From Xanthomonas sacchari (lineage in GTDB: Bacteria > Pseudomonadota > Gammaproteobacteria > Xanthomonadales > Xanthomonadaceae), in the NCBI RefSeq assembly GCF_024266585.1, contig NZ_CP100647.1:62001-126000 (forward strand): a stretch of 64,000 nt of DNA, given 5' to 3'. Under the pieces are notes generated by a model. It saw only the letters and a program-made list of their open reading frames with translations, made no database searches and was not told the DNA's origin. Below are positions 1-64,000 of this stretch, piece by piece. Each line of letters begins with the position of its first letter. Within the stretch, counting starts at the first letter, position 1. A program made the translations under genes and the position numbers.

Positions 1-795
1 ATTGTGGTCAGCGGCGAGGCCGCGGTGTTTCGCGCCAATGCGCTGGCCGCCAGCGCCGAGGCCGAGGCCGCACGGCTGGCGCATGCGCGCGACCAGACCC
101 TGGTCGCGCAGGGCGTGGTCGCCCGGCAGGAGTTGGAAAGCTCGCACGCGCGGGCCGTGGCGGCGCGTGCGCAGGCCGCGGCGGCACAGGCGCAGGCCGC
201 CGCCAACGGCGCGCCCGACGCCAGCGGCCGCGTGCGCATCGTCAGCCCGCTGGACGGGCGGGTCGGCACCGTGCAGGTCACCCCGGGCAGCGTGGTCGCG
301 GCCGGCAGCGTGGTGGCCGAGGTCACCGATCCGACGATGAACGAACTGGTGTTCGCCGCGCCGCCGGCATTGGCCGCGCAGGTCGCGCCGGGGACGACGC
401 TGGAGGTGAGCGCGCCGGGCGGCAACTTTGCCGCCACGGTCACCGCGGCGACCGCCGACCTGCGCGCGCCGGGCGGCGCGGCGGTGATCCGTGCGATGCC
501 GGTCGCCGCGCCGGTGCCGCCGGCAGGGTCGCCGGTGTCGGCGGTGGTCGTCACCGAGGGTGAGGACACCGCACTGAGCGTGCCGGCCGACGCCGTGCAG
601 ACCGTGGAAGGGCGCAGCGCGGTGTTCGTCGCCGTTGCCGAGGGCTTCCGCGCGCAGCCGGTGCTGACCGGGCGCCGCGCCGGCGATCGCCTCGAGATCC
701 TCGACGGGTTAAGCGGCAGCGAACGCATCGCCGGCCGCAATGCCTTCCTGCTCAAGGCCGAACTGGCCAAGGGCGACGCCGAGCACGGCCACTGA
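1..795 (+). CDS. Efflux RND transporter periplasmic adaptor (membrane fusion protein), C-terminal part
   Basis: The frame is open from the first base, so the N-terminus lies outside the window; 264 residues are visible. The first 70 or so are Ala/Glu/Arg-rich and heptad-like, as in the alpha-hairpin of HlyD/CzcB-type adaptors. They are followed by the second half of a lipoyl/barrel-sandwich domain (motif SPLDGRVGTVQVTPG near residues 81-95) and a beta-barrel plus membrane-proximal region. Such proteins bridge the inner-membrane RND pump and the outer-membrane channel in the periplasm. It ends 10 bases before the CzcA-type pump, so the two form an operon. Heavy-metal specificity is inferred from that partner; a CzcC/TolC-like channel gene is expected upstream of the window. 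Confidence 0.9.
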   Translation: MVVSGEAAVFRANALAASAEAEAARLAHARDQTLVAQGVVARQELESSHARAVAARAQAAAAQAQAAANGAPDASGRVRIVSPLDGRVGTVQVTPGSVVAAGSVVAEVTDPTMNELVFAAPPALAAQVAPGTTLEVSAPGGNFAATVTAATADLRAPGGAAVIRAMPVAAPVPPAGSPVSAVVVTEGEDTALSVPADAVQTVEGRSAVFVAVAEGFRAQPVLTGRRAGDRLEILDGLSGSERIAGRNAFLLKAELAKGDAEHGH

Positions 796-805
796 GGAGG
801 CGACC

Positions 806-3800
806 ATGTTCACTCTCATCATCGACACGGCGGTGCGGCTGCGCTGGCTGGTGCTGTTCCTGGCCGCGCTGATCGCCGGCTGGGGCCTGTACCAGTTGGG
901 CCGGCTGCCGATCGACGCGGTGCCGGACATCACCAACCGCCAGGTGCAACTCAACACCGTCGCCCCGGCGCTGACCCCCGAGCAGATCGAACGCCAGGTG
1001 ACCTATCCGCTGGAGACGGCGCTGGCCGGCATTCCCGGCCTGGTCACCACCCGCTCGCTGTCGCGCAACGGCTTTTCGCAGGTCACCGCGATCTTCACCG
1101 ATGCGACCGACCTGTACTTCGCCCGCCAGCAGGTGGCCGAGCGCATGCGCGAGGCGTCTGACGACCTGCCCGACGGCGTGACGCCGCGGCTGTCGCCGGT
1201 GACCACCGGCCTGGGCGAGGTGCTGATGTGGACGGTCGACTTCACCGCGTTCGACCCGGCCCGGCTGGCGCGGCCGGGCGCGGCGGGCTGGCAGGCCGGC
1301 GCGGTCTACCGCACGCCGGAGGGCGAACTGCTGCGCACCCCGCAGGAGCGCGCCACCTACCTGCGCACCGTGCAGGACTGGATCATCGCGCCGCAGATGC
1401 GCTCCAGCCCGGGCCTGGCCGGGGTCGACACGATCGGCGGCTACGTCAAGGAATACGCCGTGCATCCGGACACCGCGCGGCTGGCCGCGCATGGCCTGGG
1501 CCTGGCCGATCTGGTGACGGCCCTGCGGCGCGCCAACGTGCAGGCCGGCGCCGGCTTCGTGCAGCGCGCCGGCGAAGGCCTGGTGGTGCGTGCCGACGGC
1601 CTGGCGCTGGGCGCCGACGATCTCGCGCAGGCACCGGTGGCCACCCGCAACGGCGTGGTGGTGCGCGTGGCCGACGTGGCCGAGGTCGCCTCCGGCCGCG
1701 CCCCGCGCCTGGGTGCGGCCAGCCGCGACGGCCACGAGGCGGTGCTGGGCACGGCGTTGATGCTCGCCGGCGACAACAGCCGCACCGTGGCGCAGGCCGC
1801 GGCCGCGCGGTTGCAGCAGGTCAACGCCACACTGCCGCCGGACATCGTCGCCATGCCGGTGCTGGACCGCAGCGTGCTGGTCGACGCCACCATCCGCACG
1901 GTGGCCAGGGACCTCACCGAAGGCGCGTTGCTGGTGGTGGTGGTGCTGTTCCTGTTGCTGGGCAACCTGCGCGCGGCGGCGATCGCCGCACTGGTGATCC
2001 CGCTGTCGTTCCTGTTCGCGGTGATCGGCATGCACCGCTTCGGCATCAGCGGCAACCTGATGAGCCTCGGTGCGCTGGACTTCGGCATCCTGGTGGACGG
2101 GGCGGTGATCGTGATCGAATCGACCCTGCTGCTGCTCGGCCAGCGCCGCGCCGCGCTGGGGCGCGCGTTGACCGCGACCGAGCGCCTGGGCGTGGCCGCC
2201 GAGGCGGCGCGCAAGATGGCGCGGCCGGCGGCGTTCGGCCAGTTGATCATCCTGCTGGTGTTCGCGCCGATCCTCACCCTGGAAGGCGTGGAGGGCAAGA
2301 CCTTCCAGCCGATGGCGGCGACCTTCATGCTGGCCTTGGTCGGCGCCTTCCTGTTCTCCTTCACCTTCGTGCCGGCGCTGGCCGCGCTGCTGGTGCGCGA
2401 GCCGACCGCGCGTGCCGATGCGGCCCGCGACCACGCCGGCGAGCACGAGACCTGGCTGGTCCGCCGGCTGCGGCGGCGTCTGCAACCGCTGATCGGCGGC
2501 GCGATCGCACGCCCACGCATGGTGGCCGCCGGGGTGGCGCTGATGGGCGTGCTGGGGGTCGGCGCATTCGCGCTGCTGGGCCGCGAGTTCATGCCGACGC
2601 TGGACGAAGGCAACGTGGCGATGCAGGCGCTGCGCGTGCCCTCGACCTCACTGGAGCAGTCGCTGGCGATGCAACTGGCGCTGGAAAGGGCCATCGCCCG
2701 GCAGCCGGAAGTGGCGGCGGTGTTCTCGCGCACCGGCACCGCCGAGGCGGCGATCGACCCGATGCCGACCAACATCTCCGACAGCGTGATCGCGCTGAAG
2801 CCGCGCGCGCAGTGGCCCGATCCGGCCCTGCACAAGGAGGCGCTGGTGGAACGACTGGAGAAACTGGCCGGGCAGCAGCTGGGCAACGGCGTGGAGTTCA
2901 GCCAGCCGATCGAACTGCGCTTCAACGAGTTGATCTCCGGCGTGCGCACCGACCTGGCGGTGATGGTGTTCGGCGAGGACATGCAGCGCCTGCGCGCCGC
3001 CGCCGACCAGGTGGCGCAGAAACTGCGTGCGGTGCCCGGCGCCGCCGACGTGCGGGTGGAACAGGTCGCCGGCCTGCCCACCCTCAACGTGCGCATCGAC
3101 CACGTGGCCGCCGCGCAACTCGGGCTGACCGCGGCCGACGTCAGCGAGGCGGTGAGCACCGGCATCGGCGGCGCCGCGGCCGGGCGCATCTTCGAGGGCG
3201 ACCGCCGCTTCGACGTGGTGGTGCGGCTGGACGACGCCGCGCGCAACGATCCGGACCAGTTGGCCGCACTGCCGATCGCCACGCCCGCCGGGCAGGTAAT
3301 CCCGTTGTCCTCGGTAGCGCGGATCGACATCAGCGAAGGGCCGAACCAGATCAGCCGCGACAACGGCAGCCGCCGCGTGGTGGTGCAAGCCAACGTACGC
3401 GGCCGCGACCTGGGCGGTTTCGTCGCCGCGGCGCAGGCGGCGGTGGCCGAGGTGGCGCTGCCGCCGGGCGCCTACCTGCGCTGGGGCGGGCAGTTCGAGA
3501 ACCTGCAGCGCGCCGAACGGCGCCTGGCGATGGTGGTGCCGGTGGTGTTCCTGCTGATCGGCAGCCTGCTGTGCATGGCCCTGCGCAACGCCAGGGAGGC
3601 GCTGCTGGTGTTCGGCTGCGTGCCGCTGGCGCTGGTCGGCGGCGTGTTCGCCCTGCTGCTGCGCGGCATGCCGTTCTCGGTCTCGGCGGCGGTCGGCTTC
3701 ATCGCCGTGTCCGGCGTGGCGACCTTGAACGGACTGGTGCTAATGCAGGCCATCGGCGAGCGCCGCCAGGCAGGCGCGGCGCCGTGGCAGGCGGCGATCG

Positions 3801-4015
3801 ACGGCGCGGCCAGCCGCCTGCGCGCGGTGCTGACCACCGCGCTGGTGGCGATCGTCGGCTTCCTGCCGATGGCCATCGCCAGCGGCGCCGGTGCGGAGGT
3901 GCAGAAACCGCTGGCGACGGTGGTGATCGGCGGCCTGCTCACCGCCACCGCGCTGACCCTGCTGGTGCTGCCGACGTTTGCCGCGCGCATCGCCGCGCCG
4001 CGCGTGGCCGGCTGA
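806..4015 (+). CDS. Heavy-metal efflux RND pump, CzcA/CusA family
   Basis: The protein has 1069 residues, normal for an inner-membrane heavy-metal RND pump that exports divalent or monovalent metal ions with proton antiport. The start is the ATG at 806, which has GAGGAG at 794-799 just after the adaptor's stop. The N-terminal membrane helix begins at residue 12 and is followed by the usual PIDAVPDITN motif. The TM4 signature of metal RND pumps, LDFGILVDGAVIVIE, lies near residue 425 and carries the two aspartates of the proton relay. Large periplasmic porter loops lie between TM1 and TM2 and between TM7 and TM8. Metal specificity cannot be read from the sequence; the TM4 motif resembles CzcA/CnrA/NccA more than CusA. 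Confidence 0.95.
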   Translation: MFTLIIDTAVRLRWLVLFLAALIAGWGLYQLGRLPIDAVPDITNRQVQLNTVAPALTPEQIERQVTYPLETALAGIPGLVTTRSLSRNGFSQVTAIFTDATDLYFARQQVAERMREASDDLPDGVTPRLSPVTTGLGEVLMWTVDFTAFDPARLARPGAAGWQAGAVYRTPEGELLRTPQERATYLRTVQDWIIAPQMRSSPGLAGVDTIGGYVKEYAVHPDTARLAAHGLGLADLVTALRRANVQAGAGFVQRAGEGLVVRADGLALGADDLAQAPVATRNGVVVRVADVAEVASGRAPRLGAASRDGHEAVLGTALMLAGDNSRTVAQAAAARLQQVNATLPPDIVAMPVLDRSVLVDATIRTVARDLTEGALLVVVVLFLLLGNLRAAAIAALVIPLSFLFAVIGMHRFGISGNLMSLGALDFGILVDGAVIVIESTLLLLGQRRAALGRALTATERLGVAAEAARKMARPAAFGQLIILLVFAPILTLEGVEGKTFQPMAATFMLALVGAFLFSFTFVPALAALLVREPTARADAARDHAGEHETWLVRRLRRRLQPLIGGAIARPRMVAAGVALMGVLGVGAFALLGREFMPTLDEGNVAMQALRVPSTSLEQSLAMQLALERAIARQPEVAAVFSRTGTAEAAIDPMPTNISDSVIALKPRAQWPDPALHKEALVERLEKLAGQQLGNGVEFSQPIELRFNELISGVRTDLAVMVFGEDMQRLRAAADQVAQKLRAVPGAADVRVEQVAGLPTLNVRIDHVAAAQLGLTAADVSEAVSTGIGGAAAGRIFEGDRRFDVVVRLDDAARNDPDQLAALPIATPAGQVIPLSSVARIDISEGPNQISRDNGSRRVVVQANVRGRDLGGFVAAAQAAVAEVALPPGAYLRWGGQFENLQRAERRLAMVVPVVFLLIGSLLCMALRNAREALLVFGCVPLALVGGVFALLLRGMPFSVSAAVGFIAVSGVATLNGLVLMQAIGERRQAGAAPWQAAIDGAASRLRAVLTTALVAIVGFLPMAIASGAGAEVQKPLATVVIGGLLTATALTLLVLPTFAARIAAPRVAG

Positions 4016-4041
4016 TCGGGCGCCGGCCGGCGCGGCGGGCG

Positions 4042-5856
4042 TCAGGCCTTCTTCTTGCGCGCGGCGATGTAGGCGCGGATCTGCTGCTGCAGCACCGGCA
4101 GCGGCACCGAGCCTTGCTGCAGCACCGCGTCGTGGAAGGACTTGATGTCGAAGTCCGGGCCGAGTTCGCGCTCGGCCTCGGCGCGCAGGTCGAGGATGGT
4201 CAGCTCGCCGAGCTTGTAGCTCAGCGCCTGGCCCGGCCAGGAGATGTAGCGGTCGACCTCGGTGGTGACCTCGTGCTCGCTGAGCGCGGTGCGCTCGCGC
4301 AGGTAGGCCTGCGCCTGCGCGCGGGTCCAGCCCTTGTGGTGCACGCCGGTGTCGATCACCAGGCGGCAGGCGCGCCACATCTCGTAGCTGAGCCGGCCGA
4401 AGTCCTCGTAGGGCGTGGCGTAGATGCCCATTTCCTTGCCCAGCTTCTCGCTGTACAGCGCCCAGCCCTCGCCGTAGGCGGAGATGTAGTTCTCGCGGCG
4501 GAACGCCGGCTGCGCGCCCTGTTCCTCGGCCAGCGCGCCCTGCAGCGAATGGCCCGGCGAGGACTCGTGCAGGGTCAGCGCCGGCAGGTTGTACAGCGGC
4601 CGCGACGGCAGGTCGTAGGTGTTGAGCCAGTAGGTGCCGACGCCGCCGCGGCCGGCGGTCCAGAACGGCGCGATGTCCGCCGGCACCGGCACGATGGTGA
4701 AGCGCCCGCGCGGCAGCGTGCCGATGAACTTACCGACCTCGCCGTCCACGCGCTTGGCGATCCACGCGGCGCGATCGAGCAGCTCCTGCGGGGTCTTCAC
4801 GTAGAACTGCGGATCGGTGCGCAGGAACTGCAGGAACGCCGGGAAGGTCTTCTGCCCGGCCGGCGCGTGGAAGCCGACCTGCTGGATGATCGCGTCCATC
4901 TCCTTCTGGATCCGTGCCACCTCGCGCAGGCCGAGCTGGTGGATCTGCTCGGGATCCATGTCCAGCGTGGTGTACTCGCGGATCTGCTGCCGGTAGTAGG
5001 CCTTGCCGTCGGGCAGGGCCTCGGCAGCCAGCGTGGTGCGCGCCTGCGGCATGTACTCCTGGCGATAGAAGGTCAGCAGTTGCGCATAGGCCGGGATCAC
5101 CTTGTCGCGCAGCGCCGCCTGCGCCTGCGCGCGCAGCTGCGCCTGCTCAGCGGCGGGGATCTGCGCCGGCATCTGCTTGAACGGCGTGTACAGCACCGCG
5201 GTGGTCGGGTCCTTCAGTTCGGCCACGGTGGCGATGGCGCCGTCGCGGCCGTCGAGCACCGCGCGCGGCACGCTGAAGCCGCGCTTGAGGCCCGCGTGCA
5301 TGTTGTCGGTCTGCTGCGCGAAGTAGCGCGGTACGTCGTCCAGCCGTGCGATGTAGGCGCGGTACTCGTCTGCAGAGCGCAGATTGCGCCGGGCCATGAA
5401 CGCCAGGTCCGACCAGAACGCGCTGTCGGAATTGAACGGCATCTCGTAGGCGCGCAGGCGCACCGCCGCGGCCAGGTTCTCGACCTGCGGCCGGTACACC
5501 GCCAGGTTGACCTGGTTCTCCGGCGAGAGCTGGGCCGCATCGAGCGTGTCCAGCTGCCGCAGCACGTCGTCCCACACCCTCAGGCGCGCCGCCTGCGCGG
5601 CCGCGCCGACGTCCGGCAGGTGGCGGTTGTCGCCGCTGCTGTCGCTGTCCTCGTCGGCCTGGCCGAGCTGCGCCTGGCGCCAGGCCCACTCCTTCTCGTA
5701 GATGGCCTGGAAGCGCGCATCGGCGGCGCTGGCGTTTGCCGTAGCGGGCGCGGCGCTGGACGCCGGCGACGACGGCGGTGCGGCCAGCGCGGGCGCGGCC
5801 ACGGCGACAGCGAGCAGCAGGGACATGGCCAGCGGGGTCTTGGCGAGCATCGGCAT
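4042..5856 (-). CDS. Secreted DUF885 family protein (putative metallopeptidase)
   Basis: This 604-residue protein starts with a clear signal peptide (hydrophobic stretch around residues 9-24, Ala-X-Ala cleavage near 26), so it should act in the periplasm or outside. The body matches DUF885, whose hallmark HESSPGH lies at residues 430-436. An HExxPGH motif looks like a zinc-binding motif, and the family is suspected to be peptidase-like; the substrate is unknown. The gene converges on the RND pump with a 26-base gap. Its promoter side faces the AT-rich patch beginning near 5880. DUF885 membership is confident, enzymatic activity is inference. Confidence 0.9.
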   Translation of the reverse strand: MPMLAKTPLAMSLLLAVAVAAPALAAPPSSPASSAAPATANASAADARFQAIYEKEWAWRQAQLGQADEDSDSSGDNRHLPDVGAAAQAARLRVWDDVLRQLDTLDAAQLSPENQVNLAVYRPQVENLAAAVRLRAYEMPFNSDSAFWSDLAFMARRNLRSADEYRAYIARLDDVPRYFAQQTDNMHAGLKRGFSVPRAVLDGRDGAIATVAELKDPTTAVLYTPFKQMPAQIPAAEQAQLRAQAQAALRDKVIPAYAQLLTFYRQEYMPQARTTLAAEALPDGKAYYRQQIREYTTLDMDPEQIHQLGLREVARIQKEMDAIIQQVGFHAPAGQKTFPAFLQFLRTDPQFYVKTPQELLDRAAWIAKRVDGEVGKFIGTLPRGRFTIVPVPADIAPFWTAGRGGVGTYWLNTYDLPSRPLYNLPALTLHESSPGHSLQGALAEEQGAQPAFRRENYISAYGEGWALYSEKLGKEMGIYATPYEDFGRLSYEMWRACRLVIDTGVHHKGWTRAQAQAYLRERTALSEHEVTTEVDRYISWPGQALSYKLGELTILDLRAEAERELGPDFDIKSFHDAVLQQGSVPLPVLQQQIRAYIAARKKKA

Positions 5857-6004
5857 GGGCGTGGGAAATCACTAATAAATTGAAGGAGTTAGTGGCACCG
5901 CAAAACTAAAAGAACTTCGCTCTACAGACTCAAAACTCTGGCACCCATTGTCTTTCATGAACAAAGTTTGAACAATGACCCTGGAAGCCAACCAAGGGGA
6001 AATC

Positions 6005-6868
6005 GTGGATAACAAAGTACTCGCCGTAGCTGCGATCTTTGCAGCGGCCAGCAGCATCCCAGCAACCTCGCTAGCTCAAACCGTTGACAACGTCACCTGT
6101 GACGCGTGTAGCGATCAGCAAATGAACCAGTCAGCACTGCAGTATGGAAGAGCACTGTCTCCCCCCGCAGATATTAACCTGTATGTCTTAAACCCATCAG
6201 GAAACACAGCGAAAAAGTTTGAAATAATTCGCGACTATGATGGCGGAGATGCTTGTCGCAAATATCCTAAGCCAAATGACGTTAACTGCCAAGTTTTCAC
6301 GCATACAACACCTCTCTCCGTAGAGCCGATAGTAGTTGACTACTTGGGCTATATGCGGGCTGCTATTGCCTTTAACTCTCAAGAGATACCTGTTACGGGT
6401 GATGGGCTCCCCGGAAGTGCTTACGATGATATGACGCATCCGCAGAAACGAACCGCGGTGCATAATTATTTAATGGCACGTTACGAGACATGGATTACAG
6501 TCATAAACGGCTTGGCCGGTAAGGGCTGGTCAACTTTTCAAAATTTTAGAATAAAGTTCCCCGACGGGAGCACCGTCATCTATCGGTGGGATGTTGTTAA
6601 TCAAATGTATCAGCCCATACCCATCAGCTACAAAGATAGACTCGGCAACATTATCCCCATTAAACAAGAGCAACTCACTGAAGGCAGAGGCGGTGTTATC
6701 ACCACTTTTGACTTTAGCCATGGAAATGGCTCGGATGTAGCCACTATAATTGTTTCTCTTTCAAATATCGGAATTAGCGTTCCCCCACCCCCACCAAGCC
6801 CAAAAAAGATGGTGTGCAAGTCCGAGGCATATAACGGCGGCGTGAAGGTAACTTGCGGCTGGGGATAG
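6005..6868 (+). CDS. Secreted protein of unknown function
   Basis: I do not recognise this gene. The GTG at 6005 is preferred because AAGGGGA (5994-6000) sits five bases upstream and the product then begins with a clean signal peptide (charged start, hydrophobic residues 5-19, cleavage after SLAQ near residue 25). An ATG in frame at 5975 would add ten polar residues. The mature protein has about 262 residues, opens with a CDAC pair, contains a proline-rich segment (PPPPPSP) before the end, and finishes with two more cysteines. No known catalytic motif is visible. Base composition is far more AT-rich than the neighbours, suggesting transfer. A small membrane protein follows 101 bases downstream on the same strand. 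Confidence 0.7.
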   Translation: MDNKVLAVAAIFAAASSIPATSLAQTVDNVTCDACSDQQMNQSALQYGRALSPPADINLYVLNPSGNTAKKFEIIRDYDGGDACRKYPKPNDVNCQVFTHTTPLSVEPIVVDYLGYMRAAIAFNSQEIPVTGDGLPGSAYDDMTHPQKRTAVHNYLMARYETWITVINGLAGKGWSTFQNFRIKFPDGSTVIYRWDVVNQMYQPIPISYKDRLGNIIPIKQEQLTEGRGGVITTFDFSHGNGSDVATIIVSLSNIGISVPPPPPSPKKMVCKSEAYNGGVKVTCGWG

Positions 6869-6896
6869 GTTATCAACAACCAAATGCCGCAACCAA

Positions 6897-6929
6897 TTAA
6901 TCGGGGCGGGGCATATTTGCCCCGATTAA
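6897..6929 (+). terminator. Hairpin, possible terminator
   Basis: A perfect 11-base inverted repeat (TTAATCGGGGC at 6897-6907 with GCCCCGATTAA at 6919-6929) follows the stop of the secreted unknown by 28 bases. There is no T-tract, so it may be an mRNA-stabilising hairpin, or attenuate transcription before the small membrane protein. Confidence 0.45.
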
Positions 6930-6969
6930 CCAAATGGACATTTAATCAAAGCCAGCTAAAGCCCAACAA

Positions 6970-7203
6970 ATGAAAAATATGAAACTGCACCAGATACTTA
7001 TCGTCGTCATCTTTATGATTGCTCTTACATCAAGCATATACTTTGGATTCTTTTTCCCAGCTCAGCGCGGTGGAGTAATGGAAAACTGGGTTCACAATGT
7101 CCGCCTCTGCTCTGCAGCAATTGCTCTATTGACCGGCTTTCCAAGTTGGCGGTGGCTTGCAAAAGCCTTCTTTAAAGAAAGAAATCACAGCACACCAAAT
7201 TAG
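6970..7203 (+). CDS. Small two-helix membrane protein of unknown function
   Basis: This 77-residue protein has a hydrophobic helix at about residues 8-28 and a second, weaker one at about 48-63, with a basic C-terminus. I recognise no family. It shares the AT-rich composition of the preceding secreted protein and is probably co-transferred. The pair could be functionally linked, but nothing in the sequence proves it. The ATG at 6970 is followed by a second ATG at 6979 that could also serve as the start. Confidence 0.55.
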   Translation: MKNMKLHQILIVVIFMIALTSSIYFGFFFPAQRGGVMENWVHNVRLCSAAIALLTGFPSWRWLAKAFFKERNHSTPN

Positions 7204-7299
7204 ATTCATTATTACAACCAAGAAAACCTAATTTCTATTTTTTTATAAAAATACCAGGATTCGACTTGGCGCCGCCCCTCTTTTTCAATGCGTCGCCTT

Positions 7300-7641
7300 T
7301 TAATGCGACGCGCGGTCGCGGCGCCAGCCGCGGTGCTTGATGTCCAGGTACAGGCTGTAGAAGGCGGTGAAGGCGGGGAACAGGTTCTGCAGCACGCCCA
7401 CCGAGTCCTGCTTGGCCGAGAACATGAAGTAGCTCAGCGTCATCAGGCTGCCGACCACGCTCATGTACCAGAACAGGCGTGGGATTACCGGCTTGCCGGC
7501 GCGCTTGGAGGCGACGAACTGCACCAGCCAGCGGCCGCCGAACATCAGCGCGCCGACGTAGCCGATCAGCTTCCAGCCGGTGACGTGCAGCCCGGTCCAG
7601 TACAGCGCCTGGATCGGTTCGTTGAGGAAATGCGCGTCCAT
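7300..7641 (-). CDS. LAB_N domain small membrane protein (lipid-A-disaccharide synthase N-terminal-like)
   Basis: This 113-residue integral membrane protein has three or four helices. The pattern GWKLIGYVGALMFGGRWLVQ and the RLFWYMSVVGS segment are typical of the LAB_N family, named from the N-terminal extension of some LpxB proteins. Stand-alone members often sit beside DPM1-type glycosyltransferases in envelope glycan or lipid A modification loci. Here the gene begins one base past the end of the GT2 gene, so it is last in a three-gene operon with that gene and the epimerase. A role in handling an undecaprenyl-linked sugar is plausible but inferred from context. Confidence 0.88.
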   Translation of the reverse strand: MDAHFLNEPIQALYWTGLHVTGWKLIGYVGALMFGGRWLVQFVASKRAGKPVIPRLFWYMSVVGSLMTLSYFMFSAKQDSVGVLQNLFPAFTAFYSLYLDIKHRGWRRDRASH

Positions 7642-7642
7642 C

Positions 7643-8365
7643 TCAGCGCTCCTGCACCGCGGTGCGGCGGCTGCGCGCGATCAGCCAGGCCACCCCGCGC
7701 AGGTCGCGGATGCCGACCAGGGCGCGATTGAGGTTGTTGTACTTGGACACGCCGGAAGTGCGGTGGCGGTGGTTCACCGGCACGCTCAGGGTCTGCCAGC
7801 CGGCGCGCTGCATCAGCGCCGGCAGATAGCGGTGCATGTGGTCGAAGTACGGCAGGTCCAGGAACGCCTCGCGCTCGAACAGCTTGATGCCGCAACCGGT
7901 GTCCGGGGTGTCGTCGCGCAGCATGCGCGCACGGATCGCGTTGGCCCACTTCGACGCCCAGCGCTTGCTGCCCGAATCCTGCCGCGATACGCGCCAGCCG
8001 GCGAACAGCTTGACCAGCGGCGCCGCCGCGGCGCGCGCGGCCAGCAGCTTGGGGATGTCGGCCGGGTCGTTCTGGCCGTCGCCGTCCAGGGTGGCGATCC
8101 ACAGCCCGCGCGCGGCCTTGACCCCGTTGCGCACCGCCGTGCTCTGCCCGCTCTGGCTGACGTGGTGCAGCACGCGCAGCTCCGGCGTGGACGCCTTCAG
8201 CCCTTCGAGCACCGCCAGGGTGTCGTCGCGCGAATGGTCGTCGACGTAGACGATCTCGAAATCGATCGTGCCGCGCAGCGCGGCGACGATCTCGGCGACC
8301 AGCGGCGGCACGTTGTCGCGCTCGTTGAACACCGGGACGACGACGGAAAGGGAAAGCTGGCTCAT
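7643..8365 (-). CDS. Family 2 glycosyltransferase, dolichol-phosphate-mannose synthase-like
   Basis: The protein has 240 residues and starts at the ATG at 8365, which gives the canonical GT2 N-terminus SVVVPVFNERDNV. Further GT-A features are YVDDHSRDDT, the DGDGQNDP metal-binding motif and a GCGIKLFERE segment. No C-terminal membrane helices are present, unlike ArnC, so it resembles soluble DPM1-type enzymes that move a sugar from a nucleotide donor to a polyprenyl phosphate at the inner membrane. It is flanked by an epimerase (upstream, 83-base gap) and the LAB_N membrane protein (immediately downstream). Donor and acceptor are not determinable. Confidence 0.92.
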   Translation of the reverse strand: MSQLSLSVVVPVFNERDNVPPLVAEIVAALRGTIDFEIVYVDDHSRDDTLAVLEGLKASTPELRVLHHVSQSGQSTAVRNGVKAARGLWIATLDGDGQNDPADIPKLLAARAAAAPLVKLFAGWRVSRQDSGSKRWASKWANAIRARMLRDDTPDTGCGIKLFEREAFLDLPYFDHMHRYLPALMQRAGWQTLSVPVNHRHRTSGVSKYNNLNRALVGIRDLRGVAWLIARSRRTAVQER

Positions 8366-8448
8366 GGATTCGGCAAGGCTGGGCGCGGGGGCGCGTGGGG
8401 GAAAAAACGGGGCATTGTGCCGCGGACCGATGATCGGCGGATGAAGCG

Positions 8449-9414
8449 TCAGGCGGCGGCGCCGAAGTACTCCCGGCACCAGGCCACCACCTGCGGCAGA
8501 CCGACCTCGATCGGGGTGCTCGGATCGAAGCCGAACGCGGCCTGGGCCCGCGCAGTATCGGCCATCGTCTCGATCATGTCGCCCGGCTGCATCGGCCGGT
8601 ACGCCTTTTCGGCGCTGCGCCCGGCCGCGGCCTCGATCACCGCGATGAAGCGCTCCAGCTCCACCGGGGTGTGGTTGCCGAGGTTGAACACGCGGTGCGG
8701 CACCGCCTCGCCCGAGGGGTGATCGAGCGCGCCGAGCACGCCGGCGACGATGTCGGCGACGAAGGTGAAGTCGCGGCGCATGCGCCCGTGATTGAACACC
8801 TCGATCGGGCGCCCGGCCAGCACCGCGCGGCTGAACAGCAGCGGCGCCATGTCCGGGCGGCCCCACGGGCCGTACACGGTGAAGAAGCGCAGGCCGGTGG
8901 CGCGCAGCCCGTACAGCTGCGCGTAGGTGTGCGCCATCAGCTCGTTGGCGGCCTTGGTCGCGGCGTACAGCGAACGCGGCTGGTCGATGCGCTGGTCCTC
9001 GGAGAACGGCGGCGTCGCCGAATCGCCGTACACCGAACTGCTGGAGGCGTAGACCAGGTGCTGCACGCCGCGGTGCCGGCACAGCTCCAGCATGTTGACG
9101 AAGCCGACCAGGTTGCTGTCGACGTAGGCATAGGGATTCTGCAGCGAATAGCGCACCCCGGCCTGCGCGGCCAGGTGCACCACGCGGGTCGGCTGCACCT
9201 CGTCGAACAGCGCGGCCAGGCCGTCGCGGTCGGTCAGATCGAGCGTGCGGATGTCCGCGTCCGCGCACAGCGCGGCGACGCGGTCGCGCTTGAGCTGCGG
9301 GTCGTAGTAGTCGTTGTAGTTGTCCAGGCCGACCACCGCCTGCCCGGCGGCGCGCAGCGCGCGGACGGTGTAGGCGCCGATGAAGCCGGCGGCGCCGGTG
9401 ACGAGGATGGGCAT
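8449..9414 (-). CDS. NAD-dependent sugar-nucleotide epimerase, UDP-glucuronate 4-epimerase-like
   Basis: This 321-residue extended SDR protein starts at the ATG at 9414. The GAAGFIGAY dinucleotide-binding motif begins at residue 7, followed by LDNYNDYYDPQLK, which is characteristic of UDP-glucuronate 4-epimerases. The catalytic SSSVYG and YAATK motifs and the RFFTVYGPWGRPDMA segment fit the same subfamily. It would interconvert UDP-glucuronate and UDP-galacturonate in the cytosol, supplying envelope glycan or LPS synthesis. It is first in the operon with the GT2 and LAB_N genes. Confidence 0.9.
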   Translation of the reverse strand: MPILVTGAAGFIGAYTVRALRAAGQAVVGLDNYNDYYDPQLKRDRVAALCADADIRTLDLTDRDGLAALFDEVQPTRVVHLAAQAGVRYSLQNPYAYVDSNLVGFVNMLELCRHRGVQHLVYASSSSVYGDSATPPFSEDQRIDQPRSLYAATKAANELMAHTYAQLYGLRATGLRFFTVYGPWGRPDMAPLLFSRAVLAGRPIEVFNHGRMRRDFTFVADIVAGVLGALDHPSGEAVPHRVFNLGNHTPVELERFIAVIEAAAGRSAEKAYRPMQPGDMIETMADTARAQAAFGFDPSTPIEVGLPQVVAWCREYFGAAA

Positions 9415-9617
9415 GGCGGAATCCTGGAAAGCAAAAAGCGAAGAAACGACGGGCGTCGCGACACCGCAACGATCAGGGCAGGCCGGCGTTGACGCCGCCC
9501 GGATCGACGGCACCCGCTTGGCGGTGCCGCAGGATCGGGCTACCGCCCGGGCTGTTCTGCGTGTCCTCGTTGCTCATGCAATGCTCCGGTTGCTGGCCCG
9601 CGCCGCGACGCACGGCC

Positions 9618-9926
9618 TCAGCGCAGGGTCAGCGGCGCGTCCTTGGCCAGCGCCGCCTTGCGCTCCTTGCTGAATTCCCACCACGGGCGCGGCGTCTCGC
9701 CCTGCATGAAGCGCACGATCGACAGGAACACGTCGATCACGCAGTGATCGTGCATCACCCCGGTGCGCAGGCACAACTGCGCGTACATGTCGTAGGGGTC
9801 GCGGCCCTGCAGGTGCGCGGGCACGCGGATGCCGATCAGGCGCAGGTCCTTCTCGCAGGCCGGCCCGACATTGGGCAGGTCGGTCAGGCGCAACAGGTGG
9901 TGGCGGTCGACCTTGCTGGGATGCAT
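9618..9926 (-). CDS. Helix-hairpin-helix protein of the Cdd1 ('pathogenicity locus') family
   Basis: This 102-residue protein has an N-terminal helix-hairpin-helix (LTDLPNVGPACEKDLRLIG) followed by a conserved DPYDMYAQLC segment and an HDHCVIDVFLS region, the pattern of the Cdd1 family. The biochemical role is unknown; the HhH suggests nucleic acid contact. It lies 36 bases downstream of parB on the same strand and is likely co-transcribed with parA-parB. A link with chromosome partitioning is only suggested by position. Confidence 0.85.
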   Translation of the reverse strand: MHPSKVDRHHLLRLTDLPNVGPACEKDLRLIGIRVPAHLQGRDPYDMYAQLCLRTGVMHDHCVIDVFLSIVRFMQGETPRPWWEFSKERKAALAKDAPLTLR

Positions 9927-9962
9927 GGCGGAAGCGGTCCTGGCGGACGCGGGCGGCGGCGC

Positions 9963-10883
9963 TCAGGCCTGCCGCGGGCGCAGTTTCTCGAGCACGCCGT
10001 CCAGCGTGTCCAGGTCGGTGTAGTGGATCACCAGCTTGCCCTTGCCGCCGCGGCCGTGGGCGATGGACACCTTGGTCCCCAGGGACTCGGACAGTTCGGT
10101 CTCCAGCGAGGCGATGTCGGCCTGCGGCGCGGTGCGCGCCGGCTTGGCCTTGCGGTTGCTCGGCACCTTGCCGGCGGCGAACTGCTGCGCACGGTGCTCG
10201 ACCTCGCGCACCGACCAGCCCTGGTCGGCGGCGTCGGAGGCCAGGCGGCTGGCCAGCTCCGGCGACAACGTCAGCAGCGCGCGCGCATGGCCCATTTCCA
10301 GGCGCCGCGCTTCCAGCAGCGCGCGGATCGCCGGCGGCAGCTCCAGCAGGCGCAGCAGGTTGGACACCGAGGCGCGCGAGCGGCCCACCGCCTCGGCGGC
10401 CTCGGCGTGGGTCAGCGAGAACTCGTCGATCAGCCGCTGCAGCGCCTGCGCCTCTTCCAGCGGGTTGAGGTCCTCGCGCTGGATGTTCTCGATCAGCGCC
10501 ATGGCGATGACGGTGCGGTCGTCCAGCTCGCGCACCACCACCGGCACTTCGCTGAGGCCGGCCAGCTGCGAGGCGCGCCAGCGGCGTTCGCCGGCGACGA
10601 TCTCGAAGCTGCCCGGCGCCAGTTCGCGGGCGACGATCGGCTGGATCACGCCCTGCGCCTTGATCGACTCGGCCAGCTCCTGCAGCTTGGCCTCGTCCAT
10701 CTCCTGGCGCGGCTGGTACTTGCCCGGCTGCAACTGTCCGACCGGCAGGCGGCGCAGGCTCTCGCCCGGCTGCAGCTCGGCGGTGGGGACGGGCGCGGCC
10801 GCGCCCTTCGGCCCCAGCAGCGCTTCCAGGCCACGGCCGAGGCCGCGCTTCTTCGCTCCGAGGGCGGGGGGCTTGGCACTCAT
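9963..10883 (-). CDS. parB: Chromosome partitioning protein ParB
   Basis: ParB is a CTP-dependent sliding clamp that loads at parS sites near the origin and works with ParA in chromosome segregation. The 306-residue protein has the RGLGRGLEALLG N-terminal motif, the CTPase/ParB box region (QYQPR-like KYQPRQ and GERRWRA motifs), the NIQREDLNPLEEA segment, a helix-turn-helix (HAEAAEAVGRSRASVSNLLR) and a C-terminal dimerisation domain ending at GVLEKLRPRQA. Its ATG overlaps the parA stop by one base (TGATG), indicating translational coupling. No consensus parS site was seen by eye in the window. Confidence 0.97.
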   Translation of the reverse strand: MSAKPPALGAKKRGLGRGLEALLGPKGAAAPVPTAELQPGESLRRLPVGQLQPGKYQPRQEMDEAKLQELAESIKAQGVIQPIVARELAPGSFEIVAGERRWRASQLAGLSEVPVVVRELDDRTVIAMALIENIQREDLNPLEEAQALQRLIDEFSLTHAEAAEAVGRSRASVSNLLRLLELPPAIRALLEARRLEMGHARALLTLSPELASRLASDAADQGWSVREVEHRAQQFAAGKVPSNRKAKPARTAPQADIASLETELSESLGTKVSIAHGRGGKGKLVIHYTDLDTLDGVLEKLRPRQA

Positions 10884-11680
10884 CAGTACGTCTCCATGGC
10901 CGGCATCGGCCGATTGCGTTCGTTGCGGCGGCGCACGATCTCGCCGGCCAGTCCGAGGTAGGCGACGCCGCCGCGCGAGGTGCGGTCGTAGCCGACGATG
11001 CTCTGGCCATGGCTGGGCGCCTCGGCCAGGCGCACGTTGCGCGGCACGATGGTGCGGAACACCTTGTCGCCGAAGTGGTTGGTCAGCTCCGCCGACACCG
11101 CGTTGGCCAGGTTGTTGCGCACGTCGAACATGGTCCGCAGCACGCCTTCGATCTCCAACGCCGGGTTCAGCTCGGCGCGCAGCGCCTCGATGGTCTCCAG
11201 CAGCGCGGTCAGCCCCTCCAGCGCGTAGTACTCGCACTGCATCGGCACGATCACCGAGTCGGCGGCGGTCAGCGCGTTCAGGGTCAGCAGCGACAGCGCC
11301 GGCGGGCAGTCGATCAGGATGAAATCGTAGGCCTCGCGCAGCGGCGCCAGCGCGGTCTTCAGCCGCTGCTCGCGCGCCGGCTGGTCCATCAGCTGGATCT
11401 CGGCGGCGGTGAGATCGATGTTGCCGGGCAGCAGGTCGAAGCCTTCCGGCGCGGTCACCCGGATCTGTTCGGCGCTGCTTTCGCCAAGTAGCACGTCGCA
11501 GGTGGAGGCGGCCAGTTCGCGCTTGTCGATGCCGCTGCCCATCGTCGCATTGCCCTGCGAGTCCAGGTCCACCAGCAGCACGCGCTGCGACTGGCGCGCC
11601 AGCGCCGCGGCCAGGTTGACCGCGGTGGTGGTCTTGCCGACGCCGCCCTTCTGGTTGGCGATGGCGATGATGCGGGCCAT
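10883..11680 (-). CDS. parA: Chromosome partitioning ATPase ParA (Soj)
   Basis: The 265-residue ParA/MinD family ATPase has the deviant Walker A motif KGGVGKTT starting at residue 10 and the A' motif LLVDLDSQGNAT, the standard signature of Soj-type chromosomal ParA. It has no N-terminal DNA-binding extension, which plasmid type Ia ParA proteins carry. It forms ATP-dependent dimers on the nucleoid and drives movement of ParB-parS complexes. It is directly upstream of and coupled to parB, and lies downstream of rsmG with a 90-base gap, matching the common parAB-rsmG neighbourhood near bacterial origins. Confidence 0.97.
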   Translation of the reverse strand: MARIIAIANQKGGVGKTTTAVNLAAALARQSQRVLLVDLDSQGNATMGSGIDKRELAASTCDVLLGESSAEQIRVTAPEGFDLLPGNIDLTAAEIQLMDQPAREQRLKTALAPLREAYDFILIDCPPALSLLTLNALTAADSVIVPMQCEYYALEGLTALLETIEALRAELNPALEIEGVLRTMFDVRNNLANAVSAELTNHFGDKVFRTIVPRNVRLAEAPSHGQSIVGYDRTSRGGVAYLGLAGEIVRRRNERNRPMPAMETY

Positions 11681-11770
11681 GCGGGAGCCTCGTCGGCGAT
11701 GGGGGTGGGGCCGGGCATTATGCGGTCACAGCCCCCCGAGGCGGAAATCGGGGCCGGCCGTGGCCGCCGC

Positions 11771-12412
11771 TCAACCGCGCTCGACCACCACCAGGTGGCG
11801 GTCGGCGCCCAGGCCGGGGACCTGCAGCGGGTGTACCGTCGGCGCCACCCAGCCCGGCGGCAGCGCGGCGATCTCCTCGTCCGGGCGCACGCCCTTCATC
11901 GCCAGCAGGCGCCCGCCCGGGCGCAGCAGGTGGCCGCCGACGGCGACGATGCCGGCCAGGGTGTCCAGCGCGCGCGCGGTCAGCAGATCGTAGGCGCCGG
12001 CCTCGTCCAGCGCCTCGGCGCGCGACTCGGCCACCCGCGCGTTGTCCAGGCGCAGCTGGCGCACCGCCTCGCGCAGGAAGCGCGCCTTCTTGCCGTTGCT
12101 TTCGACCAGGGTCACCCGCAGCTGCGGCCGCGCGATCGCCAGCGGGATGCCGGGCAGCCCCGGGCCGGTGCCCAGGTCGGCCAGCGCGCCCTCGCGGGCG
12201 AACGGCTGCATCGCCAGCGAATCCAGCAGATGGCGGGTCACCATCTCGTGCGGGTCGCGGATCGCGGTCAGGTTGTAGGTGCGGTTCCAGCGCGTCAGCA
12301 GCGCCAGGTAGGCCAGCAGGGGCGGCGCCAGCGCCGCGGCGTCCAGGCCTTGTGCGTGCAGGCCCTGCTCGAGCGCGGCGCGGACGGAATCGGGGAGAGA
12401 GGCATCGGTCAT
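11771..12412 (-). CDS. rsmG: 16S rRNA (guanine527-N7)-methyltransferase RsmG
   Basis: RsmG (GidB) methylates N7 of G527 in 16S rRNA using SAM; its loss gives low-level streptomycin resistance in several bacteria. The 213-residue protein starts at the ATG at 12412. It has the typical [24 protein letters not shown] block, SAM motif [17 protein letters not shown], the [12 protein letters not shown] acceptor strand and the TARALDTL motif. It reads toward parA-parB on the same strand. Confidence 0.97.
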
Positions 12413-12459
12413 CGGCGGATTATCGCAGGTGCCGCCGGCGCCCGAACCGCGCGTCCGCG

Positions 12460-13122
12460 TCAGGGCGTGTCCTCGACAGGCGCATCCGCGCGCCAGGCCA
12501 GGGCGGCCCGATAACCGGGGGCGGCCTCCCACTCGTGCAGGTGCCAGGCCTCGGTCGCGCCCAGCCCCGGGTCGCACCAGGCCAGGCGCAGCACGCCGGC
12601 TGCGTCCTCGGCGAAGCGCAGCCGGTGCAGGCCGAAAGCGATGCCGTGACCGTGCGCCTTGAGCAGCGCCTCCTTGGCGCACCACAGGCGGAAGAACAGC
12701 GCCTCGCGCGCCGGTGCCGGCAGCGCGGCCAGCAGCGCGACCTCGTCCGGATGGAAGAAGCGCTGCGCCAGCTCCAGCAGGCGCGGCCGCGGCCGCTGGC
12801 GCTCGATGTCCACGCCCAGCCGCGCCTGCGCGGCGACCGCCACCAGCAGGTAGTCGCCGCTGTGGCTCCAGCCGATGTCCAGGTGCGCCAGCGGCGCGTG
12901 CAGGCCGGGCCGGCCGCGCGCATCGCGGCGCAGCGGCAACGTCGCCGCCGGCATGGCCAGTTCGCCAGCCAGCAGGTGCCGCGCCTGGGCCTCGCCGGAG
13001 GTGCGCGGCGGATGCGGGCGCAGCCACAGCGCCACCGGGCCCAGCCGCCAGTCCGGCGCCTCGGCGGCAGCGGCGGCGGCCACGGGCGGCATCGGTGTGC
13101 TCACGCCGCGTCCACAAAGCAC
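12460..13122 (-). CDS. 4'-phosphopantetheinyl transferase, Sfp superfamily
   Basis: The enzyme transfers phosphopantetheine from CoA to carrier proteins of fatty acid, polyketide or non-ribosomal peptide synthases. The 220-residue frame contains the WSHSGDYLL region, the Mg2+/CoA motif [11 protein letters not shown] and [12 protein letters not shown], all diagnostic of Sfp-type PPTases. The start is uncertain: besides the ATG at 13122, an in-frame GTG at 13104 and ATG at 13092 both precede the conserved part, and the first 22 residues are low-complexity alanine. In Xanthomonas albilineans a PPTase of this class (XabA) activates the albicidin synthases. No synthase is visible here. Confidence 0.92.
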
Positions 13123-13233
13123 AATGGCCGCTGCGGCGCAGGGCCGGTGCTATACGGTCGCTTCACGGCAACGCTCCTTAAATGGCGCGCACCCCACCGC
13201 TCCTGGTGCGGGCCGAACCGAGGAGTCTGACGC

Positions 13234-13485
13234 ATGGGCATCATTATCTGGTTGATCGTCGGCGGCATCGTGGGCTGGCTGGCCAGCATCATCATGCGCC
13301 GTGACGCACAGCAGGGCATCATCCTGAACATCGTGGTCGGCATCGTCGGCGCGCTGATCGCCGGTTGGCTGTTCGGCGGCGGCATCAACCAGGCGATCAC
13401 CCTGTGGACGTTCCTGTATTCGCTGATCGGCGCGATCATCCTGCTGGCGATCGTCAACCTGTTCACCCGCGGTCGCGCGCGCTGA
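13234..13485 (+). CDS. GlsB/YeaQ/YmgE family small membrane protein
   Basis: This 83-residue protein has three hydrophobic helices and the family motifs GGIVGWLAS near the start and LNIVVGIVGALIAGWLFG in the middle. It is annotated in many genomes as transglycosylase-associated or stress-response membrane protein, with no proven biochemical role. The ATG at 13234 has a good GAGGAG site eight bases upstream. It stands alone on the plus strand, followed by a strong terminator. Confidence 0.9.
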   Translation: MGIIIWLIVGGIVGWLASIIMRRDAQQGIILNIVVGIVGALIAGWLFGGGINQAITLWTFLYSLIGAIILLAIVNLFTRGRAR

Positions 13486-13504
13486 CGCGCCGCCCCCGCC
13501 GCTT

Positions 13505-13537
13505 GCGCAAACGCCCGGTTCGCCGGGCGTTTTGCGT
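13505..13537. terminator. Bidirectional rho-independent terminator
   Basis: An inverted repeat CGCAAACGCCCGG / CCGGGCGTTTTGCG with a short TTCG loop is flanked by A and T runs. It lies between the convergent ends of the YeaQ-type gene and the GFA gene and can serve both strands. Confidence 0.8.
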
Positions 13538-13552
13538 TTACGGGCCGGCTGC

Positions 13553-13984
13553 TCACGGCGCAGTGCGGTCGGCGGGATGCCGCACGCCATCCTCGACCGG
13601 CACCGCGATGGCCAGCGCGTACGGGTCCACGCCCTCCAGGCAGCCGACGTTGTAGCCGTACAGGCTGGGATCGGAGCGGCGCCGATGATGGGTGTAGATC
13701 CCGCAGGTGCCGCAGAAGTAATGCTGCGCGGTGTGGGTGTGGAACTGGTACAGGCGCAGCGCCTGCTCGCCCTGGCGCAGGTGCAGGGCGGCCAGCGGCA
13801 CCGAGGCGACGATGGCGCCGCGGCGTCGGCACAGCGAGCAGTTGCAGCGGCGCGGGTCGACGATGCCGTGCGGCAGCTCCAGGTCGATCTGCACCGCGCC
13901 GCAGTGGCAGCTGAGCCGATGCAGCGGCGCGATCACGGTGTCGCCGACCTTGTCGATGCAACGGCGCACCTGACGCTCGTTCAT
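13553..13984 (-). CDS. GFA family protein (glutathione-dependent formaldehyde-activating-like)
   Basis: This 143-residue protein carries the zinc-binding cysteine pattern of the GFA/CENP-V fold: SCHCGAVQIDL near residue 25, CNCSLCRRRGAI, and CGTCGIYTHH. The start is the ATG at 13984, which overlaps the stop of exonuclease III by four bases (ATGA). The family is named after Gfa, proposed to speed S-hydroxymethylglutathione formation, but many members have unknown substrates and assignment to formaldehyde detoxification would be a guess. Confidence 0.9.
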   Translation of the reverse strand: MNERQVRRCIDKVGDTVIAPLHRLSCHCGAVQIDLELPHGIVDPRRCNCSLCRRRGAIVASVPLAALHLRQGEQALRLYQFHTHTAQHYFCGTCGIYTHHRRRSDPSLYGYNVGCLEGVDPYALAIAVPVEDGVRHPADRTAP

Positions 13985-14757
13985 GCCGTCGGTTCCAGTT
14001 CGACCCAGGCCGGCGCATGGTCGCTGGGGCGGTCCCAGGTGCGCGGCTCGCGGTCGATGCCGGCGCCGCGGGTGTGCGGCTTCAGCGCGTCGGAGACCAG
14101 GGTCAGGTCGATGCGCAGGCCCAGGTCGCGGCGGAAGCCGGCCTGACGGTAATCCCACCAGCTGAACAGGCCGCCGTCGGCATGGTGCAGGCGGAAGCCG
14201 TCGTGCAGGCCCAGCGCGAGCAGCTTGTGCAGAGCGCCGCGCTCGGCGGTGGAAGTGAGGATGTGGTTGTCGCTCCACACCAGCGGATCGTGCACGTCGC
14301 GCGCGTCCGGGGCGATGTTGAAGTCGCCCAGCACCACCAGCCGCGGATGCCGCTGCAGCTCGTCGGCCAGCCAGGCGTGCACCGCCTCCAGCCAGCGCAG
14401 CTTGTAGGCGTACTTGTCGGTGCCCACGTCCTGGCCGTTGACCACGTACAGATTGACGATGCGCAGGTCGCCGACGGTGGCGGCGATGGCGCGCTTCTGC
14501 TCGTCCTCCAGGCCCGGCACGCCGATCTGCACGTCGCTGACCGGCGTGCGCGACAGGATCGCCACACCGTTGTAGGTCTTCTGCCCGGCGAACACGCTGC
14601 GGTAGCCGGCCTCGGCCAGCGCCGCGTCGGGAAACTTGTGGTCCTCCAGCTTGGTCTCCTGGATCCCGACCACGTCCGGCGCGAACGCGGCCAGCCACTG
14701 TTGCAGGTGCGGCAGGCGCACGTTGAGCGAGTTGACGTTCCAGCTGGCGATTTTCAA
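13981..14757 (-). CDS. xth: Exodeoxyribonuclease III
   Basis: This 258-residue endonuclease/exonuclease/phosphatase fold protein begins MKIASWNVNSLNVRLPHL and has the catalytic IQETKLEDHKFP motif, LVVLGDFNIAPDARDVH and the C-terminal RTWDRPSDHAPAWVEL histidine motif. It acts in base excision repair as an AP endonuclease and 3'-phosphodiesterase. Length and motifs match the XthA group. It is translationally coupled to the GFA gene. Confidence 0.95.
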   Translation of the reverse strand: MKIASWNVNSLNVRLPHLQQWLAAFAPDVVGIQETKLEDHKFPDAALAEAGYRSVFAGQKTYNGVAILSRTPVSDVQIGVPGLEDEQKRAIAATVGDLRIVNLYVVNGQDVGTDKYAYKLRWLEAVHAWLADELQRHPRLVVLGDFNIAPDARDVHDPLVWSDNHILTSTAERGALHKLLALGLHDGFRLHHADGGLFSWWDYRQAGFRRDLGLRIDLTLVSDALKPHTRGAGIDREPRTWDRPSDHAPAWVELEPTA

Positions 14758-15189
14758 GGGTGGTCCCGCTCCTCGGTCTTCATCACAATTATTTCAGGCC
14801 ACGGCGCTTGGCGGCACTAGCGCATCTAGGACCTCGCAAACGCTAGCTGGCTCACCGTGGATTCTGGCATACCGCGCCCGATGGGTCCCCATTTGCGCTG
14901 CGAGCATCCTACAAATTCGACTACGCCGAGAAGTCTCTCCCCCCGTTGCAATCTGCACAATCCGACGTCAATCTAGTGAACGATGTCCATGCGACCGCCC
15001 CGAGGCGGCTCGCAATGCGGCGGCCGGGGGGCGCCGCGAATACTTCAGAACTGATGAAGCCGCCTAACGGCCGAGGCTGCATGTTCCGTGCTCTACCTCC
15101 GGCCCTCGGCATGCGACAACACCTGCCGATCTTGCCAATCCTGTTTGCTCACCCTCTGGACACCGAACCCAAAGCTGTTGAAGGAACGC
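14758..15189. other. 432-base intergenic region between xth and the FkbM gene
   Basis: The two genes diverge here, so both promoters should lie inside. I see no convincing gene, RNA or repeat. Composition drops toward that of the FkbM gene, suggesting that the edge of the transferred segment lies within it. An AAGGA ribosome binding site precedes the FkbM start (15181-15185). Confidence 0.5.
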
Positions 15190-16398
15190 ATGCTTAAGAC
15201 AATCAAGATTGACCAAGAAATCTATAAGGTTTCGTCAGACGACGACTATCTGACCAACATGGGCGATGAATTCGAACCGCATATGGTGCAACTGTTTCGC
15301 ACCTTGGTTGAAGCGGATGATGTGGTTGCTGACATCGGCGCCAACATCGGCCTGACGGCGCTGTTGTTCTCAGGCCTGGCCAGGAAGACCTACGCGTTCG
15401 AACCCACCCCGTCCACCTATCGCATCCTAAGGGAGAACCTGGCTCGTAATCAGTGCGGAAACATTGAAGCGTTCAATCTCGGCCTCGGAATGAAGCAGGA
15501 GACGCTCGCGATCACCTTTGCCGCGACGAACCGCTCGGGTGGTTATGTCAGCGACAAGATCCGCCCCAAGGACGGACACGTCACTGAAGAGATCCGTATC
15601 GATCAACTGGATCACTTCTTCGCCACCAAGGACCCCTCGCCAAACTTTCTGAAGATCGACGTGGAGGGCTTCGAAATGAACGTCATTCGAGGTGGCTTGT
15701 CGTTTCTGGCGACGCGGCGACCGACAGTAGTGATGGAAATGAACCACTTCTGCCTCGACGTCCTGCAGAGAATCACCGTTCCCGACTTTCTTGATTTTAT
15801 GCGTAACGTATTCCCGCATCTATATGCCGTGGATGCGGACAACCGCGAGATCGTCGATCTTCACTCGCCAGAGGACGCATATCGAGTGATGCACGAACAC
15901 GTGGTCAAGCAGCGCTTCCCCAATATCGTCGGCGCCTTCGACCCGAGCGTCGGCGTCAAGCTGGAAGTTCTGGCGACAGAGGCTAAACGAACAGCCGAGC
16001 TTGTCAGCCGCAGGCGCGCTGCCCCCATCACCCAACCGACGGGCAGCATTGCACTCGTCGGCTCTATGCCGCAAATCGTCGCCTCCACAACCGTCGAGAT
16101 CAAAGTGCAGGTTGTTAACGACGGTCCCGAGACTTGGTATAGCGAAGGCGATAATCCGGTGTTCCTTTGTTACCACTGGTGTACGGCGGAGAACGAAATG
16201 GTCGTTTATGACGGCATCCGCAGTCGGCTCGCCGATTCTTGCATTGTGCCAGGACGAATCTCCGAACACCTGATGCACATCGCTCCACCCAATGAAGAAG
16301 GTACTTATCGCCTTGTGCTCACCTTTGTGCAGGAAGGGGTGTGCTGGTTCGAGGAACGAGGCTTCACCCCGGCCAAGTTCGATGTGGAGGTGACGTGA
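15190..16398 (+). CDS. FkbM family SAM-dependent methyltransferase with C-terminal beta-sandwich-like domain
   Basis: This 402-residue protein starts at the ATG at 15190 with AAGGA four bases upstream. Residues 45-65 hold SAM motif I (VADIGANIGLTALLFSG), followed by YAFEPTPSTYRILREN and the FLKIDVEGFEMNVIRGG motif typical of FkbM methyltransferases. The last 100 residues form a separate domain (VEIKVQVVNDGPETWYSEG, YHWC, LTFVQEGVCWFEERGF) that looks like an immunoglobulin-like beta-sandwich seen fused to other glycan-related transferases. Members usually O-methylate sugars of surface polysaccharides or secondary metabolites; the substrate is unknown. Its GC content is clearly lower than both neighbours, pointing to horizontal transfer. 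No polysaccharide cluster is adjacent. Confidence 0.85.
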   Translation: MLKTIKIDQEIYKVSSDDDYLTNMGDEFEPHMVQLFRTLVEADDVVADIGANIGLTALLFSGLARKTYAFEPTPSTYRILRENLARNQCGNIEAFNLGLGMKQETLAITFAATNRSGGYVSDKIRPKDGHVTEEIRIDQLDHFFATKDPSPNFLKIDVEGFEMNVIRGGLSFLATRRPTVVMEMNHFCLDVLQRITVPDFLDFMRNVFPHLYAVDADNREIVDLHSPEDAYRVMHEHVVKQRFPNIVGAFDPSVGVKLEVLATEAKRTAELVSRRRAAPITQPTGSIALVGSMPQIVASTTVEIKVQVVNDGPETWYSEGDNPVFLCYHWCTAENEMVVYDGIRSRLADSCIVPGRISEHLMHIAPPNEEGTYRLVLTFVQEGVCWFEERGFTPAKFDVEVT

Positions 16399-16416
16399 CG
16401 CGCTCGCACTGGCCGG

Positions 16417-17853
16417 TCAGCGCATCAGCAAATCCAGCAGCCAGGCGATCCGCGCGTACGGCGGCTTGAGCAGGTCGCTGCCGGCGCGGCGGGCCTGCCA
16501 CAGGATCGGCAGGGCCTTGCTGAAGGCATCGAAGCCGGCGCGGCCATGGTAGGCGCCCATGCCGCTGGGGCCGATGCCGCCGAACGGCAGCGCGTTGGCG
16601 GCGAAGTGCAGCAGGCTGTCGTTGACGGTGACGCCGCCGGCAACGGTCGCATGCAGGATGGCCTCGATCCGCGCGCGGTCGTGGCTGAAGGGATACAGCG
16701 CCAGCGGCCGGTCGCGGCTGTTGATCTCGGCGATGGCCGCATCCAGCGAGCGGTAGCTGCGCACCGGCAAAATCGGGCCGAAGATCTCCTCCTGCATCAA
16801 CAGCGCGTCATCGCCCGGCTGCAGCACCACCGTGGGCACGATCAGCCGCTCGCGCTCGGCGCGTTCGCGCTCCACCGTGGCCAGTTCGATCACTTCCAGG
16901 CCGCGCGCCCGCGCATCGTCCAGATAGCCGCGCAGGCGCCGGTACTGGCCGTCGTTGACGATGCGGGTGTAGTCCTCGGCGCTGGCGAAATCGCCGTAAC
17001 GCGCCAGCACCTGCGCGCGCAGCGCCTGCACCAGCGCCGCCTCGCGGCCGGCGTCGACCAGGACGTAGTCCGGGGCGATGCAGGTCTGCCCGGCGTTGAA
17101 CCACTTGCCGGTGGCCAGGCGCGCGGCGGCCTGCTCCAGCGGGTAGTCGGCGCAGACGATGGCCGGCGACTTGCCGCCCAGTTCCAGGGTCAGCGGGGTC
17201 AGGTTGGCCGCGGCGGCGGCCATCACCTTGCGCCCGACCGCGGTGGAGCCGGTGAACACCAGGTGGTCCAGCGGCAGCGCGGCGAACGCCGACGCCACTT
17301 CGGCACCGCCCAGCGCCACCGCCACCCGCTGCGGCGGGAACACCTCGGCCAACAGCGACTGCAGGAACTGCGCGCTGCGCGGGGTGTGCTCGGAGGGTTT
17401 CAGGTAGACGTGGTTGCCGGCGGCGATGGCGGTGGCCAGCGGGATCAGCGCCAGGTTGACCGGGTAGTTCCAGGGCGCGATCACCCCGACCACGCCGACC
17501 GGCACCGGCCGTACTTCCGCGCGCGCCGGCCACAGCCGCCAGCCGGCGCCGACCCGCTGCGGGCGCATCCAGCGCGCAAGGTGGCGCAGCAGGTGATCGA
17601 TCTCGCCGAGCACGGTCATGCCGTCGGCGAGCAGCGATTCGTGGCGCGAGCGGTGGCCGAAATCGGCGGCGATGGCATCGGCCATCTCCGGCAGCCGCCG
17701 CTTCAGCGCCGCGCGCAGCCGCAGCAGGTCCTCGCGGCGTTGCGCCCGCTCCGGCTTGGCCGATTGCCAGGCCGCGCGCAGGCGCTGCAGGGTGACTGGC
17801 AGGGCGGCCAGCGGCGTGTCGGCGAGGGCGGCGTCGGCTGCGGAGGGCGGCAT
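16417..17853 (-). CDS. Aldehyde dehydrogenase, coniferyl-aldehyde dehydrogenase type
   Basis: This 478-residue NAD(P)-dependent aldehyde dehydrogenase has the start ATG at 17853. Visible motifs are GVIAPWNYPVNLALIP, the FTGSTAVGRKV nucleotide loop, the general base Glu in LTLELGGKSP and the nucleophile Cys in FNAGQTCIAPDY. The QTCIAPDYVLV and NDSLLHFAANALPFGGIG segments fit the class 3-like group annotated as coniferyl aldehyde dehydrogenase (CalB), which oxidises coniferyl and other lipophilic aldehydes. The C-terminus (IAWLLDLLMR) is hydrophobic. The true substrate in this organism is not determinable. It stands alone, with a REP doublet upstream. Confidence 0.88.
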   Translation of the reverse strand: MPPSAADAALADTPLAALPVTLQRLRAAWQSAKPERAQRREDLLRLRAALKRRLPEMADAIAADFGHRSRHESLLADGMTVLGEIDHLLRHLARWMRPQRVGAGWRLWPARAEVRPVPVGVVGVIAPWNYPVNLALIPLATAIAAGNHVYLKPSEHTPRSAQFLQSLLAEVFPPQRVAVALGGAEVASAFAALPLDHLVFTGSTAVGRKVMAAAAANLTPLTLELGGKSPAIVCADYPLEQAAARLATGKWFNAGQTCIAPDYVLVDAGREAALVQALRAQVLARYGDFASAEDYTRIVNDGQYRRLRGYLDDARARGLEVIELATVERERAERERLIVPTVVLQPGDDALLMQEEIFGPILPVRSYRSLDAAIAEINSRDRPLALYPFSHDRARIEAILHATVAGGVTVNDSLLHFAANALPFGGIGPSGMGAYHGRAGFDAFSKALPILWQARRAGSDLLKPPYARIAWLLDLLMR

Positions 17854-17946
17854 GGGCGCACTATACGATGCCGGTCGCGGCTGGCGTGCGCGCAGGTCGC
17901 GGGTCGGCAGCGCGCGGCCGCGACCCCTGGGTCTCACAGTGGGTCG

Positions 17947-18032
17947 CGTCGGGACTGAAGTCCCTCCCACAGGTGGAACCTTCAGTCCGCGGCAATGCTG
18001 ACGCGCTCCTTGTGGGAGGGACTTCAGTCCCG
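17947..18032. repeat. REP doublet (REPIN-like), two inverted GTGGGAGGGACTTCAGTCCC units
   Basis: A unit at 17947-17971 and its inverse at 18011-18032 share GGGACTGAAGTCCCTCCCACA. Each is itself a palindrome around ACTTCAGT. The arrangement of two inverted REPs with a 39-base spacer is that of a REPIN/BIME, here between the divergent aldehyde dehydrogenase promoter and the end of the HAD gene. Related units occur at 42470, 42749, 46659 and 46867. Confidence 0.85.
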
Positions 18033-18069
18033 TCCCGGTGAACCCGGGCGCTCACGCCCATCCGCACGG

Positions 18070-18753
18070 CTACGCAGGCTCTTCCAGCAACCACGCCTGC
18101 AGCTGCGCCAGCGAGGCGACTTCGTGGTGCGGCACGATGCCCTCCGGCGCGGCGGCGCCGTGCGCATTGAACCAGCAGGTGTGCAGGCCCGCGGCCAGGC
18201 CGCCGGCGATGTCCGCATGCGGGTTGTCGCCGACCATCAGCACCTGCGCCGGCGGCGGGTCGCCCAGCTGCGCCAGCGCGTGCGCGAAGATCGCCGGGTG
18301 CGGCTTGGCCACGCCCACCAGCTCGGAAATGACGATCACCTCGAAGCGGTCGTGCAGGCCGGTGCGCTGCAGGCGCGCATTCTGCAGCGCGCCGAAGCCG
18401 TTGGTGACCAGGCCAAGCCGCGCGCGTCCGCGCAACGCATCGAGCAGGTCCACCGCCCCGTCCAGCGGCGCGCACAGTTCGGCCATCGCCGCCAGGAACG
18501 CCGCGTTCAAGGTTTCCGGCTCGGTCTGCAGCCGCTGCGCCCAGTCGGCGAAACGGCGCTGCTGCAGCTGCAGCGCGGTGATCGCGCCGTTCTGGTACTG
18601 CACCCACAGCGGCCGGTTGCAGGCGGTGTAGGCGGCGTACTCCGCTTCGCCGAACGGCACGCCGTAGCCGGCGAACATGCGCTGCAGGCCGGCGAAGGCG
18701 TCGAAGTGGAACAGGGTGTCGTCGGCGTCGAACAGGATCCAGCGGTAGCGCAT
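18070..18753 (-). CDS. HAD family hydrolase, YjjG-type nucleotidase
   Basis: This 227-residue HAD phosphatase starts at the ATG at 18753. Motif I is LFDADDTLFHFDA, motif II is LVTNGFG, the motif III lysine lies in VGVAKPHPAIF, and motif IV is MVGDNPHADIAGG. The N-terminal FDADDTL and the helical cap length match YjjG, a 5'-nucleotidase acting on non-canonical pyrimidine nucleotides (house-cleaning). Substrate assignment by similarity is moderate; HAD membership is certain. Confidence 0.87.
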   Translation of the reverse strand: MRYRWILFDADDTLFHFDAFAGLQRMFAGYGVPFGEAEYAAYTACNRPLWVQYQNGAITALQLQQRRFADWAQRLQTEPETLNAAFLAAMAELCAPLDGAVDLLDALRGRARLGLVTNGFGALQNARLQRTGLHDRFEVIVISELVGVAKPHPAIFAHALAQLGDPPPAQVLMVGDNPHADIAGGLAAGLHTCWFNAHGAAAPEGIVPHHEVASLAQLQAWLLEEPA

Positions 18754-18866
18754 GCGGGCAGCCGGTGCAGCGATGGCCCGCCATGGTAGCGCCTGCAGAC
18801 ACGACGACGCCGGCACGAGGCCGGCGTCGCGTGCGGCGATGGCCGCGGCCCGCTAGGCGCGCGCGC

Positions 18867-20597
18867 TCAGTGCGCCGACCCGCGCGAGGCGCCCAGGCCG
18901 GTCTCGGCGCGGATCTGCTGCGCCTTGAACGCGGCGCGTTCCTTGGCGGCCTGCGCGCTGCGGTCCAGCACCGAGAACAGCCAGATGCCGACGAAGCCGA
19001 TGGTCACCGAGAACAGCGCCGGCGAGGTGTACGGGAACGGCGCCGAACCGGTCGGGTTGCCCAGCGTGTCCACCCACACCGACGGCGACAGCACGGTCAG
19101 CACCAGCGAGGAGATCAGGCCCAGGAAGCCGCCGATCACCGCGCCGCGGGTGGTGCAGTCCTTCCACAGCAGCGACAGGATCAGCACCGGGAAGTTGGCC
19201 GAGGCGGCGATGGCGAAGGCCAGCGACACCATGAAGGCCACGTTCTGCTTCTCGAACACGATGCCCAGCAGCACCGCGATGATGCCCAGCGCGATGGTGG
19301 TGACGCGCGACACCTTCAGCTCCGAGCCGGGAGCCGGATTGCCCTTCTTCAGCACCGTGGCGTACAGGTCGTGGGACACCGCCGAGGCGCCGGACAGGGT
19401 CAGGCCGGCGACCACCGCCAGGATGGTGGCGAAGGCCACCGCGGAGATGAAGCCCATGAACACGTTGCCGCCGACCGCGTTGCCGACCAGCACCGCCGCC
19501 ATGTTGGCCGCGCCCTTGCCGCCGTGGATGGTGCCGGTGGCGACGTCGGCGAACTGCGGGTTGGTCAGCACCAGGGCGATGGCGCCGAAGCCGATGATGA
19601 AGATCAGGATGTAGAAGTAGCCGATCCAGGTGGTGGCCCACAGCACCGACTTGCGCGCCTGCTTGGCGTCGGGGACGGTGAAGAAGCGCATCAGGATGTG
19701 CGGCAGGCCGGCGGTGCCGAACATCAGCGCCATGCCGAAGGAGATCGCCGAGATCGGATCCTTGACGAAGCCGCCCGGGCCCATGATCGACAGGCCGGCA
19801 CTGGCCGCCTCTTCCGGCGAGGCGCCGCCGTTGGCCGCCACCGCGGTCTTCACCCGCACGCCCTCGGCGAACAGCGCCTCGAAGCTGAAGTTGAAGTGCC
19901 ACATGATCGCCACGGCCATGAAGGTCACGCCGGTCAGCAGCAGCACCGCCTTGATGATCTGCACCCAGGTGGTGGCGGTCATGCCGCCGAACAGCACGTA
20001 GACCATCATCAGCACGCCGACCAGGCTCACCGCCACCCAGTAGTCCAGGCCGAACAGCAGCTTGATCAGCGCACCGGCGCCGACCATCTGCGCGATCAGG
20101 TAGAACAGCACCACCACCAGCGTGCCGGAGGCGGCGAAGCTGCGGATCGCGGTCGGCGCGAAGCGGTAGCCGGCCACGTCGGCGAAGGTGTACTTGCCGA
20201 GGTTGCGCAGGCGCTCGGCCATCAGGAAGGTCAGGATCGGCCAGCCGACCAGGAAGCCGATCGCGTAGATCAGGCCGTCGTAGCCATTGGTCATCACCGC
20301 GGCGGTGATGCCCAGGAACGAGGCCGCCGACATGTAGTCGCCGGCGATCGCCAGGCCGTTCTGGAAGCCGGTGATGCCGCCGCCGGCGGTGTAGAAGTCG
20401 GACGCCGAGCGGGTCTTCTTCGCCGCCCACTTGGTGATCCACAACGTGCCGGCGACGAAGAAGGCGAACATCGAGATCGCCACCCAGTTGGTCGGCTGCT
20501 TGTCGGTCTGGCCGACGTCGCCGCCGGCGGCCAGCGCCGCGCCGGCCGGCAGCAGCGCGGCCAGCAGCAGCAGAAGGAAGCGCAGGTGCTTGCTCAT
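18867..20597 (-). CDS. actP: Cation/acetate symporter ActP
   Basis: This 576-residue sodium:solute symporter (SSF) takes up acetate and other short monocarboxylates across the inner membrane. It has an N-terminal signal-like segment, then [33 protein letters not shown], which is diagnostic of ActP, and about 13 membrane helices. The ATG at 20597 overlaps the stop of the DUF485 gene by four bases, so the pair is translationally coupled as in E. coli yjcH-actP. A porin precedes them and acs diverges upstream, a complete acetate import and activation unit. Regulation by the CrbS/CrbR-like pair in this window is inferred. Confidence 0.96.
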
Positions 20598-20911
20598 TGG
20601 CGGGCGTCCTCGAGGATGGCGGCGGTCAGCTGGTCGTAGACGGTGTTGGCGCGGTGCACGTAGATGGCGGTGATGGCGATGGTGAACACCATCACCCCGA
20701 TCGCGATCGGGATGCCGATGGTGGTGACGCCGCTGCCGATCGGCTGGGCCAGGAACGCCTTGTCGAAGGCGATCAGGCCGATGAAGCCGAAGTAGGCCAG
20801 CAGCATCAGGATGGTCAGCGTCCAGCCCAGCACGTTGCGCTGGCGCTTGAGCGCGTGGTACCTGGGATTGGCGTCGATCTTGGCGATCAGCGCCTCGTTG
20901 GAGAGGGTCAT
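20594..20911 (-). CDS. yjcH: DUF485 membrane protein YjcH
   Basis: This 105-residue protein has two hydrophobic helices (about residues 29-49 and 67-87) and the family's [14 protein letters not shown] and [10 protein letters not shown] segments. YjcH accompanies ActP in many proteobacteria; its molecular role is not established. The ATGA overlap with actP indicates obligatory co-translation. It is separated from the upstream porin by 36 bases and is probably in one transcript with it. Confidence 0.93.
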
Positions 20912-20947
20912 GTGGTGCCTCCGGGAAAAGTGGCCGCAGCGCGCGGA

Positions 20948-22360
20948 TCAGAAGCTGTACTTGGTGGTGAACTGCAGGCGGGTGATGTCGCCCTTGGCGC
21001 CGCTTTCGATCTCGCGCTTGCCGTACATCAGCTCGGCACCGATATCGACCTTGGGCAGCGGCGAGTAGAAGACGTTGCCGCGGATGCTCTGCACGCGCTT
21101 GGTCACGCCCAGGCCTGTGTGCGCGGTGTCGTTGTCGTAGTCGCTGCGCGCGTAGATCAGGTTGGTGCGCAGCTTCGGCGAGAACGCATGGCGCCAGCCG
21201 ACGTAGCCGGCGACCACGCCGACCGTGTCCAGGTCGCGGTCGGCGGCGTCGTACACCGCGTTCTGGGCGATGCCCAGGCCGATGTAGCGGCCGATGCCTT
21301 CGCCGCCGGTGAGTTGGTAGAACAGGCTGTCGCTGTCGCTGGCCACCCACTTGCCGCCCAGGGTCAGGCCGCCGGACGCCTTGCTGGCGTCGGCGCCGGT
21401 GGCGCGGTTGTCCACCTTCTGCTGGCCGACCACGCCGGCGATGCCGAAGCTGCCCCAGTCGCCCTTCCAGCCGTAGCGCACGGTCAGGTCCGGCAGGGCG
21501 CCGCGGTCGGAACTGGCGGTGCTGACCACGCCGGCCGCGCTGCGTGTGTACAGGGTGGTTTCCGGGTTTTCCAGGGCGATGCTGAAGCCGCCGTTGGTGT
21601 AGCGCAGCTGCGCCTGGCGCACGAACACCACGCCGTCGGTGGGGCCGATGAAGTCGGCCGCTTCCGGCAGCGCCGCCGGATCCATGAAGTTGGACCAGGT
21701 CTGGCCGGCCAGCCAGTGGTTCCAGTACATGTAGGCATGGCGCAGGGTGGCGCCGTAGGTGTTGGTGGCGGTCTGGGTGCCCAGCGCGTTGCCGAAGAAG
21801 TCCAGTTCCACCAGCGCGCCGGTCTTGTTGCCGCCCTCGGTGACGCTGTCCACGCCGAAGTTGATCCGCGAGAACTTGGCGTGGGCGTTGTAGTCGGTGC
21901 CGGACTTGGCGCCGCCCACCGGGGTCTGCCCGGGCAGGTACAGCGCGCGGCCGGTGGCGTCGTCGGCGAGCTGGCCGTCGCCGGTGCGGGTGGCCAGGAA
22001 GTCGGCCTTGATGAAGCCGCCGACCTTGAACGTGGTGCCGGGCGCCGCGCCCGGGGTGATGGTGGTGACCTGGATCGGCGCCTTGCCGGCCGGCGGCGCC
22101 GGGGGTGCCGGCGGCGGCGCGGCCTGGCTCGAGCGGACCGCGGCGACCTCGGTCTGGGTCTGCGCGATCTGCCCCTGCTGCTGTTGCTGCGCGGACAGCA
22201 GTTGCTGCACCTGCCGCTCCAGCTCGGCCACACGGGTCTCCAGCGCCTGTTCGCGCGCCGAGGGTTTGCCTTGGGCGAAGGCCGCGCCAGGCGCGACCAG
22301 GGCCACCAGGAGCGCGGCCGCCAGCGGGCGGCGCGCCAAGGATGCGATGCGGTTGCTCAT
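20948..22360 (-). CDS. DcaP-family trimeric outer-membrane porin
   Basis: This 470-residue protein begins at the ATG at 22360 after GGGAG. It has a signal peptide cleaved after AAFAQ near residue 29, then a coiled-coil segment ([20 protein letters not shown], then a glutamine run) and a proline/alanine linker, then a beta-barrel starting with [11 protein letters not shown] and ending with aromatic FTTKYSF, the usual outer-membrane C-terminus. An N-terminal coiled coil plus barrel is the DcaP architecture; DcaP transports dicarboxylates in Acinetobacter. Being first in the operon with yjcH-actP and divergent from acs suggests that it admits acetate or related carboxylates. Confidence 0.88.
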
Positions 22361-22575
22361 TACTCCCTCCCGAATAATGGATGGCCGCACGCAAGCGCAC
22401 GGCCGTAGCCCAGCGTGCGTGAGCGCGGCGGCCGCGCCTATTGGCCATTAGTCGAACGTCGGCTGAGTTACGACCATCGTCTAAGGCCCGACGCGTGTGC
22501 GCTTAACGCCGGATGCGGCACACTGCGCGTTGACGCGCCGCGGCATGCGGCGCCCCGTTCATTGCAGAGGGAACC
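22361..22575. promoter_or_regulatory. Divergent promoter region between the porin-yjcH-actP operon and acs
   Basis: This 215-base interval must carry both promoters. I could not identify a convincing sigma-70 or sigma-54 element by eye. Binding by the LuxR-type regulator encoded just after acs is the obvious expectation. Confidence 0.5.
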
Positions 22576-24519
<1,944 letters not shown>

Positions 24520-24537
24520 CGCGCTCGTCGTTCGTTC

Positions 24538-24660
24538 GGGAATGGGGAATCGAGAATGGGGAATGGGAAAAGCCATTCCCCGGTCGCTTCATTCCCGCGG
24601 GCACCCGACGCTTTGCTTTTGCCGTTGCCATTCCCCATTCCCGGTTCCCCACTCCCGGCC
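24538..24660. repeat. GGGAATGGGGAATCG-type repeat with inverted arms
   Basis: Left copies of the unit (24538-24550 and 24554-24567) face inverted copies CCATTCCCC (near 24573) and CATTCCCCATTCCCGG (24629-24644). The element fills the acs to regulator gap and could form a long hairpin in the transcript. A related unit is at 33127-33155. Confidence 0.7.
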
Positions 24661-24666
24661 TTCCAA

Positions 24667-25332
24667 ATGCCCACCCTGCTGATCGCCGACGACCATCCCC
24701 TGTTCCGCGAGGCGCTGCGCGGGGCGGTGCAGCGGGTGATGCCCGGGGTGCAGTTGTACGAGGCTGATAGCGTCGAGGCGCTGTACGCGCTGGCCGATCG
24801 CCACGCCGATGCGGATCTGCTGCTGATGGATCTCAATATGCCCGGTGCGCAGGGCTTCAGCGCGCTGGTGCACATGCGCGCGCTGCATCCGCAGTTGCCG
24901 GTGGTGGTGGTGTCCGCGCGCGAGGAGCCGACGGTGATGCGGCGCGCGCTGGATCACGGCGCGTTCGGCTTCATTCCCAAATCGGCCGACTCGGACACCA
25001 TCGGCCTGGCCCTGAGCACGGTGCTGGACGGCGAGCACTGGGCGCCGCCGGAAGCGCACAACGTGCCGCCCACCGACCGCGCCGAGCGCGAGGTCGGGCA
25101 GCGCCTGCGCGAACTGACTCCGCAGCAGTTCCGGGTGCTACAGATGCTCGGCGCCGGCAGCCTCAACAAGCAGATCGCCTACGACCTGGGCGTGTCCGAA
25201 GCCACCATCAAGGCCCACGTCACCGCCATCCTGCGCAAGCTCGGCGTCACCAACCGCACCCAGGCGGTGCTGCTGGCCGGCAAGCTGGCCATCGACGGCG
25301 ACGCCATCGTGCTGCCGCCGGAAGAGGACTGA
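24667..25332 (+). CDS. LuxR/NarL-type response regulator, CrbR/ErdR-like
   Basis: This 221-residue two-component regulator starts at the ATG at 24667. The receiver domain has DD at residues 8-9, phospho-acceptor Asp55 (LLLMDLNMPG) and the conserved Lys in GFIPKSADSD. The C-terminal LuxR HTH spans about 148-210 (LTPQQFRVLQMLGAGSLNKQIAYDLGVSEATIKAHV). In Vibrio and Pseudomonas the homologue CrbR (ErdR) activates acs and actP under control of the sensor CrbS. Here it lies just behind acs and opposite actP, and a CrbS-type kinase is encoded at 38904-42335. The family assignment is certain, the CrbR identity rests on context. Confidence 0.88.
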   Translation: MPTLLIADDHPLFREALRGAVQRVMPGVQLYEADSVEALYALADRHADADLLLMDLNMPGAQGFSALVHMRALHPQLPVVVVSAREEPTVMRRALDHGAFGFIPKSADSDTIGLALSTVLDGEHWAPPEAHNVPPTDRAEREVGQRLRELTPQQFRVLQMLGAGSLNKQIAYDLGVSEATIKAHVTAILRKLGVTNRTQAVLLAGKLAIDGDAIVLPPEED

Positions 25333-25467
25333 GCCGGCTGCGCGTACCCGGCCAGGCGGGGCCGCCGCACCGCGGCAGCGGTCCACGGCGGCCGGCCCAG
25401 CCTCGCGCAAGCGCCGGCCAGCGCCGCATCCGCAATCACCCGCCGGCGTCCGGCCTACCGCCTAGGC

Positions 25468-26136
25468 TCAGTCCGACGGCTTGCCCTCGTCGTCGCCGTA
25501 GAACAGCACGCCGAGCTTGATCCGCTCGCGGCCCTGCGCGCGGCGATGGCGATTGGTGTCGCGCAGCGAATACACGCAACCGCAGTATTCCTGCTGGTAG
25601 AAGCGCTCGCGCTTGCTGATCTCGACCATGCGCGCGGCGCCACCGTGCTTGCGCCAGTTGTAGTCCCAGTAGGTCAGGTCCGGGTACGGCGCGGCCGCGC
25701 GGATGCCGCTGTCGGTGATCTGGCGCATGTCCTTCCAGCGCGAAATGCCCAGCGAACTGGTCATCACCGCATAGCCGTGCTCATGCGCGTACAGCGCGGT
25801 GCGCTCGAAGCGCATGTCGAAGCACATGGTGCAGCGGATCCCGCGCTCGGGCGCGTTCTCCATGCCCTTGGCGCGCGCGAACCAGTTGTCGGTGTCGTAG
25901 TCGGCATCGACGAAGGGCACGCCGTGCTGTTCGGCGAAGCGGATGTTCTCCTGCTTGCGCAGTTCGTATTCCTTGGCCGGATGGATGTTGGGGTTGTAGA
26001 AGAACACCGTGTAGTCGATGCCGGACTCGACGAACGATTCCATCAGCTCGCCCGAGCACGGCGCGCAGCACGAGTGCAGCAACAGGCGGCCTTCGCTGCC
26101 GCCGGGCAGGGTCAGGCGCTCGCGGACAGTGCTCAT
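25468..26136 (-). CDS. queH: Epoxyqueuosine reductase QueH (cobalamin-independent)
   Basis: QueH reduces epoxyqueuosine to queuosine in tRNA and replaces the B12-dependent QueG. The 222-residue protein shows the family's cysteines: [13 protein letters not shown] at about residue 21, [10 protein letters not shown], and YCGCVYSL near the C-terminus, which bind the iron-sulfur cluster and form the redox pair. The [14 protein letters not shown] block is also diagnostic. Its ATG overlaps the mmsB stop by four bases (ATGA), so a tRNA-modification gene is the last, translationally coupled cistron of the valine catabolic operon. With the cobalamin riboswitch at the operon head this may be meaningful. 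Confidence 0.94.
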
Positions 26137-27023
26137 GGCGCCTCCGCGAGCAGCTGCACGACGCTGGAGAAATCCAGGCCGCCGCGGCCCTGGCGGCGGT
26201 TCAGCGCGTACAGGTTGCGCGCCAGTTCGCCGAGCGGGATCGCTGCGCCGGTCGCCATCGCCGCCTCCGCGGCCAGGCCCAGGTCCTTGAGCATCAGGTC
26301 GCTGCCGAAGCCGCCGCGGTAGCCGCGCGAGGCCGGCGCCTGGTCCAGCACGCCCGGCCATGGGTTGCAGACCTCGGTAGCCCAGCTGCGGCCGGTGCTG
26401 ACCGCCATCATCCGCGACAGCGCCGCCGGATCCAGGCCATGCGCGGCGCCCAGCGCCAGCGCTTCGCCGGTCGCGGCCATGATCACCCCCAATGCCATGT
26501 TGTTGCAGAGCTTGGCCACCTGCCCGGCGCCGGCCCCGCCCATGTGGAAGATGTTGCGGCCCATCGCCTCCAGCACCGGCCGCGCGCGCTCCAGGGTGGC
26601 GGCCGCGCCGCCGACGATGAAGGTCAGGGTGCCCGCGACGGCGCCGGCGGTGCCGCCGGACACCGGCGCATCCAACGGCTGCAGCCCGCGCGCCTCGGCC
26701 GCGGCGGCCAGGGTGCGCGCCGATGCCGGGGCGATGGTGCTGCTGTCGATGAGCAGGGCACCCGCGGGAATGTGCGCGAGCAGCCCCTGCGCGCCGAGGA
26801 ACAGGTCTTCGACGTGGCGGCTGGCCGGCAGCATCGAGATCACCACCTCGGCATCGACCACCGCGGCCACCGCGCTGTCGGCGGCATGCGCGCCGGCGGC
26901 GGCGGCGGCCGCGAGGGCGGCGGGGTTGAGGTCGAACACGCGCAGCACGTGCCCGGCCCTGACCAGGTTGACGGCCATCGGGCCGCCCATGTTGCCCAGG
27001 CCGATGAACGCGATCCGGCTCAT
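26133..27023 (-). CDS. mmsB: 3-hydroxyisobutyrate dehydrogenase
   Basis: This NAD-dependent enzyme converts 3-hydroxyisobutyrate to methylmalonate semialdehyde in valine degradation. The 296-residue protein begins with the Rossmann motif [20 protein letters not shown] and contains the substrate motif [12 protein letters not shown] and the catalytic Lys in [12 protein letters not shown]. The start ATG at 27023 overlaps the upstream hydrolase stop by four bases. Product flows to MmsA, encoded first in the same operon. Confidence 0.95.
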
Positions 27024-28198
27024 GCGCTGATCTCCGTGTGACGGCCGAGATCGGCCAGGGGGTGGGCCTGCGCCGGCCAGGGCGCATGGAAGAAAGCGCG
27101 CGCCCAGGCCGCGGACGCGGCGTCGAGGGTGGCCGGCTGCCAGCGTGGCGCGCGGTCCTTGTCGATCAGCAGCGCGCGAATGCCTTCGGCGAAATCGCCA
27201 TGCGCGGCGCAGTGCAGGGCGGCGGTGTACTCCAGGCGGAACACCTCGGCCAACGACAGCGAGGCGGCGCGCTGCTGCAGCTCGAAGGCCAGCCGCGCCG
27301 AGCCCGGCGCGCCGGCGGCCAGCGTGGCCTGCGCCGTCGCGATCCATGGGTCGGCGGCGTCGAGGCCGGCGATCGCCGCCGCCACCGCCTCCAGCGTGGG
27401 CGGCACGCACGCGTCGGCGATCGCTGCGGCATGCCGTTGCAGCGGGCCGGCCGGCGCCGGCGTGGCGAAGCGGGCCAGCAGCGCGTCCAGCGCGCGCGCG
27501 GTGTCTTGCGCGGCCGTCGGCCAGGTCGTCGCCTGCAGGGCGGCCAGCACCTGCGCACGCGCCGCCTCCGGCACGTGCACATCGGCCAGGCCGGCGTAGA
27601 TCGCATCGCCGGCGCCGAGCGGTGCGCCGGTCAAGGCCAGGAACAGGCCGGCATGCGCCGGCACCCGCGACAGCAGCCAACTGCCGCCGACATCGGGAAA
27701 CAGGCCGATGCTGATCTCGGGAAAGGCGAGCCGGGACCGTTCCCCGACCACGCGGTGGCTGGCGCCCGCCATCAGCCCGATCCCGCCGCCCATCACGATG
27801 CCGTGGCCCCAGCACAGCACCGGCTTGGGGAAGGTATGGATGCGGTAGTCGAGACGGTACTCGGTTTCGAAGAAGGCCTCGGCATGCGCATCGCCGCGCG
27901 GGTCCGCCTGCGCGGCGGCGCCGTGCGCGCCGTGCGCGGCGCGCGCGCGCATCCCGCGATACAGGCCATGCAGGTCGCCGCCGGCGCAGAACGCCTTCTC
28001 GCCCGCGCCCTGCAGCACCACCAGCGCCAGCGTCGGGTCCTGCGCCCACTGCGTCAGTTGCGCATCCAGCAGGCGCGCCATCTCCAGCGACAGGCCGTTG
28101 AGGGTCCGCGGCGCGTTGAGCGTGGCGATCCCGATGCGGCCACCACCGCCGGCGGCACGCGTCTCGCACAGCACGGCAGCGTCATCGGCGGCGCTCAC
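27020..28198 (-). CDS. 3-hydroxyisobutyryl-CoA hydrolase (enoyl-CoA hydratase/isomerase family)
   Basis: This crotonase-fold protein of 392 residues, longer than a plain enoyl-CoA hydratase, matches HIBCH, which releases 3-hydroxyisobutyrate from its CoA ester. Motifs are [13 protein letters not shown] for the oxyanion hole, [19 protein letters not shown] and [20 protein letters not shown] choose the GTG at 28198 rather than the ATG at 28210. GGAGGA lies five bases upstream of the GTG but downstream of that ATG. The GTG also gives the four-base stop/start overlap (GTGA) seen throughout this operon. It sits between the hydratase and mmsB, matching the reaction order. Confidence 0.92.
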
Positions 28199-29004
28199 GC
28201 GTTCCTCCATTCCGGCGCGCGCTTGCCGAGGAAGGCGTTGACGCCCTCGGCCTGGTCGGCGCTGTCGAACAGGTCCACGAACGCCTCGCGCTCGCTGACC
28301 AGCGCGCTCGCATGCGACTGGGTGCGGGTCGCCTGCACCAGGCGCTTGGCCGCGGCCACGCTGATCGGACTCTGCCGCGCCGCCTTGGCCGCCCAGTCGC
28401 GCGCCCGCGCCAGCGCCTGCCCGGTCGGCACCACCTCTTCGACCAGGCCGATCCGCAACGCGGTCTCGGCATCGACGCGTTCGCCGAGCAGGATCATGCG
28501 CTTGGCCCAGCCTTCGCCGACCAGCCGCGGCAGGTGCTGGGTGCCGCCGGCGCAGGGCAGCAGGCCGACCGTCGCCTCGGGCAAGGCCATCTGCGCCTGC
28601 GCCTCGGCGATGCGCAGGTCGCAGGCCAACGCCACTTCGAGCCCGCCGCCCATCGCATAGCCGTTGATCGCGGCGATGCTGACCCCGCGGAACGCGCTCA
28701 GCGCCTCGAAGGCCTCGCCGAAACGCCGGGCCACTTCGCGCGCGCGCGCCTTGTCGCCGTCCGCGAACTGATTGAGGTCGGCACCGGCGCTGAAGAACTT
28801 CTCGCCGGCACCGACGAGGACCAGCGCATAGATGTCGCGATCCGCGTCCAGCGCGCCGACCAGTTCGCGCAGCGCGCGCAGGCTGTGCACGGTCCAGGTG
28901 TTGGCCGGCGGATTGGACAGGGTGACCACGGCGGTGTGGCCGTCGATCTGCAGGCCCAGCCCGGTCCAGTCCCGGCCGCGGTAGGCGGTGTCGGCGGCGC
29001 TCAT
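28195..29004 (-). CDS. Enoyl-CoA hydratase (methacrylyl-CoA hydratase in context)
   Basis: This 269-residue crotonase has the oxyanion-hole motifs FFSAGADLNQFADGD and AINGYAMGGGLEVALACDLRIAE, and a glutamate in ALPEATVGLLPCAGGTQ. In this operon the expected substrate is methacrylyl-CoA from isobutyryl-CoA, giving 3-hydroxyisobutyryl-CoA. The ATG at 29004, preceded by GAGGAGG, overlaps the acyl-CoA dehydrogenase stop by four bases. Substrate is assigned from position, since crotonases are poorly predictive individually. Confidence 0.93.
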   Translation of the reverse strand: MSAADTAYRGRDWTGLGLQIDGHTAVVTLSNPPANTWTVHSLRALRELVGALDADRDIYALVLVGAGEKFFSAGADLNQFADGDKARAREVARRFGEAFEALSAFRGVSIAAINGYAMGGGLEVALACDLRIAEAQAQMALPEATVGLLPCAGGTQHLPRLVGEGWAKRMILLGERVDAETALRIGLVEEVVPTGQALARARDWAAKAARQSPISVAAAKRLVQATRTQSHASALVSEREAFVDLFDSADQAEGVNAFLGKRAPEWRNA

Positions 29005-30194
29005 CGCAATTCCTCCTCGGTGTTCAGCAGGTGACGCGCGACGATCACGCGCATGATTTCGTTGGTGCCTTCCAGGATCTGGTGCACCCGGCTGTCGCGC
29101 AGCAGGCGTTCGACCGGATACTCGCGGATGTAGCCGTAGCCGCCGTGCAGCTGCAGCGCGTCGTTGCAGATCGAAAAGCCGGCATCGGTGGCGAAACGCT
29201 TGGCCATCGCGCACCACACGGTCGCATCGCGCGCGCCGGCGTCGAGCTTGCGCGCGGCGGTGTGCACCATCTGCCGCGCGGCGACCAGCTGCGTGGCCAT
29301 GTCGGCCAAGGTGAACTGCAGCGCCTGGAACTCGGCGAGCTTCCTGCCGAACTGGCGGCGCTCGCCCAGATAGCGCCGCGCCGCATCCAGTGCGCCCTGC
29401 CCCGCGCCCAGCGAGCACGCGGCGATGTTGAGGCGGCCGCCGTCGAGGCCGCGCATCGCGATGCGGAAGCCCTCGCCCTCTTCGCCCAGGCGATGCGCCA
29501 GCGGCACGCGCACGCCGTCGAAGCTCACCGCGCGGGTCGGTTGGCTGTGCCAGCCCAGCTTGTCCTCGTTGCGCCCGTAGGCGATCCCCGCCGCATCGGC
29601 CGGCACCGCGAAGGCGCTGATGCCGCGTGCGCCGTCCTCGCCGGTGCGCGCCATCACCACCAGCAGGTCGGTCGCGCCGGCGCCGGAAATGAACGCCTTG
29701 CTGCCGTCGATGCGGTAGCCGTCGCCCTCGCGCACCGCGCGGGTCTTCAGCGCGGCCGCGTCGGACCCGGCACCGGGTTCGGTCAGGCAGTACGAGGCGA
29801 GCTTGCTGCCGCTGGCCAGTGCCGGTCCCCAGTCCTTGCGCACCGCCGGCGTGGCAAAACGGGTCAGCATCCAGGTGGCCATGTTGTGGATGCTGATGAA
29901 GGCGGCGGTGGACGGGTCCACGGCGGCCAGTTCCTCGAACACGATCGCCGCATCCAGGCGCGACAGGCCGCTGCCGCCGGCATCCTCGTCCACGTACAGG
30001 CCGCAGAAGCCGAGTTCGCCGGCCTTGCCGATCGCCTCGCGCGGGAAGATCCCGTCCGCGTCCCAGCGCGCCGCGTGCGGCGCCAGCTCGGCCTGGGCGA
30101 AGCCGCGTGCGGCCTCGCGATAGGCGCGCTGCGCCTCGTCCAGGCCGGCATCGGCCGGCGGCTCCAGCGACCACTGCATCGCCGCGGCCGTCAT
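29001..30194 (-). CDS. Acyl-CoA dehydrogenase (isobutyryl-CoA dehydrogenase in context)
   Basis: This 397-residue flavoprotein oxidises an acyl-CoA to the enoyl-CoA. It shows [18 protein letters not shown], the [11 protein letters not shown] segment, [16 protein letters not shown] and the C-terminal [20 protein letters not shown] and [10 protein letters not shown] signatures. In an operon with mmsA, mmsB and the hydratase/hydrolase pair, isobutyryl-CoA is the most likely substrate. The ATG at 30194 overlaps the mmsA stop by four bases. Confidence 0.94.
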
Positions 30195-31714
30195 GACAGG
30201 CGGATCGTGGTGTTGACGCCCTGCCCGGTGCCGGCGTCGTCGAACCAGCGCGCGGTGACGGTCTTGGTCTGCGTGTAGAACTGCACCGCCTGCTTGCCGT
30301 AGGGGCCGAGGTCGCCGAGCTTGGAGGCGCGCGAACCGGTGAACGAGAACAGCGGCACCGGCACCGGGATCGGCACGTTGATGCCGACCTGGCCGACGTC
30401 GATCTCTTCCTGGAACCTGCGTGCGGCGGCGCCGGATTGGGTGAACAGCGCCGTGCCGTTGCCGTTCGGATTGGCGTTGACCAGGGCGATCGCGTCCTCC
30501 AGCGTGGCCGCCTCCAGGATCACCAGCACCGGGCCGAAGATCTCTTCGTCGTAGATACGCATGCCCGGTGCGACCCCGGAGAAGATCGTCGGGCCGACGA
30601 AGTTGCCGTGCGTGAAACCGGGTACCGTCGGATTGCGCCCGTCCAGTTCCAGCGTCGCGCCCTCGGCGATGCCCGTGTCGATCAGCGCTTCGATGCGCTC
30701 GCGCGCACTGCGCGAGATCACCGGCCCCAGGTCGGTGCCGGGTTCGCTGCCGGCGTTGACCTTCAGCGTCTGCGCCTTGGCCACCAACGCCGGAATCCAC
30801 TGCCGCGCCTGGCCGACCAGCACCACCGTCGAGGCGGCCATGCAGCGCTGGCCGGCGGCGCCGAAGGCCGCGCCCACCAACGCATCGAGGGTCTGCTCGC
30901 GCGCTGCATCCGGCAACACCACCGCATGGTTCTTGGCGCCCATCATGCATTGCACGCGTTTGCCGGCCAGCGCCGCGCGCCGGTAGACGTGGGTGCCGAC
31001 CGTGGTGGAGCCGACGAACGACAGCGCCTTGATGTCGGCGTGGTCGCACAGCGCATCGACCACCTCGGCGCCGCCATGGACGACGTTCAGCACGCCCTTG
31101 GGCACGCCCGCCTGCAACGCCAGTTCGACCAGCCGCATGGTCACCAGCGGATCCTGCTCGGACGGCTTGAGCACGAAGGTGTTGCCGGTGGCGATGGCCA
31201 TCGGGAACATCCACAGCGGAATCATCGCCGGGAAGTTGAACGGGGTGATGCCGGCGCACACGCCCAGCGGCTGCAGCAGCGTGTAGGTATCCACGCCGTT
31301 GGCGACGTTGTTGGCCAGTTCGCCCAGTTGCAGGTTGCCGATCGCAGCCGCCTGTTCCACCACTTCCAGGCCGCGGAACACGTCGCCTTCCGCATCGGCC
31401 AGGGTCTTGCCCTGCTCGCGGGTGAGGATCGCCGCCAGCTCGCCCATGTGCGCCCGGATCAGCTGCTGGTAGGCCAGGAAGATCCGCGCGCGGGCGCCGA
31501 TCGGCGTCTTGCGCCAGCTGGCGAACGCACGCCGCGCGGCGGCCACGGCGGCGTCCACTTCCGCGGCGGTGGCGAACGGCACGCGCGCGAGCACGTCCTG
31601 GGTCGCCGGATCGACGACCTCGCGCCATTGGCTGCTGCTGGATTCGACGAACGCGCCGTCGATCAGCAACTTGACGGTCGCCACCTCGGCGCGGGTCCGG
31701 GTCATCTGGTTCAC
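30191..31714 (-). CDS. mmsA: CoA-acylating methylmalonate-semialdehyde dehydrogenase
   Basis: MmsA oxidises methylmalonate semialdehyde to propionyl-CoA, the final step of valine degradation encoded here. The 507-residue protein has [20 protein letters not shown], the [15 protein letters not shown] loop and the nucleophile Cys in [12 protein letters not shown], all typical of MmsA rather than other aldehyde dehydrogenases. The longest start is the GTG at 31714, with AGGAGACAGGA just upstream; an ATG lies at 31705. The sequence before the start forms a hairpin and is preceded by a cobalamin riboswitch. As first gene it controls translation of all five coupled downstream cistrons. Confidence 0.95.
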
Positions 31715-31770
31715 GGGTCCTGTCTCCTCATCGCATCACCACCGGGCGGGCGGCGATGGACAGGACAAGC
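31715..31770 (-). promoter_or_regulatory. Hairpin occluding the mmsA ribosome binding site (putative riboswitch expression platform)
   Basis: On the minus strand GTCCTGTC (31766 to 31759) is perfectly complementary to GACAGGAC (31724 to 31717), which ends two bases before the mmsA GTG and adjoins the AGGAG. Pairing would hide part of the ribosome binding site, as in translation-controlling riboswitches. Function is inferred. Confidence 0.6.
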
Positions 31771-31854
31771 GAACGCGCGGCGCAGGGCCCCGACGTCGTT
31801 CGGCTCGTCAGGTTGCCCACCGCAACACCCGAGAAAGAACGTCGCAGGACGTCC

Positions 31855-32030
31855 ACGCCAGGCCGGTCTCCGGGCTTGCGAGCAATGCGGGATCGCATTA
31901 CCCCGACGCCTTCCCGCTTGCGCAGTGGTCTGTTGTCGGGTGTTCTCGCCTACCGTTGCGGGGGCAGCGCCGGCATCGGACCGGCTTCCCGTTTCACCCG
32001 GCGCGTCTTGCGACGACCAGGCACCTGAAG
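31855..32030 (-). promoter_or_regulatory. Cobalamin (AdoCbl) riboswitch
   Basis: Read on the minus strand the region contains, in order: a CAGGTGCC outer stem strand, GGGAAGCCGGT, GATGCCGGCGCTGCCCCCGC followed by AACGGTAG (the B12 box region), CCACTGC, GGGAAGGCG, and the closing CAAGCCCGGAGACCGGCC. This is the full conserved order of the cobalamin aptamer. The next minus-strand gene is mmsA, 140 bases downstream, with no other gene between. Cobalamin aptamers normally repress the downstream gene when B12 binds. The motif call is strong; the regulated operon is inferred from adjacency. Confidence 0.92.
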
Positions 32031-32342
32031 CGTGACCAGTGTAGTCGCGCCGCGGCGACGGCAACACGCTGCAGCGCAGCGCGCGTGTCGACGCCGGCAC
32101 GCTGCGCGCCGTGGCCGACAGCGCACCGCGGCGTTCGCCTGCGACGGCCGGCGTGCACGACCGGCGGACACCAGGCTGCAGCGACGACACCGAACGCGCC
32201 GCACGATCGCCGCCGCGGCGGGCCGTCGCAGCGCCCCCACGCGGAGGCCCACAGGCACGCGCCGCTATAGCCGGTGCTAAGAAGAGAAGCTGCAGGTTCG
32301 CGTGCGTTCTAGGTATGTTCGCCGCAGTTGGCGGCTGTTAGA

Positions 32343-32500
32343 CTGCGCGTCCCCTTGGGGAGTAGCCTGCTGTCCACCCTGCGCGGACAGCGCCCGTATC
32401 AACAGACTCGGCCGATGCGCCGTGGTACGGGCAGCCAGTTCGGTTGGCGAGACCAGCGGCGAGTGCGCAAGGCGAAGGCCGGGCGCGCGCACTCGTCGTT
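32343..32500 (+). promoter_or_regulatory. Manganese riboswitch (yybP-ykoY type) upstream of mntP
   Basis: The conserved CCCTTGGGGAGTAGCC core lies at 32352-32367. The second conserved loop, TTGGCGAGACC, lies near 32450, with a variable helix between. This is the architecture of the yybP-ykoY aptamer, which binds Mn2+ and turns on manganese exporters. It lies directly before mntP on the same strand, as in many proteobacteria. The boundaries are approximate. Confidence 0.82.
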
Positions 32501-32525
32501 GTCGCCTGTCCCGGTAAGGTTCCCC

Positions 32526-33101
32526 ATGTCGTTTCTTTCGATTCTGCTGCTCGGCATCGCCATGTCGACCGACGCCTTCGCCGCCGCGGTCGGCAAGGGG
32601 GCGGCGATGCAGCGCCCGCGCTGGGCCGACGCGCTGCGCGCCGGCCTGATCTTCGGCTGCATCGAGGCGCTGACCCCGGCATTGGGCTGGGTGCTGGGCC
32701 AGGCCGCGTCCAAGTACGTGGTCGCCTTCGACCACTGGATCGCCTTTGGCCTGCTCGGCGCGCTGGGCGTGCACATGATCATCGCCGGTCTCAAGCCGGA
32801 GAGCGATGCGCCCGAGGAGGCCGCGCCCAAGCGCCACGGCTTCTGGAGCCTGGCCGCCACCGGCTTCGCCACCAGCATCGACGCGATGGCGGTGGGCGTC
32901 GGCCTGGCCTTCCTCGACGTGAACATCGTCGAGGTCGCGGCGGTCATCGGCCTGTGCACGCTGACCATGGTCACCCTGGGCATCATGCTCGGCCGCGCGC
33001 TCGGCGCCCTGGCCGGCAAGCGCGCGGAGATCGTCGGCGGCGCGCTGCTGATCGCGATCGGCTGCACCATCCTGTTCGAGCATCTGCATGGCGCGGGATG
33101 A
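32526..33101 (+). CDS. mntP: Manganese efflux pump MntP
   Basis: MntP exports Mn2+ across the inner membrane and protects against manganese toxicity. The 191-residue protein starts at the ATG at 32526 and has six hydrophobic helices with the duplicated family motif: [17 protein letters not shown] in the first half and [17 protein letters not shown] in the second, whose aspartates are needed for transport in E. coli MntP. The loop after helix 3 is charged ([11 protein letters not shown]). Expression is probably switched on by Mn2+ through the leader riboswitch. Confidence 0.96.
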
Positions 33102-33126
33102 GCGCGGTGGCGTTCGCTCGGCCCAG

Positions 33127-33155
33127 ATTGGGGATTCGCGATTCGGAATTGGGGA
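33127..33155. repeat. Dispersed GGGGATTCG-type short repeat
   Basis: ATTGGGGATTCGCGATTCGGAATTGGGGA resembles the element between acs and its downstream regulator at 24538-24660. It lies between the convergent ends of mntP and the 2OG oxygenase. Confidence 0.5.
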
Positions 33156-33201
33156 TGTGCGGCAACGGTGCGCGCCCATCCCGCCATGACCGCGCCCTGG
33201 G

Positions 33202-33789
33202 TCAGGCCGGCTTGGCAGTGAATTCCAGGTAGGTGGACAGGATGTACTTGTCGCCGCTTCGCGGCGGCAGGCCCGCGTGCAGGAACATCCAGTACGGCGG
33301 GAACACCAGCAGGCGCCCGGCGCGCGGGGCGATCTCCAGGTCCAGGTCGAGGAAGCGGGTGTGCCCGCCCTCGGCCACGTCGTTGAGATACCACAGGAAC
33401 ACCAGGTAGCGGCCGGTCTCCGCATCGCAGGCGTCGAAGTGCGGCTGGAAGCGTTCGCCGGCATCGGCGCGGTAGCGCTTGATCCGCAGGTCGGCCAGGC
33501 GCGGGCGCCATGGCACCTCGGCGCTCAGGCCGAGATCGGCGTTGTAGCGGGCCAGCGCCGCACGCACCTGTTCGATGAAGAAGCCCTGGAACGCCGGATC
33601 GGCGAGGCGGGTGACGTTGAGTTCGGTCCAGGCGCTGTCGTCCAGCCCGGCGCGCTGGCCGGCGCCATTGCGGCTGTGCTGGGCGGCGGTCTGTTCGAAC
33701 TGCGCGATCAGTTGCGCGCAGAAGCCCGGATCCAGCGCCGCGTCGTAGACGCGGACGTAGTGACGCAGGTCGGTGTGGTTCAGGCGCAT
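33202..33789 (-). CDS. 2-oxoglutarate/Fe(II)-dependent oxygenase, prolyl-4-hydroxylase-like
   Basis: This 195-residue protein starts at the ATG at 33789. The jelly-roll metal site is visible as FQPHFDACD (first His and Asp) and a distal His in FLHAGLPP, with SGDKYILSTYLEF containing the region that binds 2-oxoglutarate. It resembles P4Hc-type oxygenases. It lies 100 bases downstream of the TonB-dependent receptor on the same strand and may share its transcript, recalling the piuA-piuC arrangement of siderophore receptor and oxygenase in Pseudomonas. The substrate is unknown. Confidence 0.88.
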   Translation of the reverse strand: MRLNHTDLRHYVRVYDAALDPGFCAQLIAQFEQTAAQHSRNGAGQRAGLDDSAWTELNVTRLADPAFQGFFIEQVRAALARYNADLGLSAEVPWRPRLADLRIKRYRADAGERFQPHFDACDAETGRYLVFLWYLNDVAEGGHTRFLDLDLEIAPRAGRLLVFPPYWMFLHAGLPPRSGDKYILSTYLEFTAKPA

Positions 33790-33889
33790 CGGCACGCTGC
33801 CCCCTGCAGCAGAACGGCGCGCCCGGAATGGACGCGCCGTTGTCATCCGCTCCGGCGCCGCCCGCACAGGCAGGCGGCGCCGGTTCCAC

Positions 33890-36646
<2,757 letters not shown>

Positions 36647-36840
36647 CGGGAAGACCTCATGTGATGTGCGACAAGCGCCGGCGTTGCACGCAGGCGCGAA
36701 CCATCCCGGGCACCTCGAAGGCGCGGCGGGCGAAATGGATGCCTCGGGCCAGCGGTCCATTACGGGACCGTCAGGCACTTGTTAGTTTTTTATAAGAAGG
36801 GTGTTGTTTCGGTGTGCCAGCGTGCGCCAGCCCCTGACAA

Positions 36841-36881
36841 AAACGCCGCTTCAACCGCGGTACAGCGCGTGCGGCGTTTTG
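36841..36881 (-). terminator. Rho-independent-like terminator after the TPR-sulfotransferase
   Basis: AAAACGCCGC (36841-36850) pairs with GCGGCGTTTT (36872-36881). On the minus strand this gives a GC stem followed by a U-rich tail 45 bases after the sulfotransferase stop, separating it from the receptor gene. Confidence 0.7.
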
Positions 36882-36925
36882 CCGTTCAACCCGCAGACGG
36901 GAACGGTTCAGACAACACGCAGCGC

Positions 36926-38782
36926 TCAGCCGCCGCGGTAGTCCCAGTGCTGCAGGAACGGTTGCAGCACCGGCAGCACCGGCGCGAAGGCGTCGCGGTA
37001 GGCGTGCCAGCGGTCCAGGGCGTTGCGGTTGATGCCCTCCACCACCTGGGCGTAGCTGGGCGTGCTGATGAAGCCCTTGTCCCGCGCATGCCGCTGGAAC
37101 TCCAGCAGCCGCTCCGGCTGCGCCAGTTGCAGGAACTGCCCCAGGCGCGCCACCTGCGCCTGCGGGTCGGCCACCAGGTCCTCGTAGCGCAGCTCCAGCG
37201 TGCGCGGCTGCAGCAAGGCGGCGTGGTAGCGCCAGAAGTCCATGGCATCGGCATAGCCGCGCGCCAGCCGCGGCAGGCTGGAACACAGCAGGGCGAAGGC
37301 CGGCGAGCGGAACGCCTGCATGTAGCAACTCAGCAGCACGTCGCAGGGATGGCGCAGCGCCAGGATCACCGGCGCCTCGGGGAACAGGCGCCGGATCAGC
37401 GGCAGGCGCAGCAGGTTCAGCGGGTTCTTGTCGACCAGACGTTGGCCCGGCTGCAGTTGCACCACCCCGCGCACCGCCTGCCAGTACTCGGCGCGCAACG
37501 CGGCGCAGGCGCCATCGTCGAGCTCGCCCAACCCGTCCGGCCAGGCCACGCCGCGCGCCTCGAGGCGGTCGGCCAGCCCTTGCAGGAACGGCCGCTCGTC
37601 CATCGCCACCAACTGCGGGTGGGCGTCGAGCATCTGTTCCAGCAGGGTGGTGCCCGAGCGCGGGAAGCCGACCACGAAGACCGGCGAGTCGGCCATGGCC
37701 GGTGCGGCCACCGGCCGCACCGCGGCGTGGCGCGCCGGATCCCAGCGGACCTGCGCGACCGGCAACGGCGGCGCGTCCGCCGCCGCCAGCTCCGGCACCA
37801 GCGCGGCCAGGCTCTCGACCTGGCCGGCATGGCCCTGCGCGCAGGCGTCCAGCGCTTCGTCATAGAGGCCCAGGCGGTCGCAGACCCGCGCCAGGGCGAA
37901 GAACAGGTTGCTCTGCTTGCGCCGGTCGACCGCGCTGCCGGCGGCCAGCAGCCCGCGCAACAGCGCATGCGCCTGCTGCCACTGACCCTCGCGCATGGCC
38001 AGCACCGCCAGCGCATTGCAGGCGTCCTGGCGCACGTCCGGGTCGTCGATCCGTTCCGGCGGCGGCAGCTGCGCGGCGGCTTCGCGCGCCTGCGGCAGGC
38101 GGTTGGCGCGTTCGAGCACCAGCACCAGCCGCGACCAGGCCCGCGCCGGCTGCGCCATCGGCCCCTGGGCGCAGGCGCGCAGCAGCTCGCAGGCGGCGTC
38201 GGTCTCGCCGCCCTGCGACAACAGCCAGGCCAGCTCCACGGTGGTGTCCGGATCCAGTGGCGGCCACTGCCGCCAGTCGGCGATCAGCGCCTGCACGCGC
38301 TGGAAGTCGCCGCATTCGTGGCAGGCCATCGCCGCGTGCACGCACAGCGGCGGCGCGTGCGGCGCCAGCGCGTGCGCATCGAGCAGGTGTTCGCGGGCGG
38401 CGGCGTAGTCGCCGGCGTCCATCGCCAGCAGGCCCAGGTTGTGGTGCGGCAACGGATCGTCCGGCGCCAGCGCGCGGGCACGCAGATAGGCCGCGCCCGC
38501 CGCGTCGGGTTCGCCGGCCTCGCGCAAGGCGGTGCCCAGGTTGTTCCAGTGCGCCACCTCGTGCGGCTCGCGCTCGGCCAGCGTGCGGTACAGGGCGGCC
38601 GCCGGCGCCGGCTGGCCCTGCATCTGCAGGCTCATCGCCAGCAGGCTGCTGGCCAGGACGTCGTCGGGACGCTGCCGCAGGTAGGCGCGGGCGCCGCGTT
38701 CCAGGGTCTGCGCCTGGCCGGCCTCCAGCGCCGCCAGCAGGTCCGGGAGCGGGGGGATCGCGGTGTCGTCCAGGGAGGTCAT
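36926..38782 (-). CDS. Tetratricopeptide repeat protein with C-terminal sulfotransferase domain
   Basis: This 618-residue protein has an N-terminal half of TPR repeats (for example HWNNLGTALREAGEPDAAGAAY, then HNLGLLAMDAGDYAAAREHL) through about residue 330. A sulfotransferase domain follows, beginning with FVVGFPRSGTTLLEQM near residue 373, the PAPS 5'-phosphosulfate loop. Later elements are DKNPLNLLRLPLIRRLFPEA and ILALRHPCDVLLSCY. It lacks a signal peptide, so it should act in the cytoplasm, sulfating an unknown acceptor. Homologues next to TonB-dependent receptors are common in Xanthomonas and related bacteria, but the link is not explained. Confidence 0.9.
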   Translation of the reverse strand: MTSLDDTAIPPLPDLLAALEAGQAQTLERGARAYLRQRPDDVLASSLLAMSLQMQGQPAPAAALYRTLAEREPHEVAHWNNLGTALREAGEPDAAGAAYLRARALAPDDPLPHHNLGLLAMDAGDYAAAREHLLDAHALAPHAPPLCVHAAMACHECGDFQRVQALIADWRQWPPLDPDTTVELAWLLSQGGETDAACELLRACAQGPMAQPARAWSRLVLVLERANRLPQAREAAAQLPPPERIDDPDVRQDACNALAVLAMREGQWQQAHALLRGLLAAGSAVDRRKQSNLFFALARVCDRLGLYDEALDACAQGHAGQVESLAALVPELAAADAPPLPVAQVRWDPARHAAVRPVAAPAMADSPVFVVGFPRSGTTLLEQMLDAHPQLVAMDERPFLQGLADRLEARGVAWPDGLGELDDGACAALRAEYWQAVRGVVQLQPGQRLVDKNPLNLLRLPLIRRLFPEAPVILALRHPCDVLLSCYMQAFRSPAFALLCSSLPRLARGYADAMDFWRYHAALLQPRTLELRYEDLVADPQAQVARLGQFLQLAQPERLLEFQRHARDKGFISTPSYAQVVEGINRNALDRWHAYRDAFAPVLPVLQPFLQHWDYRGG

Positions 38783-38903
38783 GCGCAGGCGGGTCGTGGG
38801 CGGTCCGTCACCTTAGCCGCCCTGCCGCGCCCGCCGCCACGCCGGCCGCGCCGTCGGTTGCCATACAGCGCATACATTGCCGTTACACAAACGCGCGATG
38901 GTC

Positions 38904-41900
38904 CTAGATCGGATCGTGGTAGGCGGTGAGGAAGGCGCGCAGCGAGGCCGGCTTGACCGGCTTGGTCAGCAGCCGGTAGCCGCGCTCGCGGGCCTGCAGC
39001 TTCAGTTCGTCGCGGCCGTCGGCGGTGAGCAGCGCGCCAGCCACCGGCCCGGGCATGGCCTCGCGCAGCGCGTCCAGGGTCTCCAGGCCGTCGAGCCGGT
39101 CGTGCAGGTGGTAATCGACCAGCATCACGTGCGGCGCGCACGCGGCCTGCGCCAGCGCCGCGTCGACGGTGCTGGCGCAGATCACCTCCACCTGCCAGCG
39201 GCCGAGCAGCGCACGCATGCCGTCGAGGATTTCCTGGTCGTTGTCCACGCACAGCACGCGCAGCCCGGCCAGCGAATCGGCCGCCGCCGCCCCACGCGGC
39301 GGGCGTTGCTGCGCCTGCGGCGGCGGCGCCGCCCGCGGCAGGGTGATGGAGAACATGCTGCCGTGGCCGACGCGGCTGCGCGCGTCCAGGTCGTGGCCGA
39401 GCAGGCGCGAGATGCGCTGGCAGATCGACAGGCCCAGGCCCAGCCCCTGCTCGCCCCAGTCGAACGGCTGCTGGTAGCGCTGGAACTCGTCGAAGATCTG
39501 CTGCATGTGGTGCGGCGGGATGCCCGGGCCGGTGTCCCAGACCTGCAGTTCCAGCGCCGCGCCGCGGCGGCGCATGCCCAGCACGATGCGGCCCTGGCGG
39601 GTATAGCGCAGCGCGTTGGCGAGGAAGTTCTGCAGCACCCGGCGCAGCAGCCGGCGATCGCTGCGCACCCACAACGGCCGCGCATACACGTGCAGGCGCA
39701 GACCGCGGCCGGCGGCGATCGGGCTGTACTGCGCGGCCAGTTCGCGCAGCAACAGGCCGGCATCCACATCCTCGATGGTCGGGCGCAGGCCGCCGGCGTC
39801 CAGCCGCGACACGTCGAGCAGGCCGTCGAGCAGTTCCTCGGCCGCGCGCAGCGAAGCATCCACACGCTCGGCCAGATGCCGCTGCTCCTCGTTCTGGTGC
39901 GCATCGCGCAAGGCCGAGGCGAACAGCCGCGCGGCGTTGAGCGGCTGCAGCACGTCGTGGCTGATCGCGGCCAGGAAGCGGGTCTTGGACTGCTGTGCCA
40001 GCTCAGCCTCGCGCGAGCGGTCGGCCACGCGCTGTTCCAGGGTCTCGTTGGCTTCGAGCAAGGCCTGCTCGGCGCGCTTGTAGTCGGTGATGTCGTTGTA
40101 GCTGGTGACATAGCCGCCGCCGGGCAGCGGCTGGCCGCGCATCTCGATCACCTTGCCGTCGCTGCGGGTGCGTTCGAACACGTGCGGGGTGCCGGCACGC
40201 ATGTGCGCGATGCGGCGGGCGATCTGGTCCTCCACCTGGCCGCCGCCCAGCTCGCCGCGCTCGGCGTTGTAGCGGATCAGGTCGGCGACCGGGCGGCCGA
40301 CGTAAAGCATGCCGTCGGGATAGCCGAACATCTGCTGGTAGCGGCGGTTCCACGCGGTCAGGCGCATCGCCGGATCGACCACGCTGACTCCGGCGCTGAT
40401 GTTCTCCAGCGTGGTGGACAGGATCTCGCGGTTGAAGCGCAGCTCCTGCCCGGCCTCGTCGAGCACCGCCACCACTTCGCCCAGGTCCATGCCCGAGCCG
40501 CGCAGCAGGCTGGTCAGCACCAGGCGTGCGGAGGCCGCGCCGATCGAAGCGGCGAGCAGGCGCTCGGTGAACTGCACCCAGGCGCGGTCGGCGACCGCGG
40601 TGGGCTGCGGCTCGCGGCCGAGCAGTTGCGCCTGTTCGGCGAAGGCGCGGCGGGCGTGGCGTTCGCCGACCATGCGCTCGGCCAGCGCCTGCAGGTCGAT
40701 CACGCGCACCTGCCCCAGCCAGTCGCCGGCCACCGCCGGACGCTGCGAATACGGTTCCAGGAACGGCGCCGCGCGCAGGCGCTCGTCCAGGCCCGGGCGC
40801 CAGCGCGCCGACACCAGCATCATCGTGCCGACGTTGACCAGCAGCGACCAGAACGTGCCGTGCGCCAGCGGGTCCCAACCGCTCATGCCGAACAGCTGCT
40901 GCGGGCGCAACCAGGAGATGCCGAACGGCCCGTCCAGCAGCCAGGCCGGCGCCAGCCAGCCGGCCTGGGTGAGCGCCGGCAGCAGCAGCGTGTAGATCCA
41001 GGTGGCGAAGCCCAACACCATGCCGGTCTCCACGCCCTTGCGGCTGGCACCGCGCCAGTACAGCCCGCCGATCACCCCCGGCGCGAACTGCGCCACCGCG
41101 GCGAAGGCCATCAGGCCGTAGGACGCCAGCGTGGTGTCGTTGCTGCTGCTGCGGTAGTAGCCGTAGGCGATCAGCGCCAGCAGCAGGATCGCCAGGCGAC
41201 GGATCCACAGCACCTTCGAGGCCACGTCGGCATCGGCGGCCTGGTGCCCGCGGCGGCGCAGCAGCACCGGCATCACCAGGTCGTTGCTGATCATCGTCGC
41301 CAGCGCGATGCTGGAGACGATGACCATGCCGGTGGCCGCGGAGAAGCCGCCGACGTAGGCGACCAGCGCCAGCGCGCTGCGGCTTTCGGCCAGCGGCAGC
41401 GCCAGCACGATGCTGTCGTCGGCCACGTTGCCGCCGCCGAACAGGGCGATGCCGGCCGCGGCGATCGGCACCACCATCGCCGAAATCAGCACCAGGTACA
41501 GGCCGAACAGCCAGCGCGCCTTGCGGATGTCGCCGACGTCGCTGCACTCCACCACCGCCACGTGGAACTGCCGCGGCAGGCACACCAGGGCCAGGAAGCT
41601 GAGCAGGGTCTGCGAGATGAAGCCCACCGGCGGGGTGTTCTGGAACAGCGTGCGCGTCGACGCCAGCACCTGGCCGCCGTCGCGCGCGGACAGCCACACG
41701 TAGGCGAACACGCCCACCGCCACCATCGCCAGCAACTTGACTACCGACTCCAGCGCGATCGCCAGCATCATGCCGTGGTGGTGCTCGGTGGCATCGACCT
41801 GGCGGGTGCCGAACAGCGTGGCGAACAGCGCCATCCCCAACGCCACGTACAGCGCCGGATCGGCATAGAACGGCGCCCCGGCGCTGGACTGGCCGCTGAG

Positions 41901-42335
41901 CACCTGCAGGCTCATCGCCACCGCCTTGTACTGCAGCGCCAGGTACGGCACCACGCCGACCAGGGCGATCACCGCCACCAGCGCGGCCAGGCGCCGCGAG
42001 CGGCCATAGCGCGAGGAGATGAAGTCGGCGATGGACACCGTGTTCTCGCTGCGCGCGATCAGCGCCAGGCGCTCGACGATGCGCCAGCCGAACAGCAGCA
42101 TCAGCAGCGGGCCCAGGTAGATCGGCAGATAGCCGGCGCCGTTGCGCACCGCACTGCCGACCGCGCCGTAGAACGTCCACGACGAGCAGTACACGGCCAG
42201 CGCCAGGCTGTACACCGCCGGCCGCAGCCACGGCCGTTCCGGGTACAGCGGACGGCGATCGCCCCACCACGCCACCGCGAACAGCAGCGCCGCATAGCCG
42301 ACCGACACCAGCAGCAGGATCCAACTGGAAACCAA
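38904..42335 (-). CDS. Transporter-like hybrid sensor histidine kinase/response regulator, CrbS (MxtR)-like
   Basis: The protein has 1143 residues if started at the TTG at 42335, which follows a GTGGGGG stretch. In-frame sequence further upstream runs through a REP and is unlikely to be coding. Residues 1-480 form a 13-helix SSF symporter-like domain (LALAVYCSSWTFYGAVGSA, SIADFISSRYGRS). A linker and a PAS domain follow, then a kinase with H-box AAISHDVLQPLNAARLF (His793), an N/G box and FDWGEQGLGLGLSICQ. The C-terminal receiver has Asp1074 (LVDYHLHD). This architecture matches CrbS, which senses acetate-related state and acts on CrbR to switch on acs and actP. Those genes and a CrbR-like regulator lie 14-23 kb away. 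Confidence 0.9.
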   Translation of the reverse strand: MVSSWILLLVSVGYAALLFAVAWWGDRRPLYPERPWLRPAVYSLALAVYCSSWTFYGAVGSAVRNGAGYLPIYLGPLLMLLFGWRIVERLALIARSENTVSIADFISSRYGRSRRLAALVAVIALVGVVPYLALQYKAVAMSLQVLSGQSSAGAPFYADPALYVALGMALFATLFGTRQVDATEHHHGMMLAIALESVVKLLAMVAVGVFAYVWLSARDGGQVLASTRTLFQNTPPVGFISQTLLSFLALVCLPRQFHVAVVECSDVGDIRKARWLFGLYLVLISAMVVPIAAAGIALFGGGNVADDSIVLALPLAESRSALALVAYVGGFSAATGMVIVSSIALATMISNDLVMPVLLRRRGHQAADADVASKVLWIRRLAILLLALIAYGYYRSSSNDTTLASYGLMAFAAVAQFAPGVIGGLYWRGASRKGVETGMVLGFATWIYTLLLPALTQAGWLAPAWLLDGPFGISWLRPQQLFGMSGWDPLAHGTFWSLLVNVGTMMLVSARWRPGLDERLRAAPFLEPYSQRPAVAGDWLGQVRVIDLQALAERMVGERHARRAFAEQAQLLGREPQPTAVADRAWVQFTERLLAASIGAASARLVLTSLLRGSGMDLGEVVAVLDEAGQELRFNREILSTTLENISAGVSVVDPAMRLTAWNRRYQQMFGYPDGMLYVGRPVADLIRYNAERGELGGGQVEDQIARRIAHMRAGTPHVFERTRSDGKVIEMRGQPLPGGGYVTSYNDITDYKRAEQALLEANETLEQRVADRSREAELAQQSKTRFLAAISHDVLQPLNAARLFASALRDAHQNEEQRHLAERVDASLRAAEELLDGLLDVSRLDAGGLRPTIEDVDAGLLLRELAAQYSPIAAGRGLRLHVYARPLWVRSDRRLLRRVLQNFLANALRYTRQGRIVLGMRRRGAALELQVWDTGPGIPPHHMQQIFDEFQRYQQPFDWGEQGLGLGLSICQRISRLLGHDLDARSRVGHGSMFSITLPRAAPPPQAQQRPPRGAAAADSLAGLRVLCVDNDQEILDGMRALLGRWQVEVICASTVDAALAQAACAPHVMLVDYHLHDRLDGLETLDALREAMPGPVAGALLTADGRDELKLQARERGYRLLTKPVKPASLRAFLTAYHDPI

Positions 42336-42469
42336 AGGCGAGCCCCCACGACGATGCGTGCAGTCTAGAGGCTGGCCGGCGTGTCGGCGTAGTCGGGGGC
42401 GCGAGGACCACCGCGTCCGACCATCGCCCACTGCATCCGCGAGGTTCCTGCAGCGGCATCGCTGCCTCG

Positions 42470-42529
42470 CGTCGGGGCTGAAGCCCCTCCCACAACCGAG
42501 GCGATCTCCGCTTGTGGGAGCGGCGTGAG
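42470..42529. repeat. REP doublet, second arm degenerate
   Basis: CGTCGGGGCTGAAGCCCCTCCCACA (42470-42494) is followed 18 bases later by an inverted, diverged TGTGGGAGCGGCGTGAG. It is of the same type as the units at 17947 and 46659 and lies upstream of the transporter-kinase gene. The rest of 42336-42748 holds no gene that I can support. Confidence 0.75.
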
Positions 42530-42748
42530 GGAACGTCCAATCGCCTGGTCTCGCCACGATCAAGCCGGGTGCCGCTTGCGCTGTAGGCACTCTGTTCCCC
42601 GTCAACGCTCTGGCAAGGCAAAGAGCTGGGAGCCGTCGCAGGGAGCAGGGTTGCGCACCATGGCCCAGGCGACGGTCGGCAGCGTGCGCATGACCGCGGC
42701 CAGGGCCAGCCTCTTTATTCTTGCCGCGTGCCAAGCATGCTCGGTAAA

Positions 42749-42770
42749 GCCCGTCGCGGCTGAAGCCGCT
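42749..42770. repeat. Left half of a REP split by the IS110-family element
   Basis: GCCCGTCGCGGCTGAAGCCGCT ends at the element's left border; its continuation CCTACAGG lies at 43919-43926 beyond the right border. Joined, they give a typical REP palindrome (reverse complement CCTGTAGGAGCGGCTTCAGCC followed by GCGACGGGC). Confidence 0.8.
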
Positions 42771-42985
42771 TGTGTCAAATGAGGGTCTATCGTTATAGGT
42801 GAGAGCGGAGTGCGGCAGGCCGTTTAGCCGCAGTGCCAGCAAGCACGAGTAGGAGTCAGCGCCGCCGCACCCCGTATCTCCTGCCTCATCAGCCCGAACA
42901 GTTGCCCGAGTCGCGAGCTCGAACTCCACAAGCATGGGCATCGGCAGGAGTGCTCTCGTTCCTGAGTCTACTGCGGAGAACGTCT
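42771..42985 (+). ncRNA. Candidate bridge RNA region of the IS110 element
   Basis: The 5' non-coding end of IS110 elements encodes a bridge RNA whose loops pair with target and donor DNA (shown for IS621). Here AGCCGC at 42826-42831 repeats the left half-target AGCCGC at 42764-42769. GTAGGAGTCA at 42849-42858 is the exact reverse complement of TGACTCCTAC across the right border (43914-43923). Left guide in sense and right guide in antisense orientation, 17 bases apart, is the layout of a target-binding loop. RNA ends and structure were not computed. Confidence 0.65.
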
Positions 42986-43909
42986 ATGCGGCGCTATGTC
43001 GGGATCGATGTATCCAAGGCCGAACTGGTCATTCATGTCCTGCCGGACGAGCAGGCCTGGACCCAACCCAATACGCCACAGGGGCAGCGTGCGCTGGCCC
43101 AACGCCTGGCGGCGCTGGGCTGCGAGCGGATCGTGCTGGAAGCCAGTGGCGGCTACGAACATGCCGTGCTGCAGGTACTCCGAGAGGCGGACCTGCCGGC
43201 AGTGCGGATGGCCGCCGATCGTCCGCGCAAGCTAGCCCAAGCCTTGGGCCTGCAGGCCAAGACCGACGCCCTGGACGCGCGCCTGCTGGCCATCGCCGCC
43301 CAGCACATCCCGGCCACGCCCACGACCGTGGTGCCCGAGCATCTTCAGTCCCTGCGCGAACTGCTGGACCTACGCGCCACCCTGGTGGGCCAGCGCGATG
43401 CCCATCGGCGGCGCCTGGAGCACATCACCAGCGCCAAGGTGCAACGCCGCTGCCGAGAGGTGGTCGCCCTGCTGAACCAGCAGATCCAGACATTGACGCA
43501 GGAGATCGAGCAGCAGGGCAAGACCTGCTCGAGCTTGCCCAAGGTGCCTGGGCTCGGCACGATCCTGCGCGCGGTCCTGGCCGCGCGGTTGCCAGAGCTG
43601 GGCACGCTGCCGCCACGCAAGCTCGCCGCCCTGGTCGGGCTGGCCCCGTTCAATCACGACAGCGGCTGCTGGAAAGGCCAACGTCGCATCAAAGGCGGCC
43701 GTGCCGACGTGCGAGGCGTGCTGTACATGGCCACCTGGGCCAGCATCCGCGCCAAATCCCCCTTGGCCAACACCTACGCGCGCTTGCGCGCGGCCGGCAA
43801 GCCGGCCAAGGTCGCCATCGTCGCCTGCATGCACAAGTTCCTGCGCTGGCTCAATGCCATCGCGCGCGATCAGGCACCGTACGCCCCTCCGGTTATCGCT
43901 GGGGCATGA
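42986..43909 (+). CDS. IS110-family transposase (RuvC-like DEDD recombinase)
   Basis: This 307-residue protein starts at the ATG at 42986 after CGGAGAA. The N-terminal DEDD_Tnp_IS110 domain begins RRYVGIDVSKAELVIHV (first Asp) and includes the second acidic residue in VLEASGGYEHAVL and the aspartates of KTDALDARLLA. A coiled-coil region follows (around 140-185), then the Transposase_20 domain (KVPGLGTILRAVLAARLPEL, LVGLAPFNHDSGCWKGQRRI) with the candidate catalytic serine. It is complete and looks functional. It is somewhat shorter than many IS110 enzymes. Guided by a bridge RNA, such enzymes recombine DNA through the CT core. Confidence 0.93.
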   Translation: MRRYVGIDVSKAELVIHVLPDEQAWTQPNTPQGQRALAQRLAALGCERIVLEASGGYEHAVLQVLREADLPAVRMAADRPRKLAQALGLQAKTDALDARLLAIAAQHIPATPTTVVPEHLQSLRELLDLRATLVGQRDAHRRRLEHITSAKVQRRCREVVALLNQQIQTLTQEIEQQGKTCSSLPKVPGLGTILRAVLAARLPELGTLPPRKLAALVGLAPFNHDSGCWKGQRRIKGGRADVRGVLYMATWASIRAKSPLANTYARLRAAGKPAKVAIVACMHKFLRWLNAIARDQAPYAPPVIAGA

Positions 43910-44172
43910 CAGTTGACTCCTACAGGACACTTCTCGTCGGACGACGCGGTGGTGCCTCCGGGCCGAGATTCGCCATCCAGCCCCTCACCCTGCCACCGCA
44001 GCGCCCGCTTCAAGCGGACAGCCGCCCCGATGGTCTTCCCCGCTGCACCTATCGGCCCCGTGGCCTTCATCCAGGCCATGCCAGCGCACCGCGCACATCG
44101 CTCCCGCCACGGCCGCCCCGCCGGCGCTCGGGCTAAGATGCGCGCGGTGACCACCTGCGCCCGCCCCTGCTG

Positions 44173-46599
44173 ATGTCCGGCATCCCGGCCGCCGTGCCGA
44201 CGCCCCCGCCGTCGCTGCAACAGCGGACGCAGCGCCTGCACGCGCAATTGCAGCAGGCGCAGGCGCGGCAGGCGCAGGCCGATGCGGAGGTGGAACGGCG
44301 CCTGCCGGCGGTGGAACAGGCGGTGGCCGCGATCCGGCGCCGCTTCGTCGCGCAGGCGAGGCTGGCCGCGCGGGCGGCGGTACGGCGCGAACGCCGCCGC
44401 GCCTGGGGGCCGGCACTGCTGCTGCGGCCATTGCTGCCGGACTGGCGCTGGCGCGCGGCCTTGATCGGTCTCCTGGTGTTGGTCCTACCGTGGACGAGCG
44501 CGCACTGGCTGGGCGAGACGCGCGGCTTCCTGGACTGGTGGCGCCAGCTCGGCCTGCATGGCGATGGCGGCCTGATCCTGCAGAGCCTGCTGCCGTCGCT
44601 GCTGGTGTACGGCCTGCTGGTCGTCGCCGGCGCGCAGTTGCTGGCCTGGCACCACAGCCATGCCGAACGGCGCGCGCTGCAGGCGTTCGCGCGCACGCCG
44701 CTGGCGCTGGCGCAGGTGGCCGACGCCGCGCAGCACGATCCGGGATCGACGTATCCGGTGACCCGCGCGCCGTGGCCGCAGCGCGCCCTGCACGGCCGTT
44801 GGACGGTAGCGGCCACGCATGGCGATCTGTCCGGTGCGCGCCTGCTGGCCCTGCACGACGGCGCACAGGAACCGCGCCTGCAGGCGCTGATCGTGCTGCC
44901 GGATCCCGACCACGCCGCGGCCTTCCTCGTCATCGACCATGACCTGACGGAAACCGCCGCGCCCGCGTTGCACGCCGTGGCGCTCGCGCTCGCCCAGGAG
45001 GCGGTGGACGATGCGGCCCCGATCGCCGCGCTGCACGATCACGTGCAGGCCTGGAACATGGCATGCGGCCAGCAACGCGCGCTGCAGCAGCGGCTGCAGA
45101 GCCTGGAGGCGGTGCAGCGGCACTGGGCCGACATCGCCCTGCCCGACGCCACGCTCGACCAGATCCTGAAACTGATGGACCTGTTCGTGTCAGGACGCGC
45201 CCCGGCGCCGAAAGGCATGCTCCTGCACGGGCCGCCGGGCACCGGCAAGACCCTGATCGCGCGCAAGCTGGCGCGCCATGCCGGCTGCCATGTCGAAGCG
45301 CTGGGTGTGGCCGACCTGAAGGCCGCGCACGTCGGCCATACCGGGCCCAAGGTGCAGGCGATCTGGCAGCGCTGCCGCGAACACGCCCCGGCGATCCTGT
45401 TCATCGACGAATGCGAAAGCGTGTTCGCGCGCCGCGGCGGCACCGACAGCGACAGCTTCGGCGCCGAGCTGGTGCAGACCTTTCTCGCCGAGTGGGACGG
45501 CTTCCGCGCCGCGCACGGGCAGGTGCTGGTGATCGGCGCGACCAACCGCCCGGCGCTGCTGGACGACGCGATCCTGTCGCGCTTCACCGCCAGCATCGCC
45601 ATCGGCCTGCCCGACGCCGCCGCACGCGCGCGCATCCTCGGCGCCGAACTGCGGCGCGCCGGTTTCGCACTGGCGCCGGACGCACAGGTGATCGCCGACA
45701 GCAGCGGTCTGTCCGGCCGCGACCTGCACACCCTGGTGGCGCGGGTCGCCGCCGAGTGCGTCGACGGCACGCTCGACAACGCCACCCTGCTCGCGCAACT
45801 GCGCACGCTGCGCGGCAAAGGCTCCACGGTCGTCGCCACGCTCGGCTGGGACGACATCGTGCTGCCGGCGGCCACGGTCGAAGAGTTCGTCGGCCTGGGC
45901 AAGGAACTGCGCAACGCCGAGACCCTGGCCACGCTGGGCGTGCCGGTGCCGCGCGGCATCCTGATGGTCGGCCCGCCGGGCACCGGCAAGACCCAGGTCG
46001 CGCGGATCCTGGCCAGCCAGTCGGGCCTGGCCTTCATCGCCCTGAGCAGCGCCGACCTCAAGGCCGGCTATCTCGGCCAGTCCGGCCAGCGCGTGCAGGC
46101 CGCGTTCGAGCGCGCGCGGGCGCAGGCGCCGTGCATCGTGTTCGTCGACGAACTGGACATCGTCGCGCCGGCGCGCGGTGCCGACGGCGACGACGCCTTC
46201 ACCCGCGAGATCGTCGGCCAGTTGCTGCAGGAACTGGACGGCGTCGCCAGCCAGGCCGGCCAGGTGTTCCTGCTGGCCGCCAGCAACCACGCCGCCGCGA
46301 TCGACCCGGCGCTGCTGTCGCGGCTGGACCGGCAGATCGCCATCGCCCTGCCCGACCACGCGGCGCGTACCGCCATCGTCGCGCGCCTGCTGCGCGGCAA
46401 ACCGCTGGATCTCGACGCCGACGCCGCGGCGACCTGGATCGCCGATCGCAGCGAGGGCCAGTCCGGCCGCGACCTGCAGAACTGGATCAGCCGCGCCATG
46501 CGCCGCGCCGTCCGCCGCGCCCTGCAGCACAGCGACGACGCCTCCGGCACGCGGCTGCGGTGGGACGACCTGGTGGAAACAGCGAGTGCGGCGGTGTAA
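44173..46599 (+). CDS. Membrane-anchored double AAA+ ATPase of unknown function
   Basis: This 808-residue protein has an Ala/Gln/Arg-rich coiled coil (residues 15-80), two membrane helices (about 95-113 and 137-160), a globular region to about 320, and two AAA+ modules. Walker A motifs GPPGTGKT lie at 353-360 and 600-607. Walker B motifs are ILFIDECES and IVFVDELDI. The modules resemble Cdc48/FtsH-class AAA domains (substrate threading or disassembly), but there is no FtsH protease domain. The arginine-finger regions are reduced to LLDDAILSRF and IDPALLSRLD. It stands alone between an IS110 element and gluconokinase. The specific function is unknown; a membrane protein unfoldase is a reasonable guess. 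Confidence 0.85.
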   Translation: MSGIPAAVPTPPPSLQQRTQRLHAQLQQAQARQAQADAEVERRLPAVEQAVAAIRRRFVAQARLAARAAVRRERRRAWGPALLLRPLLPDWRWRAALIGLLVLVLPWTSAHWLGETRGFLDWWRQLGLHGDGGLILQSLLPSLLVYGLLVVAGAQLLAWHHSHAERRALQAFARTPLALAQVADAAQHDPGSTYPVTRAPWPQRALHGRWTVAATHGDLSGARLLALHDGAQEPRLQALIVLPDPDHAAAFLVIDHDLTETAAPALHAVALALAQEAVDDAAPIAALHDHVQAWNMACGQQRALQQRLQSLEAVQRHWADIALPDATLDQILKLMDLFVSGRAPAPKGMLLHGPPGTGKTLIARKLARHAGCHVEALGVADLKAAHVGHTGPKVQAIWQRCREHAPAILFIDECESVFARRGGTDSDSFGAELVQTFLAEWDGFRAAHGQVLVIGATNRPALLDDAILSRFTASIAIGLPDAAARARILGAELRRAGFALAPDAQVIADSSGLSGRDLHTLVARVAAECVDGTLDNATLLAQLRTLRGKGSTVVATLGWDDIVLPAATVEEFVGLGKELRNAETLATLGVPVPRGILMVGPPGTGKTQVARILASQSGLAFIALSSADLKAGYLGQSGQRVQAAFERARAQAPCIVFVDELDIVAPARGADGDDAFTREIVGQLLQELDGVASQAGQVFLLAASNHAAAIDPALLSRLDRQIAIALPDHAARTAIVARLLRGKPLDLDADAAATWIADRSEGQSGRDLQNWISRAMRRAVRRALQHSDDASGTRLRWDDLVETASAAV

Positions 46600-46652
46600 A
46601 CGCCCGGCCGGAGGATGTAGACGCGGTGTGCGGAACCAGCAGCCCTGGATGG

Positions 46653-47000
46653 AGTCCCTGTGGGAGGGGCTTCAGCCCCGACGCGATATTCCACGGCAGA
46701 ACACGGTTTCCACGGCGCGCACACCACCAGCAGATACCAGCGCTGGTGAGCGAAAGAGGCGCACGACCTAGTTACAGATGCGCCGTACGTCCACACCACG
46801 CCCAAGAAGCCGTCAACGGCTGACGCGACGAAGTAAGCACAGCCACGGGGGCCTGGCTGGCATCCCTGTGGGAGGGGCTTCAGCCCCGACGCGATGATCC
46901 CAGACAGAACCGGCTTTCCACGAAGCACCACATCCGCCTGCAAGCAGAGGATGCCGCTGAGCGAAAAATCGCATTACCTTGTTGCAGCCGCACTGCACGT
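46653..47000. repeat. Two diverged tandem copies of a 208-base module that starts with a REP
   Basis: TGTGGGAGGGGCTTCAGCCCCGACGCGAT occurs at about 46659 and again 208 bases later at 46867. The following about 130 bases are also related between copies (CAGAACACGGTTTCCACG versus CAGAACCGGCTTTCCACG, GCTGGTGAGCGAAA versus GCCGCTGAGCGAAA, TACGTCC versus CACGTCC). The two copies fill most of the 455-base gap between the AAA ATPase and gluconokinase genes; no gene is supported there. Confidence 0.75.
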
Positions 47001-47054
47001 CCGAGCAACGCCCACCCGGGCATCATCCGCAAGACCACACCGGAACCGCACCAC

Positions 47055-47594
47055 GTGACTCACCTCGCCTCTTCCCCGCCGCCGCGCGCCGACGCCATCA
47101 TCGTGATGGGCGTCTCCGGCAGCGGCAAGACCAGCGTCGCCCAGGCGCTTGCGGCGCACTACGGCATCACCTTCCTGGACGCCGACGATTTCCACAGCGC
47201 CGCCGCCAAGGCACAGATGGCGCACGGCATCCCGCTCAGCGACGCGCAGCGCGCGCCCTGGGTGGCGGCCCTGGCGCAACGCCTGCGTGCATCGGTGGAT
47301 GCCGGGCAGAGCGTGGTGCTGGCCTTCTCCGGGCTGCGCAAGGCGCACCGGCAACAGTTGCGCGACACCGGCGTACCGATGCGCTTCGTATTCCTGCACG
47401 CGGCCGCGCACGTGATCGCCGAGCGCCTGGCCGCACGCCACGGCCACTTCATGCCGCCGACGCTGCTGCAGAGCCAGCTCGACACGCTGGAACTGCCGCT
47501 GGACGAAGCGGACGTGATCTCGGTAGACGTGGACGCACCGTTCGCCACGGTCGTGGCCAACGCCATCGCGCAACTGGATGCCGCCATCGCCTAG
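47055..47594 (+). CDS. gntK: Gluconokinase
   Basis: This enzyme phosphorylates D-gluconate to 6-phosphogluconate for the pentose phosphate or Entner-Doudoroff routes. The 179-residue protein begins at the GTG at 47055 and shows the P-loop MGVSGSGKTSVAQALA, LDADDFHSAAAKAQMAHGIPLSD, FSGLRKAHRQQLRD and HFMPPTLLQSQLDTLE, the conserved substrate and lid motifs of GntK-type kinases. It stands alone with no gluconate permease nearby. Confidence 0.94.
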   Translation: MTHLASSPPPRADAIIVMGVSGSGKTSVAQALAAHYGITFLDADDFHSAAAKAQMAHGIPLSDAQRAPWVAALAQRLRASVDAGQSVVLAFSGLRKAHRQQLRDTGVPMRFVFLHAAAHVIAERLAARHGHFMPPTLLQSQLDTLELPLDEADVISVDVDAPFATVVANAIAQLDAAIA

Positions 47595-47825
47595 GGCGCA
47601 CCCCGCCCGTCGCTCGCCGCCGGCCGATCGTGGCCTTGCCGCCATCCGCTGCGTGTCGCCTCCGAGGCAGCGGCACGCGTCGCAACGCGTACTGCTGCCG
47701 ACAGGCGCGAGCTATTCGGTGAACCCCGCAGCGGCGATGCCGCATCGCGTTTCATCCGCGTTGCGGCGACCGACGCGGAATCGACCGCATCGACCAGGCT
47801 TGCCGCGCCCCGACGAACGTCGGGC

Positions 47826-49973
47826 TCACTCCTGCGGAACGTTCAACTCCTTCAGCAATTGCGGCGCCGGATACACCTTGGCCATCAGCCAGCGCAGATA
47901 GCGCATGTCCACATGGATCGCGCGCTTGTAGCGCGGGTCGTACCACCAGCTGGCGCTGACCGCCTCCCAGTTGCTGTCGAAGTTCAGCCCGATCAGCTCG
48001 CCGCGCGCATTGAGCACCGGCGAGCCGGAGTTGCCGCCGGTGGTGTCCAGATTGGTCAGGAAGTTCACCGGCTGCGTCTTCGACTGCGGATCGACGGTGC
48101 TGCCGAAGTCGCCCTTGGCGATCGCCGCCAGCAACGGCTTGGGCGCATCGAACGGTTCCTTGCCGGTGTTCTTCTCGACGATGCCGGCCACCGTGGTCAG
48201 CGGCGCGAAGCTGACCGCATCGCGCGGCGCCAGCGGCTCGACGCGGCCATAGCTGATCCGCAGCGTGCTGTTGGCGTCCGGATAGACCGCACGGCCCTGC
48301 TGCTTGCGCCAGGCGAACAGCGCACGCATGTAGGCCGGGCGCAACCGCAACTGCTCGCCCTCGCGCGCCTTGCGCTCGTCGTCCAGGCGCAGCTGCGCAG
48401 GCACCAGCGTGGCGGCCAAAGTCATCAACGGATCGGCCGCGGGTGCCTTGCCCTCGCGCGCAACAGCGAAGCGCGACAGGCGCTCGGCCTCGGTGCCCAG
48501 CGCGGTGCCGGCATAGGCCTTGTCCAGCGCCGCCTGCAGTAGCGCCGGGGTCCGCCCGAACACCGCATCGAACTCCGGCACCCGCTGCGCTTCAGGCAGC
48601 TGCTGGTAGCGGGTCAACAGCGCGGTCAGCAGCGCCTTCTCCACAGTCGGCGAATAGCGCCGCTGCACCTGCTTGAGCATGCCCTCTATCAGCGCCAGGT
48701 CGCGCTGCTGATAGCCGCTCTCGCGCTGGTCATCCGGCTTGGCCGCCTCCAGCCGCAGCCGCTCCAGCGTCAGCGCCGAACGCAGCGCCTGGGTCTGCGT
48801 GGCGATCAACCCCAGCAGCAGGTCGCGCTCGCGCAGCGACGAGGCCTGGCCGAGTACCTTCTGCAGCGCCGCGATATCGCGCGCATCGCTGCCATGGGTA
48901 GCCGCAAGCATGCCGCGCTCGTCCTCCGCGCGCAGCCGCACCGCATCGCTGCGCTGCAGCCCTTCCAGTTCGCCAGCGGCCCGCTTGCGATTGTTCTTCA
49001 GCGACTGAAGTTGCGACGCATAGCGCGTACGCGCCTCCGCGTCGGTCTTGCCCGCCGTCTCGATCACCCCAATCAACTGGTCCAGCACTGCCACCCGCTG
49101 CGGCAGCGTCGCTTCTACCTGCTCGGCGAACTCGGCCGCGGTGCGATGCCGGTAGGTGATGCCGGGGTAACCGGCCAGCATCGCGAAATCGCCGGCCTTC
49201 GGCCCATCGGTGGCGATCTGCAGATGCGCCGGTGGCTGGTAGGGCACGTTATCGGCGCTGTAGTCCGCCGGCTTGCCGTCCCTGCCCACGTAGGCGCGCA
49301 GCAAGGTGAAATCGCCGCTGTGCCGCGGCCACATGAAGTTGTCGATCTCGTCGCCGTAGTTGCCGATCGCCCGCGGCGGCGCATACACCAGGCGCACGTC
49401 GCGCAGTTCCAACTGGCGAATGCGGTAGAAGTCGGTGCCGTAATACATGTTGGCAACGCTGCAGCGCACCCCAGCCTCGCGCTCGCAATCGGCGACGATG
49501 CGCTTGCTCGCCGCATCCACCGCATCGTAATAAGCGCGCCCGGTCTTGCCCTTGGCCGGCCCCAGCACCTGATCGGTGACCTTGTCGAAACCCACCGTCA
49601 CCAGCACCCGGAAATCGGGATTGGCGGCGCGCTCATCGGCGCGATCCCGCGCGATGAACCCGTTCTCGATCAGGTTCTCCTTCGCCGAGGTGTTGTACTG
49701 GATCACCCCGTAGGCGACGTGGTGATTGGTCAACAACAACCCATCCCCAGACACGAACGCCCCAGTCCCGCCTCCGACCTTCACCACCGCGCTCAACGGC
49801 GGCTGCGTGACCTCGGCCAAGTTCTGCGGGTCGCCCTGGAATCCAGTCTCGTGCAATGGCTTGGCCAGCTCTGGCATCTGCGACGGCATCCACATGCCTT
49901 CGTCGGCATGGGCGGCGAGGCTTGCGGTGATGGCGAGACTGAGGGTCGCAGCCAGTCTGGTGGGCTTAGGCAT
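47826..49973 (-). CDS. S46 family dipeptidyl peptidase (DPP7/DPP11 type)
   Basis: This 715-residue periplasmic serine peptidase starts at the ATG at 49973 with a signal peptide cleaved near AAHADEG (residue 23). The catalytic His85 lies in LLLTNHHVAYG and Ser649 in GGNSGSPVLNARGELIGLN. S46 enzymes release dipeptides from N-termini of peptides. P1 preference depends on the residue 18 positions after the serine: glycine in DPP7 (hydrophobic) and arginine in DPP11 (acidic). Here that position is Ser667 (NFDSN), so preference cannot be assigned simply. It lies just beyond the RHS locus. Confidence 0.93.
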   Translation of the reverse strand: MPKPTRLAATLSLAITASLAAHADEGMWMPSQMPELAKPLHETGFQGDPQNLAEVTQPPLSAVVKVGGGTGAFVSGDGLLLTNHHVAYGVIQYNTSAKENLIENGFIARDRADERAANPDFRVLVTVGFDKVTDQVLGPAKGKTGRAYYDAVDAASKRIVADCEREAGVRCSVANMYYGTDFYRIRQLELRDVRLVYAPPRAIGNYGDEIDNFMWPRHSGDFTLLRAYVGRDGKPADYSADNVPYQPPAHLQIATDGPKAGDFAMLAGYPGITYRHRTAAEFAEQVEATLPQRVAVLDQLIGVIETAGKTDAEARTRYASQLQSLKNNRKRAAGELEGLQRSDAVRLRAEDERGMLAATHGSDARDIAALQKVLGQASSLRERDLLLGLIATQTQALRSALTLERLRLEAAKPDDQRESGYQQRDLALIEGMLKQVQRRYSPTVEKALLTALLTRYQQLPEAQRVPEFDAVFGRTPALLQAALDKAYAGTALGTEAERLSRFAVAREGKAPAADPLMTLAATLVPAQLRLDDERKAREGEQLRLRPAYMRALFAWRKQQGRAVYPDANSTLRISYGRVEPLAPRDAVSFAPLTTVAGIVEKNTGKEPFDAPKPLLAAIAKGDFGSTVDPQSKTQPVNFLTNLDTTGGNSGSPVLNARGELIGLNFDSNWEAVSASWWYDPRYKRAIHVDMRYLRWLMAKVYPAPQLLKELNVPQE

Positions 49974-50098
49974 GGAGCTATTTCGGGAAACACGACAGGT
50001 GTCGACCTTAGCTTGCCCACGCTGGACCGGCAATCTCTGACTGCCGCGTTACCCTGCATCAACGGCCATTTCCGGCGAAGCTGACTTCATGGTGCGCT

Positions 50099-50641
50099 CT
50101 AGGGCACGATGAAGCAGCGCAACTCGTAATCTTCAATTGGGAATTGAGGCGCAAATGAACCTGATATGAAAGGTGCAGCCACCGAAATAGAGCCAGGAAA
50201 TTCCCCGGCTGCCAAGAACATTTTTTCATCCTTCCCAGAAGTAATAACAAGCCCCGCATCAACAGTAAAATTTCTTATGGAAAAGCTCAATATCTGAACA
50301 TTAGCAACAGTGAAGTCTTTTACTTCAAAATCTTCTAGATTAGCTTGCAATTTTCCAGAACTTACGATTCCAAAATTAATACTTCCAAGCTCTTCATTTT
50401 CAAATGCTAGCGTGCTTGAGGATGTAATCTCTGCCACCACCCCAGAAGCAAAATTTAATCGAACGAACCAAGTCAAAGACAGCTCTTGACCATTAGGAAA
50501 ATTTATTGACTGCAACTTTTCCCCTGTCAGCAAATCTTTAATTTTTTCGTACTGAACACCATCACATTGCAGCGGTAAGAGTATTCTTCCATCAGAGGTT
50601 TCTTTAGTCGTAGTGTAAGGATTCATGAGGCTTTTCGCCAT
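50099..50641 (-). CDS. Candidate immunity protein for the mini-RHS toxin
   Basis: I do not recognise the family. The product is about 175-180 residues without signal peptide, AT-rich in composition, with hydrophobic beta-type alternation throughout and the end DYELRCFIVP. Starts at 50641 or 50626 both overlap the 3' end of the RHS toxin gene (stop at 50604) on the same strand. Tight overlap of a cytoplasmic protein gene with a toxin C-terminus is the standard RHS toxin-immunity layout, so immunity is the best guess. No sequence evidence of binding exists. Confidence 0.65.
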   Translation of the reverse strand: MAKSLMNPYTTTKETSDGRILLPLQCDGVQYEKIKDLLTGEKLQSINFPNGQELSLTWFVRLNFASGVVAEITSSSTLAFENEELGSINFGIVSSGKLQANLEDFEVKDFTVANVQILSFSIRNFTVDAGLVITSGKDEKMFLAAGEFPGSISVAAPFISGSFAPQFPIEDYELRCFIVP

Positions 50642-51509
50642 TTTGAGGAATATCAATAGTTTTCCCGCCAGATGAATTAACTGGCCGCCCAAAGATTCCA
50701 TTCTCTCCAACCTGGCTGCCTGGCGGCGCTTTGTCACCTGGCCTCCAAGGTCTCGTCCCACCAGTAAGCTTCTCTAGGTCAGTTGCATAGTCGCCGGTAC
50801 CCCCATTTTCAGGTGTCAATTTCCCACTTGTATGTCTCTTTCCGCTTTTATTGGGGCCGGCAAGGGGACTGCTTTGATCTCCAACTAAATCTGTGGGCAG
50901 AGGAGGAATACCTACTGAACCATTTTCACCCGAAGCACTTGAAGGGTCAGCAACTGATTCACTCTTGTTTAAAAGATTATTTAATTTTATTATTGCTGTT
51001 ATGTATTTTATGGCAGTATCAAAAGCAGCCGTGCGCAGAGTTATTAGTGTATAATTCGGATAATCGCTGAACCAAAATTCAGCCATATTTTGGCTATGGA
51101 TATGGCAATCTCTACCATTACACTTTACATCCCTGCCGTCAGGATCGGTATACTTGTAAGGGTTATTTCTCGCATAAGTGAAACGGTTAAAATTAGAGGC
51201 ATTTCCGTATGCGGTTACCTGATCAACAGAGAGAAATCTAGCAATCTCTGGATCATAATACCTTTGTTGCATGTACGTTAACCTAGTGGCGGCGTCCATT
51301 ACGTGACCCGTATAACCCGGTTCATCAGACGCTGCACGATTCAGCAAACTGCCGTATGGCTCATATTCACTGCGCTCTACGATATTTCGGTTGTTGTCCG
51401 TCGTCAGCACAACCGAACCCAGTCCATCAGTGTGGACATAACGAACTGTCTGCGCAGGCGAGCTGAATGTGACAAGCAGTAAAATGATAGCTGCAATCAT
51501 AGGTCGCAT
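50604..51509 (-). CDS. Miniature secreted RHS core protein with variable C-terminal toxin domain
   Basis: This 301-residue protein starts at the ATG at 51509. It has a hydrophobic signal sequence at residues 4-18, then immediately the end of an RHS repeat (VRYVHTDGLGSVVLTTDNN, YEPYGSLLN) and the core motif YMQQRYYDPEIARFLSVDQV with NNPYKYTDPDGRD near residue 125, the junction after which RHS toxins diverge. The remaining about 170 residues are the variable tip, ending FGRPVNSSGGKTIDIPQN and KPHESLHYD; conserved-looking His residues could be catalytic. Full RHS proteins exceed 1000 residues, so this is either a stand-alone mini-RHS or a displaced C-terminal cassette of the larger genes upstream. 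Toxin activity is inferred. Confidence 0.82.
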   Translation of the reverse strand: MRPMIAAIILLLVTFSSPAQTVRYVHTDGLGSVVLTTDNNRNIVERSEYEPYGSLLNRAASDEPGYTGHVMDAATRLTYMQQRYYDPEIARFLSVDQVTAYGNASNFNRFTYARNNPYKYTDPDGRDVKCNGRDCHIHSQNMAEFWFSDYPNYTLITLRTAAFDTAIKYITAIIKLNNLLNKSESVADPSSASGENGSVGIPPLPTDLVGDQSSPLAGPNKSGKRHTSGKLTPENGGTGDYATDLEKLTGGTRPWRPGDKAPPGSQVGENGIFGRPVNSSGGKTIDIPQNGEKPHESLHYD

Positions 51510-51680
51510 TGGGGCACTAATCTCCTGAGATTTGACATCACTCGTCCTTGCGAGTTGGAACATAGATACGAATGTAGAGTCGACTTTACTCATGGAAGTC
51601 GGATCGACAACGCTTCCCCTAACAACATTACGGCGGAACGTACCCAACGAAGTCTACGGTGCAGGCTTCGCCAGAGTGGC

Positions 51681-51992
51681 TTACTTCAAGTAGACCTCGA
51701 CGATGTCGCAGACATTGGCCTGCACATCGATCTTGCGCTTGTTCACCAATGCCGTCATCAACACGGCCAGCAACGCCTTTCCACCCGGTTGGTCGTCTTG
51801 AAAATGCAAGACAGCGTTTCCGGGGACGGCTGCCTTGCATTCCGCCGGCGTGTCCGACAGCCAGACAAAATGGTCGGTATGGGCCTGGTATGTGCCCAAC
51901 TGCACGACGTCGAGGTTCTGCATCGATTCGTTTGCCGATGCTTGCCAACTCAGCAAAGCGAACACCAACAGCAAGCCTCTTTCATATTTCAT
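51681..51992 (-). CDS. Small secreted protein of unknown function, copy 1
   Basis: This 103-residue protein starts at the ATG at 51992, preceded by GGAAGGGAAG. It has a signal peptide (LLLVFALLSWQASA) and a mature domain of about 82 residues with two cysteines (AECKAAV and ANVCDIVEVYLK). It shows weak but consistent similarity to the frameshifted neighbour at 52060-52406: a cysteine, then a GKALLAVLMTAL helix, a strand with a second cysteine, and a terminal YLK or RLKK strand. Family and role are unknown. Its place inside the RHS locus suggests a part in that system. Confidence 0.7.
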   Translation of the reverse strand: MKYERGLLLVFALLSWQASANESMQNLDVVQLGTYQAHTDHFVWLSDTPAECKAAVPGNAVLHFQDDQPGGKALLAVLMTALVNKRKIDVQANVCDIVEVYLK

Positions 51993-52059
51993 ATTGCTTC
52001 CCTTCCTGTAATTGGATCGATGTTCGCCATGCAAATCAGCGCGACCTCATCGTAATCTC

Positions 52060-52406
52060 TTATTTCTTCAGCCGTATTGAAATGACTTTGGTGCGATTGC
52101 CGAAAATGCATACGCCCGAGTCAACCAGGAGTTCGACATCCGTATTGCTGGTGTAAGCCGCCAGCGCCAACGCCGTCAGCTCTTTGTAGGCCGGATGATT
52201 CTTGTCAATCGCGAAATCATTCAGGGGAGCCGTACATCCAGATGGGCCATCGTTAGAGGTATGGATCGCCATACCTTCACCGTCCCAGCCGTTTTCGACG
52301 TAGGTGATTCCCCCCCCCCCGAGAACACCTGCATGGCAGCGTGCGCCTCGTAAGAAAAGCGGCATGCTGCAATCGCCAACAGCAGACCTATCATCTTCAA
52401 GCTCAT
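52060..52406 (-). pseudogene. Small secreted protein, copy 2, frameshifted at an 11-G tract
   Basis: Reading starts at the ATG at 52406 (AGAGGATCAA upstream) with signal peptide MIGLLLAIAACRFSYEAHA. It runs into 11 consecutive G on the coding strand (52320 to 52310), after which the frame is lost. The other frame continues with GITYVENGWDGEG through GVCIFGNRTKVISIRLKK to a stop at 52060. A tract of 12 or 9 G would restore a protein of about 115 residues, so this is a phase-variation switch in the off state, a recent mutation or a sequencing error. The mature part resembles the product of 51681-51992. Confidence 0.65.
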
Positions 52407-52499
52407 TTGATCCTCTTTTCAATCCGTTGTTCGCCGTTTCTTAGTGCCTACAGCCTTTCAGGCCGCGACAGCAAAGAGCTCAACCGCACCCGGCTGGAC

Positions 52500-55004
52500 T
52501 TAGCCATTCAACAGCAGCTGATACAGCAACGGCACGATATCCACCGCAGGCCGCTGGTCATGCGTCACGTTCGAAGCCGCGGTGCAGTTACCGTCCGCCG
52601 TGCATGCAGTCACGCGGTACGAGTAGGTGCCTGCCGGCCTGGCCAACGAGGTCCAATTGCCCTGGCTGCCGTCGTACACCGCGGTCCAGGTGACGCCATC
52701 CACGCTCTCTTCGACCACGTAGCGGGTCGCGCCGGAGACCGGGTTCCAGTTGACATAGTCCTTGACCGAGGCGAGTTGATCCAGCGGCCAATCGGCTTCG
52801 GCAACCAGGCTGCCGCCCAGCAGGATGTAGTCGGTGGACTTGGACTGGCGCTGGTTCTTCTGGAAGCGCAGCACGCCAGACTGGTCGTACAGCGAGCCGA
52901 TATTGCCGGCGCTCTGCAGCGCCAGCGTGCGGCGGCCGTTGCCGTCGTAGCGATAGGTCTCCTTGCCTGTCGCCTGGCGCAAGCGGTTGCCGTAGTCGAA
53001 CAGGAAGGCCTGGCCGTTCTTGTTGCTGAGGTTGCCTTGCGGGTCGTAGCTCATGCCGATGACCGTGCTGCCGCCGCAACCACCGGTCTTGACGTTGGTG
53101 AGCTGCCAGTTGACGTCATAGCAGTAGTAGTGATCCCGACCCGGCGCCACGACGTGGGTCAGGTTATCCAAAACGTCGTAGCTGTAGGTCGCGACGCTGA
53201 ACATCGGGGACTCGGCCCTGACCAAGCGATCCAGACCGTCGTAGGTCATGTTGCGATTGCCGCGGCCACCCCGTCCGGTGGCGCCGTCGCTGATGCTGGC
53301 CACGTTGCCGTTGACGTCATACTTATAGCTATCGCTGAGGAACGCGACGCCGTTATAGGCATCCTGGCTGGTCTCGGGAAGCCGGCGCGCATTCTGCGTC
53401 AGGGTGTGGACGATGCCGTTGCCATAGGTGAACTGCTTGATCGCGCCATTCGGGTAGTAGCTCACCCCGGTGGCGTAGCTGCCGGCCTGGGTCGGCTGGC
53501 CCAAGGCATTAGGCGCGTAATCCACGGTCTGCCCAGACGGATAGCGATGCGCCGCCAGATGGCCATCGGCGTTGTAGCCGTAGCCGATCGCCCAAGTTTC
53601 GCCATCGGCCTGGCCCTGACTCTCGGCAATCAGCAGGCGACGCTTGTTGTAGGCGTAGCTGTTGTAGGTGGCAATACCATTGTTAAGCGTAGTGATCTGT
53701 TTGACCGCGCCATCGGGCCAGTAGCTCCAAGCCTGGTTGCCGTTGCCGTCCGGGAAGCTCAACGCCTTGATTCGGTTGCGCACGTCGTAGCTGCGATCGA
53801 CACGGCGGCCAGAGGCAAACGCGGCATCCGCATCGCAGGACGTGCTGCTGGGCAAAGAGAGGCCCGACGCACTCCAAACGAGGTTGCCCGCAGCATCGTA
53901 ACCGTTGGCAGTAGCGCCGGTTTCCGGCTCCACCGTTTTGCATAGTTGCTGATAGCCGTCGTAGACATAGCTGCGGGTCACAGACACCGTGCCATTGGCG
54001 TCACGGCGGCGGACGGACAAGGGCTTGCCGAAGATGTCGCGGTTGATGTCGGTGTAAGCGCCTTCCGGATGCTGGATCCAGATCGGTGCGCTGTAATCGG
54101 GCTTGTCGAACACCTGATAGCCGGTCACCGTCTGATTGCCGCGCGGATCGGTGACACGGATCTGATTGCCCTGCAAATACTCCGTCAGCGTTGTGAGCAA
54201 CTGCTGTTCCGAATCCTGCGACACCGACACGATGCGCCCCAATGCGTCGTAGGTCGTCCATTTACCAGCGGTCAGGTTATCCGACACACCCGCGTAGGAA
54301 GCGAAGATCTGCCTGCCATCCTGATCGTAAGCGAAGCGTTGGAACCGCTGTGTGCCACCCGCACCGGCGTCGTATTCGAGCGTGACGATCGGTCGCCAGA
54401 GCGCATCGAAGTACGTCTCCTTGCGCGCATTGCCCGTCGATACGGTCTGCTTCCAGTGGCCGGGCGCAAGACCATACTCCGTTGCGTTGACTTGCGAAAA
54501 CGACAGAGCGGTAGCATTCCACGCCACATTATCTCCAGAAGGGTAAGCAATGTTCGTCAGCCGCCCGACCGCATCGTAGTCGTAGGTCGTCACATTACCG
54601 AGCTGATCGGCCACCGACCGAATCCAGCCATTGTCGTCGACCGAGGCCGAAAGCCTCGTCCCATCAGCAAATGTGATAGTTTGCGGTACCCCACGCCTCC
54701 AGCTGGACATTGCAGTGACATTGCCGTTTCCGTCCTTCAACGACGCCAATGTGCCATCTGCGTTGTAACTCGACGTATTGACCAACTTGCCAAAGCGATA
54801 CTCCTGGATGGGCAATGACGACGCCGCATCATAGGTGTACTTGACCTCCACGATGGAGGTTTGGACATCGGTGACATCGGCAACCTGGCCCAATACCCAT
54901 GACGATAGATTGTCGTAGTACGTCGTCTTTTCCTGCTTGCTTGCGGCGCATGCAAATCCGCATGCACCAACCGTCAGCACGATGAAGGTAGAAATTGCTC
55001 GCAT
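52500..55004 (-). CDS. Secreted RHS/YD-repeat protein with C-terminal fibronectin type III-like domain
   Basis: This 834-residue protein starts at the ATG at 55004, 25 bases after the preceding RHS gene, with a signal sequence whose VGAC could be a lipobox. YD repeats run through most of the length (TTYDYDAVGRLTNIAYPSG, TYDALGRIVSVSQD, MTYDGLDRLVRAESP, YRYDGNGRRTLALQS). Instead of the expected RHS core and toxin, the C-terminus is a fibronectin III-like module (YVNWNPVSGATRYVVEESVD, GTYSYRVTACTADGNCTAAS), then DIVPLLYQLLLNG and stop. It could form part of an RHS shell assembled with the neighbouring proteins, or be the scaffold left after loss of the toxin tip. Confidence 0.85.
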   Translation of the reverse strand: MRAISTFIVLTVGACGFACAASKQEKTTYYDNLSSWVLGQVADVTDVQTSIVEVKYTYDAASSLPIQEYRFGKLVNTSSYNADGTLASLKDGNGNVTAMSSWRRGVPQTITFADGTRLSASVDDNGWIRSVADQLGNVTTYDYDAVGRLTNIAYPSGDNVAWNATALSFSQVNATEYGLAPGHWKQTVSTGNARKETYFDALWRPIVTLEYDAGAGGTQRFQRFAYDQDGRQIFASYAGVSDNLTAGKWTTYDALGRIVSVSQDSEQQLLTTLTEYLQGNQIRVTDPRGNQTVTGYQVFDKPDYSAPIWIQHPEGAYTDINRDIFGKPLSVRRRDANGTVSVTRSYVYDGYQQLCKTVEPETGATANGYDAAGNLVWSASGLSLPSSTSCDADAAFASGRRVDRSYDVRNRIKALSFPDGNGNQAWSYWPDGAVKQITTLNNGIATYNSYAYNKRRLLIAESQGQADGETWAIGYGYNADGHLAAHRYPSGQTVDYAPNALGQPTQAGSYATGVSYYPNGAIKQFTYGNGIVHTLTQNARRLPETSQDAYNGVAFLSDSYKYDVNGNVASISDGATGRGGRGNRNMTYDGLDRLVRAESPMFSVATYSYDVLDNLTHVVAPGRDHYYCYDVNWQLTNVKTGGCGGSTVIGMSYDPQGNLSNKNGQAFLFDYGNRLRQATGKETYRYDGNGRRTLALQSAGNIGSLYDQSGVLRFQKNQRQSKSTDYILLGGSLVAEADWPLDQLASVKDYVNWNPVSGATRYVVEESVDGVTWTAVYDGSQGNWTSLARPAGTYSYRVTACTADGNCTAASNVTHDQRPAVDIVPLLYQLLLNG

Positions 55005-55029
55005 ATGCGCCCCTGTGAGCGTCCTTGAC

Positions 55030-56880
55030 CTACTGGAAATAGCTGTTGACCGCCGTCGGGCGCATGAATTGATCGAAGCAGTAACCACTATCGCAGTCGG
55101 ATCTGACTTCCCACACATAGGTGCCGCCGTCCTGCACGATCGTTTTCTTGATCAGCGGATGCATTTGACCGGTGAAGGGCCCGGCCCAGCCGCGGCTGTC
55201 AACGGAGTAGCCGCCTCCCTCGTGCTTGGGGTACTTCTGCGACGAACTGGTCGGTGCATACTCGTAAGATACGGAGCCAACGACATTACCATCCTTGACT
55301 GTTTCCTCACGCTGCAGCTGACCGTAGTTGATCTTTCTGTCGGTTCCATAGTAATAGCGATGGATCTTTCCGGTTGGATCGGTCACAGCCGTCATTGAAG
55401 TGTACGGCGCTTGCCAACCTGGGCTGTAGTTGTAGGTCCACTCCTGTGTGCCCGTGGTCGAGGAGGACAAGGACTTTTTATACAAAGAGGCAATTTGATA
55501 AGCGCTTGACTCGCTTAAATAAAGATAGAAATTAACGATGCCGTACGGGCCTTCCTGTTTCGGCTGTAAGGTACATGCGTATGGCTCATCCTGCGTCTGC
55601 CTCGTACCGTGGATCAATTTTCTGATCCAATATTTTGCCACTAGTCCAGAGGGATGCTTGATTTGTAGCCACGCGTCCTCGCCAGCTCCCGGAGCCGTTT
55701 CGGAATATTTGGTTCCGAGATTAAGCTTACAGTGCCCCCACAGTTCATTCGTATTTGCTGTAAGAACATGTTTGAAATCGGATTCATAGTCGAACGCCCA
55801 AGAGCTTCCGTCCGGCAGGGCTACCGAACGTAATCTATTGGCCGAGCCGTAAGTATCATACCCATAGACCCAGCTTCGTCCATTCGAAGATGCGGAGGCA
55901 ATTTGGCCCGAGCCGTTGTAAGTCAAACTTATATTCGGCCCCTCACTGGCTCGGATGGCAGTCAATCTCCAAGGGCTGGAGGGATTATAATCATAATAAA
56001 CCGCGTTACCAAATCGATCCTCGGCCTTGGTGGCAAATAGAAAATATTCATTGCGCGGAACCGAAACATAGATCTGACACTGAGGAGTGGAAGGAACATT
56101 TGGCATGTTATTTAAAGCCAAAGTGCTTGCCACAACCGAACCGTTATCATGGGGGCAGTTGGTTTCAAGCAAATACGTGGTTGGCCTACTCACCAGCCAA
56201 TCAAACGTCAATCTTGTTCCGTCCGGAAGAAGCACCACGAAACCTTCACCCGCACCATTTTTAATGCTGGACGTACAAGAGGCGCGCCAGTTAGATCTTG
56301 AAACTTTCTTATAAGCATTGCCATCATTTGGCATCGTGTGGCCAAAAGGGGTTCTCAGAAACTCCGCGCCGTACCCGGGTATATTGGCGTAAACGCCTGT
56401 GTAGTAATATTCCGAACTGTAAGAGACCATACTGAAAGGCGTAACGCCCTGTACTGGAGGCGCCGCATCGCCCTTGCTGCAGCGGCTCCCACTTCCATCC
56501 ACGCCAGTCCAACCGCTGCGTGCATCAGCTACTACTTTCAAGTAAGGGACATCCAGATCCCACATCAGTCCAAATGGGGAACCATCTCGATATGTACTTC
56601 GGCCCTGCTGATCCGGTGTCTGATCTTGAATGCTCAGCGTTCTTCCTATTGACATAGGAAGACCGCTATTCAATTTCACGGACACGTCGACTTGGCGGAA
56701 GGACAGCGCGCCATCCAGCATCGAGACCTGCTCTCCGAAAGCATCCGGGCCTAGCGGTGCAATTTCCATACTGGTTTTCACCGATCTGTTGTACTGATCG
56801 ATGACCGACTGCGCATGACCAAGCGAAAATGCACAAAGCGCCGCACCGACCAGTGCGACCTGACAGAGCAACTTGTTCAA
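55030..56880 (-). CDS. Secreted RHS N-terminal-like protein
   Basis: This 616-residue protein uses the TTG at 56880, two bases after GGGGGAG. A signal peptide (LLCQVALVGAALCAFSLGHA) ends near residue 23. The mature part starts with the N-terminal region seen in many RHS repeat proteins (LGPDAFGEQVSMLDGALSFRQVDVSV, GLMWDLDVPYLKV), then beta-rich YD-like strands (DRFGNAVYYDYNPSSPWRLT, SWVYGYDTYGSANRLRSVALPDG). Cysteines are unusually frequent. Composition is lower in GC than the genome norm. It is first of the tightly spaced RHS genes on this strand. Confidence 0.8.
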   Translation of the reverse strand: MNKLLCQVALVGAALCAFSLGHAQSVIDQYNRSVKTSMEIAPLGPDAFGEQVSMLDGALSFRQVDVSVKLNSGLPMSIGRTLSIQDQTPDQQGRSTYRDGSPFGLMWDLDVPYLKVVADARSGWTGVDGSGSRCSKGDAAPPVQGVTPFSMVSYSSEYYYTGVYANIPGYGAEFLRTPFGHTMPNDGNAYKKVSRSNWRASCTSSIKNGAGEGFVVLLPDGTRLTFDWLVSRPTTYLLETNCPHDNGSVVASTLALNNMPNVPSTPQCQIYVSVPRNEYFLFATKAEDRFGNAVYYDYNPSSPWRLTAIRASEGPNISLTYNGSGQIASASSNGRSWVYGYDTYGSANRLRSVALPDGSSWAFDYESDFKHVLTANTNELWGHCKLNLGTKYSETAPGAGEDAWLQIKHPSGLVAKYWIRKLIHGTRQTQDEPYACTLQPKQEGPYGIVNFYLYLSESSAYQIASLYKKSLSSSTTGTQEWTYNYSPGWQAPYTSMTAVTDPTGKIHRYYYGTDRKINYGQLQREETVKDGNVVGSVSYEYAPTSSSQKYPKHEGGGYSVDSRGWAGPFTGQMHPLIKKTIVQDGGTYVWEVRSDCDSGYCFDQFMRPTAVNSYFQ

Positions 56881-57096
56881 AACTCCCCCTGTGGCGTGCG
56901 CGCCGCCCCATGTTGCGGCATGACCAGCGAATTGTGGTCACATCGAACAGATTACACGTCGCGTAACGTTTTGACTGAAAAAGAAAATGAGCAACCGCAG
57001 GCCGGCCAAGTCCCCGAGGGCGGCGTCGTTTTTAGCGCTTCACTTTCCTAAACCAGCTAGATGCTTGTCAAGGAGATTTTTGTGACCGTTGCGTCC

Positions 57097-60000
57097 CTAC
57101 TTCTCCTTCCGCCAATTCACCGACCCACGGTTCTCCACCGTGCTCGATTCCACTTCGGCATCGAAACCCCTGCCCAGCAGATACTTCAGCGTCAACACCG
57201 AGCCGCTCCCGATCAACGACACGCCATAGCTGACGTAGAGCTTCGGCGACAGATACTTGCCGAAACCCACCACCGAGCCGCCAAGGGTGCGCGACTGGCT
57301 GACGCCGGCGTCGTCGAAGCCGAGCTTGGCGCCGAGCTGCGAGGCGAGCAGGCCGCTGCCGGCCGACAGGGCGCTGGCCGCGGCGGTGACCTGGTCGGCC
57401 TCGGCGCTGCTGGTGTTGCTGAGGCTGCGGCCCAGCACCAGATAGGACATCGCCTCCGATTGCGACATCGACGGGTCCGACCACACATCCGCATGCGGGG
57501 CGGTGGCGCGGCCGGTGACGTCGATGCCGGCGGTGACGTCGGCGACCTGGCGCTGCGCGCGGATGTTGATGCGCGGGTCGGAGACGATGTTGTTGCTCCA
57601 GGTGAGCTGACCGCGGGTGATGGTCAGGTCCTGCCCGTACGCCTTGTACTTGCCGCTGACGTCCAGCCCGCCGGTGGCGGTCATCTCGCGGCCCGGCCGC
57701 GAGCGCACCTGCATGGCGCCGGTCAGGGCGCCCTTGAGGCCGAAGCCCGCCATCTTGACCTGGTCGCCCAGTGTCACGCGCAGATCCATCTCCAGCGGCG
57801 AACTCGGCGCGGCCTCGGGATCGGCCGGGTCCAGCACCACCACGTCCTCGGACAGCGAGGTGCCGCGATCCAGCCGCTCCAGGTCGATGTCGGCCGATGG
57901 CACGGTGACCTGGCCGCTGAGCATCATGGTCTTGTTGGCGATGCCGAACTGCAGGTCGGGATTGGCCACCGCGCGCAACTCGGCGGTGTTGGACACCAGC
58001 ACGTTGGTGCCGCGGATGTTCAACTGCAGCGGTGTGCGGTCGCCATACCAGGACAAGCCGCCATCGACATTGAGCGTACCCTCGCCGGACTTGACCGAGG
58101 CGACGATGCGCGCCGAGCCGTCCGGCTGCGCGTCGAAGCGGCCCTTGCCTTCGCTCAGGGTCAGGCCCAGCGCCGGCAGTTCGCCGGTGAAGTTGCTCAG
58201 CGTGGCGTCGCCGCCCATCGCCGGCTGCGAGCGGGTGCCGCGCAGGCTGACGTGGCCTTCGACCAGGCCCTTGGGCCGGACCAGGTCGGGCGAGAACAGC
58301 TCCAGCCAATACAGCCGCGCCATGTTCATGTAGATCTCGCCGGTCAGCGGCGCGTACGTGTCCCAACCGGTGTCGACGGTGGCGTCGACGAAGCCGTCGC
58401 CCTGGAAGCCGATGCCGAGCTTGGAGTGGATGTGCTGGGCGCTGAAGTCGGTAACGAAACTGAACTGGTCGTAGCGCAGCAGTTCGCCGCGGGCGTTGTC
58501 GCCCAGGCGCAGGCCGCCTTCGCGCGAGGCCAGGCGCAGCGATCCCTGCCAGGCGTTGCCGGCCGGCTTGAAGTTGCCGTCGATGGACAGGTCGCCGCGC
58601 AGGTACATCTTGCGGCCGCTGTTGGGCGGCAGCCATGGCTGCACCAGGGCCAGCGGCAAGGCATCGCCGCGCAGGGTCAGGCCCTGCTTCGGCCAGTCGG
58701 CGGACACGCACAACGCGCCGCCGCTGCCCGGCGCCAGGCAGCTCTCGGACAGGCTGAAGGCGCTGCCGGCCACGCTGAAATTGGCTGCCTGCCGCAACTG
58801 CCACGGTTCGCCCTTGGCCGGGGCGATGCGCAGCGTGTTCAAGGCGCCCTGCCAACGCGCGCCGTCGCGGCGCACCTGCCCGGCCAGGGCCAATGCGCCC
58901 ATGTCGTTCTGGGTCTTGGCATCGAGTTGCAGGTTCTCCACCGCGCCACGCGCATCCACGCTCAGCGTCTGCAGCAGCACGCCGGCATTGATGGCGCTGC
59001 CGCGCAGGGCCAGTTCACCGCCGTTGCCGCGCCAGGGCAGGCGCCCGCGCAGGCTGAGGCTGTCGGCGCCGTAGCCGTCCCACTTCAGGCCGCTGCCGGT
59101 GAGGTCGGCGGTCACGTCGGGCGCGTCGCGGCGGCCCTTGATCTGCACACTGCCGCGCAGGCTGCCGGCGCCGCCGGGCAGCAGGTCGGCCAGTTGCAGC
59201 GGCTGCAGTTGTGCGTCCACGTCGAGCTGGTCGCCGACCTTGCCCTGCGCCTGCAGGCGGCTGTCGCCCAGGCTCAGTTGCAGCTTGCCCTCGCCCTGGC
59301 TGCCCTGCAGCGCGAGCTTGGCGTTGGCGTCGAGGGCGCGGCTGCGCAGGCGCCCGTTCAAGCGCGGGATGTCGAGCGTGGCCTGGTAGCCGGCGGCGCT
59401 GCCGTCCGGCCGCGCCGGCAACTGCTTGCCCTGCGAGGCGAAGGTGCCGGAGAGCTTGCCGTCCCAGCCCGGTGCGAAGTAACCGGGGTCGAAGCCGGCC
59501 AGCGTGCCTTGCACGTCCCAGTTCAACTCAGGGACCCAGGCCACGTTGCCGCCCAGATCGAGGGTGCCGCTGGGCATGGTCGCGCGCACCTGCTTCAGCT
59601 GCGCCTGGCGATCGTCGCCGCGCACGTCCAGCTGCAGCTTGGCGCTGTCCTTGCCGCGGGCGACGGTGGCCTCGCCGTAGGTAGCCCATTGCTTCAGCGT
59701 GCCGGCCACGCCCAGGTTGGCCTCGACCAGCTTGATCGGCACCGCCGGCGCGTCCGGGGTGGACGGGTCCGGCGCGGTGGTGAAGGTCATGCCACTGGCG
59801 TTGACCGCGAAGCGCAACTGCGCGTTGTCCGGATCGCGCAGATCGGCGGTGCCACGCAAACGCAATTGTCCGTCGAACGCGCGCAGCTGCAGCGGCGCGA
59901 CGGTGAGCACCTGGTTGTCCAGGCTCAGGTGCGAGGGATCGAGCACGAGCTTTTGCCCGTCGCGCGACAGTTCGCCGCGCAGATCGGCGTTGCCCCCCTT

Positions 60001-60936
60001 GCCGTTCGCATGCAGGTCGAAGGCCAGCGGCACGGCCGCAGGCGCATCCTCGGCCGGCGGCACCAGCAGCGACGGATCCAGCGCCTTGCTGCTGGCGGCG
60101 AACTCCCACGCCGGATCGGTGCGGCCAGTGAACACCAGGGTGGCGCGCAGCGGCGCCGGCGCATTGCCGGCGATGGCCACTTCCATCTTGTCCAGGTCGC
60201 CGCGCGCGACCAGGCCCAGGCGCGCCGGGGTGCGCCCGCGCGCGGCCGGCAGCACCGCGCTGGCGGTGAGGTCGGCCTTGTAGTCCTGGCCCGGCAGGTA
60301 GTCGCCATCGACGCGGAAATCGCCGCGGTCGCTGTTCACCACGATCTGGGTGGCGCGGAACTCGCCGTTGGCCACTTCCACGCCGCCGCGCAGCGTGCGG
60401 ATGTCGATCATCGGCTGCTGCGCCTGGGTGATGCGCAGGCCGTCGATGGCGATGCGGTCGGCCTGCAGCGCCAGCGGCACTTCGATCTGCGGCAGCGACT
60501 GCGGCCAGCGCGGCAGCTCGAACGGTTCGTCGCTCTTGGCCAGGTTGAGCGTGGCGTTGGTCAGCTCCAGCGCATCCAGCTGCAGCTTGCGCCCGAGCAG
60601 CGGGCGGATGTCCGGATCCAGGTAGGCGCGCTCGGCGGTGAAGTGGATCTCGTTGTAGCGGAAATCCAGGTTGTGCAGGGTCAGCGGGCCGGCCAGCGGT
60701 CCTTCGGCGCGCTCCCAGGTCAGGGTCGAGCCGGCCGGCAACCGCGCCACCACCTGCGCCAGCAATACGTCGCGCCCAGCCACGGTCTGCAGCAGCCAGT
60801 ACAGCGCGATCGCGGCCAGCAGCACCAGGCCGGCCACGGTCAGCGCCGAGCCCCACCAGAAACGCTTGCGCCGGTAGAAGCGCGGGCGCCGCGGTGGCGG
60901 CGTAGCGGGCGACGTCGGCTCCAGCGGCGCGCTCAC
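57097..60936 (-). CDS. tamB: Translocation and assembly module protein TamB
   Basis: TamB is a long periplasm-spanning beta-taco protein, anchored in the inner membrane, that works with TamA in outer-membrane protein insertion and with related AsmA-like proteins in phospholipid transport. The 1279-residue protein has a basic N-terminus, one membrane helix (about residues 31-50), long repetitive amphipathic beta segments and the conserved C-terminal DUF490 domain (ADVWSDPSMSQSEAMSYLVLGR, and GFGKYLSPKLYVSYGVSL near the end). The GTG start at 60936 overlaps the tamA stop by four bases (GTGA), so both are translated together. Confidence 0.96.
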   Translation of the reverse strand: MSAPLEPTSPATPPPRRPRFYRRKRFWWGSALTVAGLVLLAAIALYWLLQTVAGRDVLLAQVVARLPAGSTLTWERAEGPLAGPLTLHNLDFRYNEIHFTAERAYLDPDIRPLLGRKLQLDALELTNATLNLAKSDEPFELPRWPQSLPQIEVPLALQADRIAIDGLRITQAQQPMIDIRTLRGGVEVANGEFRATQIVVNSDRGDFRVDGDYLPGQDYKADLTASAVLPAARGRTPARLGLVARGDLDKMEVAIAGNAPAPLRATLVFTGRTDPAWEFAASSKALDPSLLVPPAEDAPAAVPLAFDLHANGKGGNADLRGELSRDGQKLVLDPSHLSLDNQVLTVAPLQLRAFDGQLRLRGTADLRDPDNAQLRFAVNASGMTFTTAPDPSTPDAPAVPIKLVEANLGVAGTLKQWATYGEATVARGKDSAKLQLDVRGDDRQAQLKQVRATMPSGTLDLGGNVAWVPELNWDVQGTLAGFDPGYFAPGWDGKLSGTFASQGKQLPARPDGSAAGYQATLDIPRLNGRLRSRALDANAKLALQGSQGEGKLQLSLGDSRLQAQGKVGDQLDVDAQLQPLQLADLLPGGAGSLRGSVQIKGRRDAPDVTADLTGSGLKWDGYGADSLSLRGRLPWRGNGGELALRGSAINAGVLLQTLSVDARGAVENLQLDAKTQNDMGALALAGQVRRDGARWQGALNTLRIAPAKGEPWQLRQAANFSVAGSAFSLSESCLAPGSGGALCVSADWPKQGLTLRGDALPLALVQPWLPPNSGRKMYLRGDLSIDGNFKPAGNAWQGSLRLASREGGLRLGDNARGELLRYDQFSFVTDFSAQHIHSKLGIGFQGDGFVDATVDTGWDTYAPLTGEIYMNMARLYWLELFSPDLVRPKGLVEGHVSLRGTRSQPAMGGDATLSNFTGELPALGLTLSEGKGRFDAQPDGSARIVASVKSGEGTLNVDGGLSWYGDRTPLQLNIRGTNVLVSNTAELRAVANPDLQFGIANKTMMLSGQVTVPSADIDLERLDRGTSLSEDVVVLDPADPEAAPSSPLEMDLRVTLGDQVKMAGFGLKGALTGAMQVRSRPGREMTATGGLDVSGKYKAYGQDLTITRGQLTWSNNIVSDPRINIRAQRQVADVTAGIDVTGRATAPHADVWSDPSMSQSEAMSYLVLGRSLSNTSSAEADQVTAAASALSAGSGLLASQLGAKLGFDDAGVSQSRTLGGSVVGFGKYLSPKLYVSYGVSLIGSGSVLTLKYLLGRGFDAEVESSTVENRGSVNWRKEK

Positions 60937-62714
60937 AGGTTGGCTCCGATGTTGAGGTAGAGCTGGAACTGCGAATCCGGATCGTTGAGGCCGTGGGCGA
61001 TGTCCACCCGCACCGGGCCGACCGGCGAGCGCCAGCGCAGGCCGACGCCGACACCGGTGTGCCAGTCAGGGGTATCGTCGAAGGCGCTGCCGCTGTCGAC
61101 GAACACCGCCCCACCCCACGGCCCGCCCTTGAAGTAATGCTCGTACTCGGCGCTGCCGGTAAGCACGTGCTTGGCACCGAGCGCGAAGCGGTCCGGCCGC
61201 GGCGTGCGCGGGCCGACTTCGCGGAAGGCGTAGCCGCGGATGCTGTTGTCGCCGCCGGCGAAGAAGCGCAGGCTCGGCGGCATCGCCACCAGGGCATCGG
61301 TCCAGGTGCTGCCGGCTTCGCCGCGCAGGATCAGGCGGTCGTTGTCGCCGATGCCGTGGAACCAGTTCACCCGCATGTGCGCCTGCACGAAGCTGGCATC
61401 CGACCCCACGCCCTCGGCGCCGCCGCGCAGGCTGATGTTGCCGCTGAAGCCCTTGCGCGGGAACACCTTGTCGTCCACGCCGACGTAATCGGCTTCGATC
61501 TGCGGATAGAACAGGGTGGAGGTCTGGTACAGCGCGCCGTCGAAGACTTCGTCGGTGGCATAGCGCCAGCGTTCGCGCAGCGCGTTGATCGAGGCGATGG
61601 CGATCCAGTGCTCGTTGATCTGGCCGCTGCGGCTGCCGGTGAGCTTGACGTTGCGCAGGTCGATGTAGTCGGTCTGCTCGTCGTAGACGCGCAATGAGGT
61701 GGTGTACCAGCCGTCGAGCCAGCGGAACGCCGGGATCCGGTAGCTGGTGATGAAGCTCTTGCGCTTCTGCGCATAGTCCAGCTGGGTGCTGAGCTTGTGC
61801 CCGCGCGCGTTGACGTAGCGGCGGTCCACGCCCAGGCGCACGCCGGCGCCGCTCTCGCTGCCGTAGCTGAGGCCGGCGGTGTAGATGCTGCGCTTGGCGC
61901 GGGTGAGGTTGACGTCCACCGGCACGTCGCCGTTGGCGTCGGCCTGTTCCGGCTTGGGCTGGATGTCGATCACGCTGAAGTAGTCGAGCTTGACCAGCGA
62001 CTCGCGCAGGCGGTCGAGCTTGCCCTCGTGGTAGTAGCTGCCTTCCTTCCAGTACACCAGCGGATCGAAAAGCTTCTGGTTGAAGTAGTCCTGGTGGAAG
62101 CGGATCGGGCCCATGTTGTAGCGGCGGCCGCTGTCCCAGCTCAGATCGATGTCGGCGGCGTGGTCGGCCCGGGTCACCTCGACCTTGCGCTGGGTGAAGT
62201 CGGCATCGAAGTAGCCGCGCTCGGCCAGGCGCCGGGTGATGGTGACCTTGCTGGTCTCGTAGACGCTGCTGACGAAGATGTCGCCCTTGCGCGGGCGGAA
62301 GTTCTTCAGATCCTCGCTCAGGTAGCGGTCGTCCTCGGCCGGGCCGGTGATGCCCACGTGGAAATTGCGCACCCGCACCGGCTCGCCCTTGTCCACGTGC
62401 ACCACCACGGTCAGCTTGTCGTCCTGGCGCGGCGCCTCGACGGTGATGGTGGGGGTGAAGTAGCCGAACGGCTCCAGCGCCTGCCGGGTCTGGCTTTCGG
62501 CCTGGCTCAGCAGGTACTCCAGGCGCGACTCGCCCTGGTCCTTGCCGATGGCGTCGTACAGCGACAGCGAGGCCTGGATGTTCTCGATCATCGCCTCGTC
62601 TGCGTCCTTGTTCAGCCCCTCGATTTGCACTTTCTCGATGACGCCGCGGGCCTCGGCGAGGCCGGCCAGGGAGAGCAGGGACAGGAGGGTGGCGAGACGG
62701 GGGATGGGTCGCAT
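60933..62714 (-). CDS. tamA: Translocation and assembly module outer-membrane protein TamA
   Basis: TamA is an Omp85-family 16-strand barrel with three POTRA domains. The 593-residue protein has a signal peptide (cleaved near AEARG, residue 22), POTRA domains to about 280 (VIEKVQIEGLNKDADE, GYFTPTITVEAPRQDDKL, YFDADFTQRKVEV) and a barrel with the Omp85 motifs FAGGDNSIRGYAFREVGP and GPVRVDIAHGLNDPDSQFQLYLNIG, ending in a hydrophobic strand. Coupled with tamB. Confidence 0.96.
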   Translation of the reverse strand: MRPIPRLATLLSLLSLAGLAEARGVIEKVQIEGLNKDADEAMIENIQASLSLYDAIGKDQGESRLEYLLSQAESQTRQALEPFGYFTPTITVEAPRQDDKLTVVVHVDKGEPVRVRNFHVGITGPAEDDRYLSEDLKNFRPRKGDIFVSSVYETSKVTITRRLAERGYFDADFTQRKVEVTRADHAADIDLSWDSGRRYNMGPIRFHQDYFNQKLFDPLVYWKEGSYYHEGKLDRLRESLVKLDYFSVIDIQPKPEQADANGDVPVDVNLTRAKRSIYTAGLSYGSESGAGVRLGVDRRYVNARGHKLSTQLDYAQKRKSFITSYRIPAFRWLDGWYTTSLRVYDEQTDYIDLRNVKLTGSRSGQINEHWIAIASINALRERWRYATDEVFDGALYQTSTLFYPQIEADYVGVDDKVFPRKGFSGNISLRGGAEGVGSDASFVQAHMRVNWFHGIGDNDRLILRGEAGSTWTDALVAMPPSLRFFAGGDNSIRGYAFREVGPRTPRPDRFALGAKHVLTGSAEYEHYFKGGPWGGAVFVDSGSAFDDTPDWHTGVGVGLRWRSPVGPVRVDIAHGLNDPDSQFQLYLNIGANL

Positions 62715-62929
62715 GGGCGTCAGAATACCGGCACCCCATGTGAAGCTGTTAACTAGACGTTTGTTAACCGTGACCGGGATGTCGGATGCGGCAGGCGCAG
62801 CGCAGTGATGCTTCGCGCTTTCCGCGCTAAGGCAACGAGGTGTCTACGCCACGAAGCGCAGGCGCCGGCTCCGCTTGCCAAGCCGCGGCGGCGGCGCCAC
62901 GCTGGCGGCCCGACCCACAGGAGCGCCGC

Positions 62930-63466
62930 ATGTCCACCGTGATCGAGACCGCGCGTCTGGTGCTGCGCCGGCTGGACCCCGAGCGCGACGCGGCACCGAT
63001 GCTGGCCCTGCTCAACGATCCCGGCTTCCTGGCGCACATCGGCGACCGCGGCGTGCGCGACGAAGCGCAGGCCAGCCGCTATCTCGCCGACGGCTCGGTG
63101 CGCAGCTACGCCGAGCACGGCTTCGGCCTGTATGCGGTGGAGCGCCGCGACGACGGCGCCTGGCTCGGCGTGGCCGGGCTGGTGCTGCGGCCGACCCTGC
63201 CCGCGCCCGATCTGGGCTATGCCCTGCTGGAACCCTATGCGGGCCAGGGCTACGCCAGCGAGGCGGCGCGCGCGGTGCTGGAGTACGCGCACACCATGCT
63301 GGCGTTGCCGCGCGTCTACGCGATCGTGGCGCCGGGCAATACGCGCTCGCTGCGGCTGCTCGCCGCGCTGGGCTTCGTCGCCCAGGGGCGCGTGCGCCTG
63401 AGCCCAGAGGCCGCCGAGGTCGAACTCCATCTGTGCGAACTGCACGCGCCCCAAGAGCACACCTGA
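62930..63466 (+). CDS. GNAT family N-acetyltransferase
   Basis: This 178-residue protein starts at the ATG at 62930 with ACAGGAG upstream. It resembles the RimJ/Acetyltransf_3 group: ETARLVLRRLDPERDAAPML at the N-terminus, LGYALLEPYAGQGYASEAARAVLEYA as the acetyl-CoA-binding motif A, and APGNTRSLRLLAALGFVAQGR as motif B. These enzymes acetylate amino groups of proteins or small molecules; the acceptor is unknown. It ends two bases before the DinB-family gene, so the two are probably one operon. Confidence 0.92.
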   Translation: MSTVIETARLVLRRLDPERDAAPMLALLNDPGFLAHIGDRGVRDEAQASRYLADGSVRSYAEHGFGLYAVERRDDGAWLGVAGLVLRPTLPAPDLGYALLEPYAGQGYASEAARAVLEYAHTMLALPRVYAIVAPGNTRSLRLLAALGFVAQGRVRLSPEAAEVELHLCELHAPQEHT

Positions 63467-63468
63467 GC

Positions 63469-64000
63469 ATGGAGACCTTGCACACACTGCGGCTGTTCGC
63501 CGACTACAGCCAGTGGATGAACCAGCGCCTGTATGCCGCGGTCGCGACCCTGCCGGACGCGGCCATCGCCGAGCCGCGCGGCGCCTTCTTCGGGTCGTTG
63601 TTGGGCACGCTCAACCACCTGGTGGTGGCCGACACGATCTGGCTGCAGCGCTTCGCCCAGCACCCGGCACGTCATCCGGCGCTACAGGCCATCGCGGCCA
63701 CACCGGTCCCGGCCGCGCTGGACGCGCCACGGGCCGACTGCCTGGCGGACCTGCGGACGCAGCGCGAGTCCCTGGACGCGACGATCGCCGCCTGGATGGC
63801 GCAACTGCAGCCCGACGACCTGGACGTGGCACTGCGCTATCGCAACACCCGTGGCGAGTCGCACAGCAGGCGCTTCGGCGACCTGCTGCTGCACTTCTTC
63901 AATCACCAGACTCACCATCGTGGCCAGGCCACTACCTTGCTCAGCCAGGCGGGCGTGGATGTCGGCGTGACTGATATGTTGGCGGTGATTCCGCAGGTGG
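63469..64000 (+). CDS. DinB family protein, cut by the window end
   Basis: The ATG at 63469 opens a frame that stays open to the last base, giving 177 residues of a four-helix-bundle DinB/YfiT-type metal-binding protein. It has FADYSQWMNQRLYAAVATLP at the N-terminus, GTLNHLVVADTIWLQRF with the first metal histidine, and HFFNHQTHHRGQATTLLSQAG with the paired histidines. DinB-like proteins include thiol transferases (bacillithiol, mycothiol, glutathione) and many of unknown activity. The final residues DVGVTDMLAVIPQV suggest that only a few codons are missing. Confidence 0.9.
   Translation, partial: METLHTLRLFADYSQWMNQRLYAAVATLPDAAIAEPRGAFFGSLLGTLNHLVVADTIWLQRFAQHPARHPALQAIAATPVPAALDAPRADCLADLRTQRESLDATIAAWMAQLQPDDLDVALRYRNTRGESHSRRFGDLLLHFFNHQTHHRGQATTLLSQAGVDVGVTDMLAVIPQV

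Follow-up and report, generated by a model that had tools for sequence, protein, structure and literature searches.

An IS110-group insertion sequence in the REPs of Xanthomonas sacchari and the bridge RNA predicted in its left end

REP-targeting elements of the IS110 family and the element in X. sacchari

IS110-family elements that target REPs are known already, as are bridge RNAs, and the described cases include IS621, ISPpu9, ISPpu10 and ISPa11 (PMC1525189, PMC11208160, PMC11187229). IS621 of E. coli is described as a member of the IS110 group with a CT core and a long left end that holds the bridge RNA (PMC11208160, PMC11208158), in which the left guide pairs with the bottom strand and precedes the right guide, which pairs with the top strand. 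Its insertions lie at the CTAC edge of REPs, its recombinase has the DEDD and Ser residues, and trimming of the RE-LE junction takes away the -35 of its promoter (PMC11208160). ISPpu9 and ISPpu10 of P. putida are also IS110-family elements in REPs (PMC1525189, PMC8450116). ISPpu9 makes Asr9, an antisense RNA that spans the 5' UTR of tnp and is reported to be very stable, with a promoter reaching into tnp, and the loss of Asr9 reduced tnp translation (PMC8450116). The same element has detachable, end-flanked ssr9 units, some of them tandem in a related strain, and orphan ssr9 units are described outside REPs in KT2440.

The window, i.e., the whole 64,000-nucleotide stretch analysed here, comes from the 4.89 Mb genome of a Xanthomonas sacchari strain, and its positions 42771-43918 hold an IS110-group element of 1148 bp between the CT cores, one core counted. 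We estimate at about 95% the probability that this is an insertion sequence of the IS110 group and carries a REP-targeting bridge RNA in its left end. The layout, all on the plus strand, is a 215-base left end with the predicted bridge RNA and the 5' UTR (42771-42985), a 307-codon recombinase gene (42986-43909) and a right end of only 7 bases, CAGTTGA (43910-43916). The core dinucleotide CT is present at 42769-42770 on the left and at 43917-43918 on the right; outside it lie the left part of the interrupted REP (GTCGCGGCTGAAGCCG, 42753-42768), with a similar flank at 11 of 11 copies, and the right part, CCTAC (43919-43923). The earlier note had described an IS110-family element placed precisely in a REP, with CT at both borders and flanks that recreate a REP when joined, and the border, copy and protein evidence bears this out: the joined flanks read GTCGCGGCTGAAGCCG-CT-CCTAC, and the REP 14-mer GAAGCCGCTCCTAC is common genome-wide, with 214 exact occurrences as compared to one for a reversed-pattern control.

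The long left and short right ends (215 and 7 bases) are those of the IS110 group, and a short subterminal inverted repeat, TGACA / TGTCA, surrounds the donor in the window element; read by eye, GACA / TGTC recurs in most relatives with REP and attC-like targets and was unseen in a third group. The 307-aa recombinase matches Pfam PF01548 (DEDD_Tnp_IS110) and PF02371 (Transposase_20), and among solved structures it matches IS621 (E 1.2e-17, 67.5 bits) and ISCro4 (E 5.5e-20). Its D8, E52, D94, D97 and S226 align with the catalytic set of IS621, given as D11, E60, D102, D105 and S241 (PMC11208158), so that a DEDD RuvC domain and a Tnp domain with the catalytic Ser are both present, and all five residues are kept in 26 of 26 aligned relatives. 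IS621 and the window element differ in that their sequences are distant (67.5 bits) and their REP and donor are not the same. ISPpu9 and ISPpu10, for which an AG direct repeat is reported, are likened to the window element by description and not by sequence. The genome also encodes a second, distant IS110 recombinase at 27% identity (L042, G000:C1:4604177-4605019).

The predicted bridge RNA spans 42797-42962 on the plus strand, its ends being placed by a terminal helix of GAGAGC (42801-42806) and GCTCTC (42952-42957). The left target guide AGCCGC (42826-42831) and the right target guide GTAGGAG (42849-42855) are followed by a donor loop, which the earlier note does not mention. Its left donor guide, ACAGTTG (42898-42904), repeats the right end in the sense direction, and its right donor guide, CACAAG (42927-42932), is antisense to the CT-TGTG of the left border. 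Two loops matching target and donor are thus found, with the sense guide first in the order of IS110 and not of IS1111 as these are described (PMC11187229). As compared to the published description of IS621, the right guide here pairs seven bases, GTAGGAG with CTCCTAC, and the RNA closes on the GAGAGC/GCTCTC helix. Each of the four motifs occurs once in the left end, and no dinucleotide shuffle out of 20,000 contains all four; the pair of target guides by itself turns up in 95 of 20,000 (0.5%), which is moderately unlikely. Against this reading, the core T faces an A in the left guide (AGCCGCA).

The left guide had been noticed before as a copy of the left half-target, and the sense/antisense arrangement as that of a target loop; both observations hold, and the guides also track the targets across related elements. 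The ten-base GTAGGAGTCA, which the earlier note took as the exact reverse complement of the right border, has to be shortened: GTAGGAG stands, and the last three bases, TCA, do not belong to it. Because the partner of TCA is a TGA that belongs to the element itself, at the filled right border, and not to the empty target, the true right guide has a length of 7 nt. In relatives whose right end differs, CCA or CAA stands where the window element has TCA. Assignment to the IS1111 group was rejected on a right end of 7 bases and guides upstream of tnp, since IS1111 elements have a long right end, long subterminal repeats and the RNA downstream.

Related elements, RNA structure and the antisense strand

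The search of 247 family genomes gave 39 with a relative at E <= 1e-20, and the genus search gave 14 of 20 genomes at E <= 0.001. From the 39 family genomes, the genus search, three named loci and one further locus, 107 elements were read, and both borders were readable in 90; the other 17 were dropped for lack of a left motif (5), a right end (3) or a stop codon (3), or for N or a short flank (6). All 90 have CT, partly by construction because the border patterns included CT. Their targets fall into three classes: 70 are of the REP type, with the right half CCTAC in 69 and CCCAC in one; 12 are attC-like, TAAC(G/A)C-CT-GA(A/G)TTA; and eight are of a third type, CT-CAG, with little else shared. 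We take the second class to be attC-like from recognition of its flanks and not from an integron search. Left ends clustered at 93% gave 20 types, with L099 (a partial left end) excluded.

A conserved secondary structure was found in the REP group. Over 16 REP-type RNAs, a 39-pair structure had 94.1% of cells paired as compared to 32-54% with partners slid; it was hand-written and derived in part from folding the window copy, so that the comparison with the slid versions is biased towards it. Eleven pairs have changed on both sides, independently of that bias, and four of five measures lay above all 500 shuffles; the exception was the count of further pair types, 24 as compared to a shuffle mean of 23.7, with 290 of 500 shuffles as high. 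The single-sequence fold had a z of -2.21 for the sense strand and -3.35 for the antisense strand. Support was weaker on a mixed alignment: with the REP and attC-like groups combined, the covariation term from RNAalifold was only -1.16, and the target-loop stem was missed because the groups were out of register. The earlier note had held that a left end with no conserved structure would speak against a bridge RNA, and the compensatory changes in relatives show the opposite.

Joining the right end to the left end creates TTGACT-17 bp-TATCGT in the window element, from the -35-like TTGACT at 43913-43918 and the -10-like TATCGT at 42788-42793, both on the plus strand. The junction pattern TTGnnT-17-TAnnnT is present in 18 of the 20 left-end types and absent from the two of the third type. 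The -35 is TTGACT in five of the 18 and TTGCTT, with 3 of 6 matches, in 13; integration lowers it to 0-2 of 6 matches, and a promoter search of the integrated stretch found none, an arrangement similar to that described for IS621 (PMC11208160). From these features we infer a cycle of transcription, circle formation and catalysis. The element would leave as a circle that joins TTGACT to the -10, and the junction would then switch on a transcript with both the bridge RNA and the recombinase mRNA. The target loop (AGCCGC, GTAGGAG) would pair with both REP strands, the circle junction would be bound in like manner by the donor loop (ACAGTTG, CACAAG), and the recombinase would exchange strands at CT, leaving the element in the REP with its promoter broken again.

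The minus strand of the left end, at 42796-42960, is antisense to the bridge RNA and weakly matches RF02234 (sX15), a Xanthomonadaceae sRNA entry in Rfam, at 30.5 bits (E 0.0076), below the gathering score of 55. The IS110 left ends of some relatives score above gathering, with up to 152.3 bits over the full model length. The searches of relatives with RF02234 did not report the window's genome at E <= 0.001 or the window locus (L001) at E <= 0.05. Matches were present in 49 of the 247 family genomes, 31 above the cut-off, and in none of 14 control genomes. Forty-eight sX15 loci, part of all hits, were studied, and five end at a contig end, leaving 43 that were testable. Forty of these adjoin a complete or partial IS110 ORF that runs on the opposite strand: in 37 the ORF begins at a distance of 23-32 nt from the 5' end of sX15, and in three it is partial; three loci have none, and among these L258 retains a gene stub by our reading of the locus. 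Since 40 of 43 loci stand beside a complete or partial IS110 ORF, sX15 in these relatives is, by comparison of sequences, the antisense strand of the bridge-RNA locus. This link was not found in the open-access literature searched, in which one Xanthomonas-related paper naming sX15 merely lists it. L262 and L263 carry the same solitary sX15-like sequence with no IS110 gene and share their flanks, i.e., one site in two genomes, and this is apparently a shared relic. A comparison of another sX15-like sequence, L074, with the plasmids of PLSDB gave no match.

The strand of sX15 was reportedly given, and its expression reportedly confirmed by Northern blot, in the 2012 source study on X. campestris pv. 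vesicatoria 85-10. It may act as an antisense regulator in the manner of Asr9 of ISPpu9. We tentatively suggest, as a possibility short of an even chance, that sX15-type transcripts are natural anti-bridge RNAs, made from an internal promoter that is active when the element is integrated, complementary to all four guides and tuning the recombinase; in the same tentative proposal, the mini-elements described below would suggest a machinery acting in trans that builds CT-joined tandem arrays. It is about equally doubtful that the sX15 match is a mere mirror of a self-complementary bridge RNA, with Rfam on the wrong strand and no antisense transcript. Both strands fold at the z values given above, and the antisense -35 is unrecognisable, both of which suit a mirror. 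However, the Rfam matches are antisense to the recombinase in the window, in four loci from relatives and in the 40 loci of the full count, and a -10-like hexamer lies on the antisense strand upstream of the start in the 18 left-end types with REP and attC-like targets, without a clear -35; in the window it is TAGACT (42965-42970, minus strand). Asr9 of ISPpu9, moreover, is described as a measured and abundant antisense RNA over the tnp 5' UTR (PMC8450116). With the reading of sX15 as the antisense of the bridge-RNA locus, a so far orphan sRNA family of Rfam is given a proposed identity, and it becomes testable whether bridge RNAs are controlled by a full-length antisense RNA. What the present analysis adds is this identity, the finding that related elements fall into three natural classes by target, and the mini-elements.

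Copies, empty sites and mini-elements

The genome search found 11 full copies: the window copy and five others, whose identity rounds to 100%, and five more with 97-98%. All 11 lie at one REP position, with GAAGCCG-CT (GGAGCCG in one) on the left and CT-CCTAC on the right; copies at unrelated sites, which the earlier note had named as evidence against REP targeting, were not seen among them. A copy in X. sacchari R1 (95.8% protein identity) likewise lies at CCG-CT / CT-CCTAC.

Orthologous sites without the element could be read for two copies. At 2246404, the REP pair stands without an element in all four relatives that share the left flank, and the right arm is CTCCTAC in G013 and has a one-base difference in G007, G010 and G011. 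At 3859128, six of 14 matched relatives were read: G006, G007 and G009 have the REP pair without an element, and in G009 the target is exact. A separate copy in G010 occupies the other REP of the pair and is oriented the opposite way, and the REP pair is missing from G011 and G013. For the window copy no orthologous empty site was found, the intergenic region being different in the five relatives compared.

The earlier note had called the element probably active, and the six nearly 100% identical copies and the insertion of a sister species in the other REP arm make activity plausible at the sequence level. That the element is dead, its copies being fixed relics or having been multiplied through homologous recombination of REPs, is very improbable: REPs are abundant, which would suit such an origin, but six nearly 100% identical, intact copies stand in different flanks, the ends are precise, orthologous sites lack the element, and in one REP pair both arms have been hit, each in a different species.

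Shorter units with the ends of the element were also found. These mini-elements of about 125 bp begin CT-TGTGTC and end in CATGACAGTTGG-CT, with one-base variants in the array, and each carries a second class of REP-like palindrome. One of them (L014, G000:C1:4677600-4677724) lies in a REP at the IS110 element's own target site, and four units matching the end pattern, together with a decayed fifth, form a head-to-tail array joined at CT (L172, G000:C1:4658939-4659561). The pattern of both ends 85-115 bases apart was matched in one of 20 genus genomes, the X. sacchari of the window. The mini-elements are short non-autonomous units, to which the ssr9 units of ISPpu9 are probably parallel. A dispersed repeat (e.g., L174-L188) has two REP classes and a linker and often ends in a sequence like CATGACAGTTGACTCC, which closely resembles the right end of the IS110 element, and a related 110-bp tandem array has 8.2 copies (L189). 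A fragment of about 70 bp (L012, G000:C1:243340-243409) consists of a REP edge joined to the left end up to about its 53rd base; similar fragments recur in G005, G009, G015 and G016, ending at nearly the same position.

Guides and targets across related elements

Stem anchors were available in 18 of the 20 left-end types, L106 and L110 being lost for want of one, and the guides of the 18 were scored by identities only in fixed windows set from the stem sequences. The left guides (LTG) matched their own targets at 103 of 126 positions and the right guides (RTG) at 123 of 126, counts that overstate independent events as the related elements share ancestry. The own total of 226 compares with a permuted mean of 180.3, and none of 100,000 target permutations was as high; this signal rests largely on the three target classes. 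Within REP targets alone, the left guides matched at 60 of 77 positions, and 468 of 100,000 permutations were as high. Poor left guides were present in G170, G236, G177 and G106 (4 of 7) and in G117 and G043 (5 of 7). Anchor-free matching that allows wobble gave only a weak difference (own sum 274, permuted mean 254), and the high GC content of the left ends made it a poor means of telling the groups apart.

The least probable alternative, that the protein itself picks the REP DNA or hairpin and the guide matches are leftovers or coincidence, fits the REP-type sites of all the closest relatives, the 0.5% of shuffles with both target guides, and the AATTCAG guides at GAGTT targets (L107, L109, L110) and GTCGC guides at GAAGCCG targets (G014, G015, most of G017), which are tolerable only as G-U pairs, but it was rejected on the covariation of guides with targets: the guides change with the target between groups, which were themselves defined by target and left end, AACTCAG guides go with GAGTT targets in L106 and L108, GTCGC guides go with G(A/G)AGTCG targets in five of six G003 copies, and the third-type targets share CT-CAG and little else. 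Targeting by the predicted bridge RNA is legible from genome comparison in this multi-copy natural case, with relatives at REPs, attC-like sites and a third site, and it should be useful for picking recombinases that tolerate guide changes.

The attC-like group, L104-L111, L114 and their relatives, has the guides TAAC(G/A)CC and AATTCAG or AACTCAG. It resembles the IS1111-attC elements ISKpn4 and ISPst6 in targeting attC-like sites and differs from them in the place of the guide RNA, which is described as downstream of tnp with a reverse guide order in IS1111 (PMC11187229) and lies upstream here. The third group (L115, L159-L165) has CT-CAG sites in varied flanks, with donor ends and a donor guide of its own. 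The donor guides covary as well, with ACGGTTA at both the right end and the loop of the third group and ACAGTTG in the others.
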